A stretch of 64,000 bases of DNA from Candidatus Zixiibacteriota bacterium (GTDB lineage: Bacteria; RBG-13-66-14; B26-G2; WVWN01). The translations under genes and the position numbers were made by a program. The first letter of the stretch is position 1. Every line of letters starts with the position of its first letter. The stretch lies in contig JAUWLW010000010.1 of NCBI GenBank assembly GCA_030613505.1, positions 1 to 64,000 of the forward strand, in the 5' to 3' direction. Shown piece by piece: positions 1-64,000 of this stretch. Below the pieces are notes generated by a model. It worked only from the letters and a program-made list of their open reading frames with translations. It was not told where the DNA came from and searched no databases.

Positions 1-140
1 CCCTCCGGGCACGGGACGATCTTCCAGGGGCCGTCGTAGGGCTTAGGCCCGGTGCCGTTGTCGTCGCCGCAGTTTGGAAGGCAAAATGCGGCCCCGGCGA
101 GTAACGCCGCAAGGCCGCAATACTTAAGTATTATTTTCAT
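1..140 (-). CDS. Secreted protein or lipoprotein, 5' end only
   Basis: Only the first 46 codons lie in the window; the gene runs off the left edge. The start is ATG at 140 with a GAGGG Shine-Dalgarno about 7 bases upstream. The N-terminus begins MKIILKYCGLAALLAGAAF and is a clear signal peptide: two lysines, a hydrophobic stretch, then small residues. Cysteines follow at the end of the hydrophobic part (AFC and LPNC), so lipoprotein processing is possible, although neither matches the canonical lipobox well. The mature part starts with a Gly/Asp/Asn-rich linker. Function cannot be judged from this fragment. Confidence 0.7.
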   Translation of the reverse strand, partial: MKIILKYCGLAALLAGAAFCLPNCGDDNGTGPKPYDGPWKIVPCPE

Positions 141-210
141 ATTCCAACCCTCGTTCATATTCTAAACGTTGCCCTTTAGTTTGTCAAACTTTTTTCGCGG
201 CGGCCGATAA

Positions 211-235
211 ATAAGGGCGGCTTTCACGCCGCCCT
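211..235 (-). terminator. Rho-independent terminator of the Fe-S cluster
   Basis: A 7-bp GC stem (GGGCGGC/GCCGCCC, loop of 6) at 215-234 is followed on the minus strand by TTATTTAT. It lies 26 bases after the SufT-like stop codon and would end the rrf2-iscU-thiS-sufT transcript. The U-tract is imperfect. Confidence 0.6.
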
Positions 236-260
236 GTAGTAGCTACGTTTAAGAAGGTAA

Positions 261-566
261 TTACTCGAAGCCCAACTTCTTCCTGGCCTCTTCGCTCATC
301 ATTTCCGGCTTCCACGGCGGCTCGAAGACCACCTCGACGTTGGCCTCGTCGACGCCCTCCAGTTCCTCGACCGCCTTCTTCGCCATCTCCGCCATATAAT
401 GGGCCATGGGGCAACCGGGCGCCGTCACCGTCATCTTCACGTCCACCTTGCCGCCCTCGACCGCGACGCCGTATATCAGGCCCAGGTCGACGATGCTCAT
501 ACCCGGTATCTCCGGGTCGTTCACGGTGCGCAGCGCTTCCATTACGGTCTCTTTGGTAACTGCCAC
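261..566 (-). CDS. SufT/MIP18-family Fe-S assembly factor (DUF59)
   Basis: A 101-residue single-domain protein of the MIP18/DUF59 family (SufT, PaaD-like), which helps mature Fe-S proteins. Visible family marks are the DPE motif at residues 17-19, the T-x-P-x-C-P segment with the conserved cysteine at 52, and the C-terminal FEPPWKPEMMSEEAR block at about 81-95. Length is typical of the stand-alone bacterial form. It is the last gene of a minus-strand cluster behind rrf2, iscU and a thiS-like gene, which supports the Fe-S role. The exact client proteins cannot be told from sequence. Confidence 0.9.
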   Translation of the reverse strand: MAVTKETVMEALRTVNDPEIPGMSIVDLGLIYGVAVEGGKVDVKMTVTAPGCPMAHYMAEMAKKAVEELEGVDEANVEVVFEPPWKPEMMSEEARKKLGFE

Positions 567-599
567 GGAAAACCTCCGGTAAATTTAAAGCGGCGCTGC

Positions 600-800
600 T
601 TAGCCGCCGCCCACTATCTCCACCAATTCCAGAACGTCGCCCTCGGCCACGGGGGTCGCGCCGTACTTCTCGCGCGGTACGATCTCACGGTTACGCTCAA
701 CGACGACCCGGGCGGCGTCGACGGCGAAGTGCTCGAGCACCCGGGCCACCGTAGCGTCGTCGGGGACCTCGCGCCGCTCGCCGTTAACCGTGATCTCCAT
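600..800 (-). CDS. thiS: ThiS/MoaD-like ubiquitin-fold sulfur carrier
   Basis: A 66-residue beta-grasp protein. It opens with the MEITVNGE strand typical of ThiS and ends in IVGGG, giving the C-terminal di-glycine that is adenylated and thiocarboxylated in this family. Family knowledge suggests sulfur donation, classically for the thiazole of thiamine. Here it overlaps the 3' end of iscU by 17 bases and precedes a SufT-like gene; no thiG, thiF or moa gene is near. The sulfur acceptor is therefore uncertain, and a role linked to Fe-S assembly is equally possible. Confidence 0.85.
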   Translation of the reverse strand: MEITVNGERREVPDDATVARVLEHFAVDAARVVVERNREIVPREKYGATPVAEGDVLELVEIVGGG

Positions 801-1236
801 GCGGGTCGTCGACGCGGCCCTTGCGCTTCTCGCGCGCTTCCTCGATGAGCTTCTGCAAATCGGGGCGAAGATTGTTCTTGGTGAGGTAGTCGTAGATCGC
901 GGCGTCGAGCGCTTCTTCGCCCAGGACGGAGCAGTGCATCTTCTGCTTGGGAAGGCCGCCGAGCGCTTCGGCCACCGTCTTGTTCGTGATACTCAGCGCT
1001 TCCTCCAGCGTCTTCCCCTTCACGAGTTCCGTGACCATGCTCGAGGTGGCGATGGCTGCGCCGCAGCCGAATGTCCGGAACTTGACGTCCTTGATGACGT
1101 CGTCTTCGACCTTGATGAAGAGCTCCATCATGTCGCCGCAGACGGGGTTGCCCACTTTGCCCACGCCGTCGGCGTCTTCGATTACGCCCACGTTGCGCGG
1201 CTTATAAAAGTGGTCCATCACCTTTTCGCTATACAT
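784..1236 (-). CDS. iscU: IscU/NifU-N type Fe-S scaffold
   Basis: A 150-residue scaffold on which [2Fe-2S] clusters are built. The three ligand cysteines and neighbouring functional residues are present: GNPVCGD (Cys followed by Gly-Asp), FGCGAAIATSS, and KMHCSVL with the Lys-x-His-Cys arrangement of IscU. It is longer than E. coli IscU by a charged C-terminal tail of about 25 residues rich in Lys, Arg, Asp and His. It lies 22 bases downstream of an Rrf2 regulator and overlaps the thiS-like gene. A cysteine desulfurase (IscS) would be expected as partner but is not in the window. Confidence 0.93.
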   Translation of the reverse strand: MYSEKVMDHFYKPRNVGVIEDADGVGKVGNPVCGDMMELFIKVEDDVIKDVKFRTFGCGAAIATSSMVTELVKGKTLEEALSITNKTVAEALGGLPKQKMHCSVLGEEALDAAIYDYLTKNNLRPDLQKLIEEAREKRKGRVDDPHGDHG

Positions 1237-1258
1237 AGTTTACCCTCAACGTCTGCGA

Positions 1259-1723
1259 CTATACAGATCGCAGGTGGAGGCGTCGCGCCTCTTTCAGTAC
1301 CTGACGCAGGTCGGTGTCGTCGAGGAACGTCTCTATCTCCGTGCTCAGCCGTTGCCAAACCATCCCCGCGGCGCAATTATCCCTCTTGGGGCAAAATCCC
1401 TCCGCGCGGCGACGGGACCTTCCGCCGTAACACGACCCGGGAGCTATACAGGGCGCAACGCCGATCGGGCCCTCTACCGCCCGTACGATATCGCCCACCG
1501 TGATTTTCGCCGGCGCCCGCGAGAGCCTGAAACCACCGCGGGGCCCGCGGACGCTCTTGACAAGGCCGGCTCTTCTCAGCTTAACGAACAGCTGCATAAG
1601 ATAGTCGGCCGAAACGGCCATCTCCCCTGCTAACGCCGAAACCGAAACTGGTGCGCCGTTATCACTTTCGGCCAGATGTAGTAAAGCCCTAAGGCCAAAG
1701 CGACCCCGCGTTGACATCCGCAT
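1259..1723 (-). CDS. Rrf2-family regulator with cysteine cluster (IscR-like)
   Basis: A 154-residue Rrf2 winged-helix repressor. The N-terminal helix-turn-helix starts at STRGRFGLRALLHLA. The central loop has four cysteines at about 92, 98, 111 and 117 (spacing 5-12-5), consistent with an Fe-S or redox-sensing site like IscR, whose ligands are 92, 98 and 104. It is first in the cluster with iscU, thiS-like and sufT-like genes, so feedback control of Fe-S assembly is the natural reading. Two in-frame ATGs occur at 1723 and 1717; a GAGG Shine-Dalgarno lies upstream. The extra cysteine spacing is unlike E. coli IscR. Confidence 0.9.
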   Translation of the reverse strand: MRMSTRGRFGLRALLHLAESDNGAPVSVSALAGEMAVSADYLMQLFVKLRRAGLVKSVRGPRGGFRLSRAPAKITVGDIVRAVEGPIGVAPCIAPGSCYGGRSRRRAEGFCPKRDNCAAGMVWQRLSTEIETFLDDTDLRQVLKEARRLHLRSV

Positions 1724-1734
1724 AATAAAACCTC

Positions 1735-1835
1735 ATCAGACATACTGTATAGTTAATATTTTGCTAAGTTCTCCGGTAGGCTCATTAGGCGATATTACCA
1801 GCCTATCATATATGCCCTACCCCGTCAACGTATAA
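1735..1835 (-). promoter_or_regulatory. AT-rich promoter/operator region of the rrf2-isc cluster
   Basis: This AT-rich stretch sits upstream of rrf2. On the minus strand TTGACG (1829-1834) is followed 17 bases later by TAGGCT with an extended TG, a weak -35/-10 pair. Inverted repeats that could be Rrf2 operators are TAGGCT/AGCCTA (17-base gap, 1777-1805) and the small palindrome ATAC-T-GTAT at about 1742-1750. The assignment is inference. Confidence 0.35.
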
Positions 1836-1890
1836 ACTTGTTTTCCGACAGCTTAAAATGCGGCGCGATTTCCCCCTCCCGGCGCTGCCG

Positions 1891-2910
1891 TTACGATTTG
1901 ACGGCGACGCGGCGCGCCTCCGCCAACGCCGTTTCCACGGTTATAGCTTCCATACAGTTGTAATGCTCGCATCGTTCGCCCGGGCACTTCTCGCACGCGA
2001 AACCGGCGGGCGTTATTACCGCGGCGTTCTCCCCCCGCGGCCCCCACCGCGTCGGCGACCCCGACCGAAAGGGCGCGAATAATGACAGCGTCGGCGTCCC
2101 CACCGCCGCGGCCAGGTGCATGGGGCCGGTATTGCCCGAGACGAAGAGCCGCGCGCCGGCGAGTATGCCCAGCAGCGTCCCCAAGTCCGTCTCCCCCGCG
2201 ACGCTCACGCGGCCGTCCCCCTCCCCCGCGACGTACGAGGCGAGCTCCGCCTCGGCGGCCGCGCCCGTAACGACGACGGCCGTCCCCAAAACCTTGGAAA
2301 GCTCGGCCGCCAGGACGCGGTACCGCCGCGGCGACCAGTTGAGCGACGAGCCGCCGCTCCCGGGATGGACGACGACGTACCCCTCGTCGGCGACGCCTCG
2401 AGCCGCCAGGAGCCGCCTCGCTTGCGCCCGGTCGGCCTCGGCCACGTCCAAGCGCGGGGCCGGGACTTCCGCCGGCGTCGGCAAACCCAACGGCTTCAGG
2501 TATTCCAAATTATACTCGACCTCGTGACGCGTGGACGGCGAACGGTGGAAATACACGCGCCGGTTGTAAAGAAACGAGTAACCGCGGCAGCCGTTGCCGA
2601 TGCGTAGTTTCACGCCGGCGTACCAGACGACCAACGTATCGACCATATCCGGATGTACGACGACGGCCGCGTCGAAACCGCCCCGCCGGACCTCCGCCGC
2701 CGCCTCGCGGAAACCGCGGAGACCCCTCTTCGAAATGATTACTTTCTCGACGGCCGGGTACCGTTCCAATAACGGCGCCGCCGCGGCCGTGGCCATCGCG
2801 CCGAGCCGCAACCTGGGTGCCGCCGCCTTTATGTGGTCGACCAGCGGCAACGTCAACACCCAATCGCCGAGCCGGTCGCTGCGAACGATCAATATGCTAT
2901 CTACGTCCAA
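1891..2910 (-). CDS. GT9 heptosyltransferase-like glycosyltransferase
   Basis: A 339-residue GT-B enzyme of glycosyltransferase family 9 (ADP-heptose:LPS heptosyltransferase type), acting at the cytoplasmic face on LPS or a similar glycolipid. Family marks are the N-terminal RSDRLGDWVLTLPLV, the mid HPGSGGSSLNWSP segment, and the donor-site signature SGNTGPMHLAAAVGTP. The C-terminal CEKCPGERC...CMEAIT cysteine cluster is shared with the second GT9 at 37799-38992. It overlaps the upstream O-antigen ligase gene by 14 bases, which indicates a common operon for surface glycan assembly. The sugar donor is not determinable from sequence. Confidence 0.92.
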   Translation of the reverse strand: MDVDSILIVRSDRLGDWVLTLPLVDHIKAAAPRLRLGAMATAAAAPLLERYPAVEKVIISKRGLRGFREAAAEVRRGGFDAAVVVHPDMVDTLVVWYAGVKLRIGNGCRGYSFLYNRRVYFHRSPSTRHEVEYNLEYLKPLGLPTPAEVPAPRLDVAEADRAQARRLLAARGVADEGYVVVHPGSGGSSLNWSPRRYRVLAAELSKVLGTAVVVTGAAAEAELASYVAGEGDGRVSVAGETDLGTLLGILAGARLFVSGNTGPMHLAAAVGTPTLSLFAPFRSGSPTRWGPRGENAAVITPAGFACEKCPGERCEHYNCMEAITVETALAEARRVAVKS

Positions 2911-4096
2911 CGTCGCCGTCTTCCTCGGCCGCCAACAGCGGCGCCGACAACCCCCATAATATTACGAAGACGATTAACATTGCCGGGTCCGCCACTACGT
3001 CGCTAACCAGGCCGCTCACGAGTATCGCCGCCGTGGCCGCCACCAGCCCCAGCCCCAGCGCCCGCACGCGCGGCCCCTCATCTTCCCGACGGAACGCCCG
3101 CCAAGCCGCCCGCGTCGACGCCACGACGATCCAGACGGCCGCGGCCGCGGCGAGCAAGCCCGACTCTATAACCAGCCGGAAATAGTCGTTGTGCCAGCCG
3201 ATAACGCCCGCCACCGGCGAATAAAAACGCGTCTGGTGCGGGAAAACCAACCCTATCGTCTCCGGCCCGAAACCGGTCAACGGCCGGTCGAAAATTATCG
3301 CCAAACCGCCTTCCCACAGGATGTCGCGGTAGTTCTCGAAAGCGGGGTCCCCCAGCGAAAAGCGACCCGATGCCACGCCCGCAGGTAACAGGTAAGCGGC
3401 TACGGCCGCCGCGACGGCGAGTAAAAGAAGCAAGGCCCAAATGCGCCGGCCCTTCAACGCGCCGACCAGGCCCACCCCTCCCGCGAGGGCGAGCCACGGC
3501 CCCCGGCAAAAGGTAAGTACCAGCGCCGCGAACGGCAAAGAGGCCGCGGCCGCCACCCACGCCCGGGCCCGCCCGCTCGGCGAGAATACGACCCAGGCGA
3601 TAAAAAGGCATAACGCCACGGCCAATATCTCGGCGAATGTCGTATATCCGCCGGCGCGCGCGACTACCCGTTCGACGTCGCCCACGGCGAAATCGACGAC
3701 GCCCGCCGCCGCGGCCGCGACGGTCGCCGCCAGGAATAGGTACACCCCCGCCAGGCGGCGGGGCCGCGAAAGCGCCATGTGGGCGAGCGGGTAGTAAGCC
3801 AACAGCAGCCCCGATTTCTCGAGGCCTTTCCAACTGACCGCCGGCGATACCGACGTCAGCGTCGAGAGTATGCGCACGACGAGGAACGCGGCTACCGGCA
3901 AGTCCAGCGGCGTAAGCCGGAGCCGCCGCCAGCCGCCGGCCCTGACGTACAACAAGAAAAACACCGTTACGATCAACAGGCCGAAATAGGCCATCGACGT
4001 CGCGAACAGCGGCGCCGGCGCGAGCGCTATAACGCCCACGAAAAATAAATCCGCGAGCCGAGGGCTCGACGTATATGAGCTACTCTTTCCTTCCAT
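2897..4096 (-). CDS. O-antigen ligase/polymerase family membrane protein
   Basis: A 399-residue polytopic inner-membrane protein with about eleven hydrophobic segments and one large periplasmic loop. The loop holds the family signature GFGPETIG and the following HNDYFRLVIESG, characteristic of the Wzy_C/WaaL superfamily, which transfers or polymerises lipid-linked glycans in the periplasm. WaaL and Wzy cannot be separated on this evidence. The neighbouring, overlapping GT9 gene supports LPS or capsule assembly. It starts 10 bases downstream of the M28 peptidase stop. Confidence 0.85.
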   Translation of the reverse strand: MEGKSSSYTSSPRLADLFFVGVIALAPAPLFATSMAYFGLLIVTVFFLLYVRAGGWRRLRLTPLDLPVAAFLVVRILSTLTSVSPAVSWKGLEKSGLLLAYYPLAHMALSRPRRLAGVYLFLAATVAAAAAGVVDFAVGDVERVVARAGGYTTFAEILAVALCLFIAWVVFSPSGRARAWVAAAASLPFAALVLTFCRGPWLALAGGVGLVGALKGRRIWALLLLLAVAAAVAAYLLPAGVASGRFSLGDPAFENYRDILWEGGLAIIFDRPLTGFGPETIGLVFPHQTRFYSPVAGVIGWHNDYFRLVIESGLLAAAAAVWIVVASTRAAWRAFRREDEGPRVRALGLGLVAATAAILVSGLVSDVVADPAMLIVFVILWGLSAPLLAAEEDGDVGRR

Positions 4097-4106
4097 CGTT
4101 ACGACG

Positions 4107-6548
4107 TTATCTAACTACCGCCACTTTTCCGAAACGCCGCTCCCCGTCGGGGCCCTCGACCACGAAGAGGTAGACGCCCGAGGCCGCGGCGCCGCCTCCC
4201 GCCGTAACGAGAGGCCACTCCGCGACGCCGGACGCGTCGGCCGCCGTCGCCCATACCTTCGCACCGGCGAGGTCGTAGAGCACGAGCGAGCTCCCGGCGG
4301 CCAGGTTTCCGAAGCGGACGCGGTCGTGCCCGGCCGACGGCTTCGCCGGGTTGGGGTACGCTACGACCGCCGACGAGGGTTCGGGCCCGCCGCGGGTCCC
4401 GGCCAGCACCGCGGCCACGGCGAGATTTACCCTGGTTACGTCGGCGCCGAACGCCGGCGTGAGATACTTCGGCAGGTCTTTCGTCGTATGGTACCAGGGG
4501 TAGAACTCTTTGCCGGCGTACTCGATAGATAGCAGCGCCGGGTAGCCGAACTCCCAGAACGGCTCGTGGTCGCTGCCGCCGCGGCCCTCCGTCGTCGGGT
4601 AAACGACGTACGTCGGCACGTACAACCGCGCCACGTCCTGATACGCCGTCAGGAGCTCTTTCGAAAAGTCGTTGTACCGAACCTCGACGTCGTGAACGGG
4701 CTGGTCGAGGTACGATATCATATCCATATTGAAGACGCCGCGGATATCCGCCCCGGCCTCGTACTCCTCGCGGGCGTACGCCCGGGAGCCCAGCAGGCCC
4801 TCTTCCTCGCCCGAAAAAGCCAGGAATTTGACCGTACTATCGAAACGGCGGTCGGCAAGGACCGCGGCCGCCTCGAGCAACGCGGCCACGCCGGAGGCGT
4901 TGTCTTCCGCGCCGGGCGCCCGGTTCCAGGGGTCTTCCGATATGGCGTCGTAGTGGCCGCACAACACGTACACCTCGTCGGGCCGGGCAACGCCCTTTTT
5001 CACGGCCTCCACGTTGTGCCATATGACGGGCCGGGCGTTTTTTACCTCGACTTTCTTCCAATGCTCGCCGCCGTCGGTGGTGTGAAGAACGACCGACGGG
5101 CCGCCGACGATCCACGCCTCGTCGCGGCTGACGGCCGATATGCCGTTGTAGCAATGGTACTCGCCGAAAGGCGTCCGCTGGCGCTTCCAGCTCGCGCCGG
5201 CGTCGTCGGTGCGGTAAACCTTGCCGTTGTCGCCGGCGGCCCATCCCCGCGTAGCGTCGGCGAAGACGACCTCGGTGAAGAAGGGCCACGCCGGGAAATA
5301 GCCCGATACGCGCCGCCACGTCTCGCCCGCGTCCTTCGAATAGAGGATAGTCCCCTCGTTGCCGACCATCACGGCGTGCGTCGCGTCCGCGAACGCCATC
5401 CGCCGCATGCCGAAGCCCTCGGTCTGGGGCACGTTCACGGCCTTCCAGCTGGCGCCGCCGTCGTACGAGCGCATCACCAACCCTTCCATCCCGAGGGCCC
5501 ACCACTTATCCGCCGTCTGCGCGTATACGCCGAGGACCAACTTCTTCGTCGGCGTCGCCACCTTGCGCCACGTCGCGCCGCCGTCAACGGTGCGGTACAT
5601 CGCGCCGCGGTCACCGCCGGCTACGCCCACCGTCGCGCCGAAGAAATAGACGTCGCGCAAATAGTCGGCCGGGTTCTCCAGCGGGAGCTGGGCCCAGGTC
5701 CGGCCGCCGTCGTCGGTCCGCGCCAGGAAACCTCGGCCGCCGACGACGAACCCCGTACGGTCGGTTACGAAGTAGCCGTGGTCCAGCCGCCCTTCCGACT
5801 TATGATAGGTCCAACTCTGGCCGTAGTCGTCGGTCCGCCATACGTACCCCCACGACGAAATCAGCCACCCCAACCTGCCGCCGGCGCGAAAGACGCAGTC
5901 CCCCAGGTAGTCGTTGGCCATCGGCTCGTACTCGTACGGCCGGCGCGCGGTTTCGTAACCCAGCTCCTTGAAATGCTCCTCGATATAAGCGGTGGCCTCG
6001 GCTATCTCGTCGGCGTGGGAATAACGCGTCGTTATAGCCGCGAGCTTTTCTATATGGCCGAAGTAGCGGTCGGCGCGGACCCGCGCGACCAGCTGCGCTA
6101 CCGCCGAGTCGTACGACACCTCGGGTAGTACAAATTTCCGCGGCGCCTTAAGCGGTTCGCCGCCTACGCGCTTGATTTCGGCGCCCAGCGTCGCCAGCTT
6201 CTCCGCCGCCGCGGCGTCGCCGCTGACGACGTACGTTTCGCCGAAGCGGGCGAGGACCGTTACGCCGACGACGCGGGGCAACTCGGCCCCCGGGCGGGGC
6301 CAGGCCAGGTAAACGGGCCCGGGCGGCGAACCCAAGTCCACGTAACTATACCGATCGAGGACGCCCAAGGTATGGGGCGCCGCGAGCGCGAGCGCGAAAT
6401 CCGGCCGCGCTTCGACGACGGCGACGCCTTCGGCCAGCAGCGCGTACGCGTCCGCCGGCCGCTCGAGCTCGACGGCGACGAGGGTGGGACCGGCGAAGGC
6501 CGCGCCGGCGGCCGCCGAAATAATCGCCACGATAATCGCTCTTCGCAT
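4107..6548 (-). CDS. Secreted M28 metallopeptidase with inserted beta-propeller and sorting-like C-terminal domain
   Basis: An 813-residue exported protein with a signal peptide at 1-20. M28 aminopeptidase elements flank a central block at about 225-520 of six or seven BNR/YCF48-type repeats (recurrent DDGG.TW, D.GASW). Zinc-site residues of M28 are visible after the block: GHYDA, GAEDNASG, SGEEEGLLGS, MDMIS and GGSDHEP. The last 80 residues (YPNPAKP ... GVYLFVV ... GKVAVVR) resemble FlgD-Ig/T9SS-type C-terminal domains used for secretion or anchoring. No T9SS machinery gene is in the window. The propeller insertion between the N-terminal peptidase segment and the catalytic core is unusual. 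The substrate is probably extracellular peptide. Confidence 0.88.
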   Translation of the reverse strand: MRRAIIVAIISAAAGAAFAGPTLVAVELERPADAYALLAEGVAVVEARPDFALALAAPHTLGVLDRYSYVDLGSPPGPVYLAWPRPGAELPRVVGVTVLARFGETYVVSGDAAAAEKLATLGAEIKRVGGEPLKAPRKFVLPEVSYDSAVAQLVARVRADRYFGHIEKLAAITTRYSHADEIAEATAYIEEHFKELGYETARRPYEYEPMANDYLGDCVFRAGGRLGWLISSWGYVWRTDDYGQSWTYHKSEGRLDHGYFVTDRTGFVVGGRGFLARTDDGGRTWAQLPLENPADYLRDVYFFGATVGVAGGDRGAMYRTVDGGATWRKVATPTKKLVLGVYAQTADKWWALGMEGLVMRSYDGGASWKAVNVPQTEGFGMRRMAFADATHAVMVGNEGTILYSKDAGETWRRVSGYFPAWPFFTEVVFADATRGWAAGDNGKVYRTDDAGASWKRQRTPFGEYHCYNGISAVSRDEAWIVGGPSVVLHTTDGGEHWKKVEVKNARPVIWHNVEAVKKGVARPDEVYVLCGHYDAISEDPWNRAPGAEDNASGVAALLEAAAVLADRRFDSTVKFLAFSGEEEGLLGSRAYAREEYEAGADIRGVFNMDMISYLDQPVHDVEVRYNDFSKELLTAYQDVARLYVPTYVVYPTTEGRGGSDHEPFWEFGYPALLSIEYAGKEFYPWYHTTKDLPKYLTPAFGADVTRVNLAVAAVLAGTRGGPEPSSAVVAYPNPAKPSAGHDRVRFGNLAAGSSLVLYDLAGAKVWATAADASGVAEWPLVTAGGGAAASGVYLFVVEGPDGERRFGKVAVVR

Positions 6549-6558
6549 AGCTTATCCC

Positions 6559-9500
6559 CTATTTCAATTGGACGCGGCCGCGACCGGTGAATCGCTCGAG
6601 GGAACGTATCAGCTGCCGCGTCGGATTACAGTTGAATTCCGGCCGGGTGCGGATGACGACTTCGCGGCCGTCGCGCCGGACGTGGAAGAACACGGGACAC
6701 CGGCCGACGTGGCGGCCTATTACCTTCTCCATATCCGCTAAAAGCTCGGCGTCGGCGTTATCGGGCAACGTTATGTGTATCTCCCGCGCGAACCGGTACT
6801 CCGCGTCCTCGAGCGACGTGACGTCGTCGGCGATTATTTTGTACGCCCCGTCGTCGCACCGCGCGTTCCCCTGTACGAGCACCGGCCGGTCGACGAAGAT
6901 AACGAATTCCGCCTTGGCGTAGCAATCCGCGAAAGCTATGACCTCAACGGCGCCGTCGTCCTCGAGCGTAAAAAACGCCATCTCCCGGCCCTTCTTGTCC
7001 GATATGGTTTTGATGCGCCCCACCGTGCCGCCGACTTTCGCCGCCCGACCGGCGCGGCCCGCCAAAACGTCCCCCACCGTAACGGCGCCGTGCCGGGTCA
7101 AGACGTCGCGGTAGCGGTCGAGGGGCTGACCCGAGATGCTGACGCCCAGGAGCTCCTTCTCGTAGCGGAGGAGTTCGAGGTGGTGCCACTCGCTTCCCTC
7201 GACCTCGGCCTCCCCGGCGCCGGTCTCCTCTTCCCAGGAGCCGAGGAGGCTCCCCTGTCCCAACGTCCGGTCGCGGTGGAGCCGCTTGCCGACCTCCAAC
7301 GCCGCGTCCAGGCCCTCGTACAGCGGCGCCCGACCTTTCCCGAAAGGATCGAACGCGCCCACTTTGATAAGCGATTCGATGACGGCCCGGTTGACGATGC
7401 GCAGGTCGACGCGGCTGCATAAATCGGTAAGACTACCAAAATGCCCTCGCCGGTCGCGCGCGGCCACGATCTCGTCGATCGCGGCCCGGCCAACGTTCTT
7501 TATAGCCCCCATGCCCATACGTATGCGGTCGTCGTCCTCTACCCAGAAATTGTACCAGGAGGAGTTGAGCTCGGGCGGAAGGATCTCGAGGCCCATTTGG
7601 CGGGCGCTCCTGACGTACTGAACGATCTTGTCGGCGTTGCCCTGCTCGGAGGTGAGCAGCGCCGCCATAAACTCGGGGGGGTAGTTGGCTTTGAGGTACG
7701 CCGTCTGGTAGGAGAGGACGGCGTAGGCCGTGGCGTGCGCCTTGTTGAAGCCGTACTCGGCGAAGGGCGCCACGGCGTCGAAAATCGCCTCCGCCTTCTC
7801 GCGGCTGTACCCGCGACGGCGCGCGCCTTCCACGAACGATTCCCGTTGCGCCTTCATCTCGCGCCGCTTCTTTTTACCCATCGCACGGCGAAGTACGTCC
7901 GCCTGGCCCAGCGAATAGCCGGCGACCTCGCTCGCGATCTTCATGACGTGCTCCTGGTACAGGATGGCGCCGTAGGCATCGTCCAGGATCGGCTCGAGCG
8001 AGGGATGGAGCGGCGGCGCCGTCGCCCGGCCTTGCTTGCGGTTGATGAACTGCTCCGTCGCGCCGGAGCCCATAGGCCCGGGCCGGAAGAGCGCCAGGAT
8101 GGGGATAAGCTCTTTGAAGGTCCGGGGCGCCACGCGGCGGCACAAGTCCCGCATGCCCTCGGACTCGAGCTGGAACACGCCGTCGGTATCTGCCTGGCAT
8201 AAGAGGTCGTACGTGGCTACGTCGTCGTAGCTCACGTTCTCAAAGGTGACGTCTACCCCCCGCCGACGCTGAACGGCCTTTATGGCGTCCTCGATAACCG
8301 TTAACGTCTTCAGGCCCAGGACGTCCACCTTGAGCAGGCCCATGGCCTCGACCGCGTTCATGTCGAACTGCGTAGTTACCTCGTTCTTCCTGCCGCGGTA
8401 GAGGCCGGTGTATTTCGTCAACTCGTCAGGGGCGATGACTACGCCGGCGGCGTGCACCGACGGGTGGCGCACCAGGCCCTCGAGCTGGAGCGCCAGGTCG
8501 ATGCACTCCCGAACGCGGCGGTTATCCTCGTACTCGCGCTTGAGGACCGGGTTCTCCTTCATGGATTCGGCGAGGGGGGCCATGGGGTTGATCTCTTTCG
8601 AGATCATGTCGGCTTCCGCGAACGGGATCTCGAGCACCCGGCCCACGTCCTTGACGGCGGCGCGCGCCGCCATGGTGCCGAAAGTTATTATCTGGGCCAC
8701 GCTTTCCTGGCCGTATTTCTCCGTAATGTACGCCACGACTTCGTCGCGGCGCTGGTCGCCGAAGTCGATGTCGAAGTCCGGCATCGATATCCGCTCCGGA
8801 TTCAGGAAGCGTTCGAAGACCAGGCCGTGTTCGACGGGGTCGACGCCGGTTATGCTCAAAAGATACGCCGCCAACGACGACGCCGCGGACCCGCGCCCGG
8901 GGCCCACCATGATGCCGCGGCTGCGCGCGAACCGCACGACGTCCCACACGATGAGGTAGTACGCCTCCATCCCCATCTGCGTAATGACGCCGAGCTCGTA
9001 CTCCAGCCGCTCCCGTATTTCGGGGCCGGCGTCGGGGAAGCGCCGCGCGAGCCCCTCGGACGTAAGTTCGCGGAGGAAATCGGCCGCGGCCCGGCCCTCC
9101 GGAACGTCGAAGCGCGGCAACCGGACCTGGCCGAAGGTGAGCTCCACGTTGCACCGGTCCGCGATATTCGCCGTCTCCTCGACGGCCGCGGGGAGCTCGG
9201 CGAAAAGCGCCGCCATTTCCTCGGGCGACTTCAGGTATACCTGGTCGGTCTCGAAGCGCATCCGCCCCGGGTCGCTTAATTTCTTGCCGGTTTGAATGCA
9301 GAGCAATACGTCGTGGGCGCGCGCGTCGCCGGCGCCGACGTAATGGACGTCGTTGGTGGCGACGAGCTTGAGGTTGTGGCGGTCGGCCAGCTCATAGAGG
9401 CCGCGGTTGACGCGGTGCTGCTCCGGCAAGCCGTGGTCCTGCAGCTCGAGGAAGAAGTTCTCCGGCCCGAAGATATCGGCGTATTGGCCGACTACGCGGT

Positions 9501-9969
9501 CCGCCCTGGCCCAATCGCCCGCCAATACCGCCTGCGCCACGTCGCCCTTAAGGCAAGCGGACAGAGCGATCAGGCCGCGGCCGTACTGCCCCAGAAGCTC
9601 GGCGTCCACCCGCGGCTTGTAGTAAAAGCCCTCCAGGTAACCTTTGGTGGAAAGCGTCAGGATGTTGCGGTAGCCCTCGTCGTTTTCGGCCAGGACGACG
9701 AGGTGGCCGCCGGCTTCGCCCCGCGGCCCCGTCTTCTTCACCAATCGGCCCTCCGGCGCGACGTAGAGCTCGCAACCGATGATGGGCTTCACGCCCTCGT
9801 CGAGGGCCGCCTTATAAAAGGGGACGGCGCCGAAGAGGCCGCCGTGGTCGGTGAGCGCCAGCGCCGACATGCCGAGCTCGCGCGCCCGGGCGGCGAGCTC
9901 GCGCGGCCGGCACATGCCGTCGAGGAACGAATATTCGCTGTGGATGTGGAGGTGGGTAAACTCGGCCAA
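6559..9969 (-). CDS. dnaE: DNA polymerase III alpha subunit
   Basis: The replicative polymerase, 1136 residues from the start chosen here. The PHP domain begins HLHIHSEYSFLDG with TDHGG following; its metal-binding residues look intact. The catalytic palm has PDFDIDFGDQRR and the downstream KVDVLGLKTL aspartate. Helix-hairpin-helix and OB-fold regions follow in the C-terminal third. The open frame reaches TTG at 10017, but GGAAGGG lies 6-8 bases before TTG 9969 (giving MAEFTHLHIHSEYS), which fits the usual DnaE N-terminus; GTG 9978 is the alternative. It is a normal chromosomal gene with no sign of truncation. Confidence 0.96.
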   Translation of the reverse strand: MAEFTHLHIHSEYSFLDGMCRPRELAARARELGMSALALTDHGGLFGAVPFYKAALDEGVKPIIGCELYVAPEGRLVKKTGPRGEAGGHLVVLAENDEGYRNILTLSTKGYLEGFYYKPRVDAELLGQYGRGLIALSACLKGDVAQAVLAGDWARADRVVGQYADIFGPENFFLELQDHGLPEQHRVNRGLYELADRHNLKLVATNDVHYVGAGDARAHDVLLCIQTGKKLSDPGRMRFETDQVYLKSPEEMAALFAELPAAVEETANIADRCNVELTFGQVRLPRFDVPEGRAAADFLRELTSEGLARRFPDAGPEIRERLEYELGVITQMGMEAYYLIVWDVVRFARSRGIMVGPGRGSAASSLAAYLLSITGVDPVEHGLVFERFLNPERISMPDFDIDFGDQRRDEVVAYITEKYGQESVAQIITFGTMAARAAVKDVGRVLEIPFAEADMISKEINPMAPLAESMKENPVLKREYEDNRRVRECIDLALQLEGLVRHPSVHAAGVVIAPDELTKYTGLYRGRKNEVTTQFDMNAVEAMGLLKVDVLGLKTLTVIEDAIKAVQRRRGVDVTFENVSYDDVATYDLLCQADTDGVFQLESEGMRDLCRRVAPRTFKELIPILALFRPGPMGSGATEQFINRKQGRATAPPLHPSLEPILDDAYGAILYQEHVMKIASEVAGYSLGQADVLRRAMGKKKRREMKAQRESFVEGARRRGYSREKAEAIFDAVAPFAEYGFNKAHATAYAVLSYQTAYLKANYPPEFMAALLTSEQGNADKIVQYVRSARQMGLEILPPELNSSWYNFWVEDDDRIRMGMGAIKNVGRAAIDEIVAARDRRGHFGSLTDLCSRVDLRIVNRAVIESLIKVGAFDPFGKGRAPLYEGLDAALEVGKRLHRDRTLGQGSLLGSWEEETGAGEAEVEGSEWHHLELLRYEKELLGVSISGQPLDRYRDVLTRHGAVTVGDVLAGRAGRAAKVGGTVGRIKTISDKKGREMAFFTLEDDGAVEVIAFADCYAKAEFVIFVDRPVLVQGNARCDDGAYKIIADDVTSLEDAEYRFAREIHITLPDNADAELLADMEKVIGRHVGRCPVFFHVRRDGREVVIRTRPEFNCNPTRQLIRSLERFTGRGRVQLK

Positions 9970-10039
9970 GGCGGACACCCTTCCCGCGATTATACCTAAC
10001 GTCGGGGCCGACCGCAAGGCCGCCGTCGGCGGGCCGAAA

Positions 10040-11194
10040 TTATGGCGGGAGGACTATGTCGCCGCTCGAGGTGAGCCGCCGCGCCGCGCCGTCGAGGCCG
10101 GCAAGGAAAAGGTCTCCGGTCCGGCCGGCGGCGGCGACGTAGAAGACGGCTCGCGAGCCGCGCGCGAAGCCGACCAGGCTCGCGCCGTTCGCCAAAATCT
10201 TGGATCGCTCGCACTCGAGGTCTACGGCGTAAATGGTAGGCTTGCCGAACACCTGCGGCGCACACTGGACGGCGAGGTACCGGCCGTCGGCCGAAAGGGC
10301 GGCCCGCGTCGCCGGGTCCTTCCCCTCGAGCTCCAAGGTCGGCTCGTCGCCGCCTCGCCCGCCGGCGACGACGAAGACGCCGTTTCGTACGACCTCCTGG
10401 GACTTTTCGTCGGCCTTGGCGGCTACGATTACGACGTCGCCGCCGCGAACCGCGGCCGACGGCAGCCAGCCGAGCTCGTGGGCATCCGCGCCCAGAAGCG
10501 GCTGCACGGCTCCCCCCTCGAGCTCGTAGCGCGCCACCGTCAACTTATTCTCAAGTATTAGCGCGTCGTCGCCCACAAAGCCGTAGACGGCCCGCGTCGG
10601 GCCCAGGTAACGGGGCGCGTCGCGTCCCGGCTCCAGGAGGTACGCGCCGGCGTCGAAGGCGAAATCGGTCCGGGGTTTTAACTCGCCTTTGCCGCCGGCC
10701 GCCGCCTCTTCCGTCGGGACGGGGCACTCCGTCGGCTCGACGACGAACGCCACCCGGCCTTCGGGCGAAAAGTTAATATCGCGGAAGCGCGCGCCGCACC
10801 GCCAGGCGAACGTTTTGCCGCGGCCCTTTTCGCCGGTACCCGTTTCGCGGGCGACGCCGGCCGGAAAGGAGGCGACGACGCGGTCCCCGCCGCCCGAGAA
10901 TTCGTACTCGCGGAGGGCGGAATCGCGGCCGTAATAAAGGCGCCGGCCGTCGGGCGAGCTGGCGACGTCGCTTTGGCCGTCGCAGCGGAGACCGAGCTCC
11001 TTAACGCCCCCGGTCGCGGATATTCTTACTACCTCCGCGCCCCCCTCGGCCAGCCGGGCGACGTAGACAACGTCGTTGAGGTCGTCGGGGCCGGCCGCGG
11101 GCCACGCAACTTCGCCCGGGCGGCACGACGCGGCGAGCAGCACAGCGACTACGAGACCCGATACGTATAGAAAGGGGAACGAACGACTACGCAT
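10040..11194 (-). CDS. Lipoprotein with PD40/TolB-like beta-propeller
   Basis: A 384-residue predicted lipoprotein. The signal sequence ends in the lipobox LAASC, so Cys at about 24 would be acylated. The rest has repeated beta-blades of the TolB/PD40 type, for example SSPDGRRLYYGRD, FSPEGRVAFVVEP and LSADGRYLAVQC. Such propellers usually act as periplasmic binding or scaffold modules. The gene stands alone between dnaE and a repeat-containing spacer. No catalytic motif is visible and the ligand is unknown. Confidence 0.8.
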   Translation of the reverse strand: MRSRSFPFLYVSGLVVAVLLAASCRPGEVAWPAAGPDDLNDVVYVARLAEGGAEVVRISATGGVKELGLRCDGQSDVASSPDGRRLYYGRDSALREYEFSGGGDRVVASFPAGVARETGTGEKGRGKTFAWRCGARFRDINFSPEGRVAFVVEPTECPVPTEEAAAGGKGELKPRTDFAFDAGAYLLEPGRDAPRYLGPTRAVYGFVGDDALILENKLTVARYELEGGAVQPLLGADAHELGWLPSAAVRGGDVVIVAAKADEKSQEVVRNGVFVVAGGRGGDEPTLELEGKDPATRAALSADGRYLAVQCAPQVFGKPTIYAVDLECERSKILANGASLVGFARGSRAVFYVAAAGRTGDLFLAGLDGAARRLTSSGDIVLPP

Positions 11195-11347
11195 ACTACA
11201 AGTTTAACATAAACCGCTCCGCGGGCCCAACAACAGAGTGCGGAGCGGCTCGGCGCGAATACGTCCGAAATACGAACCGCGCTTCGCCCTCACAACTTAC
11301 AACTCCCCGCGCGCCCGACGTTGGCGCGAAATCAACGTTAAATATCA

Positions 11348-11377
11348 GGTGGCCGCACCTGAAGGTACGGCCCTACG
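11348..11377. repeat. 30-bp interspersed repeat, copy 1
   Basis: This 30-base block is nearly identical (27 of 30) to 31751-31780, the two copies starting GGTGGCCGCACC and GGTGGGCGCACC and ending GGTACGGCCCTACG. It lies in the 342-base gene-free spacer 11195-11536 between the propeller lipoprotein and tyrS; nothing coding is visible there. Confidence 0.7.
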
Positions 11378-11431
11378 TTTTGGCGGCGCGACGTCGGTTG
11401 TTTCTAGCCGAAATACCCCCGGGCCCGTTTT

Positions 11432-11492
11432 CGTAGGGGCCGACCTTCAGGTCGGCCCACCTTGCGGGCCGGTCTAAAGACCGGCCCCTACG
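11432..11492. repeat. REP-like compound palindrome
   Basis: Two stem-loops lie side by side: GGGCCGACC/GGTCGGCCC at 11437-11457 and GGGCCGGTCT/AGACCGGCCC at 11466-11487. They sit inside an outer inverted pair CGTAGGGGCC/GGCCCCTACG. The design resembles intergenic REP/BIME-type palindromes. Related elements occur at 31781-31855. Confidence 0.75.
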
Positions 11493-11536
11493 TAAAAAGG
11501 ACGACGCGAACGTCGCCTCGCGGTAGGGTTTTTCGC

Positions 11537-12781
11537 TCATTCGATTACGATTCTGGCAAATCTTCGTTTTCCAACCTTAATAACGAAAGAATCCCCTTCA
11601 GCGAACGTTAACGGGATATCGCCTTCGCCTTCCTTTAATTTCCGGTCATCGATCCATACGGCTCCTTGTTTCACTAACCGCCTCGCTTCGCTTTTCGACT
11701 TAACCAATCCCGCGCCCACCATAATTTCTACGGAGGTATTCTTAACTTTTCCCCGCTTAAAAGGCATATCCTTTGGTTCCAAGCCATTCCTGTGGACGCG
11801 CTCGAAGTGTTCCTCGGCGGCTCGAGCCGCGGCGGCGTCGTGGTAGAGCTCGACGACACGCCGCGCCAGCTCCATCTTGACCTCTTTGGGGTGGGCCCGA
11901 CCGGCCGTCAATTCCTTTTTTATCTGCTTCAATTCCTCGGCCGTTTTGAGCCGGAGTATCTCTAAATAATCCAGCATCAGCTCGTCCGAGATGGACATGA
12001 GCTTGCCGTATATTTCCTGGGGCGCCTCGTTTACGCCGACGTAGTTGCCGAGCGACTTCGACATCTTCTGTGTGCCGTCGGTGCCGACCAGCAGCGGCGT
12101 TATGACCGCGACCTCGGGCGGCTGGTCGAACTCGCGCTGGATGTCCCGCACTACCATCAGGTTGAACTTCTGGTCGGAGCCGCCCAACTCCACGTCGGCC
12201 TCCAGCGCCACCGAGTCGTACGCCTGGGCCAGCGGGTAGAGCAGCTCGTGGAGGCTTATGGGCAAACCCTCGGCGAGGCGCTTGGCGAAGTCGTCGCGCT
12301 CGATCATGCGGGCGACGGTGTACTTGGCGGCGAGGCGGATGACGTCGGCGAAGGACATGGGCTCGAGCCACCGGCTGTTGTAGTCGATAATCGTCTTCTC
12401 GCGGTCGAGGATTTTGAACGCTTGGTCGCAATAGGTCTCGGCGTTGGCGCGGATCTCCTCCATCGACAGCGCGGGCCGGGTCTTGGAGCGGCCCGACGGG
12501 TCGCCGATGCTGCAGGTGAAATCGCCCACCAGGAAGACGACCTCGTGGCCGAGGTCCTGGAAATCGCGCAGCTTGTTCAAGACGACGGTGTGGCCGAGGT
12601 GGATGTCGGGCGCCGTGGGGTCGAGGCCGAGCTTAACTTTCAACGGCCTCCCCGTCTCGAGCGACGAGCGGAGCTTGGCGCGCATGTCGTCCTCGGTGAG
12701 GATTTCCAGCGCGCCCTCGCGGATGAGCGCGAGCTGTCGCTCGACTTCGGCTTCGGTCTTGGCGTCGGCTCGGGTCGCCAT
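11537..12781 (-). CDS. tyrS: Tyrosyl-tRNA synthetase
   Basis: A 414-residue class Ic aminoacyl-tRNA synthetase that charges tRNA-Tyr. The HIGH-type motif is HLGHT at about residue 62 and the KMSKS loop is QKMSKSLGNYVG. The C-terminal S4-like domain carries SKSEARRLVKQGAVWIDDRK. The overall pattern matches the TyrZ-like subgroup. It starts at ATG 12781 and stands as a single minus-strand gene. Confidence 0.96.
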   Translation of the reverse strand: MATRADAKTEAEVERQLALIREGALEILTEDDMRAKLRSSLETGRPLKVKLGLDPTAPDIHLGHTVVLNKLRDFQDLGHEVVFLVGDFTCSIGDPSGRSKTRPALSMEEIRANAETYCDQAFKILDREKTIIDYNSRWLEPMSFADVIRLAAKYTVARMIERDDFAKRLAEGLPISLHELLYPLAQAYDSVALEADVELGGSDQKFNLMVVRDIQREFDQPPEVAVITPLLVGTDGTQKMSKSLGNYVGVNEAPQEIYGKLMSISDELMLDYLEILRLKTAEELKQIKKELTAGRAHPKEVKMELARRVVELYHDAAAARAAEEHFERVHRNGLEPKDMPFKRGKVKNTSVEIMVGAGLVKSKSEARRLVKQGAVWIDDRKLKEGEGDIPLTFAEGDSFVIKVGKRRFARIVIE

Positions 12782-12816
12782 ATCGGTGCTTCCTCGCCGT
12801 GGGGCTCGCCGGATAT

Positions 12817-12850
12817 AAAAAAGGCATAGGACCTACAACGCCCTATGCCC
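12817..12850 (-). terminator. Rho-independent terminator after the lamin-tail protein gene
   Basis: On the minus strand the 8-bp stem GGCATAGG/CCTATGCC is followed by six T. It lies 23 bases after the stop of the 12873-13544 gene and separates it from tyrS. Confidence 0.85.
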
Positions 12851-12872
12851 CACCGGCAGCGCGGCGAGGCCC

Positions 12873-13544
12873 CTATTGGTTGTAATACATCGCCTTTATT
12901 CTACCCCAGGCGTTTCCCTCGGTATTGGCGGCCGGGGATTCGCGGGGGCTGTTAATATTTTGAGGTTGAGGTTTGGCGCGTTCGCGGAAATCGGTCAGGT
13001 TATCGCCGGTGTCGTACGAGTTCCCGTTGACTTCATTGTGGGTCGGGCCGGATTTGCGCTCCAAGCCGTGGCCGGGGCTCACGCCCGGATACTGCGTGCC
13101 CTCGTAATAGGGCCAGCGCACCGGCCCCCAACCGACGGCGTCCCGTTTCTGGCCGCTGGCGTGCTCGAGTATAATGCCGCCCTCGCCCTTCATAAAATCC
13201 ATCGAGAGATCACAATAGAAGTCGGGCTTATAGGAGTACTTCGACCAAGCGTCCCGGTCCTGCTCCCGGCCTATGAGGTAAAAACCGTGATTCGGGATTA
13301 CGACCTTCTCCTGGCCTTTTTCCAACGCAACCCTTTCGAGGCCGCGCTTGGAAGCGATGCGTACCCGCCACTCGCTAAGGTCGACGTTGGTCTTGGCGGC
13401 GTTATAGAGCTCTATAAACGGCGGCGGCGAGCTTGCGTCGGGGTCGTACAAGACTTCGGATATAAAAATCTTGTCCGCCGGGTCGGCCGCAAAGCTAACG
13501 CCGACAAGCAGCACGCATACTAGTATGTACGCCGATACCCGCAA
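12873..13544 (-). CDS. Secreted lamin-tail-domain (LTD) protein with tag-like C-terminus
   Basis: A 223-residue exported protein: signal peptide 1-19 (cleavage near SFA-AD), then an LTD domain marked by IFISEVLYDP, PPFIELYNA, DLSEWRVR and the HGFYLIG strand. LTD domains are extracellular beta-sandwiches whose function is poorly known. The tail after a Pro/Asn-rich linker ends WGRIKAMYYNQ, resembling the GRVKAL(F/Y)R tag of the secreted proteins at 30.7-36.2 kb. It has its own terminator and appears monocistronic. Confidence 0.85.
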   Translation of the reverse strand: MRVSAYILVCVLLVGVSFAADPADKIFISEVLYDPDASSPPPFIELYNAAKTNVDLSEWRVRIASKRGLERVALEKGQEKVVIPNHGFYLIGREQDRDAWSKYSYKPDFYCDLSMDFMKGEGGIILEHASGQKRDAVGWGPVRWPYYEGTQYPGVSPGHGLERKSGPTHNEVNGNSYDTGDNLTDFRERAKPQPQNINSPRESPAANTEGNAWGRIKAMYYNQ

Positions 13545-13767
13545 GCCACTTTTCTCCTCTCACTTACCATTATGTCAGAACAGGCCATATTTGTCAAGCG
13601 AAAAAGAAGCTTGCTTCCTCTGCCGCAGCCGCACCCCCGCCCGAGTGGACTCGTAACCTAATATCGAGCTAAAACCCTACCCCTAATATCCGTAACGGGC
13701 GGCGCGTCCCCGTTTCAGCCCTTTTTGTAATCGTCTTGGCAACGTTTCCGGATACTCGCCGGCACAC

Positions 13768-13791
13768 AAAAAGGCGGCGTTCGAGCCGCCC
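13768..13791 (-). terminator. Terminator of the zinc-ribbon micro-operon
   Basis: The stem GGCGGC/GCCGCC with a 6-base loop is followed by five T on the minus strand. It lies 45 bases after the stop codon of the 64-residue zinc ribbon. The rest of 13545-13835 shows nothing I can assign. Confidence 0.75.
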
Positions 13792-13835
13792 CGCAGAGTT
13801 GCCACACGGTGAATTATATGGGTTCGGGCCGCCGT

Positions 13836-14030
13836 TCAGTAAGCGGCCGGTTTCGCGCGCTCGTCGTCGCGACGCGGCGTTACTACCTCTTCTCTCGCGT
13901 TATCCCAGTCGGCGTCGCCGCAACGGCAGGGCGGGAATTTATCGCCCCGGGACAGCGATACCTCGTGACCGCAATTATCGCAACGGTATACGTCCGTCAA
14001 CGGCGTCGGCAATCCGGCACGGTACACCAT
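13836..14030 (-). CDS. Small zinc-ribbon protein (64 aa)
   Basis: The start ATG is preceded by GGAGGGG at 6 bases. The protein has a CDNCG knuckle at about residues 17-21 and a second PPCRCG knuckle near 35, so one Zn is likely bound in a rubredoxin-like ribbon. A charged tail of about 20 residues follows. It is the second gene of a two-gene unit with the 43-residue ribbon at 14098-14229. The function is unknown; small ribbons of this kind are often adaptor or RNA/DNA-associated proteins, but nothing here decides that. Confidence 0.75.
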   Translation of the reverse strand: MVYRAGLPTPLTDVYRCDNCGHEVSLSRGDKFPPCRCGDADWDNAREEVVTPRRDDERAKPAAY

Positions 14031-14097
14031 AACTACCCCTCCAAATGCTCACGGCTCACGTTCACGCGCGTTCGTCCCCGACCGCCGGACGGTTCCC

Positions 14098-14229
14098 CTA
14101 CCGGTATTCGGTCCCTTCACAATTCGGGCACGGCGGCAGCGCGTCGTCGGGGTCGTCGAGCCGCACGATTTGGTCGCAGCTCGAGCACACGTATAACCCG
14201 ACCCCGGGTTGTTCGCCAGTATTCGGCAT
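14098..14229 (-). CDS. Very small zinc-ribbon protein (43 aa)
   Basis: A 43-codon gene read directly from the sequence. ATG 14229 has AAAGGGA 6-7 bases upstream and the frame ends at TAG 14098. The product carries YVCSSCDQIVRL followed by an acidic turn and PPCPNCEGTEYR, giving two CxxC pairs 15 residues apart: a minimal zinc ribbon. It sits 67 bases upstream of the 64-residue ribbon and behind a strong promoter, so both are probably co-transcribed. An in-frame ATG at 14238 would leave no space for the Shine-Dalgarno. Confidence 0.75.
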   Translation of the reverse strand: MPNTGEQPGVGLYVCSSCDQIVRLDDPDDALPPCPNCEGTEYR

Positions 14230-14283
14230 TTCAACCATCCCTTTCGCCTGCCGCGAGCCATACCCGCACGCGGGAAGCAGAAT

Positions 14284-14312
14284 ATATTAACCCAGGCCGC
14301 GTCGGTTGTCAA
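14284..14312 (-). promoter_or_regulatory. Sigma-70 promoter of the zinc-ribbon micro-operon
   Basis: On the minus strand TTGACA (14307-14312), a 17-base spacer and TAATAT (14284-14289) form a near-consensus promoter. It predicts a leader of about 48 bases before ATG 14229. Confidence 0.75.
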
Positions 14313-14546
14313 AGGGATTTTAACCGCGGCGATGCGCCGTTTCCGCCGGAGGCCTTGGGTCCCCCGGCGGTTTCCTCTGTGGCGCTAACGCCAGGGCCCC
14401 AAATCGCGCAGGCGATGACGGCTAGTATCGCAGCTCTCCCCCGAAACGTCGTTTTCAACTCGCCCAAAAAATATAAAGGCCAACCACGGTGCGGCCGCCG
14501 AGCTGGCGAAGGGCCGGGCCCGGCGACAATCGTACCGCCATACTAC
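14313..14546. other. Gene-free spacer with palindromes
   Basis: No convincing gene is visible in this spacer between the divergent zinc-ribbon and guaB promoters. It contains inverted repeats CCGCCGG/CCGGCGG (14343-14370) and TGGCG/CGCCA (14380-14393), similar in style to the REP-like palindromes elsewhere. Confidence 0.5.
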
Positions 14547-14576
14547 TTGCCGGGGGTAGTTTATTTATGCTATATT
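14547..14576 (+). promoter_or_regulatory. Probable sigma-70 promoter of guaB
   Basis: TTGCCG (14547-14552) and TATATT (14571-14576) are separated by 18 bases. GGGAG precedes the guaB ATG at 14599. Confidence 0.6.
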
Positions 14577-14598
14577 TAAAGTTAAAAGGGAGCAGCTC

Positions 14599-16092
14599 AT
14601 GGCCAAGTTCGACCCGAAGAAGATGGCGGTAACCTTCGACGACGTGCTGTTGAAACCCCGCTACAGCACCGTCCTCCCGCCGGACGTGGACGTCCGGACG
14701 CAATTCACGCGCCATATAAAGCTCAACGTCCCCATAGTATCCGCGGCGATGGATACCGTCACCGAGGCCGCGCTCGCCATAGCGCTCGCGCAGGAGGGCG
14801 GCATCGGCGTGATACACCGCAACATGTCGGCGGAAGAGCAGGCCGCCGAGGTCAACAAGGTCAAACGCTACGTCTCCGGCATGATCGTCGACCCCTACAC
14901 CCTCGCCCCCGACGCCCCCGTCGCCGACGCGCTCGCCATCATGGCCAACCACAAAATATCGGGCGTCCCCGTCGTCGACGCCGAGGGAGTTCTCGTAGGC
15001 ATCATTACCAACCGCGACCTGCGCTTCGAGAAGCGCCGCGACATCCCGGTGGCCGAGCTGATGACGCGCGAGGGTCTGATAACCGCGCCGGTGAGGACCT
15101 CGCTCGAGAAGGCCAAAGAGCTGCTCCACAAGCACCGCATCGAAAAGTTGCCCATCGTCGACGCCAAGGGGCGCCTTAAGGGCCTCATAACCGTAAAAGA
15201 CATCGCCAAAGCCATCGAGTACCCGAACGCCAGCAAGGACGGGCAAGGGCGACTGCGGGTCGCCGCGGCGGTGGGCGTGGGCGAACACGCGCTGGAGCGC
15301 GTCGAGCGGCTGCTGGAGAACGACTGCGACGTAGTCGTCGTGGACACCGCCCACGGCCACACCAAGGGCGTCATCGACGCCGTCAAGTCGATCAAGCGCA
15401 AGTTCAAGGGGGCCGAGGTGGCCGCGGGCAACGTCGGCACCGCGGAGGGGGCGGAAGCGCTTATAGCCGCGGGGGTTGACGGCGTCAAGGTGGGCATCGG
15501 GCCGAGCGCCATCTGCACCACCCGCGTCGTCGCCGGCGCCGGCGTCCCCCAGGTTACGGCCGTAATGGAAGCGGCGCCCGCGTGCCGGAAGGCCAAGGTA
15601 CCGCTGGTCGCCGACGGCGGCATCAAGTACTCCGGCGACATCACCAAGGCCGTCGCGGCCGGCGCCTCGTCGGTTATGATCGGCTCGCTCTTCGCGGGGA
15701 CGGAGGAGAGCCCGGGCGAGCTTATCCTCTACGAGGGCCGCTCCTACAAATCCTACCGCGGCATGGGCAGTATGGGCGCGATGGGCGGCTCGGCGCTATC
15801 GCGCGACCGGTACGGCCAACCCGAAGACGCCGAGGCGGCGAAGCTCGTGCCGGAGGGCATCGAAGGCCGCGTCCCGTACCGGGGGCCGCTGTCGCAAGTG
15901 GTCTACCAGCTCGTCGGCGGCCTGCGCGCCGGCATGGGCTACTGCGGCGCTAAAAACGTCAAAACGCTGTGGAAGACCGCGGAGTTCTTCCGCGTTACGC
16001 CCGCCGGCCTGGCCGAGAGCCACCCCCACGACGTCCAGATAACCAAAGAGGCCCCCAACTACGGCGTCCGCACGCCGTGGGACAAGAAGTAA
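14599..16092 (+). CDS. guaB: IMP dehydrogenase
   Basis: A 497-residue IMPDH that oxidises IMP to XMP, the committed step of GMP synthesis. The (beta/alpha)8 barrel is interrupted by two CBS domains at about 95-210. The active-site loop [11 protein letters not shown] carries the catalytic cysteine. The phosphate-binding [19 protein letters not shown] and the flap [10 protein letters not shown] are present. Full length with a GGGAG Shine-Dalgarno. The neighbouring genes suggest no special role. Confidence 0.97.
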
Positions 16093-16110
16093 GGACCCGG
16101 GAGGTAGGCC

Positions 16111-17100
16111 ATTCCCCCGGCAATCGTAATCGCCGCTCGCGCGCTCGGCATCCCGTTCCTGGCCGGGATTAATTTATACGTAACCGTCTTCGCGCTGGGC
16201 CTAATCAAAAAGCTCACCGGGACGACGGTGCTGGGGCCGGAGTTCGACGTCCTGGCGAGCTGGCCGGTACTAGTCGTCGCCGGCGTTCTCCTCGTCGTCG
16301 AGATCGTAGCCGATAAAATCCCGGCCGTGGACCATGTCTGGGACGCGGTCCACACCTTCGTACGGACGCCGGGCGCGATGGTGGTCGTGGCGGTCATGAT
16401 GCAGGGCCAGGACGTGACGTGGCAGGTTATCGCGATCCTGGTCGCGGGGGGCGTGGCGTTCGTGGCGCACGCGGGCAAGGCCACGGCTCGAGTCGCCTCC
16501 ACTAAAACCACCGCGGCGACGGCCAACGCGTTCATAAGCGCCGCCGAAGACGTGTTCGTCGCCGTCGGGTCCGTGCTGGCCGCTTTCTACCCCGTCGTAT
16601 TGGGCGCGCTGGTGCTGGCGGCGCTTCTCGCGGGGGCGATATTCAGCCCCAAGCTGGTCCGGGCTTTCCGCATAAGCTGGGCGGTCTCGTCGAACTACCT
16701 CCGGTACCTCTGCCGCAAGCTCCGCCGCCGGCTCGAGCCCGGTTGGCGGCCGAAGCGGAAGGCCGTCAATTTGCCGCCGCCGCTCCAGGACCTCGCGTTG
16801 GCGGAAGCGCCCCTCGGCGCGGCCCGGGTGCTGGAAGGCAAATACGGCCGGCGCCGCATGGGCTACCTCCTGGTGTGGCGCGACCGGTTGGCGCTGTACG
16901 TTAAGCGGGTCGTGAAAGCGAAGGTCCGCGGCTACTATTACAAGGAACTTGAAGACGTTTACGTGGGCGAGGACACGTTGTTGGACCGGCTGTTCTTCGC
17001 CGCCCGCGGTCGGTCGTACGTGCTATCGTTCTTCAAAGGCCAAGAACCCGCGGCCGCCGACGTAGCGGGACTGATCGCCGCGGGTCGGGCGAAACCTTGA
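16111..17100 (+). CDS. DUF4126-family membrane protein, probable ATT start
   Basis: An inner-membrane protein related to DUF4126, 329 residues if started at ATT 16111. That codon has a strong GGGAGGT 5-7 bases upstream and follows an in-frame stop at 16105. The first in-frame GTG is at 16228, which would delete the first hydrophobic segment (LGIPFLAGINLYVTVFALGL), a part the family normally has. About four further hydrophobic segments follow. The C-terminal soluble half (from about 205, KAVNLPPPLQD) is basic and not part of the usual family. Function is unknown. Confidence 0.75.
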   Translation: MPPAIVIAARALGIPFLAGINLYVTVFALGLIKKLTGTTVLGPEFDVLASWPVLVVAGVLLVVEIVADKIPAVDHVWDAVHTFVRTPGAMVVVAVMMQGQDVTWQVIAILVAGGVAFVAHAGKATARVASTKTTAATANAFISAAEDVFVAVGSVLAAFYPVVLGALVLAALLAGAIFSPKLVRAFRISWAVSSNYLRYLCRKLRRRLEPGWRPKRKAVNLPPPLQDLALAEAPLGAARVLEGKYGRRRMGYLLVWRDRLALYVKRVVKAKVRGYYYKELEDVYVGEDTLLDRLFFAARGRSYVLSFFKGQEPAAADVAGLIAAGRAKP

Positions 17101-17184
17101 CGGACGACGCGTCGAGAGCGGAAACGCCGAAACGGATAAAACCGGTGCGAAAGCCCTTAAACCGCGGCACAATAAACACACGAA

Positions 17185-19260
17185 GTGAAGAATAAGCATA
17201 AAGCGTTAGAGGTCTTGTTCGGCTTTTTAAGCGCGGCCGTGCCGTTCGCGGCTTACCTGATTACGCTGCCGACGACGATCACCTTCGAGGATTCGGGGCA
17301 AATCATCACCGCCGCGGCCAAGCTCGGCGTCTCCCACCCGTCGGGGTACCCGCTGGAGTCGCTTGTCGGCCAATTCTTCACGCTGGTCCCCTTCGGCCTC
17401 ATAGCCTGGCGGGTTAACCTCGCGTCGGCGGCCGTAGCCGCGGCCTGTTGCCTCGTAATATTCTTTCTGCTCCGCCGCCTGTTCCTGGAGATCAAGGAAG
17501 ACGCCCGGATAGCGGCGCCGGCTTCGGCGGCGGCCGCGGCGGCCGCTTTCGGTTTGGGCCGCGCATTCTGGAGCCAGGCCGTCGTCGCCGAGGCGTACGC
17601 GGTAAACGCGCTAGCGCTCGCGGCCGTGTTATACGCGGCTTTCAACTTCGTCCGCACGCGCGACGCGAGGTGGGGATACCTCGCGGCCTTCCTCGGCGGC
17701 GTCGCGCTCAGCGCCCACACTTCCTCGGCCATAATATCGATACCGGTAGCGGCGTACCTGATCTGGCGGTTCCGGAGGTTGCCGAGCCTCCGCGCCTTTT
17801 CCGCGGCGCTGGCGCTCGTCTTGCTCGGGTTCATGGTGTACCTCTATTTACCGATCCGCGCCGTCCAAGGGCCGGCTATAAACTGGGGCGACCCCCGCAC
17901 GCTGTCGCGCGCGTACGCCCACATTACGCGGCGGATGTACGGCGGCCCCAACCTGGTGCGGCTCCAGTTCCTGCCGTTTCATCTGCTCGAGATGGGGAAA
18001 TTCCTGTGGTGGGAATTCGCGCCCCCCGCGACATTGGCCGTGGCTGCCGGGATATTCATAGGGTTGAAAAGGCGGGCCAAGCCGTGGGGCTTCCTGGCGT
18101 TGTTGTTGTTAGTAACGGGGCCGCTGGCGACGGTGGCGTTGGTCCTCCTCCTACAAGGGCACCAAATTCCGGGTATTCAAGTTTGGTACATCCCCTTCTT
18201 TATGTTGTCGGCGCTGTTCTTGGGGCTGGCCCTCTTCAAGCTGACTACGAGGCGGAACGCCTGGGTTCGGCGCGGCGGATACGCCGCCCTCGCGCTCGCC
18301 GTGGCTTTGCCGCTGGCGTTTAATTTCTATTGGAACGACTACCGCGACTTCTACTTCGCCGAGGACTACGGCGCCAATTTCCTCCGCACCATAGCGTACG
18401 GCGGCTTCAATATAATGTTCGAGCGCGGCTCGCTGGGAACTTTCGAGACCGCCTATTTAAAGAAAGTCGAGGGCCACCGACCGGACCACGTATTCGTCGA
18501 CGCGACGGGGAGCGTGTACTCCGAGTACGGCCGGTTCGCCGCGGGCCGCCTCGACCCGCGAGACCCGGTAGCGGCGCGATTGTGGGAGCGCGCCTTCGAG
18601 CGGGATATTTTGACGTCGCCCTCCCACCAAGACGTCTACTACAGCATCGTCAGGGAAGAAGTTACGTCGTACGGCTTCGCCCTCGAGCCCGCCGGGATGT
18701 TGTTCCGCGTCGCGACGCCGCCGCTCGAGCGGCGGCCCGTATCGCCCGTTTGGAGCCGTTACGCCATGCGGGGCGTCGCCGACGTCGAGGCCGACCCCGC
18801 CTCCCCGCGCTACCTGGCCGAAGAGTGGACCCGCGACGGCATTAGTAAATATAAGCTGATGTTGGCGAGAGATTATTACCTGGCGGGCGAGACCGACAGA
18901 GCGCTCGCCACACTCGCCGAGGCGGCGCCCATCGCCAACGATATGACGGAATCTTTGCTCGAGCTGGCCAATATCTACGCTTTGTACGGCTACTATGAAG
19001 AATCCATACCCTACTACGACCAGGCTCTCGAGGCTTTCCCGCGCAAAGGCGTAGGCGACGCGAGCTTCCGACTCCACTACGCTCAAATCCTGGCCAACAA
19101 AGCGATCGCGTACCTGCATATCGGCGACGTCGACGCCGCGGAGGAGGCCTTCCTCCAGTCGCTGGAAATCTACCCGGACAATCCCGACATCCGTCGCGTG
19201 GCGCGTCGCGAAAATCTCGAAGCGGCCGCTCGATTGTTCGCCGGCGGAAGCCAACCGTAA
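17185..19260 (+). CDS. DUF2723 membrane protein with C-terminal TPR
   Basis: A 691-residue protein. The first 420 residues hold about ten transmembrane segments with the DUF2723 signature near the N-terminus (TFEDSGQIITAAAKLG ... SHPSGYPLESL). DUF2723 proteins belong to the GT-C fold and are thought to transfer sugars from lipid carriers in the periplasm. The acidic residues ED at 31-32 would be the candidate catalytic pair. The C-terminal 200 residues include TPR-like helices (LANIYALYGYYEESIPYYDQAL; IGDVDAAEEAFLQSLE). The start is GTG 17185 with a weak Shine-Dalgarno. A second GT-C-like gene follows. Confidence 0.82.
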   Translation: MKNKHKALEVLFGFLSAAVPFAAYLITLPTTITFEDSGQIITAAAKLGVSHPSGYPLESLVGQFFTLVPFGLIAWRVNLASAAVAAACCLVIFFLLRRLFLEIKEDARIAAPASAAAAAAAFGLGRAFWSQAVVAEAYAVNALALAAVLYAAFNFVRTRDARWGYLAAFLGGVALSAHTSSAIISIPVAAYLIWRFRRLPSLRAFSAALALVLLGFMVYLYLPIRAVQGPAINWGDPRTLSRAYAHITRRMYGGPNLVRLQFLPFHLLEMGKFLWWEFAPPATLAVAAGIFIGLKRRAKPWGFLALLLLVTGPLATVALVLLLQGHQIPGIQVWYIPFFMLSALFLGLALFKLTTRRNAWVRRGGYAALALAVALPLAFNFYWNDYRDFYFAEDYGANFLRTIAYGGFNIMFERGSLGTFETAYLKKVEGHRPDHVFVDATGSVYSEYGRFAAGRLDPRDPVAARLWERAFERDILTSPSHQDVYYSIVREEVTSYGFALEPAGMLFRVATPPLERRPVSPVWSRYAMRGVADVEADPASPRYLAEEWTRDGISKYKLMLARDYYLAGETDRALATLAEAAPIANDMTESLLELANIYALYGYYEESIPYYDQALEAFPRKGVGDASFRLHYAQILANKAIAYLHIGDVDAAEEAFLQSLEIYPDNPDIRRVARRENLEAAARLFAGGSQP

Positions 19261-19383
19261 GCTTTCTCTAACGGCCCGCCGTTCGTCGAAGCGAGGCTGA
19301 GATAGTCAGTCGGATACCGGCCGGCGGAGCCGGGCGCCGAATGAACCACCACCCCCAACCGGACTTCAACCCAAACGCCGCTT

Positions 19384-21003
19384 ATGAGTAATATATTTAA
19401 AAATCCAAAGTTGCCGTTAGCCGTCACGCTATCCTTGGCGGTGCTAGCGCCCGCCGTCTGGCTCGCGACCGTGATCCCCGTCGAGGGGTTAAACTTGCCC
19501 TCGGACGACGCCTGGATCCATCAGGTCTTCGCCCGCAACCTGGCCCGCGAGGGGCGGTTCGAGTACAACCCGGGAGAGCGCTCCGCCGGCGTCACGGGCC
19601 CGATTTGGACCATGCTCTTGAGCGAGACCTATTTCTTCCACCTCCCGCCGCGCGTCGCGGCTCTGGTACTGACCGTGGCGAGCCACATGTTGTGGGTGGG
19701 GGCGATATACTGGCTCTGCCGGGGCCTCTGGCCGGATCGGTCGCGTTGGTGGCCCGCGGCCGCGGCGTGCCTATTTACTCTCTTCGGACCGGCGGTGTGG
19801 TTCTCGGTATCCGGCATGGAGACGTCGCTGTTCTTCGGCCTGGCGACGGTGGCCGCCGCGGCCTTCGGCCGGCGCCGCCACGCCGTCGCCGGTTTCGCGG
19901 CCGCGGCCGCGGTACCGGTTCGACCCGAGGGAGGCATACTGGTCGCCATGCTGTTCGCGTGGTGGGTCTTCACGTTGGTCCGTGAGAAGCGGCGGCCGAA
20001 CGCGGGCGAGCTGGTCGGCTACGTATTAATGCCGCTCCTGTTCGATACGCCGTTCGTCGTCCACAATTGGATTGCGGCGGGCGTTCCTTTCCCCTCGACG
20101 TATTTCGGCCGGCACTGGCTTTATTTGGGGAACGTGGACCCGGACAAACGCATCGTATGGAACGGCCCACCCATTCTGGCGTTCTACTGGTACCGCTACC
20201 TTCAAGTCTGGATGCTGGGGCAAAACGACCTGTCCAACGCCATGAAGATCTTCACGGAACCCGCAGTGCTCAGCCAACTCGGCCTGTGGGCCGCGGTCAT
20301 CCAGCTCGTTCGCCGCCGCCTGCAATCGGGTTTCGGGTTCTTCATAATCTGGGTGCTGCTCCACAACCTCGTCTACGCCTTCCTTTTGCCCAACTTCGGG
20401 ACCGCGGGCAGATACGAGGGCTGCAACTTCGCGCTATTTGCCATCGCTATACCGTACGGCGCCCTGTTCTTGCTGGGTCGGGTTAAGGACAGGGCTTTCA
20501 AGATAATCCCGTACGTCTTCGTCGCCGCGGCTTTCGTCTCGGCCGCGGGCTCGTATTTACACTGGCGGATGATGTACGCCGATAACATCCACCACATCAC
20601 CACCGTCCACGAGAGGGCCGGCAAATGGGTGGCCCAAAACCTCCCGAAGGAAGCACGTATAGCGGCCTTCGACATCGGCGTGTTCGGTTACTACGCGGAC
20701 CATTACATCATCGACCTGGGCGGCCTCCTCGACCGCGAGGCCGACGAATATCTCCGAACCAAAACCATGAGCCGGTACCTAAAAAAGAAGGATGCCGACT
20801 ACGTCGCTATGATGGAGATCGAAACGCCGGATATCATACCGTTACCCGAACGGCTCGGCTTCTATCGCGACGAGGGCAAGGTCTTCCGCACCGAATACCT
20901 TAAATCGTGGACGCTCAATATCAGCCGGCGACGATGGATAAACGTAACCGCGATAGCGTACCCGCGGCTTGGCCTTTACAAAATTAAGTTTCTAAGCGAC
21001 TAA
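19384..21003 (+). CDS. GT-C fold membrane glycosyltransferase-like protein
   Basis: A 539-residue polytopic membrane protein. The first periplasmic loop carries LPSDDAWIHQVFARNLA ... GERSAGVTGPIW, the DD-containing loop typical of ArnT/PMT-like GT-C enzymes. About ten membrane segments and a soluble C-terminal domain of about 130 residues follow. The likely role is transfer of a sugar from a polyprenyl-phosphate donor on the periplasmic side. It follows the DUF2723 gene by 123 bases with no gene between. Substrate unknown. ATG 19384 has no clear Shine-Dalgarno. Confidence 0.78.
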   Translation: MSNIFKNPKLPLAVTLSLAVLAPAVWLATVIPVEGLNLPSDDAWIHQVFARNLAREGRFEYNPGERSAGVTGPIWTMLLSETYFFHLPPRVAALVLTVASHMLWVGAIYWLCRGLWPDRSRWWPAAAACLFTLFGPAVWFSVSGMETSLFFGLATVAAAAFGRRRHAVAGFAAAAAVPVRPEGGILVAMLFAWWVFTLVREKRRPNAGELVGYVLMPLLFDTPFVVHNWIAAGVPFPSTYFGRHWLYLGNVDPDKRIVWNGPPILAFYWYRYLQVWMLGQNDLSNAMKIFTEPAVLSQLGLWAAVIQLVRRRLQSGFGFFIIWVLLHNLVYAFLLPNFGTAGRYEGCNFALFAIAIPYGALFLLGRVKDRAFKIIPYVFVAAAFVSAAGSYLHWRMMYADNIHHITTVHERAGKWVAQNLPKEARIAAFDIGVFGYYADHYIIDLGGLLDREADEYLRTKTMSRYLKKKDADYVAMMEIETPDIIPLPERLGFYRDEGKVFRTEYLKSWTLNISRRRWINVTAIAYPRLGLYKIKFLSD

Positions 21004-21018
21004 ACTTCCCAGCGCCTT

Positions 21019-21600
21019 ATGGCGTCCAATACTAGCGGTGGAGAAAGAAAAAAGGCCGTCGTATCCCGGGAAATGGTGGACCGGGCCCGCGACGGCGACG
21101 ACGAGGCGTTCGGCATCATCGTCGAGACCTACCGCGACCGGCTTTTCGGCTTGGCCTTGGGCATCGTGCGCAACAGGGATACGGCGGAAGACGTCGTACA
21201 AGAGGCGTTTATAAAGGCCTATAAAAACCTCAAACGCTTTCGCGGCGACGCCAGTATATATACTTGGTTGTACCGGATTGCGGTCAACACGGCGCATAAC
21301 CACCTGAGGAAAGCGAAGCGGGCGGCGGAAGTTGACTTCGACGACGTGGCGCCTTTTATCGAAGCGCGCGGCCTCAACCCGGCCGAAAGCGCCGCCAACG
21401 TGGAACTGGGGGAGGCCATCGACGGCGCCGTCCGCCAGCTGCCGCCGCGCCAACAGGAGGTCTTTATACTGCACTACTTCGAACAGATGACTCATCGCGA
21501 GATAGCGGAGACGCTGGGCGTAACGGAAGGGGCGGTGAAAGCCAATTTCTTCCACGCCGTACAAAAACTCAAAGGGGCGTTAAGACCGTACGTAACGTAA
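21019..21600 (+). CDS. ECF-type RNA polymerase sigma factor
   Basis: A 193-residue extracytoplasmic-function sigma factor. Region 2 is DEAFGIIVETYRDRLFGLA ... DTAEDVVQEAFIKAYKNL. Region 4 is LPPRQQEVFILHYFE ... REIAETLGVTEGAVKANFFHA. It is followed 13 bases later by a zinc-finger anti-sigma gene and then a Spy-like periplasmic protein, the usual layout for an envelope-stress regulon. It resembles the RpoE-like ECF groups. The signal is unknown. Confidence 0.95.
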   Translation: MASNTSGGERKKAVVSREMVDRARDGDDEAFGIIVETYRDRLFGLALGIVRNRDTAEDVVQEAFIKAYKNLKRFRGDASIYTWLYRIAVNTAHNHLRKAKRAAEVDFDDVAPFIEARGLNPAESAANVELGEAIDGAVRQLPPRQQEVFILHYFEQMTHREIAETLGVTEGAVKANFFHAVQKLKGALRPYVT

Positions 21601-21613
21601 ACAGGTAACGAAC

Positions 21614-22819
21614 ATGGAAAGCGAAGCCAAAAAAAGCGCGTGCCGTAAATGGCAAATTATCCTCGGCGAATACGTCCTGGGGACCGTCGACGAGCGCGAC
21701 CGCGTACGTCTCGAGCGGCACCTCGCCCGGTGCGAGCGCTGCCGGCGCGAGCTCGCCGAGACGGAAAAAATGTACCGACTCCTGGGCGACTTCGAGCTCG
21801 CGAAACCGGGGCCGTTCTTCGCCGCGAAAGTGGCGCGCGCCGTCCGCGGCGGGGCCGAAGCCGTCGCGCCGGGGCCGGCAGAAGAAAGACCCCTCGCCGG
21901 GTTCGGGCGTTGGATGCGCCGGCCGGCGGTAGCGTCGGCGGTAGCGGCCGCGTCTCTCGCCGTAGTGGCGGCAGTATTGTACGTTAATATATGGCTGCCG
22001 CGCGCGCCGCAAGAGCTCGTAACACCCACGGCCGGCGAAGTCGCGCCGGCGGCCGGAAAATTAGCCGCGGCGCCGGCTCGAGAAAAAGAGACCCCGCCCC
22101 CGGAAGAAAAACGGGGCGTAGAGCCGTGGAGGGCTCGAGCCGGCGCCGGCACGCCGCGCGAGGTCGCTCTTCCGTCGCCCGCGACGTCCGTAACCGGGGA
22201 AGCGACGGCCGACGAATTAGCGGCGGCGGCCGGTAAACCGGCTGAAGTGCCGGCTCGAGACGAAGACGCCGTCCCCGCGGAAGGACGGTCGGGAATGGCG
22301 TCGCGAGGACCTCGGGCGGGAGCAGGTGCGGCCGGCGAAGCCGCCCCTCGCCGCTTTGACCTCGCCGCGACTGAGGAAAAGTCGGCCCGGACGCTCGTGG
22401 CTAAAGAAGCAGCCCGGGCGGAAGCACCTTATCCGGTAACGGCTTCGCCCGAAACTTACGAAACGGCGCCGGCGCCGTTCGCGGCCTGGACCCGCACCAC
22501 CGACAGCGCTTCGGACTACGCCCGGCGCGCCGGAGCTTCTACGTTCGGACGCCTGGCCGACGACGACGGACCGCCGGCGTTGGCCGAAGACGAGGTCTTG
22601 ACCGCGGCCGACGTCGAAGTCTTGATGGACGCGCGCTTCGAAGCCGACGTCGAGCGGCTCACCGGCGACGGCGCCGCGTTGGTGGACTACGTCACGCCCA
22701 ACGGCCTGCTCATGACGTACATCTACGAACTGCCGGTGGAAGAGCAAAGAATGCTGTTGAGTCGCCTGCGGCGGAAAGCGGAGGCCGCGACCGCCGCGGA
22801 GTTGTTGCTTTCGCACTGA
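21614..22819 (+). CDS. Zinc-finger anti-sigma factor, single-pass membrane protein
   Basis: A 401-residue partner of the ECF sigma factor. The N-terminal zf-HC2 domain shows H36-x3-C40-x2-C43, with C10 as probable fourth ligand. One transmembrane helix lies at about 103-126. The periplasmic part of about 270 residues is mostly low-complexity Ala/Glu/Pro/Arg sequence ending in a more ordered region (DVEVLMDARFEADVERLTGDG onward split into helices). Under stress the membrane part would be cleaved or altered to release sigma. The long disordered linker is unusual for the family. Confidence 0.88.
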   Translation: MESEAKKSACRKWQIILGEYVLGTVDERDRVRLERHLARCERCRRELAETEKMYRLLGDFELAKPGPFFAAKVARAVRGGAEAVAPGPAEERPLAGFGRWMRRPAVASAVAAASLAVVAAVLYVNIWLPRAPQELVTPTAGEVAPAAGKLAAAPAREKETPPPEEKRGVEPWRARAGAGTPREVALPSPATSVTGEATADELAAAAGKPAEVPARDEDAVPAEGRSGMASRGPRAGAGAAGEAAPRRFDLAATEEKSARTLVAKEAARAEAPYPVTASPETYETAPAPFAAWTRTTDSASDYARRAGASTFGRLADDDGPPALAEDEVLTAADVEVLMDARFEADVERLTGDGAALVDYVTPNGLLMTYIYELPVEEQRMLLSRLRRKAEAATAAELLLSH

Positions 22820-22845
22820 TCCCACAGGTTACCGGGGGTATTGCG

Positions 22846-23358
22846 ATGAAGACGATCGTAACGCGCGCTTTCGCCAAGGCTTGCCTTGCGGCGGCCTTCC
22901 TCGTCGCGGCGTCCTACGCCCAGCAACCGCCGGAGGACGCGCCGCCGGAACGCGAGGCCGTCCGGGCAGCGATCAACGCCATCAAACAGAAAAAGGTGGT
23001 CGACGTCCTCGAGCTGGAAGACGGCGAGGAAGAAACCTTCCTGGGCGTCTATAATCGCTGGGAGGAAGTACGTTGGCGGTACCGCGAGCGGCGCGACGCC
23101 CTGATGGAGGAGGTCCGGCTGGTAATGGCGGGAATCGACGGTAGGCCCCTGGCCGAAATACTCGACGACGTCGACGCCGTGGACGCGGAGAACCGGGGTT
23201 CCGAAGACCGCCTACGGTCCGAGTTCCGGTCGTTGTTGTCCGAAGAACAATACGCCAAGCTATTACTGTTTGAGCACAACTTCAACCGTACGCTCCGCCG
23301 CCTGGTCCAGGAACAGCAGCGCCCCGCGCCGCCGGGGCCCGCGACGTCGGAGCCGTAA
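22846..23358 (+). CDS. Spy/CpxP-like helical periplasmic protein
   Basis: A 170-residue exported protein: signal peptide ends near SYA-QQ. The mature part is highly charged and helical (EEVRWRYRERRDALMEEVRL; LRSEFRSLLSEEQYAKLLLFE), in the manner of Spy/CpxP or zinc-resistance-associated proteins. The LTxxQ motif is replaced by LSEEQYAKL. It is the third gene of the ECF operon, 26 bases after the anti-sigma gene. A periplasmic chaperone or stress-sensing role is inferred. Confidence 0.75.
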   Translation: MKTIVTRAFAKACLAAAFLVAASYAQQPPEDAPPEREAVRAAINAIKQKKVVDVLELEDGEEETFLGVYNRWEEVRWRYRERRDALMEEVRLVMAGIDGRPLAEILDDVDAVDAENRGSEDRLRSEFRSLLSEEQYAKLLLFEHNFNRTLRRLVQEQQRPAPPGPATSEP

Positions 23359-23378
23359 AGCCATCTCCGCGAAAATAT

Positions 23379-23406
23379 AACGCCCGGGTGCGCCGGGCGT
23401 TTTTTA
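23379..23406 (+). terminator. Terminator of the ECF operon, possibly bidirectional
   Basis: The stem ACGCCCGG/CCGGGCGT is followed by six T on the plus strand. On the minus strand the hairpin is followed by TTATATTTT, so it may also end the bamA-tamB-trm112 transcript. Confidence 0.85.
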
Positions 23407-23437
23407 TTGCGCGCTTCCGTGATCGTCGGCGCGCCCC

Positions 23438-23602
23438 TCAATCGCGCTCCGCCTCCTCGACCAGCATTACGGGAATGCCGTCGCGGACGGGATATTTAAG
23501 GCCGCACTTACAGCATATTATCTTCTGGTTCTCCTCGTCGTACTCGACGTCGCCCTTGCAATCCGGGCAAGCCAAGATCTCCAAGAGTTCCTTGTCTATC
23601 AT
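23438..23602 (-). CDS. Trm112-family zinc-binding protein (54 aa)
   Basis: A 54-residue gene read from the sequence: ATG 23602 with GGGAG upstream, TGA at 23438. The product begins MIDKELLEILACPDCKGDV and continues with a second CCKCGLKYPVRDGIPVMLV block, the pattern of bacterial Trm112/YcaR proteins. Trm112 proteins activate methyltransferases; bacterial members are often encoded by lipid A or cell-envelope genes. It lies 18 bases after the tamB stop and is probably co-transcribed with tamB and bamA. Confidence 0.88.
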   Translation of the reverse strand: MIDKELLEILACPDCKGDVEYDEENQKIICCKCGLKYPVRDGIPVMLVEEAERD

Positions 23603-23620
23603 GAGCACTGCTCCCGTCTG

Positions 23621-26600
23621 TTAGTATTTGCGAATAAAACGGAGGCCGAGGCCGTAACGCTGACTCCCCTCGTCTTCGAACGTGCTGCCGACGAGGTAGA
23701 AGTCCCGCCGCAGCTCGTAGTCCACCTCCGCGGCGTGCTCCAGCTCGCGGCCGCCGGAAACGTCCTCGCTGTACCTGCCAGTATAAGAGACGAAGAGGTC
23801 GTGGGTCAAGTGTTGTCCGACCGTGAATTCGGCGTGCGGGTTCTCCTGCTCCCCCCGGAAGACGTTGGCGTCGAATTCGAAGACGTCGACCCCCACCTCG
23901 CGGCGCACGGCGCGCGCTACCTCCGCCTCGGCGTAGTGGCGCACGTAGTCGCTCGAGCCCTTGGAGGCCAGCTCGCCCGAGCTGAGGTCGTTGTAGTCTT
24001 CCCACGTAACGTCCAGCGCCAATACCTTCATGATTTCGTCCTGCGCCAACCCCACCGTTTGACCCGAGCTGAGTTCGTAGCTGAGCGTGACCTCGGGCTC
24101 CTCCAGCGTCCCGGTGACGTCGACGTAAACGACGGCGTCGGCGTTCCCCTGGCGCACGGCGCGTATCACGCGCTTGGCCCGCAGTTTGATGACCGGGTTC
24201 AACTCCTCGGTACCGGTCAATATTATGTCGGCCTGCTCGACCGTGAAATCGCGCTTGAGGAAGTAGTAGTAACCCCGGCGGGAGTGCAACTCGCCGGCAT
24301 AAAAAGTCGCGGCGCCGGTTTTGCGGAAAGTCACGTCGGCTTCGAACTCGATCTCGGCGTCCTTATTCCTAAGCCATAGATTCCCCGGCGCCAGGACGTG
24401 GACTTCGTAGTCCAAGCCCCCGGCGGAAGGGCCCCCGGCCGCCGACTCCTCGCCGAAATCTATGGTAATAAGGCCACTCGATAGTTCGACTTCCGCCTGG
24501 GCTCGGAGTCGGCCCACCGGACCGCTGACGTTGGCCTCGACGTCTCCCAGCACCTGCACCCCCCGCACGGCGCGTATAACGTAATCTTCCAGCGAGACCG
24601 ATAAATCCAGCTCCACCGGCCGCAGACCTTCGAACGATACGCTCCCCCAGGCGAGCCCGCTGCCCTCGTCGAGGCCGAACGTCACCGGGGCTTCGGCCGT
24701 GACGACGACGCTGTTCCCCCGGGCTTCGACGACTCCCGAGAGGTTCGAAAAGGACGAGCGTAAGGGGCGAGCTACCCCCTCGCCCTCCAAGACCTCGACC
24801 CGGCCCCCGAAGACGGGGTCGCGGTAAGTACCACCCAACTCCAGTAAGCCCCGGACTTCCCCGCCCGTAATCAACACTTCGTCCGTAAAGGGATTGAGCG
24901 CGCGAAGGTCGAGGTCGATAAAATCGACTCTAAGCTCGAGCTCGCCCGGCGGCGCCGATTCTGCGTCCCCACCCAGGGCCAGGGGCAACTTACCCGTAAC
25001 CACGACGTTGGGAAGCGTCTTCTCGGAGAGCGATATTTCGCGGATGGCGACGACGCCGTCGCGGTACGTGAAGTCGGCGCGCCCCTTGGCGAAGTACACC
25101 CCTCCCCAACGCGCTTCGCTCAATAGGAAGTTGCCGCGTACGATGGGGGAGGACGCGGTTCCGGTGGCCGTGATAACGCCGTCGACGAACCCGCCTTCGA
25201 CTATGCCTTCCTTATACAACGAGGTAAGGGCATCCAACTTGAACTTGGAAAACCTCACCGTGACGTCCAAGGGCTCGTCGCCCTCGCCGGCCAGAGCGGA
25301 GAGCGGCAGGTAGGCCGCGGCGCGGAGCGTCCCGCCGGCCAAACCCGCGACCAAACCGGGGACGATCAATCGGTTCCGCTCGTACGAAACCTCTCCCTCT
25401 ATATAATCGATCGGTTGGCCGTTGACGAAGACGTTGGAGGCGGCGAGGCTGGCGTAGAAAACGGGAGCATCCGTCGTGCCCTTTATATCCAAACGAACGT
25501 TATCCAACTTCCCGCCCAGGCTCGGCCCCACGCCCGCCGGTAATAACTCGTCGAGCGGAACGCCGCGGCCTTCGACCACCAGGGCCAATCCCCCGCCGTC
25601 TAAGCCCGCCGAGCCGGTCAAAGCGAGCTCGCCGCCGCGGAACTTCAAAACGCCGCCGCTCAGGGCGCTCCGGTCCTTTTCGCGGCTGACGACCAGCGGC
25701 TGCGTCAGCTCAGCTTCCGTTTCCCCCAAGTCCAGCTTGAAACTGTTCACTTCCATGCGCCCGGAGCGACTATCGTAAGTTAAATCAAAACGTGCGTTAT
25801 CGCCGTCCTGGCGCTCCACGTACCCGTTCCGAAAGACGTATACGCCGTCCTCGGCGTCGAGGTCGGCATAAGCGCGGGTAAGGGCGAGGGGGCCGAGCGA
25901 TATGTCCCATACCATAACGCGAACTTCGGCGCGGTCGTCGGCGCCGATGTTATTCCAGTACCCCTCCACCCGGGCGACGCCGCACTTAACCCGGTCGTAG
26001 ACGAGGTCCTTGAACACGACGCCGCCCTCGAAAGACGGGTGTTCGTATGAACCGAAGATGCGGCCGTCGACCGATACCGCGCCCCTCAACGCGCGCCACT
26101 CCCCCTCCGCGACGAACCGCTCGACCGGGACCAGGCGGGCTTGGATTTCCAAATCCAACGCCTCCGGGTCGGCGTCGCCCTTCACGAAGAAGTCCCCTCC
26201 GCCCCCCAAGCGCAGGAACAAGCCGGAGATGTATACCCGAGACGGCGCGCAGCGGACGTCCGCGTTTCCGCCGTCGATTAATATCGGCCCCAGCCGGCCG
26301 GGGCCCAAATACAACGAAACGTCGACGGCGAAGTCGTCGGGGCTCGCGCCGGAGCCCGCGAACTGCAGCCGGACGTCGAGGTCGGTCTCGAGAAAGCTGC
26401 TTTGAACGTAGTCGGCGAGGTTCACGCGCAGCAAGTGGCCCTCGCCCCAATATACCGGCCTATCGTTCGAGAAATCGAGCGTCATCTTGACGTAGGCGGG
26501 CGTTTCGTTGATGCGGCCTTCGAAACCACCCAGGCGGAGCCGGCGCGCCGCGATGTCGAAGTCGTAGAAGGCGAAGGCGTCGCGCACGTCGTAGCCGTAC

Positions 26601-27577
26601 ATGTACGCGTCGTATACCGTAAGGGTTCCTTTTTGCACCAACCGGTCGGTCGTCCCCGTCAACGCCCCGGAATAACGGCCTTCCCCGAAAACCTCCGGCG
26701 GGTCGCCGAAAACGCCTTGCAGCACTTCGCCGAAATCCAAGGGGTCCGCTTCGAACTCGAGACCGAGATGAACTTCGGGTTTAAACTTAATCGTCCCGTT
26801 AGTCCTAATCCGCGTCCTGAGGGAAGCGGCGTCCACGCTGGAGAAGTGCATACGGCGCTCGTTAATGGCGAGCGAACCCGAACCGAAGTGGGAAATGCGC
26901 TGGCCGTACTCCGGCAGGAAACAGCTGCAGTGCCGTAAATCGATGAAGACGGCGCCGCGGGCTTTGGTGAAAGTGCATTCGATATCGGCGTCCGCGAACT
27001 CGCTCAGGGGGCTGCCCACCAGCATCCTGAAATAGGCGTCCTCCAAGTAGACGTTCGTGATCTCGAAATACACGCCTTTACCTTCGGGCGGCCCCTTGGG
27101 GCCGAAGATGCGGTCGAGGTTTACCCTGCCGTCCGGGTCCTCCTTGAGCAACAGCCGCGGTCGGACACAGTGCACGCGGTCGATTATGGCGTCGCGGCGG
27201 ATAAAATGGAGGGGATTATAGCGGACGTGGATTTCGTCAATAACGAGGGCGGCTCCGTCGCGCTCCAGCGACGGGCCGTCGGCGAGGGCGAAGTCGTATA
27301 TGTCCATGCCCGTCAGGAGCGTGCCCTCCACTCTCCCAACGCGGCACTCGGTCTTGGTATAACCGCTCGTGTAATTCTCGATAGCGAAGTCCACCAGCGA
27401 GTGAAAATAACCGGCGCCGTACAGCGCGAAAGCCAGCACGAACGCGGCGACCAAAACTACCAAGGTCGCTACGCCGAGGACGCGAACGAAGGTAAGCGCG
27501 AGGCGGAGCAGAATCCACGACGCGTCCCGCAGAACCAATAGCGCTCTTTTGAAAAACCCGGCCAAACCCAACTCCAA
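23621..27577 (-). CDS. tamB: TamB-like translocation/assembly module protein
   Basis: A 1318-residue inner-membrane-anchored protein with one N-terminal membrane helix at about 25-52, a long stretch of repeated beta strands (AsmA/TamB-like bridge fold) and the C-terminal TamB (DUF490) domain, with KLRAKRVIRAVRQG and the barrel-like end EDEGSQRYGLGLRFIRKY. TamB spans the periplasm and works with an Omp85 partner in outer-membrane protein insertion or lipid transport. The Omp85 gene is directly upstream with a 5-base gap, a classical tamA/tamB arrangement. Confidence 0.92.
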   Translation of the reverse strand: MELGLAGFFKRALLVLRDASWILLRLALTFVRVLGVATLVVLVAAFVLAFALYGAGYFHSLVDFAIENYTSGYTKTECRVGRVEGTLLTGMDIYDFALADGPSLERDGAALVIDEIHVRYNPLHFIRRDAIIDRVHCVRPRLLLKEDPDGRVNLDRIFGPKGPPEGKGVYFEITNVYLEDAYFRMLVGSPLSEFADADIECTFTKARGAVFIDLRHCSCFLPEYGQRISHFGSGSLAINERRMHFSSVDAASLRTRIRTNGTIKFKPEVHLGLEFEADPLDFGEVLQGVFGDPPEVFGEGRYSGALTGTTDRLVQKGTLTVYDAYMYGYDVRDAFAFYDFDIAARRLRLGGFEGRINETPAYVKMTLDFSNDRPVYWGEGHLLRVNLADYVQSSFLETDLDVRLQFAGSGASPDDFAVDVSLYLGPGRLGPILIDGGNADVRCAPSRVYISGLFLRLGGGGDFFVKGDADPEALDLEIQARLVPVERFVAEGEWRALRGAVSVDGRIFGSYEHPSFEGGVVFKDLVYDRVKCGVARVEGYWNNIGADDRAEVRVMVWDISLGPLALTRAYADLDAEDGVYVFRNGYVERQDGDNARFDLTYDSRSGRMEVNSFKLDLGETEAELTQPLVVSREKDRSALSGGVLKFRGGELALTGSAGLDGGGLALVVEGRGVPLDELLPAGVGPSLGGKLDNVRLDIKGTTDAPVFYASLAASNVFVNGQPIDYIEGEVSYERNRLIVPGLVAGLAGGTLRAAAYLPLSALAGEGDEPLDVTVRFSKFKLDALTSLYKEGIVEGGFVDGVITATGTASSPIVRGNFLLSEARWGGVYFAKGRADFTYRDGVVAIREISLSEKTLPNVVVTGKLPLALGGDAESAPPGELELRVDFIDLDLRALNPFTDEVLITGGEVRGLLELGGTYRDPVFGGRVEVLEGEGVARPLRSSFSNLSGVVEARGNSVVVTAEAPVTFGLDEGSGLAWGSVSFEGLRPVELDLSVSLEDYVIRAVRGVQVLGDVEANVSGPVGRLRAQAEVELSSGLITIDFGEESAAGGPSAGGLDYEVHVLAPGNLWLRNKDAEIEFEADVTFRKTGAATFYAGELHSRRGYYYFLKRDFTVEQADIILTGTEELNPVIKLRAKRVIRAVRQGNADAVVYVDVTGTLEEPEVTLSYELSSGQTVGLAQDEIMKVLALDVTWEDYNDLSSGELASKGSSDYVRHYAEAEVARAVRREVGVDVFEFDANVFRGEQENPHAEFTVGQHLTHDLFVSYTGRYSEDVSGGRELEHAAEVDYELRRDFYLVGSTFEDEGSQRYGLGLRFIRKY

Positions 27578-27582
27578 TTCGG

Positions 27583-29475
27583 TCAGAAGACGTGGCCGAA
27601 GGCCAAATAGAAGCGCCCCGACCTCCCCGCGGCGCCCCGCTTGAGAATCGGTTCGCCGTAATCGAAGCGTATCGGCCCCACGGGAGTATTATAACGGAGG
27701 CCGACGCCGGCCCCGTAAACCAGGCCCACTTTTTCAGTCTCGGCCCAATCGCTCCATACGTTTCCGCCGTCGAGGAACAGGCCGGCCCACGTATTTCCGA
27801 GGTTAAGGCCAATGCCCGGTACGCGCTTCCCGGCCGTAAACGGAAGCTGGAAACGGAACTCGACGTTCGCGACAAACAGGAAGTTGCCGCCCAGAGGATA
27901 ATTTCGGCCTTCGACCATGACCGAAGGCCCGACGTCGCGCTCGCCGTAGCCGCGGATGGAGTACGCGCCGCCGGCGAAGAACTTCTCCGAGTACGGGACG
28001 TCCTTCGTCTGGCCGTACGCGCGGGCGTATCCGCCGCGGACGTGACCGGCCACCGTGGCGGCCCGCGCGACGCTGATATATCGGCGCCCGTCGCCTATCA
28101 CGCGCCAAAAATCGGCCCCGGTGATGAAACCGCCCGCCGTTTCCTCCGAACCGTATAAATAGACACCCCGCAACGGGTTAAAGATGTCGTCGCGGGTGCT
28201 GTACGTGGACGAGAAGATAATGCTGACTATGTTTTGCAGGCCCCCCCTACCGATGAACCTCTCGGCCGGTCCGCCTTCTCCCGCGGGCCAGGGAACGGAG
28301 GGTGAGTCCTCTTCCGCCCCGAATACCGTCTTCGACTTCCTGAGCTTGAATCCGCCGGTAACTTCCAGGTCTTCGGTAATCTCGCGCGTAACGTCCGGCT
28401 CCAGGCCGACCTCCCATTGGCGCAGGTCGGCGCGCAACTCCCGAGCGTAGTACAACTTCGCCGAACCGATATACCGGTAGCCGAAGAGCCAGGGCTCGGT
28501 ATACGTAACGTTCGCGCCGAACTCCGACTCATCGTTCCCGAAGCCGTACGCCGCCGAAACCTCCGTCGACAAACGTTGGTTATTCCCGAACACGTTATTG
28601 TGACCCCACCCTAAGGTGACCGTCGCGCGGTCCGGCGACTGGTAACCGGGTTCGAGCTTATACCACCTGAATTTATCTTCCCGCACGATGACGAGGATGT
28701 CTACCAAATCCGGCGACCGGGGCGAATCGGTGGTCTCCACCTTCAGGTCGCGGTACAGGCCGGTGCGGTAGATATTGGCGCGGCTCTCGTCAATCTTAGA
28801 CGCCCGCCACAGGCGGTCCGGTTTAATCTTGTAGTTAATTTCGCGGGTAACTATTTTGGGCCTCGTCTTTTCGTTGCCGGCGACGAATATGTCGCCGACG
28901 TGGTACACGCGGCCTTCGTCGACCGTAAAAGTAACGGCGCCGGTGTCGCGGTCTATCTCGAGCTTGGCGCTGGCGCGGGCGTAACCGCGCTCGCCGTAAT
29001 ACCGGCCTATCTTCAACGCCGCCTCGTTGAGGAGGTTGGCCGAGAGCGGCGAGCCGACGTCGACGCCGAGGTTCTCGCGTACCGCGAGATAGTGTTCGGT
29101 GCCGACGCCGTTAAGCAGGATATCCGTAATCTCGGCCCGCGGCCCCTCGTCCACCCGCAACTGGAGCTTCCGTTTGTCTCCCTTGACGTCGCGGAAAGCC
29201 CACAAGACGTTGACCTCGGGGAACCCCGCTGCGAAATAAGCTTTTTCTATCGCGTCGACGCCGCGCTCCAGCATATAATCGAAGAGGTACCTCTCGTAAC
29301 GCTGGCCTTTCTCGATGGCCAGGAGGTCCTTGACGCGGTCGTCCTTGAAATATTCGTTGCCGTCCACGGCCACCTTACTAATTACGAACGCGCCCTCGCC
29401 GCCCTCCTCCTGGGCGGCCGCGGCGCACGTCGCCGCTAACGCTGCAGCAAATAAAAAGGCGGCCTTAAACTTCAT
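27583..29475 (-). CDS. Omp85-family outer membrane assembly protein (BamA/TamA)
   Basis: A 630-residue outer-membrane protein: signal peptide 1-21, about three POTRA domains (VISKVAVDGNEYF; ITDILLNGVGTEHY; VGDIFVAGNEKT), then a 16-strand barrel. The barrel carries the conserved FFAGGAYSIRGYGERDVGP motif of strand/loop 6 and the closing GVGLRYNTPVGPIRFDYGEP. Three rather than five POTRAs and the tamB neighbour make TamA more likely than BamA. It overlaps the operon with tamB and trm112. Confidence 0.93.
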   Translation of the reverse strand: MKFKAAFLFAAALAATCAAAAQEEGGEGAFVISKVAVDGNEYFKDDRVKDLLAIEKGQRYERYLFDYMLERGVDAIEKAYFAAGFPEVNVLWAFRDVKGDKRKLQLRVDEGPRAEITDILLNGVGTEHYLAVRENLGVDVGSPLSANLLNEAALKIGRYYGERGYARASAKLEIDRDTGAVTFTVDEGRVYHVGDIFVAGNEKTRPKIVTREINYKIKPDRLWRASKIDESRANIYRTGLYRDLKVETTDSPRSPDLVDILVIVREDKFRWYKLEPGYQSPDRATVTLGWGHNNVFGNNQRLSTEVSAAYGFGNDESEFGANVTYTEPWLFGYRYIGSAKLYYARELRADLRQWEVGLEPDVTREITEDLEVTGGFKLRKSKTVFGAEEDSPSVPWPAGEGGPAERFIGRGGLQNIVSIIFSSTYSTRDDIFNPLRGVYLYGSEETAGGFITGADFWRVIGDGRRYISVARAATVAGHVRGGYARAYGQTKDVPYSEKFFAGGAYSIRGYGERDVGPSVMVEGRNYPLGGNFLFVANVEFRFQLPFTAGKRVPGIGLNLGNTWAGLFLDGGNVWSDWAETEKVGLVYGAGVGLRYNTPVGPIRFDYGEPILKRGAAGRSGRFYLAFGHVF

Positions 29476-29530
29476 GACGAAATACTATCACACAACTCAA
29501 GACGCGCGCAACATCGCGCCCCGAGTTGCT

Positions 29531-29552
29531 AAAAAGCCGCCCGGCGGGCGGC
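29531..29552 (-). terminator. Terminator between archease and the Omp85 gene
   Basis: The stem GCCGCCC/GGGCGGC with a 3-base loop is followed by TTTTT on the minus strand. It lies 23 bases after the archease stop and so closes the ispF-archease unit. Confidence 0.8.
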
Positions 29553-29574
29553 AAACGCTCGTGCCGACGCGGCC

Positions 29575-29997
29575 CTACAAGTCGAAAATTACGCGCGCGA
29601 GGTACGTGCCGTCGTCCTTCTGTTCGACGGCGAAGTCCCCGTAAGTTACGTTTTTAATCTCGCCGTGAGGCTTATGGCGGTCGAAGTCGAGCTCCTCGCC
29701 CCACAGCGTAACCGCGAGCTTGGTATCGCCGTCGCGGAAGTCGAAGCTGAACTTCTTAAAGGCCAGCTCCTGCGCGTCGAGCAGGTACAATAGCTCCGCC
29801 AGCCACTCGTGAAAGAGCTCGGCCAGGTCGGGGGCCGCGAGCTCGAGCCGCCGTTTAACCTCGGCCTCGACGGCGTCGTAGTCGAGCGCCAGTTGATACA
29901 AAGCCCGCGCCCCCAGGACGAAGAGTTCCTCCCGGGAAGCGGCGGTAATCTCGACGCCGGCGTCGGCGGTATGGTCTATATATCTTATGCTGCCCAT
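29575..29997 (-). CDS. Archease (RtcB cofactor family)
   Basis: A 140-residue archease. Family marks are the N-terminal YIDHTADAGVEI, the central LFHEWLAELLYLLDAQEL and the closing EIKNVTYGDFAVE...ARVIFDL with the conserved metal-binding histidine and aspartates. Archease accelerates guanylylation of the RNA ligase RtcB. RtcB is not in this window, and the neighbour ispF has no evident functional link, so only co-transcription is suggested. It starts at ATG 29997, 28 bases after ispF. Confidence 0.92.
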   Translation of the reverse strand: MGSIRYIDHTADAGVEITAASREELFVLGARALYQLALDYDAVEAEVKRRLELAAPDLAELFHEWLAELLYLLDAQELAFKKFSFDFRDGDTKLAVTLWGEELDFDRHKPHGEIKNVTYGDFAVEQKDDGTYLARVIFDL

Positions 29998-30025
29998 TTC
30001 GGCGACGAGAGAGCCCCGGACCCTT

Positions 30026-30508
30026 TTACCCCTCGAACGGTACGAGCAACACCGTCGCCCACGCCGCTATGGCCTCCCCTTCGCCGATGTAGCCGAAGCC
30101 CTCGTTCGTCTTGGCCTTGACGCCCACCGCCGCCACGCCCACGCCCAGGAGTTCCGCGACGCGGGCGCGCACCCGGTCGACGTACTTGGCGAGGCGGGGG
30201 CGCTCGACGATTACCACGCAGTCGACGTTGCCGACCCTCAAACCCTCGGCCTCGACCATGGTCCGCACTTCGGCCAGGAGTTTCGCGCTGTCCGCGCCCT
30301 TGAAGCGAACGTCGGTATCCGGGAATTGGTGGCCGATGTCCTTGAGCGCGGCGGCGCCCAACATCGCGTCCATAATGGCGTGCAGCAGGACGTCGCCGTC
30401 GGAGTGGCCCGCCAGGCCCCGCTCGTAGGGGACCTCCACGCCGCCCAGCATCAGAGGCCCGTCGTTCCTGAAGCCGTGCACGTCGTACCCTATGCCTATT
30501 CTGGTCAT
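30026..30508 (-). CDS. ispF: 2-C-methyl-D-erythritol 2,4-cyclodiphosphate synthase
   Basis: A 160-residue enzyme of the MEP isoprenoid pathway, converting CDP-ME-2-phosphate to MEcPP. Motifs visible: GIGYDVHGF (zinc ligands Asp and His), AGHSDGDVLLHAIMDA, the DIGHQFPDTD loop and TNEGFGYIGEGEAIAAW. Full length. The promoter sits so close that the predicted leader is only about 6 bases with no Shine-Dalgarno, so the mRNA may be nearly leaderless. Confidence 0.96.
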   Translation of the reverse strand: MTRIGIGYDVHGFRNDGPLMLGGVEVPYERGLAGHSDGDVLLHAIMDAMLGAAALKDIGHQFPDTDVRFKGADSAKLLAEVRTMVEAEGLRVGNVDCVVIVERPRLAKYVDRVRARVAELLGVGVAAVGVKAKTNEGFGYIGEGEAIAAWATVLLVPFEG

Positions 30509-30520
30509 ATTCCGACGGCC

Positions 30521-30549
30521 ATTATAACAACGTATCGGCTCGGCGGCAA
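30521..30549 (-). promoter_or_regulatory. Sigma-70 promoter of ispF-archease
   Basis: On the minus strand TTGCCG (30544-30549), 17 bases, then a perfect TATAAT (30521-30526). Transcription would start at about 30514, six bases before ATG 30508. Confidence 0.75.
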
Positions 30550-30644
30550 CGGCTTAAATATCCGCCTTTTTCCGCGCCGCGGGAATTATAGCCCGCCGCC
30601 CTAAATGCCACAAAAGTGCACCTTAAAATGGCACGGAGTTCTTT

Positions 30645-30676
30645 AGTAAAAACGCCCGGCGCGCGCCGGGCGTTTC
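30645..30676 (-). terminator. Terminator after the tagged secreted protein gene
   Basis: A perfect 10-bp stem AACGCCCGGC/GCCGGGCGTT (30651-30674) with a GCGC loop is followed by TTTACT on the minus strand. It lies 16 bases after the stop of the 30692-31429 gene. Confidence 0.8.
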
Positions 30677-30691
30677 TTAGGGGGTACGCTC

Positions 30692-31429
30692 TTACCTAAA
30701 CAACGCCTTCACGCGGCCGAGGGAGGCGGGGAAAACGGCGGTATCTGAACGCCAATAGAAGTAATAATGGTCCGTCGCGTCGTCCACGATGTATAAGTGC
30801 CAATCGTAAGGCGGCAACGTACCCCATGTATAACTTAACCCCACCGGCGTTTGGAGGCCGGTGATGACCGGAACGCCGTCCTCATATACCGTACGGGTCC
30901 CGGAATCCGAAACGTAAAAATGGGCGTAGCCGCCGCAACCGACAGGCCGCCGCCCCGGGCCGGCGTACGTACCGATAAGGGACCCCGTCGTATAGTTTAA
31001 AACGGCGACAATATTCCGGTCCGGAATCGCGACTATGAAACCGGGCCACGCGAATTCGCAATCGGCAGGTCCGGTAAAGGGGCAGCGGAAAGAATTAACT
31101 ACCGACCCTTGGGTCGTCGTTTCGTATATCCACGACGTCCGGTTGTTGGTAACGAAAAAACCGCCGCCCGGTTCTTTTGCTATCCCCCACGCCCCCGGCC
31201 CGCCAGGCGCCGGGAAACTAGAAAGGATAGAGCTCTCCTCCCACCAATAATGATAAATGCGCGGATTAGCGCCATCCATAACGATATAACCTGCGGCGGG
31301 ACCGCCGCCCCAATAGCCCCGCGGATTAGGGCCGGGCGTGGGGTACGAGGCGATCAACTTCCACTCATCTGCGATAGCCGCGACCCCAGTATAAAAAATT
31401 ACCGACGCCAGTATAAATAACCTCTTCAT
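30692..31429 (-). CDS. Secreted propeller-like protein with SLGRVKALFR tag
   Basis: A 245-residue exported protein: signal peptide 1-20, then repeated short beta segments rich in Trp, Tyr and Gly (GAWGIAKEPGGGFFVTNN; GPADCEFAWPG; GGYAHFYVSDSG; PVGLSYTWG), suggesting a six-bladed NHL/SMP30-like propeller. The C-terminus reads PASLGRVKALFR, the tag found on the neighbouring secreted proteins. It is preceded by a small secreted protein gene with 4 bases between. No catalytic residues are recognisable. Confidence 0.78.
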   Translation of the reverse strand: MKRLFILASVIFYTGVAAIADEWKLIASYPTPGPNPRGYWGGGPAAGYIVMDGANPRIYHYWWEESSILSSFPAPGGPGAWGIAKEPGGGFFVTNNRTSWIYETTTQGSVVNSFRCPFTGPADCEFAWPGFIVAIPDRNIVAVLNYTTGSLIGTYAGPGRRPVGCGGYAHFYVSDSGTRTVYEDGVPVITGLQTPVGLSYTWGTLPPYDWHLYIVDDATDHYYFYWRSDTAVFPASLGRVKALFR

Positions 31430-31433
31430 CGGT

Positions 31434-31655
31434 TTAATCGCCGCCTATGGCTACGTTATCCTTGGTGGCCGGCTTGTAGTCATGCTTGGTGGCCGTGAGT
31501 TTGCCGTCGGAGAAGTCGTGCAAGAGGTCCTTAAATTTCAGTTTGCCATTGTAGCTGTCGCGGGAGCCCCAATGGCCCTCATAGACCCAATCGCCGAAGA
31601 CATAAACGGCCGCCAGCGCCAGCGCCGCGGCCGCAATCGTCGTTACCTTCTTCAT
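31434..31655 (-). CDS. Small secreted protein (73 aa), unknown
   Basis: ATG 31655 has AGGAGGT well placed upstream. The first 20 residues form a signal peptide (KKVTTIAAAALALAAVYVFG). The mature part is polar, with Lys, Asp and His, and has no cysteine or recognised motif. It lacks the C-terminal tag of its neighbours. It overlaps functionally only by position: its stop is 4 bases before the tagged propeller gene, so the two are probably one transcript. Confidence 0.65.
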   Translation of the reverse strand: MKKVTTIAAAALALAAVYVFGDWVYEGHWGSRDSYNGKLKFKDLLHDFSDGKLTATKHDYKPATKDNVAIGGD

Positions 31656-31750
31656 TTCGCCAGACCTCCTCTGCTATTATCCCTTACCCTAAACTATAGC
31701 ACGGCGCTTTTCACAACTCCACTAAAAAGGACATATCTTTAAACGGCTAA

Positions 31751-31855
31751 GGTGGGCGCACCTAAAGGTACGGCCCTACGACAAGGGGCGTTAACCGGCG
31801 GTTTTAACCGCCGGGTTGCCCCTTGCCCAAGCCGGGCGACTAGCCAGTCGCCCCT
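31751..31855. repeat. Interspersed repeat and compound palindrome, copy 2
   Basis: Bases 31751-31780 match 11348-11377 at 27 of 30. They are followed by nested palindromes: CAAGGGGC/GCCCCTTG enclosing CCGGCGG/CCGCCGG, then GGGCGACT/AGTCGCCC ending in CCCCTACTT. This is the same family as 11432-11492. It fills the spacer between the small secreted protein and the HAD gene. Confidence 0.7.
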
Positions 31856-32576
31856 ACTTAAAGGCGCTTCCGACCAACGGCACCACGTCACGCACGTCGG
31901 CCACCTCGTAGTCGGCCTCGGCCTCGGCGGCCCACCGCGCCACCTCCGGGCCGTCCCGCCGGACCCATACGGTCCTGAGTCCCGCTTTACGCGCGGTGAT
32001 GACGTCCTCCACCGGCGAGTCGCCCACGTACAGGACCCGGGCCGGCGGAAGGCCCGCCGTCGCGCATATCTTCTCGTAGATAGCGACGTCCGGCTTGAAG
32101 ACGCCCATCTCCTCGGCGACCGCGACCCATCGGAAGTACTTCTCCCAGCCCAGCCGGGCGATCTTGGGCCGCTGGATGTCGGTGAAGCCGTTGGTGAGGA
32201 GGCCGAGGGGGAGGAGCGGCTCGAGCGCCGCGAGCGTCTCCTCGGCTCCCGGCAGCGGGTAGCTGAGGGTCAAGTAGATATCGAGATATTCGCGCCCCAA
32301 GGCCGCGGCGTCGGCCGGCGGCGCCGCACCCACCAGCGCGAAGAGCTCGGCGAACCGCCGCCCGCGGAGGCTCGTCACGTCGATCTCGCCGGTGGCGAGC
32401 TTCAGCCACATACGCTGGTTGACGTCGAAGAAGAGGCGGGCGAATTCGTCGACCGTCGTCCCGGTATCGGCCACGCGGTGGCGCCGGTATACCTCCGCCA
32501 GCGCCTCGCGCGCGGCGCGGCGATGGTCGTACAGCGTATTGTCGAGGTCGAAGAAAACCGCCGCGGGCTTCTCCAA
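31854..32576 (-). CDS. HAD-superfamily hydrolase (YjjG-like)
   Basis: A 240-residue HAD phosphatase. Motif I is FFDLDNTLYDH, motif II LLTNG, motif III includes KPDVAIYEKI, and motif IV is YVGDSPVEDV. The C1 cap and spacing match the YjjG/HAD-IA pyrimidine nucleotidase group. The frame extends to TTG 32621, but TTG 32576 has AAAGGA 7 bases upstream and gives the usual short lead before motif I, so I prefer it. It lies 51 bases downstream of the tagged trio and may share their transcript. The substrate is unproven. Confidence 0.88.
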   Translation of the reverse strand: MEKPAAVFFDLDNTLYDHRRAAREALAEVYRRHRVADTGTTVDEFARLFFDVNQRMWLKLATGEIDVTSLRGRRFAELFALVGAAPPADAAALGREYLDIYLTLSYPLPGAEETLAALEPLLPLGLLTNGFTDIQRPKIARLGWEKYFRWVAVAEEMGVFKPDVAIYEKICATAGLPPARVLYVGDSPVEDVITARKAGLRTVWVRRDGPEVARWAAEAEADYEVADVRDVVPLVGSAFK

Positions 32577-32627
32577 AGAGTAATTCCTTTCGCGCCGGCC
32601 GGCTGCGGCCGGAGGTCGCAACCGGAC

Positions 32628-33254
32628 CTAGCGATATAGCGCCTTGACGCGCCCGAAGGACGCCGGCGTTACGGCCGGGTAGAAGCCGAAACTGATCCGC
32701 GCGTTGTATCCCCACTCGCCCACCGTTCCCGTCGCGGCCCGGTAGTCGTACGCGACGCAATGGTGCGCCGATAGTTTGCCCGTCAAAACGAGGACTTTAC
32801 CTCCCGTCCCCGACTCCCACGTTATTTCCAAAATCAAGTTCTCGCGGTTGTTGTACTCGAACGTCTCCGCCATCGGGATGGGATAGACGCCCTGGATTTC
32901 CGGTAATTCGTAGCTCGAGAAGCTCGCGACCAGCTTGGGCGTATTGCCGCCGTAGTTGGAGGCGAAATCCGCGGTCAAGGCCGCGAGCGGCGTATGGCAA
33001 AGGTAAAATTTGACGTTCCGGAAGGTGGCCGTCGTCTCGTTCTTCTCCAGCTCGAACTCGTTAATAGTCCCCGCGTAATCTATGCGGCTCTGGTCGAACA
33101 GCATCTGCATCCGCAACGCCGGCCGCCACGCCACCCAGGGATGGTCGCTCGGCTCGCCGCCGACGTGAACGTAGACCTGTTTGCCCGTCGCGGCCGCCGC
33201 GGCAACGACGGCCAAAGACGCGACGACGCCGAAGAAAACAGCTCGCCTTACCAT
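32628..33254 (-). CDS. Tagged secreted protein, paralogue A
   Basis: A 208-residue exported protein starting at ATG 33254, which has GAGGAGGT upstream; the longer frame to 33278 adds residues before the signal peptide. The body shares with its two upstream paralogues MLFDxxxIxYAGT, EFELEK, FRNVKFYLCHT, NYGGNTPKLVASF, YPIPMAETF, YNN-NL and H-x-C-x-A-x-D. Two conserved cysteines suggest a disulfide. Predicted all-beta. It ends PASFGRVKALYR. Function unknown; a surface or extracellular role is inferred. Confidence 0.85.
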   Translation of the reverse strand: MVRRAVFFGVVASLAVVAAAAATGKQVYVHVGGEPSDHPWVAWRPALRMQMLFDQSRIDYAGTINEFELEKNETTATFRNVKFYLCHTPLAALTADFASNYGGNTPKLVASFSSYELPEIQGVYPIPMAETFEYNNRENLILEITWESGTGGKVLVLTGKLSAHHCVAYDYRAATGTVGEWGYNARISFGFYPAVTPASFGRVKALYR

Positions 33255-33289
33255 CCCGACCTCCTCGGTCAAAGTCACGGTACGTCGGC

Positions 33290-33910
33290 TCAGCGGTAGA
33301 GCGCCTTGACGCGGCCGAAGGACGCCGGCTCAATCCCCTTGTAGGTGTCGAAGGAAATGCGGGCGTTTAATCCCACGTTCGCGACGGTCCCGATCGTAGC
33401 CTTCGCGTCGTGAGCGTAACAGACGTGCGCCGTTACCGTACCCGATAACAACGTCACCTTTTGCCGGCCGCCCGTCTCCCACGTTACCTCTAAAATGAGA
33501 TTATCGCGGTTGTTGTAATCGAACGTCTCCGCCATCGGGATGGGATAAACGCCCTCGACCGCGGGCAACTTGTAGGTCGAAAAGCTCGCCACCAGTTTGG
33601 GCGTATTGCCGCCGTAGTTGGCGTTGAAATCCGTTACCAGCGCCGAGAGCGGCGTGTGACACAGGTAGAACTTGACGTTGCCGTACTCGCCCACGTAGAC
33701 TTGTTTCTCCAATTCGAACTCGGTGATCGTCCCGGCGTAGTCGATCTTGTCCCGGTCGAACAGCATCTGACACCGCATGCCTTCGTTGGGAGAGTACCAA
33801 GGGTAGATGGAACCCGAGCTGCCGTTTAAGATATAAACGGCGTGGCCCGTGGCGAAAGCCGAACCCGCGCAAAGCGCCGCGGCCGCAAACGATAAAATTA
33901 TCGTTCTCAT
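33290..33910 (-). CDS. Tagged secreted protein, paralogue B
   Basis: A 206-residue member of the trio. The signal peptide ends near AFA-TG and a GAGGAGG Shine-Dalgarno precedes ATG 33910. The shared core is clear: MLFDRDKIDYAGTITEFELE, KFYLCHTPLSALVTDF, NYGGNTPKLVASFSTY, GVYPIPMAETFDYNN. The second conserved cysteine is in AHVCYAHDAKA. It ends PASFGRVKALYR, identical to paralogue A over the last twelve residues. Its gene is 34 bases from the next paralogue, so the three form one operon. Confidence 0.86.
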   Translation of the reverse strand: MRTIILSFAAAALCAGSAFATGHAVYILNGSSGSIYPWYSPNEGMRCQMLFDRDKIDYAGTITEFELEKQVYVGEYGNVKFYLCHTPLSALVTDFNANYGGNTPKLVASFSTYKLPAVEGVYPIPMAETFDYNNRDNLILEVTWETGGRQKVTLLSGTVTAHVCYAHDAKATIGTVANVGLNARISFDTYKGIEPASFGRVKALYR

Positions 33911-33944
33911 GCGCGAACCTCCTCTCTCGAAAAAGCGCTCCCTG

Positions 33945-34589
33945 CTACCGAAACAAAGCCTTAAGGCGGCCGAACGACGCCGGCGCGACGCCCGGGTACT
34001 TGTCGAAGACGATCAAGCCGTTATAGGCGAGCTTGCTCACCTGGCCGGTCGTGGCCCGGTAGTCCCAGGCGAAGCACCGATGGCCGTCGATGGGCCCGCT
34101 CCTTAAGCGGCACATCGTGTTGCTGAGGTCCGACGATTCCCACGTGACCTCGAAGAGGAGGTTGTCGACGTTGTTGTAAGCGAACGTCTCGGCCATCGGA
34201 ATAGGGTACGGCCCCACCACCGCCGGCAACGTGTAGCTCGCGAAGCTGGCTACCATCTTGGGCGTATTATTGTCGTAGTTGGCCTGGAAGCTCGTCGTAA
34301 ACGACGAAAGGCCCGTGTGACACAGGTAGAACTTAACGTTCTTAAACGTTGACGAAACGGCGTCGGACTTCTCCAACTTGAACTCGGTGACGGTCCCGGC
34401 GTAGGCGATGTATGCCTGGTCGAAAAGCATCTGGCAACGCGTGCTGAGTAGCGTGGGATGCGCCCACCACGGGATGGCGTTCATACCCTCGCCGTACTTG
34501 ACGTAAACCTCGTGGCCGGTGGCGAACGCGGCCGGCGCCCAAGCAAGACAAACCGCTAACGCGGCCACCTTCACAACGTAGATCCTCAT
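33945..34589 (-). CDS. Tagged secreted protein, paralogue C
   Basis: A 214-residue first gene of the trio. The signal peptide is 1-23 (cleavage near AFA-TG). It keeps the core MLFDQAYIAYAGTVTEFKLE, KFYLCHTGLSSFTTSF, NNTPKMVASF, GPYPIPMAETF and HRCFAWDYRA. It ends PASFGRLKALFR. It diverges somewhat more than A and B do from each other. A strong promoter lies about 70 bases upstream. Nothing enzymatic is recognisable. Confidence 0.86.
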   Translation of the reverse strand: MRIYVVKVAALAVCLAWAPAAFATGHEVYVKYGEGMNAIPWWAHPTLLSTRCQMLFDQAYIAYAGTVTEFKLEKSDAVSSTFKNVKFYLCHTGLSSFTTSFQANYDNNTPKMVASFASYTLPAVVGPYPIPMAETFAYNNVDNLLFEVTWESSDLSNTMCRLRSGPIDGHRCFAWDYRATTGQVSKLAYNGLIVFDKYPGVAPASFGRLKALFR

Positions 34590-34657
34590 ACCTCACCTCC
34601 GTTCTCCTGTTAGCGCTCGTCGGCGGCGATTGCCGCAACGCGAACCCGAACCATCTC

Positions 34658-34686
34658 AATATATCAGAGCCGCCGCCCTAAGTCAA
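34658..34686 (-). promoter_or_regulatory. Sigma-70 promoter of the tagged trio operon
   Basis: On the minus strand TTGACT (34681-34686), 17 bases and TATATT (34658-34663). It is divergent from the plus-strand promoter at 34745-34773. Confidence 0.75.
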
Positions 34687-34744
34687 ATTCCTTAGACATG
34701 GGCCGACGGCGCCGCTCGGGACCCCACACGGCCCGAGTAGCTTT

Positions 34745-34773
34745 TTGACGAAACGACGTTTTAATGTCATAAT
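34745..34773 (+). promoter_or_regulatory. Sigma-70 promoter of an unassigned plus-strand unit
   Basis: TTGACG (34745-34750), exactly 17 bases and CATAAT (34768-34773). It points into a region with no recognised plus-strand gene. Confidence 0.6.
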
Positions 34774-34778
34774 CATAT

Positions 34779-35017
34779 AGGAGTTTGCGAGAGCCGACGT
34801 TAAACGATTCCGGCCCGAGCAGCGACTAAATAATGATGAAAGAGAACAATACGCGACGGAGCCCGGCCAGGTCTCCGTGATAAAATTGGCCGGCCGCGTA
34901 CGGCGCCTGACGGTGGTGGAAGACAGCGCGGACGCCGCAAAACGCGAAACCGGCCAATCGGTTTAATCAACTTCTTAGCGTACCCGCGGGCCCCTTCCGG
35001 GGCCCGTTTCTTTTTTC
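34779..35017 (+). ncRNA. Possible small RNA or small-ORF transcript
   Basis: A unit of about 238 bases framed by a good promoter and a strong terminator, in the otherwise gene-free stretch 34590-34974. The sequence can fold: CGGAG/CTCCG around 34859-34879 and AAACCG/CGGTTT around 34948-34965. It also holds a stop-free frame ending at TAA just after the second hairpin, with high-GC third positions only in its second half; the only usable start there is GTG in VIKLAGRVRRLTVVEDSADA. A 15-codon ORF starts ATGATG and ends overlapping that GTG. It matches no RNA family I recognise. Confidence 0.4.
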
Positions 35018-35703
35018 CGGAGTTCGGCCAGCAACCCCCTAATTTCGCGAAGGGTAGTAAAAATATGCGTCGGCGACACCGTCGAGCGGCCGTGTTCCCG
35101 CGGCAGGTGCCGCACGCCGCGCTCGAGCACCGATACGCCGGCGCGCTTGAGCTTTACCATAAGTTCCGTGTCTATGAAAAATTTATCCGAATGGAGCGCC
35201 AGCGCCTGGAGCTCGCGCCGCGGGAGGAATTTGAACGAGCAGTCGACGTCGCGGACCTTCAGGCCGAAGAGAACGCGGACCAGCAAATTATAGCCCCGGG
35301 AGACGAAGCGGCGAAGGGCGCCCTCCGCGCGGCCCACGCGGTACCCGACGACCGCGTTTCCGCCGTCGAGCAAAGGCAAAAAGGCGAGCATCTCGCCGAG
35401 GTCGAATTGGCCGTCGGCGTCGGTGTAGAAGACGTAATCCTCGGCCGCGGCGGCGAAGGCGTCGCGCAGGCTCTTGCCGTAGCCTTCGTTGTTTCGGTGC
35501 GTCACGACGCGGAGGGACGCTATTTCGCCGCCGAGGCGCTCGAGGAACTGCGGCGTTTCGTCGCTCGAGCCGTCGTCGACGATAATTATCTCGTGGTCGA
35601 CGCCGGCGCTCCCGAGCGTCTCGTCGAACGCGCGGACGACGCCCTCGATATTCCCGGCTTCGTTGAACGCCGGCGCGCAGACGCTAATGGAGTAGGCCGC
35701 CAC
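34975..35703 (-). CDS. GT2 glycosyltransferase (dolichyl-phosphate sugar synthase-like)
   Basis: A 242-residue GT-A enzyme. The N-terminus SVCAPAFNEAGNIEGVV, the nucleotide-binding EIIIVDDGSSDET and the metal-binding YTDADGQFDLGEM are typical of GT2 enzymes such as polyprenyl-phosphate mannose/glucose synthases. No C-terminal membrane anchor is present. It probably makes a lipid-linked sugar of the kind the GT-C proteins at 17-21 kb would use; that link is inference. Its last codons overlap a plus-strand terminator. Confidence 0.9.
   Translation of the reverse strand: MAAYSISVCAPAFNEAGNIEGVVRAFDETLGSAGVDHEIIIVDDGSSDETPQFLERLGGEIASLRVVTHRNNEGYGKSLRDAFAAAAEDYVFYTDADGQFDLGEMLAFLPLLDGGNAVVGYRVGRAEGALRRFVSRGYNLLVRVLFGLKVRDVDCSFKFLPRRELQALALHSDKFFIDTELMVKLKRAGVSVLERGVRHLPREHGRSTVSPTHIFTTLREIRGLLAELRKKETGPGRGPRVR
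34986..35017 (+). terminator. Strong plus-strand terminator
   Basis: The 8-bp stem CGGGCCCC/GGGGCCCG with a TTCC loop (34987-35006) is followed by TTTCTTTTTT. It lies inside the 3' end of the convergent GT2 gene and would end the plus-strand unit at 34779. Confidence 0.8.
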
Positions 35704-35761
35704 GCCGCCACTATAAGAATAAACGCGGCCGGCCGCAACCCCAAACGCCGGGCACCGCGGC

Positions 35762-35790
35762 TTGACTTATTATGATATTTCGGCTAATAT
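35762..35790 (+). promoter_or_regulatory. Sigma-70 promoter of the cupredoxin gene
   Basis: TTGACT (35762-35767), 17 bases and TAATAT (35785-35790). The gene starts 21 bases further with AAAGGAGGT. Confidence 0.75.
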
Positions 35791-35811
35791 ATAGATAAAG
35801 GAGGTTAGATT

Positions 35812-36168
35812 ATGAAAAGGTGCGTGTTTTTAACGGCGGCCTTACTGGCGTGCGGCGTAGCGGCGCTCGCGCTAACCGAAATCAAAATACAGAATTTCGC
35901 CTTCGTACCCCAAAACGTAGTAGTCCAGAAGGGCGAAATGGTCCAGTGGACCAACCTCGACGCGGTGGTCCATACGTCGACTTCCAACACGCTCGTCTGG
36001 GACTCCGGCGACATCAAACCGAACGAGTCCTACAAGCGCAAATTCAACAAGACCGGTTTCTTCCCCTACTATTGCAAATACCACACGCAAATGAAGGGGA
36101 CGGTGCGCGTAACGGAGACGGCCGTAGCGCCGACTTCTTTCGGCCGCGTCAGAGCGCTGTTCCGGTAA
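35812..36168 (+). CDS. Secreted cupredoxin with SFGRVRALFR tag
   Basis: A 118-residue type-1 copper protein of plastocyanin/amicyanin type. Signal peptide 1-21. Ligands visible: His54 (VVHTS), Cys88, His91 and Met94 (YYCKYHTQM). After the last beta strand (GTVRVTE) comes a short linker and PTSFGRVRALFR, absent from ordinary cupredoxins of this size and nearly identical to the tag of the neighbouring secreted proteins. Likely a periplasmic or surface electron carrier. Own promoter, Shine-Dalgarno and terminator, so monocistronic. Confidence 0.93.
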   Translation: MKRCVFLTAALLACGVAALALTEIKIQNFAFVPQNVVVQKGEMVQWTNLDAVVHTSTSNTLVWDSGDIKPNESYKRKFNKTGFFPYYCKYHTQMKGTVRVTETAVAPTSFGRVRALFR

Positions 36169-36191
36169 AGAGAAATATCGAGGTGAGATAG

Positions 36192-36221
36192 AAAAAGCCG
36201 TCCTTAGGGACGGTTTTTTTT
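36192..36221 (+). terminator. Terminator of the cupredoxin gene
   Basis: The stem CCGTCC/GGACGG with loop TTAG, flanked by A-rich and T8 tracts, lies 24 bases after the stop codon. Confidence 0.9.
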
Positions 36222-36305
36222 GGAATAAAAAACCGGTCGCTATCCGCCGGCGTCCAGTCCGACGCAGCCGAAGAGGCTCGCCCCGGCGTACGCTGCTAAA
36301 TCACC

Positions 36306-36334
36306 TTGACACGGGCACCCTTCTTTTTTAAATT
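36306..36334 (+). promoter_or_regulatory. Sigma-70 promoter of the DUF3343 gene
   Basis: Perfect TTGACA (36306-36311), 17 bases and TAAATT (36329-36334). The predicted leader to ATG 36351 is only about 10 bases and has no Shine-Dalgarno. Confidence 0.7.
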
Positions 36335-36350
36335 TGCATAAGTCGTTCAT

Positions 36351-36617
36351 ATGGTCTCTGGATCTGAAAAACGACCGCCACGGCTACGCGCCGTTAGCGG
36401 AAAATACGCCGTCCTAGGCTTCCGGTCGACCCACGACACCATCCTGGCCGAAAGCCGCGCGACGCAACGGGGTTGCGTCGCGGAGGTCATCCCGCAGCCC
36501 CCGGGCCGCACGGGCCGGTGCGGCGTCGCGCTGCGGATAGACGCAGCCGACCTGAATGAGTTAACGGAGATATTCGTCCGCGGAGGACTGGCGGGCTTCG
36601 ACGTTACGCAAGGCTGA
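36351..36617 (+). CDS. DUF3343 protein (putative Se/S-carrier-like)
   Basis: An 88-residue protein whose core from residue 17 (GKYAVLGFRSTHDTILAES ... VAEVIPQPPG ... GRCGVALRI) matches DUF3343, a small family proposed to carry sulfur or selenium via the conserved cysteine in the CG-x-A motif. The first 16 residues are basic and may not be part of the domain. It has its own promoter and is followed 7 bases later by a 79-residue unknown. The proposed carrier role rests on family inference only. Confidence 0.75.
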   Translation: MVSGSEKRPPRLRAVSGKYAVLGFRSTHDTILAESRATQRGCVAEVIPQPPGRTGRCGVALRIDAADLNELTEIFVRGGLAGFDVTQG

Positions 36618-36624
36618 TTAGATT

Positions 36625-36864
36625 ATGCCGATCGAAGACGAAAAAGAAGCGGCCGAACTCGCCGACGAGTTCGCCCGGGAGATGGTGGCGTCGCTGGACG
36701 CCGACATGCTGAGCGAAGCCAAAGCCGTGGGGATGGCGACCTCGGTCTTCGCCGCTCAAATCGAAACTTGCCGGGCGAGATTCAACGAACGGGTGTCGGC
36801 CGAAATAGCCGAGAAGGACCTCTTCGGCGTCGCCGCGTCGCGGCTTTTAATCGAAAAGGAATAA
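36625..36864 (+). CDS. Hypothetical helical protein (79 aa)
   Basis: A short, acidic, Ala/Glu-rich protein predicted to be helical (EAAELADEFAREMVASLD; VFAAQIETCRARFNERV). One cysteine, no membrane segment or signal. It lies 7 bases after the DUF3343 gene, so co-transcription is likely. I do not recognise it. Confidence 0.6.
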   Translation: MPIEDEKEAAELADEFAREMVASLDADMLSEAKAVGMATSVFAAQIETCRARFNERVSAEIAEKDLFGVAASRLLIEKE

Positions 36865-36904
36865 CCCGGGCGTACGCGCGTAACCGGGGCCGGCGTAGCG
36901 GGTA

Positions 36905-37798
36905 TCACGCGCCGGTTTCTTTATACCTGAAAAGTACCCGCGTCAATTTGTGCGCGCCGAAGAGTAAGGAGACCAAGGCCGCGGCCGCGGCCACCGTCGC
37001 CAAACCCAAAACGGCGCGTGAAGCGTACGAATGCCCCGCGGCGCGGGCCAGCGCCGGCGTCGGCCCCAACACGCCGCCGTAGGACGGCACCCAAGGCGCG
37101 ACGCCCGCGGCGAGGACTACCGCCGTGACGGCTAACAAAAAGCCGCCGCGCCACGACCGCGGCGCCCAACGCTCGAGCCGGCCGTCGCCGCGGTAGCGCC
37201 GACTCAAGGCCAAGGTGTATCCCCAAGCCGCCAACACCCCTTCGGCCGCCGCCAGCGCCAAACCGGCCGTGATTACGCGCCACGCGACGTCCGTCGCGAC
37301 CGGCCCGCAGGCCGGTAAAACCGCCAAATACGTCAACGCGACGACGAGCGCGCCGGCGCCGCCGACGGCGAAGGTTAAAACGTAACCCGCGGCCTCGGAG
37401 ACGAAGACGCGCTTCAACCTCGAGTACAACCACCAGACCAGCCAGGGCGCCACTGCGGCGTGCGCCAATAGATTCGCGCCCAACGCGGCCCAATCTACGT
37501 AGGGCGCGACCAGGCCGAGGGCGAGCGTCGCCGCGCAAAGACAGCAGACGGCCACCTCCACGCCGAAGACGATTACGACCAGGCCGACGGCGACGACGGT
37601 GCCGCCGAAGAGCGCTTCGCCGTGCAGCGGAAACTCCAACAGCCGCAACGCCGCAACCAACGCCGCGGCACCGACGAACGCCGACAAACCAACGTCGGAA
37701 CGGCGCAGGCGAACGAGCGCCGCAGCCAACGACGCCGCCACGGCAAGCCAACCGACGGCGCCGAGCCAGGCCGGAACTGTTCCTATCGATAAATACAT
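36905..37798 (-). CDS. CbiM-like membrane protein lacking the usual metal ligands
   Basis: A 297-residue membrane protein with about eight segments. The segment FPLHGEALFGG and the later ALGANLLAHAAVAPWLVWWLY resemble the substrate-binding CbiM/NikM subunit of ECF cobalt/nickel transporters. In that family the N-terminus MHIxDG and a G-T-S-G-H loop ligate the metal; here the start is MYLSIG and the loop is shortened, so both histidines are missing. No CbiN, CbiQ or ATPase gene is near. It may be a degenerate relative with another role. The ATG overlaps the upstream GT9 stop region. Confidence 0.6.
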   Translation of the reverse strand: MYLSIGTVPAWLGAVGWLAVAASLAAALVRLRRSDVGLSAFVGAAALVAALRLLEFPLHGEALFGGTVVAVGLVVIVFGVEVAVCCLCAATLALGLVAPYVDWAALGANLLAHAAVAPWLVWWLYSRLKRVFVSEAAGYVLTFAVGGAGALVVALTYLAVLPACGPVATDVAWRVITAGLALAAAEGVLAAWGYTLALSRRYRGDGRLERWAPRSWRGGFLLAVTAVVLAAGVAPWVPSYGGVLGPTPALARAAGHSYASRAVLGLATVAAAAALVSLLFGAHKLTRVLFRYKETGA

Positions 37799-38992
37799 TT
37801 ACGAGTCTACGCCTTCCAAAAGCTCCGCCGCGGCCTTGACGACCGCCCCGGGCGTTATGGCCTCCATACAATAATGCCGGTCCTGGAAGCACCGGGCCGA
37901 TTTGCAGCCGCGGCAGGGCGCGTCGCCGACAACCGCCCGGTGCGGCACGCCGAGCGGCGCCCACATCGCCGCATCGCCCGGGCCGTAAAGGGCGACGACC
38001 GGCGTACCCATGGTGGAGGCTATGTGGACCGGCGCGGTATCGAGCGTGACGACCAAATCCGCCGCCGCTACCAACGCGCACGTCTCGAGCAGCGAGAGCC
38101 CTACGGCCGAGGCCGCGACGTTGGACCCGATCTCTCGGGCGACGGCCGCGGCCTCCTCCCCCTCGCCCGGGCCGCCCGTGATGCCTATGGCCTTTACTCC
38201 CCGCCTTGCCAGCTCGCGGCCTACTTCGAGCCAGTTTTCGCGCCGCCATAGATACGACGGATTGGCGGCGCCGGGGTGCACAAGGACGAACGGCTCCGGC
38301 CGCTCCGCCCACGCGTCGCGTACGAAGGCCGCGGCGGCTTCGCGCGCCGCCGCGCCGGGCTCAAGCGGCGGATACGACCGGGGCGCGGCCGCTTCCGGTT
38401 CGACCAGGCGGAGCCATATGGCCGCGGCGTGTATCTCGGGAGTCGCGGCGTCGTACGAGAACGCCGGGACGTTGGCCCTGGGCGGCGGGGCCCGACGGTC
38501 CGTCAGCGCCGTCCCCCGCGCGGCGTAGTCGTAACCGACTATTTCCCCGGCGCCGGCGAGCCACGCCAGGTACGGCGACCACCGGTCCGGGACGAGGACG
38601 TACCCGCGCGCCGCGCCGAACCCCCTCGCCTCGCGGGCGGCTCGACGGAAGGCCGACAAGCCGGCCCCCGCGACGACGACGCGGTCCACCAGGGGGTCGG
38701 ACTCGCACAGCGGAGCGAGCGCGGGTTGGCACACCACCGCCAGCTCGGCGTCGGGGAATTCATTTCGGATGGCGGCGAGCGCGGGCCTGGCGACGAGCGT
38801 ATCGCCGATGCGCAGAATACGCTCCACCGCCAAGACGCGGCCTTCGCGCGCGGCGCGGTTGCGAGGCCACGGCCGCGCCAACGCGAACAACGGCCGGAAC
38901 GCGCGCCACGCAACGCCTTCGACGGCGCGGCGGGCGTTGAACCTTCTGGTGTATCGCGCTATGCGGGAGGAAAGACTCGGCGGCGGCGTCAT
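37799..38992 (-). CDS. GT9 heptosyltransferase-like glycosyltransferase, second copy
   Basis: A 397-residue GT9 enzyme: VERILRIGDTLVARPALAA near residue 50, HPGAANPSYLWRRENW in the middle, TLDTAPVHIASTMGTPVVALYGP as donor-site signature. The C-terminal CRGCKSARC...YCMEAIT cluster matches that of the GT9 at 1891-2910. A basic N-terminal extension of about 40 residues may hold the enzyme at the membrane. It is adjacent to the CbiM-like gene with no gap, so the two are co-transcribed. Role: LPS-type core or glycolipid extension, sugar unknown. Confidence 0.9.
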   Translation of the reverse strand: MTPPPSLSSRIARYTRRFNARRAVEGVAWRAFRPLFALARPWPRNRAAREGRVLAVERILRIGDTLVARPALAAIRNEFPDAELAVVCQPALAPLCESDPLVDRVVVAGAGLSAFRRAAREARGFGAARGYVLVPDRWSPYLAWLAGAGEIVGYDYAARGTALTDRRAPPPRANVPAFSYDAATPEIHAAAIWLRLVEPEAAAPRSYPPLEPGAAAREAAAAFVRDAWAERPEPFVLVHPGAANPSYLWRRENWLEVGRELARRGVKAIGITGGPGEGEEAAAVAREIGSNVAASAVGLSLLETCALVAAADLVVTLDTAPVHIASTMGTPVVALYGPGDAAMWAPLGVPHRAVVGDAPCRGCKSARCFQDRHYCMEAITPGAVVKAAAELLEGVDS

Positions 38993-39112
38993 TTGCCTTG
39001 GCGCGGACGATGAAATCTACCCGTTAAAGAGCGGCCTTGCGGCACGCGGGGGGGACCGAGCACCAAGGCTCGTATCCCTTAAAACCGATACCGCGACTGC
39101 GTCGGGGCCGAC

Positions 39113-39598
39113 TTACTCCAGGATGTACCCGGCGCGCTCCAAAGCCGACTCGAGCTCGGTGAAGCCGGAATCGAGGAAAGTGCCCGCGGCGTTGTAGTCC
39201 TGTACGCCGCCGTTGAAGGTCTTGACGTAGTTGCGTTGGATGCCGGAGCCGCAGCGGCTCAGCGCCGTCATGTAAAGGTTGAACGCGCCGGCGATAAGTT
39301 TGTGCGATCCGTCGAAGCCCTCGGGGACCGCCATGGCGCCCATCTCATCCGCCAGGTTGCCCAAATCGTTGATTATCACCTCGAGCTTCCAGGAGAGTTT
39401 ATCGCGTTCATCCTGGTCGAGGTCGCTGCCGGGCCAGACTACGTAAGGTTGCGCTTCGACGAGTTTGGCGTTGAACCGGGCGGTGATATCCTGGACGGTG
39501 TCCGAATAAGCCAGTACGGGGTCGTCGCCCGTTTGGCCTACCGCGGCGCCCGCGGCGAGCGCCGCGCCTGCGAGAATCAAAAAAGGACTACGTAACAT
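39113..39598 (-). CDS. Secreted helical protein, unknown
   Basis: A 161-residue exported protein; ATG 39598 is preferred over GTG 39604 because GGTGG precedes it. Signal peptide 1-21, cleavage near VGQ-TG. The mature part is helical (SDTVQDITARFNAKLVEA; LSWKLEVIINDLGNLADEM) with one cysteine (LSRCGSG). No known domain is recognised, and it lacks the C-terminal tag. The 120 bases upstream of the neighbouring GT9 hold nothing recognisable. Confidence 0.7.
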   Translation of the reverse strand: MLRSPFLILAGAALAAGAAVGQTGDDPVLAYSDTVQDITARFNAKLVEAQPYVVWPGSDLDQDERDKLSWKLEVIINDLGNLADEMGAMAVPEGFDGSHKLIAGAFNLYMTALSRCGSGIQRNYVKTFNGGVQDYNAAGTFLDSGFTELESALERAGYILE

Positions 39599-39645
39599 AT
39601 CCACCTACCCCTCGGAAACTTGTCGCGTCCACGCCCTGATTTTAC

Positions 39646-40389
39646 TTGATATCGGACGCGAGAGCAAGGATAATCCTCGCCGTAACGATTTACGCGTTTA
39701 AAAGGAACTTGGCCGATACCGGAGAGATTTTACGGGAGATATTCGGCGCGCTCGACGCCGCGTACGGCGACCAGCGTTGGTGGCCCGGCGATACGCCCTT
39801 CGAGGTCGCGGTAGGCGCCATCCTCACGCAGAACACCGCGTGGGCTAACGTCGAGAAGGCGATCGCCAACCTCAAACGCGCCGGCCTGCTCGAGCCGGCG
39901 GCACTCGCCCGTCTGTCGGCATCCGAAATCGCGCCGTTGATAAAACCGGCCGGTTATTATAACGTCAAGGCCCGACGGTTGCGCGCTTTCCTCGACTTCC
40001 TCGGCCGCGAATACGAGGGCGACGTCGCGGCTATGGCCCGAGAGGAATTGCCGACGGTTCGGCCCAAATTGCTCGCGGTGCGCGGCGTAGGGCCGGAGAC
40101 GGCCGACTCCATCCTGCTCTACGCCTGCGGCCTGCCGACATTCGTGGTGGACGCTTATACCCACCGAATACTCCACCGCCACGGCCTGGCCGACGAGGCC
40201 GCCACCTACGACGAGTTGAAAGAGCTGTTCGAGGCCAACGTCGAGGCCGACGTCGCGTCATATAAACAGTACCACGCGCTGTTGGTGCGCGTAGGCCGCG
40301 AACGGTGCCGCCGCGGAGAACCGCACTGCGACGGTTGCCCGTTGGAAGGTTTGAACGCACCGTACGGGGGAACGGGCGGTTTTTCGTAA
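39646..40389 (+). CDS. Endonuclease III-like DNA glycosylase (HhH-GPD)
   Basis: A 247-residue base-excision-repair glycosylase. The FEVAVGAILTQNTAW segment, helix-hairpin-helix LLAVRGVGPETADSILLYA and the downstream catalytic Asp in FVVDAYTHRI are clear. WWPGDTPFE matches the EndoIII-like/MagIII subgroup. The C-terminal cluster is C-x6-C-x2-C-PLEGLN: the fourth Fe-S cysteine of Nth is replaced, so the cluster may be absent or differently ligated. The frame opens at TTG 39646; TTG 39709 is also possible and neither has a good Shine-Dalgarno. Confidence 0.9.
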   Translation: MISDARARIILAVTIYAFKRNLADTGEILREIFGALDAAYGDQRWWPGDTPFEVAVGAILTQNTAWANVEKAIANLKRAGLLEPAALARLSASEIAPLIKPAGYYNVKARRLRAFLDFLGREYEGDVAAMAREELPTVRPKLLAVRGVGPETADSILLYACGLPTFVVDAYTHRILHRHGLADEAATYDELKELFEANVEADVASYKQYHALLVRVGRERCRRGEPHCDGCPLEGLNAPYGGTGGFS

Positions 40390-40405
40390 GGAGGCGACGC
40401 GGGCC

Positions 40406-41359
40406 TTAAGCGTCCGCGGAATATATAACGCGACGGCCGCCGGCGTCGTCCTCCACGACCAGGGCGCCGTCGTCGGTCAAATCGACCGCGGTCCCGGCGA
40501 CGCCGGTGCCGGCGATGCGGATGCGGCGGCCCAACGTAACGTTGCGGTCGCGCCATGCCTCCACGACGACGCCCGGGCCCGCTTCGAGCCAGCGCTCGAG
40601 CCATCGATCCAAAGCATTCAGCACGGCGGCCGCCAACGCATTTCGGTCGGTGCTCGTGGCGCCCGCCATGACGAGGGACGTCGCGGGATAAAGGACGCGG
40701 GGAGGAAAATCGTAAGGGCATTGAAAGACGTTTAGGCCGACGCCCAAAACGACAACGTCCGGTTCGCCGTACGATTCGGCCAGGATGCCGGCCAGCTTCG
40801 CGCCCTCCCAAACGAGGTCGTTGGGCCACTTCAGCTCGACGGCCAATCCGGCGACGGTCGTTATCGCGTCGGCGACGGCGACGCCGGCCGTCAGCGGTAA
40901 AAGCGCAAACGCGGGCGGGAGTTGCTTTTTTTCGAGGATAATCGACGCGTAAAGGCCGAGGCGGAGCGGCGACGCCCAGCGGCGGCCGTACCTGCCGCGC
41001 CCGGCGATCTGCTCCTCGGCTATCGCCGCGACGCCGTGGCCTCCGCCTTCGCCGGCGAGCTCCCGCGCCTTCGCCATCGTGCTCGTAACGGCGTCGAAAA
41101 CGAATAGCGCGCTCCCCACCCGGCCTTCGACCCGGGCGGTTATGGCGCCCGCGTCCAACGGCGGCGGCAGCTCGCGGCGGTAACCGCTCCGCGCGTCGCC
41201 CGAAACCATAGCGCCCGAGGCTCTGAGCGCCTCGACCGCGGCGACCACGTCGTCGGCCTCGAGGGACGAGGCCGCGGCGAGTTCGGCGGCGGAAGCCGGC
41301 GCCGCAGTCGGTAAAATGTCGTAAAGAAGGCGGAGCTTCTCGTGCGTCTCGCCAACCAC
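40406..41359 (-). CDS. birA: Bifunctional biotin ligase/repressor
   Basis: A 317-residue biotin protein ligase. An N-terminal winged helix (LRLLYDILPTAAPASAAELA ...) precedes the catalytic domain with GRGRYGRRWAS (biotinyl-AMP loop) and ELKWPNDLVWEGAKLAGIL. A C-terminal SH3-like domain closes the protein. With the DNA-binding domain it probably also regulates biotin genes, none of which are here. The GTG start coincides with the predicted transcription start, so the mRNA may be leaderless. Confidence 0.94.
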   Translation of the reverse strand: MVGETHEKLRLLYDILPTAAPASAAELAAASSLEADDVVAAVEALRASGAMVSGDARSGYRRELPPPLDAGAITARVEGRVGSALFVFDAVTSTMAKARELAGEGGGHGVAAIAEEQIAGRGRYGRRWASPLRLGLYASIILEKKQLPPAFALLPLTAGVAVADAITTVAGLAVELKWPNDLVWEGAKLAGILAESYGEPDVVVLGVGLNVFQCPYDFPPRVLYPATSLVMAGATSTDRNALAAAVLNALDRWLERWLEAGPGVVVEAWRDRNVTLGRRIRIAGTGVAGTAVDLTDDGALVVEDDAGGRRVIYSADA

Positions 41360-41365
41360 GTTGGA

Positions 41366-41394
41366 ATACTAAGCTAAAACGGCTGCCCCGTCAA
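41366..41394 (-). promoter_or_regulatory. Sigma-70 promoter of birA
   Basis: On the minus strand TTGACG (41389-41394), 17 bases and TAGTAT (41366-41371). The seventh base after the -10 element is the G of the GTG start at 41359. Confidence 0.7.
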
Positions 41395-41405
41395 GGCGGT
41401 GGATT

Positions 41406-42164
41406 ATGGAAGATAAGCTGAAGGAATTGTGGGAGGTCGTCGTGCGGTTGCGGTCCGAGTGCCCCTGGGACCGCGAGCAAACGCACGAATCGATGCGCCG
41501 CTTCCTCATCGAGGAGGCGTACGAAGCCGTAGAGGCGATCTCGGAAAAGGACGACCGGGCGCTCAAAGAAGAGCTCGGCGACATATTGCTACACGTCTTC
41601 TTCCACGCTCGCATGGCCGAGGAGCGCGGCGCCTTCGGCGTCGAGGCCGTCGCCGACCACATCATCGAGAAGTTGACGCGCCGCCATCCCCACGTCTTCG
41701 GCGACGCGGAGGTCTCAGGCGCGGCGGAAGTAGTCACGAATTGGGAAACGATAAAGGGTCGCGAGGAAAGCGGCCGGCGGCTCCTCGACGGCATTCCGAA
41801 AAGCCTTCCCGCTTTGCTCCGCGCGTGGCGCATCCAGGACCGCGCACGCTCGGTGGGTTTCGAGTGGGAGGACGCGCGGGGCGTGTTGGATAAAATCGAA
41901 GAAGAGGTGGCGGAGTTGAAACGGGAACTCGGGCGCCGCGACCGCGAACGCCTGCGCGCCGAGATGGGCGACCTCTTCTTCTCGCTGATTAACCTATGCC
42001 GCTATTTAGACCTCGACCCGGGCGAAGCCCTGAACGTGACGAACAACGAGTTCGTGAGGCGCTTCCACGCCGTGCAGGCCGCGTTGGCCGACGAGGGGCT
42101 CGAGCTGGCGGACGCCACGCTCCAGCAGATGGAGGAGAAGTGGCAGGCGGCTAAACGGAATTAG
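41406..42164 (+). CDS. mazG: MazG nucleoside triphosphate pyrophosphohydrolase
   Basis: A 252-residue all-alpha NTP pyrophosphatase with two tandem MazG domains. The first carries CPWDREQTHESMRRFLIEEAYE and the EELGDILLHVFFHARM motif with EExxE...D ligands; the second carries KIEEEVAEL and EMGDLFFSLINLCRY. It hydrolyses NTPs to NMP and pyrophosphate, cleaning aberrant nucleotides or modulating ppGpp in E. coli. It is divergent from birA with its own downstream terminator. No toxin gene accompanies it. Confidence 0.95.
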   Translation: MEDKLKELWEVVVRLRSECPWDREQTHESMRRFLIEEAYEAVEAISEKDDRALKEELGDILLHVFFHARMAEERGAFGVEAVADHIIEKLTRRHPHVFGDAEVSGAAEVVTNWETIKGREESGRRLLDGIPKSLPALLRAWRIQDRARSVGFEWEDARGVLDKIEEEVAELKRELGRRDRERLRAEMGDLFFSLINLCRYLDLDPGEALNVTNNEFVRRFHAVQAALADEGLELADATLQQMEEKWQAAKRN

Positions 42165-42189
42165 GAGCCGCGCAAAAAGTTACGGTCGG

Positions 42190-42214
42190 TAACCCCCCGG
42201 AAGGCGGGTTTTTT
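42190..42214 (+). terminator. Terminator of mazG
   Basis: AACCC and GGGTT form a short stem around CCCGGAAGGC, followed by six T; it lies 26 bases after the mazG stop. Confidence 0.7.
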
Positions 42215-42230
42215 CGCGGGGGCGCCCTGA

Positions 42231-42890
42231 CTAGTCCTCGACGGTAGCCGGCGCTTCCCCCGAGCCGCCGACCGTAAGGACCCGGACGCGCTCGATGACG
42301 TCGCCCTGTTCGATGGCGTCGACGACGTCCATACCGGTCACGACGACGCCGAAGACGCAGAAGTCGGGGTCGAGGCGAAGCGCATCCGATTTCAGAATAA
42401 AGAACTGCGTCGGGCTCGTATCGCCGTAAATCATTTCACCCGTGTTCTCGTCGCGCTTCGCCAGCCGGGCCATAGACACCGCGCCGCGCACGCATTTGCG
42501 TACGTCGGGTTCTGTCTCAAGGGATATGTCCGGGTTCTCCCGGCCCACCAGCGTCGCGTCGCCGGCCTGAACGACGAAGTCCGGAACGACGCGGTGGAAG
42601 ACGATGCCGTCGTAAAAACCATCCTCGACGAGGGCGATGAAGTTACCCGCCGTCTTGGGCGTCTCGTCCACCAGGAGTTGTACCTCGACGGCCCCGCCGT
42701 CGGTTAGCTCCATCACGGCGACCTTCGTCCCGGCCGGAAGCTCCCGCGCCGCGGCGGAGAGCTCGAGCGGCATCTCTTCCTCCTCGAATCGCACGGCCAC
42801 GGCGTCTTCGCCGTACACTTCGACCGCAGCGAACGCCAGGGCGGGCGCAAGCACGGCAGCCGCCGCGCCCAGATAAAAAAGAATTCTCAT
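42231..42890 (-). CDS. Periplasmic cyclophilin-type peptidyl-prolyl isomerase
   Basis: A 219-residue exported cyclophilin. ATG 42890 has AAGGAG 8 bases upstream; the frame reaches further to 42908 but that start precedes the signal peptide. Signal peptide 1-22. Catalytic core: TAGNFIALVEDGFYDGIVFHRVVPDFVVQAGD, split over the canonical FHRV and QAGD motifs, then GAVSMAR and SPTQFFIL. It speeds proline isomerisation during envelope protein folding. A lipoprotein paralogue follows 128 bases upstream on the same strand. Confidence 0.93.
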   Translation of the reverse strand: MRILFYLGAAAAVLAPALAFAAVEVYGEDAVAVRFEEEEMPLELSAAARELPAGTKVAVMELTDGGAVEVQLLVDETPKTAGNFIALVEDGFYDGIVFHRVVPDFVVQAGDATLVGRENPDISLETEPDVRKCVRGAVSMARLAKRDENTGEMIYGDTSPTQFFILKSDALRLDPDFCVFGVVVTGMDVVDAIEQGDVIERVRVLTVGGSGEAPATVED

Positions 42891-43018
42891 CGTCTTACTC
42901 CTTACCATTTAGGATGCGTTTTTTACGAAAACAACACAATCCCAAAAAGGGTGCCTTGCCCACCGTCGAATTCGAAACCCGCCTCGCAGCGGGTTCGGCA
43001 TTAGGCCGGCGCGGCCGC

Positions 43019-43690
43019 CTATTCCGTCTCGGCCGCGGCCTCCTCGGCGGGTAGTCCCTCGCCGACCTTCAATACGCGTATGCGCTTTATCACGTCGTCC
43101 TTCTGGGTATTATCCACGACGTCCATACCGGTAACCACTATGCCGAAGACGCAGAAGTCCGGGTCGAGGTGGAGCGAGTCGCCGGTGAGGATGAAGAACT
43201 GCGTCGGGCTCGTAGCGCCGTACTCCGTCGAGCCTGGAACTGCGGCGCGGGCCATAGATACCGCGCCCCGTATACACTTACGCTTGTCGGGCTCGGCCGA
43301 GATCACTATCTCCGGGTTCTCACGCCCCACGAGCGTCGCGTCGCCCGCTTGCGCCACGAAACCGCGTTCGACGCGGTGGAAGGGAATGCCGTCGTAGAAC
43401 CGGTCTTCGACCAGCTTGATGAAGTTGCCCGCCGTCTTGGGGGTCTCTTTGGTCAGAAGCTCGATCTCGATTACGCCTTCCTCGGTCTCTATCACCGCCA
43501 CCTCCGCCCCGGGCGGGAGCTTCTGCGCTTCCGCGGACAACGTGAGGGGCGTTTCCGGCGCTTCGACGGCCGCGACGGTCTCGGCGGTCTCGGCCGTCGC
43601 CGGCTCCTCGACTTTCTTCCGACATCCCGCAAAAGCCGCCGCCAACACTATAACAATCGCGGCCAAGACAACGTAGTTAAAATACTTCAT
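43019..43690 (-). CDS. Lipoprotein cyclophilin-type peptidyl-prolyl isomerase
   Basis: A 223-residue paralogue of the 42231 cyclophilin. The lipobox FAGC places the acylated cysteine at about residue 22. The catalytic motifs are the same (FYDGIPFHRVE, QAGDATLVGRENPE, GAVSMARA, SPTQFFIL). One paralogue is thus lipid-anchored and the other soluble or differently retained. It has AGGAGG upstream and its own promoter, 128 bases before the second gene, so the two could be one unit. Confidence 0.93.
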   Translation of the reverse strand: MKYFNYVVLAAIVIVLAAAFAGCRKKVEEPATAETAETVAAVEAPETPLTLSAEAQKLPPGAEVAVIETEEGVIEIELLTKETPKTAGNFIKLVEDRFYDGIPFHRVERGFVAQAGDATLVGRENPEIVISAEPDKRKCIRGAVSMARAAVPGSTEYGATSPTQFFILTGDSLHLDPDFCVFGIVVTGMDVVDNTQKDDVIKRIRVLKVGEGLPAEEAAAETE

Positions 43691-43735
43691 AATAATAACC
43701 TCCTGTTTGGGAAACCCTTTCCGTCTGTGACTAAG

Positions 43736-43764
43736 AATATATATAAAGACCCCCGTTTTGTCCA
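43736..43764 (-). promoter_or_regulatory. Sigma-70 promoter of the cyclophilin genes
   Basis: On the minus strand TGGACA (43759-43764), 17 bases and TATATT (43736-43741), about 45 bases before ATG 43690. Confidence 0.65.
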
Positions 43765-43866
43765 GTTTGAAAAATTCGAATACTATAAATTCGCTTGACG
43801 CCGGGGAACAATTATAATAAAGATAATCAAACGTAATAACCCCTCGAACGGGTACGTGAGGCCGAA

Positions 43867-44730
43867 TTGGCGATTAGTAAAAAATATCAGGCGATTCTCT
43901 TCGCCCTCGCGATAATGGCCGCCGCCACTTTCCTGAGCTGGCGTTGGCCGCTACCGGTACCGCGCCTCCTGTTGGCCGGGCCGGCGGTCGCGCTCGTTTG
44001 GTTATCGTTCGCCTCCGGGTACGTAGACTCGAGTTTGGGAATGGGCTACGGCGTCACTCTCACTCCTATACTACTTATCCTCGGTTACCATCCGCTCGAC
44101 GTCATCCCCGCGGTCTTAGTTTCCCAAATCGGCAACAACCTCGTCGCCTCCGTAGCACACCACACCATAGGCAACGTGGACCTAAGGCCCGGCGGCCGGG
44201 CGTTTTGGATTACCGTCGCTATCGGGATTTCTTCGACGATCGGTACCGTAGGCGCGGCGTTTCTCGCGCTCCGGCTGCCCGAAAATATCCTCGAGGCCTG
44301 GATCGGCATCCTGGTTTTCTTCATAGGCGTCATCACACTGGCATCCTACGGCAGGCATCTTAAGTTCACTTGGGCGAAGATGGTATCCCTCGGCGCTTTC
44401 GCGGGCTTCAACAAGGGGACTACGGGCGGCGGCTACGGGCCGGTCGTAACAGGCGGCCAGTTACTCTGCGGCGTACCCGCCGCCAACGCCGTCGCGATAA
44501 CGCAACTCGCGGAAACGTTCGCTTGTTTTGGCGGCGCGGCGACGTTCTTCCTGGTGAGCACCGCTTTTAGCTGGCGGCTCGCGCCGTTTATGGCCGTGGG
44601 CGCCCTGGCCGCGGTGCCCTTCTCGGCTTTGACGGTCCGCGTCCTGAAACCCGTCCAGCTCAAAATCTCGGTCGGCGTGCTGACGTCGGCCTTAGGTATG
44701 CTCCTGCTGCTAAAATTGTTCGTGTACTAA
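43867..44730 (+). CDS. TSUP/TauE-SafE family exporter, copy 1
   Basis: A 287-residue inner-membrane protein with about eight segments in two repeats. The family motif is GYVDSSLGMGYGVTLTP in the first half and GAFAGFNKGTTGGGYGPVV in the second. TSUP proteins export sulfite, sulfonates or related organosulfur ions. It starts at TTG 43867 with GTGAGG upstream. Its closest relative in the window is the TSUP at 51027-51908 and together they flank the ferritin-like/two-component island. Confidence 0.88.
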   Translation: MAISKKYQAILFALAIMAAATFLSWRWPLPVPRLLLAGPAVALVWLSFASGYVDSSLGMGYGVTLTPILLILGYHPLDVIPAVLVSQIGNNLVASVAHHTIGNVDLRPGGRAFWITVAIGISSTIGTVGAAFLALRLPENILEAWIGILVFFIGVITLASYGRHLKFTWAKMVSLGAFAGFNKGTTGGGYGPVVTGGQLLCGVPAANAVAITQLAETFACFGGAATFFLVSTAFSWRLAPFMAVGALAAVPFSALTVRVLKPVQLKISVGVLTSALGMLLLLKLFVY

Positions 44731-44876
44731 AAAACTTCCGGGGTGAACTTTACGCTTGTTTTTCGGGGGAGGCGGGTCGAGGACGGTTCTATTTAGGCGG
44801 CTCCGCGCCTTAATAGGTAGGCGTAAAAAAGGAGAACCCTCGAAAGCCGAAGTTTGGATCGCAGGCCGGCGCGAAG

Positions 44877-44987
44877 TTAAGGGCGCCACCTGCCCTTATG
44901 CCGTCTCGTCGACTTCGCGACTTCCTTTGAGATAACCAAAACCAACGAAGTCACGCAAAGCATTATTACCGTCATCACGCAAGCCAT
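44877..44987 (-). CDS. Small single-pass membrane protein (36 aa)
   Basis: A 36-codon gene read from the sequence: ATG 44987 with GAGGGG 5 bases upstream, TAA at 44877. The product begins MACVMTVIMLCVTSLVLVIS, one hydrophobic helix, and ends in a short basic tail (KEVAKSTRRHKGRWRP), so an N-out/C-in single-pass orientation is likely. It lies 74 bases after the last ferritin-like gene on the same strand and may be the final gene of that transcript. No family recognised. The flanking stretches 44731-44876 and 44988-45061 show nothing else. Confidence 0.6.
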   Translation of the reverse strand: MACVMTVIMLCVTSLVLVISKEVAKSTRRHKGRWRP

Positions 44988-45061
44988 CTTAACCCCTCGC
45001 AAGAAGGTACGCGTTAAACTGTCGCGGTATGAACTATGCCCGCGAGGAGCTTATTTCAGCC

Positions 45062-45595
45062 TTAATCCAGGGTTAAAGCGCGGTCTTCGCGTTCCGTTTC
45101 AATTTTCAACTTTTGTATCGCGTCTTCCACTGCCAAACTCCGGAATACCACCCTTAGGTTAGGGTTGGCGGTTTTGGCCGCGAGGTCCAAGTACAACCGT
45201 TGTGAAGCCTCCTTAGCCTTGATAGCAATAGCCAACGCTTCGCGGGCATCCAGGTTGTCGCGGAGGAGCACTTCCGCCGTCACGTACTCGGTAATCTTCG
45301 GGTCCGGAACCTTTTCCAATACGGGAGGCACGTACCCGGCGCGCTTCATCCGAATCAACCGCTTCCGTTGTTTGAGCTCTTCCCGGGCCAACCTCTCGAA
45401 AGCCTTCCTCGTCCACGGGTGCTTCATCCTCTTCGCCACCCTCGCGTAAAAATCGCAAGCTTTCTTCTCCTCGCCGATGGCGAATTCCAGGATTCTTTCG
45501 AACCTCTCGAGATTTTTTATTTCGTTTTGTATCCGTTCCCTCTGTTCTCGCGTGAAGGAAGGCGGTGTTTTTTCCTTAGTGACTCCCGCAACCAT
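45062..45595 (-). CDS. Ferritin-like protein 1
   Basis: A 177-residue four-helix ferritin-like protein, third in the trio. Helix 1 GEEKKACDFYARVAKRM and helix 2 FERLAREELKQRKRL form the first pair; KAKEASQRLYLDLA and LAVEDAIQKLKIE form the second. In rubrerythrin-type proteins each second helix ends ExxH; here both histidines are Gln (Gln76 and Gln161), so a canonical di-iron site looks incomplete. Cys47 is unusual in helix 1. Iron or peroxide handling remains possible but is not supported by the ligands. Confidence 0.82.
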   Translation of the reverse strand: MVAGVTKEKTPPSFTREQRERIQNEIKNLERFERILEFAIGEEKKACDFYARVAKRMKHPWTRKAFERLAREELKQRKRLIRMKRAGYVPPVLEKVPDPKITEYVTAEVLLRDNLDAREALAIAIKAKEASQRLYLDLAAKTANPNLRVVFRSLAVEDAIQKLKIETEREDRALTLD

Positions 45596-45649
45596 ATCCT
45601 ACTCCCTTCCGGTACCATCGTAGGTACTCGGTTATTTCTTCCCGCACCT

Positions 45650-46327
45650 TTAGTCTTGCGCGAAGACGTAGTCATCGTATTCGGTTTCGAGCTTGAGCTT
45701 CAGCTCGGCCTCCTCCTGGGCCAACGCCCCAAAGAGGGTTTGGATCTTCGGGTCGGCCGCTTGGTTCGCGAGGTCCGAATACAAGTTCTGGGTCACGGAA
45801 GCGGTCTTTATGGCCAAGACCAACGCCTCGCGGGTGTCCATTTCGGCGTGGGGCGTAACTCCCTTGGTCACGTACGTCGTGATCTTCAAGCCCTGGATGT
45901 TTTTGGGTGCGATCGTCATATCTCCGTTACGCTTCAACTTAAGCAAGCGCTTCCGGTGCTTTAGGCTCCGCTTGGCGAGAGTCTTAAACGCCTTTCGCGT
46001 CGAGGGCTTACCGGTGTTCTCAGCCATTTTAAGGTAGAAGGTAGCGGCCTTTTCCTCCTTCTCGAGGGCGAAATCCAAAATTTCTTCGAAGTTTTTAAAC
46101 GCCCTCGCCGGGATCAGCGGCCCGGGGTCATGGCTGGCACAAGACATGATGATCTCGCCGCTTTTACGTTTGCGACAGATCTCGCGGTTAGCACAATTCT
46201 TGCAAAGACCTTTATACTCGGCCGAAGTTTCCCCGGCTAATGCTACCGAGCGAAGTAGTTCTTCCCGGCGAAGGTCTTTTACGCCGGTACGTTCTTTCCT
46301 CTCTCGTACTTCAGCGGCGCTCGACAT
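45650..46327 (-). CDS. Ferritin-like protein 2 with N-terminal cysteine cluster
   Basis: A 225-residue protein: a 90-residue N-terminal part holding GLCKNCANREICRKRKSG and IIMSC (C-x2-C-x5-C-x10-C, a likely metal site), then a ferritin-like four-helix domain. In helix 2 the histidine is kept (SLKH) but the Glu residues are lost; in helix 4 the histidine is replaced (EEAELKLKLETEYDDY). The cysteine cluster resembles that of small uncharacterised proteins in anaerobes. It sits between the other two ferritin-like genes with short gaps and belongs to the same sigma-54 unit. Confidence 0.82.
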   Translation of the reverse strand: MSSAAEVRERKERTGVKDLRREELLRSVALAGETSAEYKGLCKNCANREICRKRKSGEIIMSCASHDPGPLIPARAFKNFEEILDFALEKEEKAATFYLKMAENTGKPSTRKAFKTLAKRSLKHRKRLLKLKRNGDMTIAPKNIQGLKITTYVTKGVTPHAEMDTREALVLAIKTASVTQNLYSDLANQAADPKIQTLFGALAQEEAELKLKLETEYDDYVFAQD

Positions 46328-46362
46328 AACTTCCTCCTATCCAGGAACGTTATTCCCTGATT

Positions 46363-46974
46363 CTAATATTGCGCGAAGACGTAGCGTTCGTATTCCGTTT
46401 CGAGCTTGAGCAGGAATCTGGCCTGTTCCTGACCGAGAGAGAGGAAAGCCGCCTGGGTCTCCGCGTTGCGAGCGTTATCCGCGAGGTCGGTGTACAACCG
46501 GAGAGCGTCCCTTTCTACCCGGATGGCGAAAATAAACGCCTCCCGCGTATTCATATCCTCGCGAGGGAGAACCTCTGCCGTTACGTAATCGGCGATCTTC
46601 AAACTCGGAACGTTTTCCGGTACGTATTTCAGGTACCAATCGGGTTTTACCCTAAGCAGATGTTCTTTCTGTTTAAACTTTTCCGCGGCTACTATCTGGA
46701 ACGCTTTCTTCGTCGAGGGAAGCGCCGTCGTCTGGGCCATTCCTCTATAGAAATCGCACACCGTCGTCTTTTCCTCGAGCCCGAAATCCAGAACGTCGGC
46801 AAACGTTTCGAATTCTTGCGTAGGTGTAGGCAAGAGTCCCTTCGGTCGCGGTTCGCCGACAAATATCTCTTCCCGTCCTACGGTCGCGGTCTTCATTATT
46901 CCTCCTTTACCGTATTTATTTGCGCTTCGCCTTACCGAAACGCTATCTTCCTTTTGTAAGTTCGCCGTTGTCAT
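46363..46974 (-). CDS. Ferritin-like protein 3, first gene of the sigma-54 unit
   Basis: A 203-residue ferritin-like protein. Three in-frame ATGs occur: 47025, 46974 and 46896. The sigma-54 promoter predicts transcription from about 47033, too close for 47025; 46974 has AAGGAG at 6 bases and 46896 also has AGGAGG at 4 bases, so I take 46974 and leave 46896 open. Helix pairs: GLEEKTTVCDFYRGMAQ with VAAEKFKQKEH (His replaced by Gln), RVERDALRLYTDLA with QEQARFLLKLETEYERY (His replaced by Phe). No complete canonical di-iron site is visible. Confidence 0.8.
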   Translation of the reverse strand: MTTANLQKEDSVSVRRSANKYGKGGIMKTATVGREEIFVGEPRPKGLLPTPTQEFETFADVLDFGLEEKTTVCDFYRGMAQTTALPSTKKAFQIVAAEKFKQKEHLLRVKPDWYLKYVPENVPSLKIADYVTAEVLPREDMNTREAFIFAIRVERDALRLYTDLADNARNAETQAAFLSLGQEQARFLLKLETEYERYVFAQY

Positions 46975-47043
46975 TTTTTCCTCCTTGGGATTTCCGACTA
47001 ACGTCGTTGTGTTTTTCGTTCTCATCGCTCCAAGGTATATATG

Positions 47044-47059
47044 TGCGAAAACCGTGCCA
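47044..47059 (-). promoter_or_regulatory. Sigma-54 promoter of the ferritin-like trio
   Basis: On the minus strand TGGCACG-GTTT-TCGCA: GG and GC are separated by exactly 10 bases and only one base departs from TGGCACG-N4-TTGCA. Upstream lie direct repeats TACGGCCT at 47067-47074 and 47085-47092 and the palindromic arms GGAC/GTCC at 47093-47104, candidate activator sites. An NtrC-family activator is encoded just upstream. Confidence 0.82.
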
Positions 47060-47143
47060 GAGACGGTACGGCCTTCTCCCTCGCTACGGCCTGGACGTAA
47101 GTCCTTATAATTAAATGATTAACGGGTCCCGCGGATCGCACAA

Positions 47144-47170
47144 GAAAAAAGCCGCGCCTTCGCGCGGCTT
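47144..47170 (-). terminator. Terminator of the two-component operon
   Basis: On the minus strand the stem GCCGCGC/GCGCGGC with loop GAAG is followed by TTTTTT. It lies 69 bases after the NtrC-type gene and separates it from the sigma-54 promoter. Confidence 0.85.
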
Positions 47171-47238
47171 CAACGCCCCACTTCCTCTTTAGGGAGTTTC
47201 CGACTACAAGGGAATTTTTCCCTACCAGGGGGCGATAA

Positions 47239-48585
47239 TTATTCGCCCGTTCGTCTCTTCAATTTTTCGCGCAACGTTTTTACGTCGATATCCAATATTT
47301 TAGCCGCCCGCGACTTGTTGCCGCCTACGCTCTCGAGGACGTTCACAACGTGCTCGACCTCGACTTCCTTCAGCGTCCGGTTCAGGCCGGCGCCCGCGCG
47401 GAGGTGGAACCTCATCTGGGAGGGAAGATCTTGTAAATCGATGACGTCGCCCTCAACCATAGTTACTAAACGGAGTACCGCGTTTTCCAACTCGCGGACG
47501 TTTCCGGGCCAATCGTACTCCTCGAAAGCCTCGATCACCCCGTCCGTGAAATGAGGCGCCGGCCTACCGAGCTCGGCCGCGTACTTGGCGAGAAAATGGC
47601 CGGCCAATAATAAGACGTCGTCCCCTCTCTCCCGGAGGGGCGGCATCTCAATCCTAATAACGTCCACCCGGTAATAGAGGTCCTCGCGGAACGCTTCCTT
47701 TTCGACGAGGCTCGTTAAATCCTTATTCGTTGCGACGACGACGCGCACGTTAACTTTCTCCGGTCTCCGCGAACCCACCATCGTAACCTCTTTGTCCTGC
47801 AGCACCCGAAGCAACCGGACTTGCATCGCGGCACTCGTCTCGCTGATTTCGTCGAGGAATATCGTCCCCCCGTTCGCCGTCTGGAAAAAACCGGGTCGCG
47901 TGGCCGTAGCGCCGGTGAACGCACCTTTAACGTGGCCGAATAGCTCGCTCTCGATAAGGTCCTTCGGAATCCCGCCGCAATTGACCGCGACGAAAGGCGC
48001 CGAAGCGCGCGGGCTCACATAGTGGACCGTCCGGGCCACCAGCTCCTTGCCGGTTCCGCTTTCCCCGGTTATGAGTACCGTCGCCTCCGTCGCCGCGGCC
48101 TTGTCGATCTTTCCGTAGAGCGTCTGCATAACCTCCGATTCGCCGATTAGGCCGTGATAGGCCGACCGGACCTCGGCCATTTCGCGGTCGGCACACCGCC
48201 TCGCCTGAAGCCTATCCAAAACTCGCCGTACGGCGGCGTAGAGTTCCTTGTCGGTGAACGGTTTGGAGAGGTATTCCTCAGCGCCGGTCTTCACCGCCTC
48301 CACGGCACCGTTCACGGAGGCGTAGCCCGTGATCGTCATGATCCCAGTATCGGGCAGGTTCTCGCGGACGTGCCGAATCAGCTTCAAGCCGGATACTTCC
48401 GGCATCCTCATATCGGTGATAACCAGGTCCACGGCGGCGCGGTCCAAAAGCCTCAACGCGTCGGCTACGCTCGCGGCCGTAAAGACTTTATAACCCTCGG
48501 CCGTTAAGCTTCGCTGTAACAGCTCCAACGTGTCGGGAGCGTCGTCCACTACCAATATCTTTTCCTCTTCCTTAGCCTCAAGCAT
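47239..48585 (-). CDS. NtrC-family sigma-54-dependent response regulator
   Basis: A 448-residue activator. REC domain 1-125 with the phospho-acceptor aspartate in DLVITDMRMPE. AAA+ domain: Walker A GESGTGKE, GAFTGA loop (which contacts sigma-54) intact, Walker B TIFLDEI. Fis-type helix-turn-helix at the end (GGNKSRAAKILDIDVKTLREKL). It overlaps its histidine kinase by 8 bases. The nearby sigma-54 promoter upstream of the ferritin-like trio is the obvious candidate target. The activating signal comes through the kinase. Confidence 0.96.
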   Translation of the reverse strand: MLEAKEEEKILVVDDAPDTLELLQRSLTAEGYKVFTAASVADALRLLDRAAVDLVITDMRMPEVSGLKLIRHVRENLPDTGIMTITGYASVNGAVEAVKTGAEEYLSKPFTDKELYAAVRRVLDRLQARRCADREMAEVRSAYHGLIGESEVMQTLYGKIDKAAATEATVLITGESGTGKELVARTVHYVSPRASAPFVAVNCGGIPKDLIESELFGHVKGAFTGATATRPGFFQTANGGTIFLDEISETSAAMQVRLLRVLQDKEVTMVGSRRPEKVNVRVVVATNKDLTSLVEKEAFREDLYYRVDVIRIEMPPLRERGDDVLLLAGHFLAKYAAELGRPAPHFTDGVIEAFEEYDWPGNVRELENAVLRLVTMVEGDVIDLQDLPSQMRFHLRAGAGLNRTLKEVEVEHVVNVLESVGGNKSRAAKILDIDVKTLREKLKRRTGE

Positions 48586-50326
48586 TTCCTCGGCCTTCCG
48601 GCTTCTCCTCTTCCGGGTAGATAGGAAGGATGACGACGAACCGGGACCCTCGACCGACTTCGCTCCGGACGCCGATCGTCCCGCCGTGGGCTTTAACGAT
48701 CCCGTGGACTACGGCCAGGCCAAGCCCGGTTCCATGGCCTATATCCTTGGTGGTAAAAAACGGTAAGAATATTTGTTCCTGAACCTCCTCGCCCATGCCG
48801 CATCCGGTATCTTCGACGGTAAGGTACAGGTATTCGCCGTCGGCTTCGGTCGAGACCGTAACTTTCCCGCCGCGCGGCGTCGCCTGGATAGCGTTGACGA
48901 CGAGATTCACTACGACCTGATGGAGTTGTGCCGGGTCGGCGGCGAACGGCCGAAGTTTCGGGTTAAGGTTGAGAACACACTCAATATTTTCGTCCGCGAA
49001 CCGCGACCCTAACCACGAAAACGCCTCGTCTACGACGTCGTTTAAATTAACGGCCGTCTTCCGGGTTTCCACCTGACGCGCGAAGATAAGCAGCTTCTTC
49101 ACTATCTCCCGCGCGTGCAGCGAAGCCGCCGAAACCTTATCGAGGTCGGCCGTCGCCTCCTTCGGCAAATCGGCGTTCTTCTTTACAAGCTCCGTATACC
49201 CGAGGACGGCAAGAAGCGGTTCGTTGAGCTCGTGGGCGATGCCCGCGGCCAGTTGGCCAATCGTCGCTAATCGGTCGGCGTGCCGCAGCTGTTCCTCCAT
49301 CCGCGCCTTTTCCTCAACCGCCCGACGTCGTTCCGCAATAAGCGAAAACTGCTTAGCTACGGCGTCGAGTAAATTGCGCTCTTCCGGTGCGAACACAAAA
49401 CCTTCCACGTAGCCTTTGGCTTCGGTATACCCAACTTCCAAGCTCCCCCGAGTCTCGCCGTCCAAGGTAACGTCGGAGGCGATCTTCTTTATTACTTTCC
49501 CGAACCCTGGAGTTTCGTACCCTTGGCTCCCCAACGTCACCTTCGCCTCCGCGACCTCCGGAAACTGGAACGCCCGGCGGAGGAGTTCGGCTACCCGTTG
49601 CAAGACCTCCTCCAGCGTCGCCTCGGGCTTAGCGGCTGCTTGGCAGATCCCGTACAAACAAGCTATCTCCTTAACCCTTTCGCGAAGGTCGCGCTGGGCG
49701 CGACGGTCCGCGACCATTACGCCGATCGCCTGAGCTACGGTCTCTAAAAAGCCGACGTCCTCGTCCTGAAAATAGTCTCGCTCTCGGCTCAAGAGCTCCA
49801 ACAGACCTGCGTTCTTACCGTCGATCTCGAAACGGGCAATCAAGATCGACCGGTAGTCGCCGCCTACCACCAGCTCCCTCCGGCCGCCGTCTGCCTCGAG
49901 GACGACAGGCCGCGAGACATCGTTAGTCCAAAAGCTCCCAACCTCCGTAAAAAAAGGAGAGGCGGCCTCGGCCCGGCCCTCGAAAACTGCGGTCCTAATC
50001 TCGGCCAAAGCCGGATCACTCCCCCCGGTTAAAAAGCCTTCGCCTTCCGCCGGCGATTTATAATAATTCATCTCGAACCGGAGCTCGCCTCGCGGCCCCG
50101 CCTCCGCGTACCACCGATAGCTGAGGTCGCCGTCGGTGGTCCTGATCGCGACGGCGTCGCAACCGGTCCCCTCCACCAAGTGTTTCGATAGCACCCGCAG
50201 GAAAAGGTTCCTCGGCGCGGCGACGTTGGCGTAGACAAGTAGTCGCCGCGTTAAGCCGGCGAAATCCTTCTCCGGCTTAGAGCGAACACGTTCGGACTTA
50301 ATTCTTACAGTCTCCTTCTTAGACAT
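48578..50326 (-). CDS. Soluble GAF-domain sensor histidine kinase
   Basis: A 582-residue kinase with no membrane segment or signal peptide, so it senses a cytoplasmic cue. The N-terminal 340 residues contain two GAF-like domains (RDYFQDEDVGFLETVAQAIGVMV; EERNLLDAVAKQFSLIAERRR). HisKA: RLATIGQLAAGIAHELNEP with the phospho-His. HATPase: VVNLVVNAIQA, EDTGCGMG, GTGLGLAVVHGI. It is first of the two-gene unit with the NtrC-type regulator. Ligand unknown; cysteines are few, so heme or redox binding is not obvious. No Shine-Dalgarno is evident. Confidence 0.95.
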   Translation of the reverse strand: MSKKETVRIKSERVRSKPEKDFAGLTRRLLVYANVAAPRNLFLRVLSKHLVEGTGCDAVAIRTTDGDLSYRWYAEAGPRGELRFEMNYYKSPAEGEGFLTGGSDPALAEIRTAVFEGRAEAASPFFTEVGSFWTNDVSRPVVLEADGGRRELVVGGDYRSILIARFEIDGKNAGLLELLSRERDYFQDEDVGFLETVAQAIGVMVADRRAQRDLRERVKEIACLYGICQAAAKPEATLEEVLQRVAELLRRAFQFPEVAEAKVTLGSQGYETPGFGKVIKKIASDVTLDGETRGSLEVGYTEAKGYVEGFVFAPEERNLLDAVAKQFSLIAERRRAVEEKARMEEQLRHADRLATIGQLAAGIAHELNEPLLAVLGYTELVKKNADLPKEATADLDKVSAASLHAREIVKKLLIFARQVETRKTAVNLNDVVDEAFSWLGSRFADENIECVLNLNPKLRPFAADPAQLHQVVVNLVVNAIQATPRGGKVTVSTEADGEYLYLTVEDTGCGMGEEVQEQIFLPFFTTKDIGHGTGLGLAVVHGIVKAHGGTIGVRSEVGRGSRFVVILPIYPEEEKPEGRGNA

Positions 50327-50479
50327 CGACGACTTAGCGGTGGAAACCGGCGGTTCTACCGCTGGGAATAAGGCCTTTTTCGTACGCTAAAAAAATCCTT
50401 GCGTATAAACTACTAATATGATATACTAAATCTGTTTAATCGGTAAAGTGTGGTATTTCAACCGCTGGAACCGTGTCGT

Positions 50480-50881
50480 TCAATACACATCCGCTAAGGT
50501 TGTTGTCTCGAGCTTCTTGGCGGCGTAATCGCGAACGTCTTTGAACAGCGCAACGAGCTTCTTTTCCTTCTCCACCGGCGTGGATTCGTAGAAGTGTTCG
50601 CTAACGGAGTCGGTGGGCGCGAGCGCGCCGTCGAAGAGCCGCACGATCTCGGCCAGCGTTATGGCCTCGGGGGGTTTCGCCAGCTTGTAGCCGCCGTGCT
50701 GCCCCTTGGAGCTCCGCACAAACCGCGCGCGCTTCAGCGCCAGCATTATTTGCTCGAGGTACTTACGGGGTATGTATTGCGCCGAGGCTATGGTTTCGAC
50801 CGTGTTGTACTCCTCGGAGTAATGCCGTGCCAAATACAGCAACGCCAGGAGAGCGTACTCGCTGCGGGTAGTAAGTTTCAT
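50480..50881 (-). CDS. Rrf2-family regulator without cysteine cluster (CymR-like)
   Basis: A 133-residue Rrf2 winged helix (LTTRSEYALLALLYLARH ... IPRKYLEQIMLALKRARFVRSSKGQHGGY). It has no cysteine at all, so it cannot bind Fe-S the IscR way; it resembles CymR, which senses cysteine metabolism by protein-protein contact. It is divergent from a TSUP exporter gene at 51027, which suggests control of sulfur-compound export. An AAGGAG Shine-Dalgarno and a consensus-type promoter are present. Confidence 0.92.
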   Translation of the reverse strand: MKLTTRSEYALLALLYLARHYSEEYNTVETIASAQYIPRKYLEQIMLALKRARFVRSSKGQHGGYKLAKPPEAITLAEIVRLFDGALAPTDSVSEHFYESTPVEKEKKLVALFKDVRDYAAKKLETTTLADVY

Positions 50882-50916
50882 AGGGCCGTCTCCTTTAATA
50901 GAGTTTTCCCATAGGT

Positions 50917-50945
50917 ATAATAAAATATATTGGACTCCACGTCAA
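50917..50945 (-). promoter_or_regulatory. Sigma-70 promoter of the second Rrf2 gene
   Basis: On the minus strand TTGACG (50940-50945), 17 bases and TATTAT (50917-50922), in the AT-rich part of the divergent Rrf2/TSUP spacer. Operator sites for Rrf2 could overlap this region. Confidence 0.7.
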
Positions 50946-51026
50946 GGCGCCAAGAAGCCATCGACATAACCGGAACCTTACTCGGGATAAGGCCCGCCTC
51001 CCGTAAGCCGCCGCAAGGAGAACTAT

Positions 51027-51908
51027 ATGAAGAAGGCTGCGGTCGTCTGGTTCTTATTCGTAGCCGTTTTTATAGGCGTAGTCGCCGTACACGCCGCCGT
51101 AGCCAAAGGCGAAGCGCCCGAGGGCGGCCGGGCAATTGAGCTCATTTCCTGGGGAGCGCTGGGTATCGTACTGGTCGCCTTCGGGTGCGAATTCGTGGAC
51201 TCCACGCTCGGGATGGGATACGGAACGACGCTCACGCCGCTGCTCCTCGTCTTCGGCTTCGCGCCGCTTCAGATCGTACCGGCGGTTCTCGCTTCGGAGC
51301 TCGTCACGGGAATATCGGCGGCGTTCGCGCACCACCGCGCCCGCAACGTCGACTTGAGGCCCGGCACTCGCGCCTTCAAAGTAGCGATGGTGCTGGCCGG
51401 CTGTTCCGTCGTCGGCACCCTCGCCGCGGTTCTGATAGCCGTCAGCATTCCGGAAATAGTGCTGAAGACGTGGATCGGCGTGTTGGTCCTGGCCGTCGGC
51501 ATTTTAATATTGGTAACGATTGCGCGTCGGGCCGCGGTGCGGTTTTCGTGGGCCAAGGTTTTGGGCGTGGGTACGTTGGCCTCCTTCAATAAGGGGATGA
51601 GCGGCGGCGGCTACGGCCCGCTCGTTTGCGGCGGCCAGCTCCTCTCGGGGATGGAAAGCAAAAACGCCATCGCCATTACGTCGCTGGCCGAAGGGCTGAC
51701 TTGCGTGGTGGGCGTTATAGTATACTTAGTAATTAGGGAGGCGTTCCCGTGGGGACTGGTGCTGCCGCTGGCCGTCGGCGCGCTGTGTTCCGTACCGTTG
51801 TCGGCTTTCGCGGTGAAGAAGATAAAGGCCCGGCCGTTGACCATAGCCATCGGCGTCCTGACGACGTTTCTCGGCATCTTTACCCTCCTCAAGACGTACG
51901 TCTTCTGA
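51027..51908 (+). CDS. TSUP/TauE-SafE family exporter, copy 2
   Basis: A 293-residue membrane protein with eight to nine hydrophobic segments. Motifs FVDSTLGMGYGTTLTP and LASFNKGMSGGGYGPLV are near-identical in design to the copy at 43867. It starts at ATG 51027 with AAGGAG. It exports an anionic sulfur or organic compound by family knowledge. Placement divergent from a CymR-like Rrf2 regulator supports a sulfur function. It has its own terminator. Confidence 0.9.
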   Translation: MKKAAVVWFLFVAVFIGVVAVHAAVAKGEAPEGGRAIELISWGALGIVLVAFGCEFVDSTLGMGYGTTLTPLLLVFGFAPLQIVPAVLASELVTGISAAFAHHRARNVDLRPGTRAFKVAMVLAGCSVVGTLAAVLIAVSIPEIVLKTWIGVLVLAVGILILVTIARRAAVRFSWAKVLGVGTLASFNKGMSGGGYGPLVCGGQLLSGMESKNAIAITSLAEGLTCVVGVIVYLVIREAFPWGLVLPLAVGALCSVPLSAFAVKKIKARPLTIAIGVLTTFLGIFTLLKTYVF

Positions 51909-51924
51909 GCTCCTTATCTCCACT

Positions 51925-51953
51925 CAGGCCGGGCCTCGCGCCCGGCCTTTTTT
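51925..51953 (+). terminator. Terminator of TSUP copy 2
   Basis: The stem AGGCCGGGC/GCCCGGCCT with loop CTCGC is followed by six T; it lies 17 bases after the stop. Confidence 0.92.
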
Positions 51954-52020
51954 GTAACTTTTTGCGTCCGGCCGGCGTATTACATAACGATATTTGGGAA
52001 AATACCGAGGAGGTAACGGG

Positions 52021-52242
52021 ATGTACAAACCGTACGTAATAAACCTGTTGGGGGTATTCGCCGCGCTGGCATTATCTTTCCTTATCTTGGCGCGCGCCGC
52101 TACGCCGACCGCGGAAACCGCCGCGGCCGAAGCCGCCGCGGCCGAAGCGACGCCCGGTATCCCCCGCCAACTCACCGACCGGGTAATCATCAGGTCCTTC
52201 CCAGCCGACGCCGTCGTAATCGAGGCGTTGCCGGCCGAATAG
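52021..52242 (+). CDS. Small secreted or membrane protein, twin 1
   Basis: A 73-residue product from ATG 52021, which has GAGGAGGT upstream (the frame extends to 51994 without a better signal). One N-terminal hydrophobic segment (YVINLLGVFAALALSFLILA), an Ala/Glu/Thr-rich middle and the C-terminal PADAVVIEALPAE. The tail shares a repeat with the next gene. Its 5' flank also resembles that gene's 5' flank, so the pair is a tandem duplication. No family recognised. Confidence 0.7.
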   Translation: MYKPYVINLLGVFAALALSFLILARAATPTAETAAAEAAAAEATPGIPRQLTDRVIIRSFPADAVVIEALPAE

Positions 52243-52261
52243 AAAAACGCCCCCATCGCTA

Positions 52262-52292
52262 TCATCCCCAGCCCGCCCCGGAGGCGGGTTTC
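52262..52292 (+). terminator. Terminator after small protein twin 1
   Basis: AGCCCGCC/GGCGGGTT forms a stem around CCGGA followed by TCTTT. The T-tract is weak. Confidence 0.5.
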
Positions 52293-52362
52293 TTTGCAAC
52301 CTTTTCGGCAGCCGCGTCGTATTACACGATGAAGCCGACGAGGTAAACACGGAGGAACTGAA

Positions 52363-52566
52363 ATGCTTAAAAACAACGCGATAAATCTCTTAGGGACCTT
52401 TACCATTTTGGCGTTATCTTTCCTTTTTCTGGCCCGCGCCGCGGCGCCGGCGGGAACGGAACCGCCAACCGCACCCGGCTACGAGGGCGGCCCGGCCGAC
52501 GCCGTCGTAATCCAAGCGCTGCCCGCGGACGCCATAATAATCGAAGCCCTACCCGCGAACGACTAA
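52363..52566 (+). CDS. Small secreted or membrane protein, twin 2
   Basis: A 67-residue protein with GGAGGAAC before the ATG. N-terminal hydrophobic segment (AINLLGTFTILALSFLFLA), short Pro/Gly linker, then two copies of a repeat: PADAVVIQALPADAIIIEALP. It is clearly a paralogue of the 52021 gene. The regular D-A-V/I-V/I-I pattern suggests a short beta-strand array that could self-associate; this is only inference. Confidence 0.7.
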   Translation: MLKNNAINLLGTFTILALSFLFLARAAAPAGTEPPTAPGYEGGPADAVVIQALPADAIIIEALPAND

Positions 52567-52593
52567 TTAGACCACTCTCCTCTCCTAGCGCGA

Positions 52594-52619
52594 AGCCCGC
52601 CCTTCGGGGCGGGCTTTCT
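52594..52619 (+). terminator. Terminator after small protein twin 2
   Basis: AAGCCCGCC/GGCGGGCTT with loop CTTCGG is followed by TCTG; the stem is strong and the T-tract short. Confidence 0.7.
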
Positions 52620-52711
52620 GCGCCTCCGCCGCGTTAAGGCCCTTTTCCCATAACGACGCCGAAACCCGGACCGAAAGGGCCGCTTTCGGACGGCCCCTTG
52701 GGTTATATGGT

Positions 52712-52740
52712 TTGACATATATTCTTAGATAGCTTATAAT
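52712..52740 (+). promoter_or_regulatory. Full-consensus sigma-70 promoter of the phosphodiesterase operon
   Basis: TTGACA (52712-52717), exactly 17 bases and TATAAT (52735-52740): both hexamers are perfect. Transcription would start at about 52747, some 32 bases before ATG 52779. Constitutive strong expression is predicted. Confidence 0.9.
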
Positions 52741-52778
52741 TGACGTTCGGGAAGGCCGGGCAACGGCCCCCTACGATT

Positions 52779-54062
52779 ATGGGACTCTTCGGCAAAAAAA
52801 ATCGTCGCGCCGTCGTCGTGGGCCTGGACGGCGTACCCCATTCGCTGGTAGAAAAACTAACGACCGACGGCGCAACGCCCCACCTGGCCGAGCTCGGCCA
52901 AGCGAGCCCGTTCGCGCGGATGACGGTGACGCTGCCCGAAATCTCGGCCGTATCGTGGCCTTCGTTCGCCACCGGCCTGAACCCGGGAGGCCACGGCGTC
53001 TTCGGCTTTACCGAGCTCAAGGCGGGCACGTACGACGTCCGCTTCACGAGCTCGGCGGACGTCAAGGCGCCCACTATTTGGGACCGCCTGGGCCGCGTCC
53101 GCAAGCGCGCCGTAGTAATTAACCAACCGTCGACGTACCCGGCCGACGCGATAAACGGCTCCCTCGTCGCCGGCTTCGTAGCGGTGGATTTCGACCGCGC
53201 TATAATGCCGCCGCCGCTCAGGGCGAAACTCCGCGCGCTGGGCTACGAAATCGACGTCGACACCGTGAAGTGCCGCGAAGACCACGACCTCCTGCAGAAG
53301 CAGCTGTTGTCGACGCTCGCCGGCCGCCGCAAGGCCGCGGAGCACCTTTGGGAAAACGAGGAGTGGGACTACTTCGAAGTGGTCGTCACCGGCACCGACC
53401 GCCTGCACCACTACTTGTGGGACGCGCTGGCCGAGGAGACGCACCCGCGCCACGCCTTCTGCCTCGAGTATTACGCCGAGGTAGACCGCTTCGTCGGCGA
53501 AATGTTCGCCCGCGCCCGCGACGCGGGAGCGGCGTTCTACCTGCTGTCCGACCACGGCTTCTGCGGCGTCGAACGCGAGGCGTACCTGAACACCTGGCTC
53601 GAGCAGGAGGGCTTCCTCGCCTTCGACGGCGGCAAGAACGACTCCCTGGCGGCGCTGGCGGCCGGGACGCGCGCCTTCGCCCTCGACCCCAACCGCATCT
53701 ACGTCAACGTCGCCGGTAAATACCCCCGCGGCACGGTGCGCCCCGGCGACGTCGCCGCCGTGCTGGCCGAAATAAAACAGGGCCTGCTGGCGCTGAGTCA
53801 CAACGGGCGTCCCGTCGTAAGGAAAATATTCCACCGCGACGAGATTTACGACGGCCCGTACGCCGCGAACGGCCCGGACCTGGTCGTGGTAGCGCACCCC
53901 GGTTTCGACTTGAAGGCCCACCTCGGCAAGGCCGAGGTCTTCGCCGAGACCAACCTGACCGGGATGCACACCTACGACGACGCCGTCTTCTGGTCGGCCG
54001 AGCCGCCGCCGGCCGACGTCGAAATTACGGACCTGGCGGACCTCGTATTGGCTAATTATTAA
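52779..54062 (+). CDS. AP-superfamily phosphodiesterase/pyrophosphatase 1
   Basis: A 427-residue type I phosphodiesterase/nucleotide pyrophosphatase-like enzyme of the alkaline phosphatase superfamily, without signal peptide. Metal and active-site marks: VVVGLDGVPH, the Ser/Thr nucleophile in SAVSWPSFATGL, TGTDRLHHYLW, LSDHGFCG and GMHTYDDAVFW. ATG 52779 is preferred to TTG 52740, which lies within the -10 element. It is first in an operon with two larger paralogues. Cytoplasmic, unlike the other two. Substrate unknown. Confidence 0.9.
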   Translation: MGLFGKKNRRAVVVGLDGVPHSLVEKLTTDGATPHLAELGQASPFARMTVTLPEISAVSWPSFATGLNPGGHGVFGFTELKAGTYDVRFTSSADVKAPTIWDRLGRVRKRAVVINQPSTYPADAINGSLVAGFVAVDFDRAIMPPPLRAKLRALGYEIDVDTVKCREDHDLLQKQLLSTLAGRRKAAEHLWENEEWDYFEVVVTGTDRLHHYLWDALAEETHPRHAFCLEYYAEVDRFVGEMFARARDAGAAFYLLSDHGFCGVEREAYLNTWLEQEGFLAFDGGKNDSLAALAAGTRAFALDPNRIYVNVAGKYPRGTVRPGDVAAVLAEIKQGLLALSHNGRPVVRKIFHRDEIYDGPYAANGPDLVVVAHPGFDLKAHLGKAEVFAETNLTGMHTYDDAVFWSAEPPPADVEITDLADLVLANY

Positions 54063-54071
54063 TCCTCACGG

Positions 54072-56184
<2,113 letters not shown>

Positions 56185-56198
<14 letters not shown>

Positions 56199-58167
56199 TT
56201 TTTTGAAAGCAACCGGGACCGGCGCCGCGGTTGCCGCGGCGGGAGGCCTCGCGCCGCTGCTCGAGGCTTGCGCCGGCAAACCCAAGCCGATAGGCCGCAA
56301 GGTCATCGTTCTCGCCATCGACGGTATGGACCCTCGCCTCGTGCGCCGCTTCGTCGCCAAGGGCGGGATGCCCACCTTCGCGAAGTTTATCGAGAACAAT
56401 ACCTTTATGCCTTTGGGAACGAGCTTACCGCCGCAAAGCCCGGTGGCGTGGTCGGACTTCATAACCGGCGCGGGCCCGGGGGTCCACGGCATCTTCGACT
56501 TCATCCACCGCGACCCGCATACCCTCTACCCCTTTCTCTCGATATCCCGCTCGCTCCCGCCTTCCAAAACGATAAAACTGGGCAGCCTGGTAATCCCGCT
56601 CTCGGGGGGCAAGGTCGAAAACCTGCGCCGCGGCCCGTGCTTGTGGGAGATCCTCGGCCGCCACGACGTACCGGCCACGGTCTTCAAGTGCCCGTCCAAC
56701 TTTCCGCCCGTAAAGACCGACGCGCGCACCGTATCGGGGCTGGGGACCCCCGACCTCCGCGGGACGTACGGGACCTTCTCGTACTATACCGACGACCCGC
56801 CCGCCAACGCCGACGAGTTCACCGGCGGCGAATGCTATCCCGTCAGGCTGTGGGATAACACCTTCACCGCGGACCTGGTCGGCCCGCCCAACACCTTTCG
56901 CGAGGGCTCGCCGGCGGCGAAACTGCGCTTCACTGTCCACCGCGACCCGGCGCGCGACGTCGCGAAGATAGCGTGGGACGGCGACGAGGTCATCCTCCAA
57001 CAAGGCGAGTGGAGCGGCTGGCGTCGGGTGCGCTTCAAGCTCGCCGGGCCGCTGGCGGCCGCCGTGGGCATGGTCCGATTTTACCTAAAAGAGGTTCGAC
57101 CGCATTTCAAGCTCTACGTCTCGCCGGTGAACCTCGACCCGCTCGAGCCGGCGCTGCCCATAAGTACGCCGGGCGACTACGCGGCCCAAATCGCCCGCCG
57201 CGCCGGCCGCTACTACACGCAGGGGTTCCCGGAAGAGACCAAAGCTTTGTCGCACGGCGTCTTCGAAGAGGAGGAGTACCTGGCGCAAGCCGGGATCGTC
57301 CTCGACGAGCGGCTCGCCTGCCTCGACGAAACGTTGGCCGACTTCGACGACGGCTTCTTCTTCTTCTACATCTCGACCATCGACCAGAATACCCACATGA
57401 TGTGGCGGACGATGGACCCCGAACATCCGCTGTACCAGCCCGACGCGCCGCCCGAGGTCAAAGGGGCCGTCGAGCACTTCTACCGCGAAATGGACGGCGC
57501 GCTGACGCGCGTCCTAGCCGAAGTCGACGACAAGACGACGTTCTTCATTATTTCGGACCACGGCTTCGCGCCGTTCTACCGCGAGTTCAACCTCAACACC
57601 TGGCTGCTGGATAACGGCTACCTGGCGTTGGCGGACCCGACGCGGCGCGCCGAGACGGAGTTCCTGGACAACATCGACTGGGCCCGCACCGTCGCGTACG
57701 GCTTCGGCCTGAACGCCCTGTACGTCAATCTCCGCGGCCGCGAGCCGCACGGCATCGTCGAGCCCGGCGACGCCGATGCCCTCGCCGGCGAGCTGGCCGC
57801 CAAACTAGAGGCCTATATCGACGAAGAGGCCGACGAGCGCGCCATCGTCAAAGCTTATAAAAGCCGCGAGTCGTACCGCGGGCCGGCCGCGGCCTCGGCG
57901 CCGGAACTCATCCTCGGCTTCGCGCCCGGGTACCGCCTGGCGGACGGCTCCGCCGTGGCCGAGTTCCCGGAACGCGTCTGCAAGGTGCGGGAGGACAAGT
58001 GGGCCGCGGACCACTGCATCGACCCGAGCCACGTCCCCGGCGTGTTGTTCAGCAACAAGCCGGTGGCGGCCGAAGCGCCCGCGCTCAAGGACCTCGCGCC
58101 CACCATATTGAAAGAGTTCGGCCTCGCGCCGCCGCCGGAAATGACCGGGCGGCCGATATTAGAATAG
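56185..58167 (+). CDS. AP-superfamily phosphodiesterase 3, Tat-exported lipoprotein
   Basis: A 660-residue protein. N-terminus KRRNFLKATG carries the twin-arginine motif, followed by a hydrophobic run and LLEACAG, a plausible lipobox. Catalytic features: VLAIDGMDPR, SPVAWSDFITGAGP, TIDQNTHMMWR, ISDHGFAPF and AADHCIDPSHVPG. Export by Tat implies folding and metal loading before transport. It is closely related to copy 2 in length and arrangement. Its stop is followed 15 bases later by a small RHH-like gene. Confidence 0.9.
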
Positions 58168-58182
58168 GAGGCACCGGGAATT

Positions 58183-58371
58183 ATGGCAAAGGTCAAAATC
58201 GACGGCGAGCTGTGGGACCGAGTCAAGAAGGTAGCCGAGGCCGCGGGCTACGCGTCGCCCGAGGAGTTCGTGACCCACGTACTCGAGAAGGAGATGTCGG
58301 CGCTCGAGGGCGGCGCCGAAGACGAGGAAGAGATAAAGAAGAGGCTCCAGGGGTTGGGGTACATCTCGTAA
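58183..58371 (+). CDS. Small RHH-like protein with LGY tail
   Basis: A 62-residue protein with GGAGG upstream. Residues 1-42 (MAKVKIDGELWDRVKKVAEA ... SPEEFVTHVLEKEM) have the strand-helix-helix pattern of ribbon-helix-helix DNA-binding proteins. The acidic tail ends EEEIKKRLQGLGYIS. The same kind of KRLxxLGY ending closes the APS kinase at 62006-62614. It could regulate the operon or act as an adaptor for the enzymes; its location inside the operon fits either. Confidence 0.78.
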   Translation: MAKVKIDGELWDRVKKVAEAAGYASPEEFVTHVLEKEMSALEGGAEDEEEIKKRLQGLGYIS

Positions 58372-58375
58372 TCCG

Positions 58376-59182
58376 ATGTGGTACTTTAACCTGGCGTTAA
58401 CGCGGCTCTTCGACGCGCTGGCCTGGCCGTTCCAACGGTGGCCCGCGGGCGGCCTGCTATTGATATCGGCGCTGACCGGCGTCGCGATGCTGCTCGTCTT
58501 CAAGGCGACGTCTAACCAACGCGCCATCCGCCGCACCCGCGACCTCATCCGGGCGCACCTGCTCGCTATGCGGTTGTTCCGGGACGACGCCCGCGTGGTC
58601 GTCGAGAGCCAGAAGAAGGTGCTGCGCACCAACCTGACCTACCTCCGTTACGCCGTCGTACCCATCGTCTTCATCCTCCCGATAGTCGTGCTCATAATGG
58701 TCCAGCTCGACCTGCGTTACGGCCCGGCGCCGGCGCAGCCGGGCGAGGCCGTGGTCGTGAAGGCGATATTTAACGGCGCCGTCGACGACGACGTGACGCT
58801 CGCCGCGCCGCCGGGTATAGTCGTCGAGACGCCCGCGCTGCGCATCCCGTACAAGCACGAGGCCGATTGGCGCGTGCGGCCAGCGAAGGCCGGTAGGTTC
58901 GAACTATCGTTAAAATCGAAAGGTGCGACGTACGGCAAGGAGTTGGTGGCGGGCGAGGCGGGCGTGGGCCGCGTCAGCTCGCGGCGCGTCTCGGGAATCT
59001 GGTCGCAGCTGACGAACCCGGGCGAGCGGCCGCTCTCGGGCGATTTGGTGGCGATCGAAGTGAAGTACCCGAGCCGCCAAAATAAGCTCTTCGGCCTCGG
59101 CGTCCACTGGGTGCTAACGTTCTTCGTCGTCTCGCTCGTGGCCGCGTTCGCGCTGAAGGGTGTTCTGAAGACCGAGGTTTAA
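58376..59182 (+). CDS. Membrane protein with EMC3/TMCO1-like layout, unknown function
   Basis: A 268-residue protein, last in the phosphodiesterase operon. TM at about 25-45, a long basic/charged helical hairpin (NQRAIRRTRDLIRAHLLAMR; FRDDARVVVESQKKVLRTN), a second TM with VVPIVFILPIVVLIMVQLDL, a periplasmic beta domain of about 120 residues and a last TM near 245-262. The TM-hairpin-TM layout recalls Oxa1-superfamily DUF106/EMC3 proteins, but I cannot show homology. Operon position suggests a membrane partner of the three phosphodiesterases. Confidence 0.7.
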   Translation: MWYFNLALTRLFDALAWPFQRWPAGGLLLISALTGVAMLLVFKATSNQRAIRRTRDLIRAHLLAMRLFRDDARVVVESQKKVLRTNLTYLRYAVVPIVFILPIVVLIMVQLDLRYGPAPAQPGEAVVVKAIFNGAVDDDVTLAAPPGIVVETPALRIPYKHEADWRVRPAKAGRFELSLKSKGATYGKELVAGEAGVGRVSSRRVSGIWSQLTNPGERPLSGDLVAIEVKYPSRQNKLFGLGVHWVLTFFVVSLVAAFALKGVLKTEV

Positions 59183-59194
59183 CGTCGATTATTT

Positions 59195-59224
59195 TTGACA
59201 GCGGCTTAACGGGAATATTATAAT
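59195..59224 (+). promoter_or_regulatory. Sigma-70 promoter of the zinc-ribbon/anchor genes
   Basis: TTGACA (59195-59200), 18 bases and perfect TATAAT (59219-59224), upstream of the 59286 gene. Confidence 0.85.
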
Positions 59225-59227
59225 GCC

Positions 59228-59254
59228 GGCGGCCTGAGTTCGGGCCGCCCTTTT
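59228..59254 (+). terminator. Terminator-like hairpin downstream of the phosphodiesterase operon
   Basis: GGCGGCC/GGCCGCC (59228-59249) is followed by CTTTT. It overlaps the predicted start site of the next promoter and probably ends the upstream operon; attenuation of the downstream genes is a less likely alternative. Confidence 0.6.
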
Positions 59255-59285
59255 CGTATCGCTCTCGCCAAGGAGATGCGAGCCT

Positions 59286-60146
59286 ATGCCGAAAGATAAA
59301 GACGCAACCTCCGCGGGTCAGCCTCCGCCCCTGACTTGTCCCAAATGCGGCGGCGAGCTCGAGCCGCCGACGGAAGATAAGGTCACGTGCCGGTACTGCG
59401 GCGCCTCGTTCGACGCCGACGGCCTCGGCGAGGAGACGCCGGCCGACCCGATAGCGGAACTGTACGAGCGCGGCCGGGCCGCGTTCGCGCGGCTGGACTA
59501 CGCCGCGGCTTACGAAAGCTTCGACCGGATAACGGATAATTACCCCAACGAATACGAGGCCCGGCTCGAGAAGGGGGTCGCGGGGGCCTACAAAGAGCTG
59601 ATGGAGGAAGGACGCGTCGACGCCTACGAGCTGCTGCTGCGGCTCGAGAAGGCGCTCGAGCTCTACCGGGGCGACGACCGCGAGGCGTTCGAGCGGAGGG
59701 CCGCGGACCGCCTGGGCGCGGTCGCCCTCGACCTCTACGATAACGCCGTCCAAAGGGGCGCCGACGGCGAGGCCAACGTCAAAGGCCTGCTCGACCTGCT
59801 ATTCTTCTGGGAAACCTCCGGCTCGGACGAGGTCGCCGCCTGGAACGGCATCGTCAGGTTGGCCGAGGAAACGGCCACGCCGGAGGGGAAACGGCCGTTC
59901 GCCCACGTCGCCGAAAAATATAGAAAAAAGCTCCGCGAAAAAGTTGAAGCGGAGGCCAAAGCGGCAGCCGAAGCCAAAGCCAAGGCGGAGGCCGAAGCGA
60001 AGGGCGAAGTGCCCGAAGAAAAAGCCGCCGCGCCGCGCCGCAAATCGCGCCGCGCCGTTTGGACCGTGATCGCAATCGTAGGCGGTATCGCGGTCCTCTG
60101 CGTCCTGTGCTTCGTGGCCCTGGTAATAATCGGCTCGGTGAGTTAA
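59286..60146 (+). CDS. Zinc-ribbon, helical-repeat, tail-anchored protein 1
   Basis: A 286-residue protein. An N-terminal zinc ribbon TCPKCGGELEPP ... CRYCGASFD, then a TPR-like helical domain (ARLDYAAAYESFDRITDNYP; GLLDLLFFWETSG), an Ala/Glu/Lys coiled linker and one C-terminal membrane helix (VWTVIAIVGGIAVLCVLCF). The soluble part should face the cytoplasm. It is paralogous to the next gene. Role unknown; zinc-ribbon plus TPR suggests a protein- or RNA-binding adaptor at the membrane. Confidence 0.8.
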   Translation: MPKDKDATSAGQPPPLTCPKCGGELEPPTEDKVTCRYCGASFDADGLGEETPADPIAELYERGRAAFARLDYAAAYESFDRITDNYPNEYEARLEKGVAGAYKELMEEGRVDAYELLLRLEKALELYRGDDREAFERRAADRLGAVALDLYDNAVQRGADGEANVKGLLDLLFFWETSGSDEVAAWNGIVRLAEETATPEGKRPFAHVAEKYRKKLREKVEAEAKAAAEAKAKAEAEAKGEVPEEKAAAPRRKSRRAVWTVIAIVGGIAVLCVLCFVALVIIGSVS

Positions 60147-60199
60147 TTAGCCAATAACCGTCGGAACCCCGAAACGTCGGATGTACACGGTGAACGCGT

Positions 60200-61072
60200 A
60201 TGGTTAAAGGTACCAACTTTAGGCCGGAGGAGTTATTGGCCGCGTCCCGCTGCCCCAAATGCGGCGGCGCGCTCGGCGCGCCGGAGCAAGGGAAGTATAC
60301 GTGTGAATATTGCGGTACGGCTTTCCTGCCTCGGGAGCTCGTCGGCGGAAAATCGATCGACCTCCGCGAGTTTTACGGGCAAGCTCTCGCGGCGGTGGAG
60401 GAGGGCAACTACGGCCAGGCGTACGAGTACTTCAACCGCATAATAGAAACCGACGCCGCCGAATACCAAGCGTGGGTCGGGAAGGGCATCGCCGGCGCGT
60501 ACGCCAAGCTGAGCGACGACCGGCAGTTCGAACCGGGCGAAATCTTTTCGTGCGTCGACATGGCGTTGGCGTATTATGACGCCGAGGATAAAGAGCTTTT
60601 CGGGAAGTCGCTCGCCGACCGCCTGGGCGCGTTGGCCGTCGACCTCTTCGACCGCGTTATGGAGGAACAGGTAAACGACCAAAAGAACCTCAGCGGGCTT
60701 CTGGACTTACTATATTACTGGGAGGGGAAAGGGACGGAGGAGTTGGAGAGCTGGATCGCGATCGTCGCCGTGGCCGAGAAACCGGCGATCCCGCCGAAGG
60801 CGAAGCGTAAACCCGGCGTTACGTACCTAACCTTTGACTATCCGTTTAAGAACGTCGCGAAAAAATATACCCGGAAGATCCGCGCCAAGTACGATCCGGA
60901 ATTCACCAACGTCTTCGAGCGAGGCGCCGACGCGCAAGCAGCGATCGTCAAGGGCTTCAAAACGGCCGGAAAGATTCTAATCATCGTAGCAGGCGTCGCC
61001 GTCGGCCTCGCCGCGTTGTTTATCCTAACGTTGATCATCCTCGCCGCTTTAGGTTATACGTATTTTACGTAA
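60200..61072 (+). CDS. Zinc-ribbon, helical-repeat, tail-anchored protein 2
   Basis: A 290-residue paralogue of the 59286 gene. Zinc ribbon RCPKCGGALGAP ... CEYCGTAFLP, the same helical domain (GNYGQAYEYFNRIIETDAAE; GLLDLLYYWEGKG) and a C-terminal membrane helix (ILIIVAGVAVGLAALFILT). It has the extra segment YLTFDYPFKNVAKKYTRK in place of the coiled linker. It lies 53 bases after its twin and is probably co-transcribed. Confidence 0.8.
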   Translation: MVKGTNFRPEELLAASRCPKCGGALGAPEQGKYTCEYCGTAFLPRELVGGKSIDLREFYGQALAAVEEGNYGQAYEYFNRIIETDAAEYQAWVGKGIAGAYAKLSDDRQFEPGEIFSCVDMALAYYDAEDKELFGKSLADRLGALAVDLFDRVMEEQVNDQKNLSGLLDLLYYWEGKGTEELESWIAIVAVAEKPAIPPKAKRKPGVTYLTFDYPFKNVAKKYTRKIRAKYDPEFTNVFERGADAQAAIVKGFKTAGKILIIVAGVAVGLAALFILTLIILAALGYTYFT

Positions 61073-61098
61073 GGCCCTGGGCTGCGAATTTACGCAAG

Positions 61099-61123
61099 AA
61101 AAAAGCCGGCCCGCGGGCCGGCT
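61099..61123 (-). terminator. Terminator after the PHP gene
   Basis: The perfect palindrome AGCCGGCC-CGCG-GGCCGGCT (61104-61123) is followed by TTTTTC on the minus strand. It sits 5 bases after the PHP stop. On the plus strand the T-tract is weaker, so it may also serve the upstream zinc-ribbon unit. Confidence 0.85.
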
Positions 61124-61127
61124 GTCA

Positions 61128-62006
61128 TTATTTTATCGCAGCGCGTCTTTCCCGGACGCCGAGGCGCGCCTTCATCCGCGCCACGAGCTCGTACGGGATC
61201 TTGAGGTCGCCGCGGCCTATGCCGAGCTCTACGCCGGGCTTGGCCGCGCCGTGGAAGTCGGTGCCGCCGCTGGCCAGCAGGTCGTACTCGTCGACTAGGC
61301 GCCTCAGGAACGCGGTGTCGGTCGGCAGGTTATCGGAGTAGTAAACTTCGACGCCGTCGAGGCCGGCGCGGGCGAGCTTGAAGACCATACTCTCCAAAAT
61401 GCGGGGCGGGAGCGCGTAGACGCCGGGGTGCGCCAGGAAGGCCAAGCCGCCGGCGCCGTGGATCAGCGCGACGCCCTCCTCGGCGGCGATGCGCCGCCGG
61501 CCTACGTACGCCGGCTTGTTGTGGGCGAGGTACTTTTCGAACGCCTCCTGGAAATCGGCGACGTATCCCTTCTCCACCATCACTTCCGCGATATGGGGCC
61601 TGCCCACGGTTTTGCCGCCGGCTTTGGCCGCAACCTCTTCGATCTCGAGGGAAATCCCGAGCTCGGCGAGCTTCGCCAGTATCTTGGGATTGCGGCGCTT
61701 GCGGTATTCCCGCACGTCGGCCAGCGCCTCCACCAACCCGTCGTTCGTTGGGTCGATGAAAAGGCCCACGATGTGGACGTTGGTGGGCGTGAAATCGCAG
61801 CTTATCTCGACGCCCGGGATAACCTCCAGGCCCTGTTGGGCGCCCTCGGCGAAGGCCTCGGCGTTGCCGTCCACGCCGTCGTGGTCGGTAACGGCGATCG
61901 CCGCCAGGCCGACGTCGACGGCCTCCCATACGACTTCGGCGGGCTTCAACGAACCGTCCGAAAACGTGGTGTGGACGTGGAGGTCGACGTATTCGCAATC
62001 GGCCAT
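61128..62006 (-). CDS. PHP-domain metal-dependent phosphoesterase (YciV/RNase AM-like)
   Basis: A 292-residue PHP enzyme. Metal-site segments: DLHVHTTFSDGSLKP, AVTDHDGVDG, IPGVEISCDF, LAHPGVYAL and GGTDFHG. Family members hydrolyse phosphoesters such as 3',5'-nucleoside bisphosphate (pAp) or RNA 5' ends. ATG 62006 overlaps the stop of the APS kinase by one base (TGATG), so the two are translationally coupled. pAp is a by-product of PAPS use, so a link with APS kinase is plausible but not shown. Confidence 0.92.
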   Translation of the reverse strand: MADCEYVDLHVHTTFSDGSLKPAEVVWEAVDVGLAAIAVTDHDGVDGNAEAFAEGAQQGLEVIPGVEISCDFTPTNVHIVGLFIDPTNDGLVEALADVREYRKRRNPKILAKLAELGISLEIEEVAAKAGGKTVGRPHIAEVMVEKGYVADFQEAFEKYLAHNKPAYVGRRRIAAEEGVALIHGAGGLAFLAHPGVYALPPRILESMVFKLARAGLDGVEVYYSDNLPTDTAFLRRLVDEYDLLASGGTDFHGAAKPGVELGIGRGDLKIPYELVARMKARLGVRERRAAIK

Positions 62007-62614
62007 CACATGTAGCCAAGCGCCTCCAGGCGCTTGCGCACTTTCTCCTCCTCTTCTTCGGAGTAAACACCCTCCGTACCCGGCGCCGCGAGGTAGCCGA
62101 GCTCTTCCAGTTTCGCGACCACCTTGGCCGCGCTCTCCTCGGGCGTTTCGACGTCTGTATTACACACGACCTCCGGCGCCGTCGGTTCCTCGTACGGGTC
62201 CGAGACGCCGGTGAAGTTCTTGATCTCGCCCGCCAGCGCTTTCTTGTACAATCCCTTCACGTCGCGCTCCAACAGTACCTCGAGCGGGCATTTGCAGAAA
62301 ACTTCGACGAAGTCGCCGACCAGTTTGCGGTTTTCGCCGCGTATCTCGCGGTAGGGCGAGATGGCCGCGGCCACGGCGACGACGCCGTTGCGGCTGAGGA
62401 GGTGGCACACGAAGCCGATGCGGCGTATGTTGATGTCGCGATCTTCCTTGGAGAAGCCCAGGCCCTTGGAGAGGTTGGTGCGCACGACGTCGCCGTCGAG
62501 CACTTCCACCTTACGGCCGCGACGCCGGATTTCCTCTTCGACCAGCTTCGAGACGGTGGTTTTGCCCGAACCCGACAGGCCGGTGAACCAGACCGTGAAT
62601 CCTTTCTCTTCCAT
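62006..62614 (-). CDS. cysC: Adenylylsulfate (APS) kinase
   Basis: A 202-residue kinase converting APS to PAPS. P-loop GLSGSGKTT at about residue 13; [22 protein letters not shown] and [10 protein letters not shown] match CysC; the [12 protein letters not shown] block follows. The core ends at [11 protein letters not shown], where CysC proteins usually stop. A 25-residue extension then ends [15 protein letters not shown]. No sulfate adenylyltransferase or PAPS reductase is in the window. It is coupled to a PHP phosphoesterase that may act on pAp. Confidence 0.94.
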
Positions 62615-62686
62615 CCAATACTCCTGTGTATATTATAGCATAAACACTGTCGCCGGCGCAATCGCTTAACCGCGCCGGCGCGACGG

Positions 62687-63844
62687 TTACTTCTTCTTGA
62701 GCTGTAATATATTCCGGCTTATGACTATCTTTTGGATCTCGCTCGTCCCCTCGCCTATCTCGTCGAGCTTGACGTCGCGGTAGATGCGCTCCAGGGGATA
62801 GGATTTATCGTACCCCAGGCCACCGTGGACCTGTATGGCGTCGTAGGCGACCTCGCGGCCCACCTGCGCGGCGTAGTACTTCGCCATCGCCGCCTCGGTA
62901 GTGTACGGCAGGTCCGCGTCTTTGAGGGCACCGGCCGAATAGACCAAGAAACGCGCCGCCCGGATTTTAGTCGCCATCTCGGCGATCTTCCACTGTATGG
63001 CCTGCTTGGTACCGATGGGCTTGCCGAACTGGACGCGCGTCTCGGCGTGCTTGACGGCGAGATCGAGCGCGGCCTGGCCCAGCCCCAGCGCCATAGCGCC
63101 GATGCTGATGCGGCCCGCGTCGAGCGCCACCATGAACAATTTAAAACCTTCGTTGAGCTCGCCGAGCAGGTTCTGTTTGGGGACGCGGCAGTTCTCGAAA
63201 AATATCTCGCTGGTGTCCGAACCGCGCAGCCCCATCTTATTCTCCTTGCGGCCGTAGTTGAAACCGGGCGCATCCGGCGGGACGATTATGGAGCTCACGC
63301 CGCGGACCCCCTTGGACTTTTCGGGGTCGGTCCGCACCGTCGCGAAGCAAACGCAGGGCCAGTCGCGCTTGGTGTTCGTTATGAAGCACTTCTGGCCGTT
63401 GATAACCCACTCGTCGCCGTCGAGGACGGCGGTGGTCTTGGTGTTGCCGGCGTCGGAGCCGGCGCCCGGTTCGGTTAAGCCGAAGGAACCCAACAGCTCG
63501 CCCGAGGCGAACTTGGGCATGTATTCATTTATCTGCTCCTCCGTACCGTACTTCTGCAGCGGATAAGTAATAAGCGAACCTTGAACCGCGAGCAAGACGC
63601 CCACTGACCCGGACGCGCGCGATACCTCCTCCACCAAAACGGCGTAACGCACGGTATCCCAGCCGAGGCCGCCGTATTCGACCGGCGCGGTGGCGCCGAA
63701 CCAGCCTAACTCGCCGACGGCCTTCATAACGTCGTTGGGGATATGGTCGTCGGCGTCGACGGCGGCGGCATGGGGCGCGACTATCTCGTCAACTTTCGCC
63801 CTCACCTCGGCCCGAAAATCCTCGTATTCGATATAGTCCAACAC
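62687..63844 (-). CDS. Acyl-CoA dehydrogenase
   Basis: A 385-residue FAD-dependent acyl-CoA dehydrogenase. Motifs: GSFGLTEPGAGSD (FAD/substrate loop), GQKCFITN, RVQFGKPI, QVHGGLGYDKSYP and the C-terminal [18 protein letters not shown] with the catalytic Glu in the EGTSEIQ region. Start GTG 63844 with GAGAGGAT 7 bases upstream. It follows another acyl-CoA dehydrogenase with a 4-base gap. Acyl chain specificity is undetermined. Confidence 0.95.
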   Translation of the reverse strand: MLDYIEYEDFRAEVRAKVDEIVAPHAAAVDADDHIPNDVMKAVGELGWFGATAPVEYGGLGWDTVRYAVLVEEVSRASGSVGVLLAVQGSLITYPLQKYGTEEQINEYMPKFASGELLGSFGLTEPGAGSDAGNTKTTAVLDGDEWVINGQKCFITNTKRDWPCVCFATVRTDPEKSKGVRGVSSIIVPPDAPGFNYGRKENKMGLRGSDTSEIFFENCRVPKQNLLGELNEGFKLFMVALDAGRISIGAMALGLGQAALDLAVKHAETRVQFGKPIGTKQAIQWKIAEMATKIRAARFLVYSAGALKDADLPYTTEAAMAKYYAAQVGREVAYDAIQVHGGLGYDKSYPLERIYRDVKLDEIGEGTSEIQKIVISRNILQLKKK

Positions 63845-63848
63845 GGAT

Positions 63849-64000
63849 TTATCCTCTCAAAAGTTTGCCGGCTATAACCAACTTTTGTATCTCCGAGGTC
63901 CCTTCGTAAATTTCGGTTACGCGCGCGTCGCGGAAGAAACGTTCGACGGCGTAGTCCTTCATATAGCCGTAGCCGCCGTGGATCTGGACGCCGAGGTTGG
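63849..64000 (-). CDS. Acyl-CoA dehydrogenase, C-terminal part only
   Basis: The last 49 codons of a gene continuing beyond the right edge. [20 protein letters not shown] followed by [19 protein letters not shown] is the C-terminal signature of acyl-CoA dehydrogenases, with the catalytic-region EGTSEIQ motif. The stop is TAA at 63849. It is directly upstream of the complete dehydrogenase and probably co-transcribed. Confidence 0.93.

Follow-up and report, generated by a model that had tools for sequence, protein, structure and literature searches.

Why should secreted proteins with different bodies, encoded close together in one bacterial genome, end in nearly the same dozen residues? The question is posed by five genes in a stretch of 64,000 nucleotides (the window, by which we mean the whole of the DNA analysed here). 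A sequence-only reading of the window had drawn attention to these shared ends and had suggested that the tail is selected in its own right, perhaps as a sorting or anchoring signal. The analysis presented here confirms the observation and supports the interpretation, and sorting or anchoring remains a putative function of the tag. The tail is very probably a real recognition peptide. Our preferred and tentative reading, to which we give a probability of roughly 0.45, is that its final ten residues sort or dock proteins exported by Sec, serving at the C-terminus as a minimal signal of the type IX secretion system (T9SS) kind. C-terminal sorting signals as such are a known kind of signal; what is new in this case is the shortness, the lack of a membrane helix and the occurrence in several phyla.

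Tagged genes in the window

The five tails were read in the window at 30692, 32628, 33290, 33945 and 35812, where each forms the exact C-terminus of its protein. They are listed with their genes, together with a protein bearing a looser form of the tail and an untagged protein for contrast.

30692..31429, minus strand: tagged exported protein of 245 aa, with a signal peptide and a body without a Pfam match
30692..30730, minus strand: tag PASLGRVKALFR and stop codon
32628..33278, minus strand: tagged exported protein of a three-member beta family (likely start at 33254)
32628..32666, minus strand: tag PASFGRVKALYR and stop codon
33290..33910, minus strand: tagged exported protein of the beta family, 206 aa
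33290..33328, minus strand: tag PASFGRVKALYR and stop codon
33945..34589, minus strand: tagged exported protein of the beta family, 214 aa
33945..33983, minus strand: tag PASFGRLKALFR and stop codon
35812..36168, plus strand: tagged exported cupredoxin of 118 aa (PF13473/PF00127)
36130..36168, plus strand: tag PTSFGRVRALFR and stop codon
12873..13544, minus strand: Lamin Tail Domain (LTD) protein with the looser W-form tail
4107..6548, minus strand: M28 peptidase, untagged, with a type IX type-A-like C-terminal domain

A crude test finds a signal-peptide-like N-terminus in 5/5 of the tagged proteins, as had been claimed; for the gene at 32628 the better start is internal and gives a protein of 208 aa. 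That the bodies differ was borne out for the cupredoxin and for the family of three (the proteins at 32628, 33290 and 33945 are 55-59% identical), while the propeller-like body ascribed to the 30692 protein found no counterpart in Pfam, a search of which matched only the 35812 protein among the five. The LTD protein (PF00932, E 4e-12) ends as described in WGRIKAMYYNQ, that is, in the core AWGRIKAMYY followed by two extra residues, NQ. The M28 peptidase matches the T9SS type A C-terminal domain (CTD) model TIGR04183 with E 5.5e-4 and 19.9 bits, under the 23-bit cut-off, and the same model gives no match at E <= 1 in the five tagged proteins. A degenerate DNA pattern for GR[VIL][KR]A[LM][FY]R followed by a stop codon matches exactly these five sites in the window, and has 0 matches in 100 dinucleotide shuffles of it.

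The tag across its own genome

The strict pattern has 59 matches in the 2.86 Mb genome to which the window belongs (Candidatus Coatesbacteria) and 0 in the reversed control, and a relaxed pattern (S/T-x-G-x-[VIL]-x-A-x-[FY]-x-stop) has 153 matches against 0. The shuffles and the reversed-pattern controls rule out a chance origin of the tag. From the DNA stretches around the tags we took 100 non-redundant tagged proteins. By a crude heuristic, 90/100 have a signal peptide, as compared with 117/288 untagged ORFs of at least 100 aa from the same stretches (p = 3e-19); among the ten that failed the test, several are truncated or short frames and at least one has a true signal peptide that was missed. 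The tag is thus not equally frequent on cytoplasmic proteins. A membrane-like helix beyond the signal peptide occurs in 1/100.

The core of the tag reads [S/T]-[W/L/V/F/I]-G-x-[V/I/L]-[K/R]-A-[L/M/x]-[F/Y]-[R/K or other]-COOH, and the stretch common to different bodies is confined to the last 10-14 residues. In this genome most tags end in R or K. A tighter peptide motif occurs 94 times at a stop codon and 2 times internally. The search patterns require G at -8 and A at -4 and leave S at -10 and P at -12 free or partly free; at non-fixed positions the 100 proteins have P -12 in 96%, S -10 in 97%, L -3 in 89% and V -14 in 84%. The bodies fall into about 16-18 clusters, the number depending on linkage. 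The largest, a linked cluster that includes NHL-repeat propellers, holds 55/100 of the tagged proteins. Others are cupredoxin, LTD and MAM-like bodies, and most of the remaining families have no Pfam match. Some tagged genes stand in tandem arrays. Pfam and NCBIfam report no family for the tail, a ten-residue motif being below the detection reach of those searches, and six exact tag strings were absent from the open-access literature searched, a scope that leaves subscription journals outside.

Selection on the peptide

The claim that selection acts on the tail itself is supported by the DNA that encodes it. The 125 tag sites comprise 120 distinct 30-base sequences, and the DNA downstream of them is mostly unrelated. 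The commonest peptide, SLGRVKALFR, is present in 24 copies with 22 different coding sequences, which shows that the peptide is what is selected. Between unrelated bodies the tails are on average 68% identical over 12 residues, as compared with 7.5% for untagged exported proteins; part of this identity is imposed, since the tagged set was picked by pattern, and the conserved positions that the pattern leaves open, as given above, are the fairer evidence. In all, 61 distinct tail peptides share one common layout.

Distribution over genus, phylum and other phyla

The earlier reading would have failed had the tag been confined to this locus and its paralogues, and it recurs well beyond them. Three further species of the genus have 53-64 strict matches each, and the relaxed tag is found in 14/14 genomes of the phylum (1-159 matches each, control 0-2). 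The last residue differs by lineage (R, K, H, N, Q or E), and Y is also accepted. Run over 84,980 named genomes, the pattern [ST]-[W/L/F]-G-x-[VIL]-K-A-x-[FY]-R-stop gave at least 118 matching stretches. Among the matches listed, nearly all are from Eisenbacteria, Krumholzibacteriia, Coatesbacteria, Ignavibacteria, Zixibacteria, Calditrichia and related or unnamed MAGs; a match in Pantoea, also among those listed, is clearly due to chance, with TGG where the stop codon is expected. Outside its own phylum the tag reads [ST]-[WLVF]-G-x-[VIL]-K-A-x-[FY]-[RK]-stop. Among the matches listed, 69/73 complete tagged ORFs from named genomes have a signal peptide, with a membrane helix in 0/69 and a lipobox in 6/69. 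In the Eisenbacteria (the phylum of genome G020), strict W-form tags occur in 32/47 genomes, at most 9 in any one of them, and the control gave none. The support that the earlier reading had predicted was therefore seen: dozens of exported, C-terminal matches on varied domains, with a co-occurring translocon (SprA, PorV).

A single-copy fn3 protein with the tag

The phylum that contains the Ignavibacteria shows a different pattern of use. Among its 396 genomes, 62 have exactly one strict match and none has two, and all 62 tails read TWGSIKA[LMI]FR or TWGSLKAMFR. At the loci read, 8/8 encode one exported protein of ~145 aa with a fibronectin type III (fn3) fold and the end TWGSIKALFR. Eleven relatives are about 29-51% identical to the reference, and in their tails W, G, I, K, A, F and R are invariant. 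The AlphaFold model is a fibronectin type III beta-sandwich (body pLDDT > 90) from which the tail emerges unordered and free of the body (pLDDT about 55).

A profile of this protein finds fn3-like domains in other proteins, with 43, 26 and 21 matches in the genomes G025, G026 and G036 and 9 in the genome of the window. At readable loci, 11/11 of these other proteins continue from the fn3-like domain directly into a T9SS CTD of the classical type, marked by NPxNP-like and GxYxY motifs. Since the same fn3 domain precedes a T9SS CTD in all of them, the short tail takes the CTD's place: the tag sits in the slot of the T9SS C-terminal domain, in an fn3 protein of the Bacteroidota type. A receptor was sought among the neighbours of the single-copy gene, which proved to be housekeeping genes (for example maf, mutS2-like) with no conserved partner.

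The type IX secretion context

The T9SS has been described as confined to Bacteroidota (PMC4793230, PMC10202324). SprA_N is found in 25/28 tag genomes and in 0/14 control genomes, and PorV-family proteins together with TIGR04183 domains in 28/28 tag genomes, exceeding the cut-off in at most 1/14 controls. The genome of the window has one SprA-like ORF (1958 aa, SprA_N E 1.3e-8), 10 PorV-family matches and 50 CTD matches. In the DNA fetched from it, the CTD-type proteins form a separate set of 9, the tagged set lacks the CTD as judged by its C-terminal motif, and no homologue of a tagged body bearing a CTD instead was found in the DNA fetched around the tags.

Within the Eisenbacteria, the presence of a T9SS does not predict the tag, since SprA does not distinguish tagged from untagged genomes of the sample (28/32 vs 11/15; Fisher p = 0.25). 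SprA was not matched in four tagged Eisenbacteria genomes and in G003, G005 and G037, which the draft state of the genomes or divergence of SprA could explain. The T9SS may be a background condition for the tag without explaining where the tag occurs. As a separate observation, T9SS markers are widespread outside Bacteroidota, which bears on the papers cited above, where the system is described as limited to it.

Comparison with known C-terminal signals

The known signal closest to the tag is the T9SS type A CTD (TIGR04183 / PF18962). Both are found at the extreme C-terminus of Sec-exported proteins with varied bodies, in the same phyla, in the same slot behind an fn3-like domain and with a basic C-terminal end. 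They differ in that the type A CTD has about 70-75 residues as compared with 10-14, and in that its GxYxY motif and beta-sandwich are missing from the tag. By the marks of type A cargo, Sec signal peptides are present (90/100) and SprA and PorV are encoded in the same genome, while TIGR04183 itself has no match in the five window proteins. The short CTDs of Prevotella intermedia (43-55 aa, PMC11969387) are likewise shortened and coexist with long signals in one genome, but still possess motifs B, D and E along with three beta-strands, none of which is seen in the tag, which is four times shorter. Type B and type C CTDs (PMC10202324) also show that one secretion system can use alternative C-terminal signals; they have about 100 residues, however, and type B is read by PorP/SprF-like carriers. 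PEP-CTERM, GlyGly-CTERM and LPXTG resemble the tag as short C-terminal homologies common to many exported proteins of one genome, yet they have a membrane helix, a basic cluster and a paired peptidase. The tag has no such helix, as had been noted from the sequence: any membrane-like helix beyond the signal peptide was found in 1/100 tagged proteins of the genome and in 0/69 elsewhere among the matches listed.

Discussion

Tagged proteins have export signal peptides, carry the tag at their extreme C-terminus under selection at the level of the peptide, number in the hundreds with bodies unrelated to one another, and range over several diderm phyla with T9SS genes. On our reading of the tag as a minimal T9SS-like sorting signal, the protein would first be exported by Sec through its N-terminal signal peptide. 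The free tail would then be bound by a dedicated envelope receptor, substituting minimally for the ~75-residue T9SS signal, and the protein would be handed to a PorV-like outer-membrane carrier or to the SprA translocon, with surface display or release as the outcome. RgpB is no longer exported once two C-terminal residues are removed, and for HBP35 the final 22 residues are enough (PMC11285876), results which indicate that an extreme C-terminus can carry information. Several findings count against this reading: SprA fails to separate tagged from untagged Eisenbacteria genomes, the neighbourhood of the single-copy gene did not reveal a receptor, known T9SS signals have 43 residues or more (PMC11969387, PMC10202324), and a general sorting role is not obvious in a lineage with one tagged protein and > 60 classical CTD cargoes per genome. 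It may also be, and we offer this with slightly more reserve, that a ten-residue export signal with its own receptor is ancestral to several diderm phyla, standing beside or instead of the T9SS CTD; it would be found on a single conserved protein in the Ignavibacteria-type lineage, and in Coatesbacteria, Eisenbacteria and Krumholzibacteria it would have expanded to a large class of cargo. If true, this would add a new class of address label for proteins, one that falls far below the known type IX signals in length and lacks the membrane helix seen in signals of the sortase type, and a simple sequence rule could predict exported surface proteins in several uncultured phyla. The single-copy fn3 protein with its near-invariant tail would make the receptor question testable, should some cultured relative have it.

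The tail could instead be a docking peptide independent of the T9SS. A scaffold in the periplasm, in the outer membrane or at the surface would bind it and hold or assemble the exported proteins, which would not cross the outer membrane through SprA. We regard this as a serious alternative, though a rather doubtful one. The presence of SprA in tagged and untagged genomes alike suits it, one near-invariant tagged protein per Ignavibacteria-type genome resembles docking to one partner more than a cargo class, and the 6/69 proteins with a lipobox could already be anchored in the membrane. It is opposed by the fn3 proteins, where the tail stands in for the T9SS signal after the shared domain, by the PorV and T9SS cargo present in every tag genome tested, and by other lineages in which about 60-150 tagged proteins of many bodies look like a cargo class.

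Recognition of the tail by a protease, chaperone or quality-control factor of the periplasm is unlikely. In its favour, the proteins are exported, with a free C-terminus and a tail unpacked on the body; permanent turnover tags on about 6% of the proteome would presumably be wasteful. More improbable still is a nonspecific cationic, amphipathic segment that binds membranes, an idea to which the alternating basic and hydrophobic residues and the usual terminal R or K lend some appeal. Near-invariance of S -10 (97%) and P -12 (96%), the single layout of the 61 peptides and the tolerance, by lineage, of a final E, N, H, Q or Y all argue against it. An amphipathic helix was rejected, the helical moment not being above that of shuffled tails; a strand-type moment was higher in 4/5 tails. 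As to conformation, the AlphaFold tail is unordered and a second model was poor (mean pLDDT 43).

An artefact of repeated DNA or recent duplication, with the tail spread by a mobile palindromic element or by paralogues that multiply, could draw on the linked propeller cluster, the tandem arrays, a tag relic after the stop codon of a CTD gene (L036:15926-15952) and a palindrome (GGGCGTACAGCTGTACGCCC) downstream of two tags, yet it has very little chance of being right given the 120 distinct tag sequences with mostly unrelated downstream DNA and the recurrence of the tag on unrelated bodies in other phyla. Synonymous variation refutes repeat DNA as a general cause, and the relic and the palindrome are local oddities.

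Type IX secretion markers and tagged genes

Matches to SprA (the translocon), PorV (the carrier) and the type A C-terminal signal (CTD) of the type IX secretion system (T9SS) are widespread in Coatesbacteria, Eisenbacteria, Krumholzibacteria and Zixibacteria (genomes G000-G038 and the SprA survey genomes G433-G477), a range at odds with published papers, which restrict T9SS to Bacteroidota (PMC4793230, PMC10202324). Individual features are as follows.

Window 4107-6548: M28 peptidase that combines Ycf48/sortilin-like repeats with a weakly matching type A CTD
Window 42231-42908 and 43019-43690: adjoining cyclophilin-type proline isomerases, each with a signal-peptide-like N-terminus
L036:15926-15952 (G000:C68): tag relic in a different frame, lying directly after the stop codon that ends a T9SS-type CTD gene

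Judged from its sequence, the peptidase appears to be T9SS-type cargo sharing the window with tagged genes, its CTD match being weak. A proline isomerase is a subunit of the F. johnsoniae T9SS translocon (PMC10994853).

The relic is followed by a palindrome, GGGCGTACAGCTGTACGCCC, an arrangement possibly reflecting signal exchange through recombination. Tagged paralogues form tandem arrays, the longest comprising six or more successive genes (G000 contigs C12, C13, C10 and C30; stretches L260, L261, L051 and L264, respectively). Tags lacking an intact exported reading frame upstream (L033:1005-1031, L036:2848-2874 and L036:11500-11526) are probably frameshifts or decayed genes.

One short tagged protein (stretch L067, genome G005) carries a CxxCH-like motif, FSCNTCHK, after its signal peptide and may be a small haem protein.
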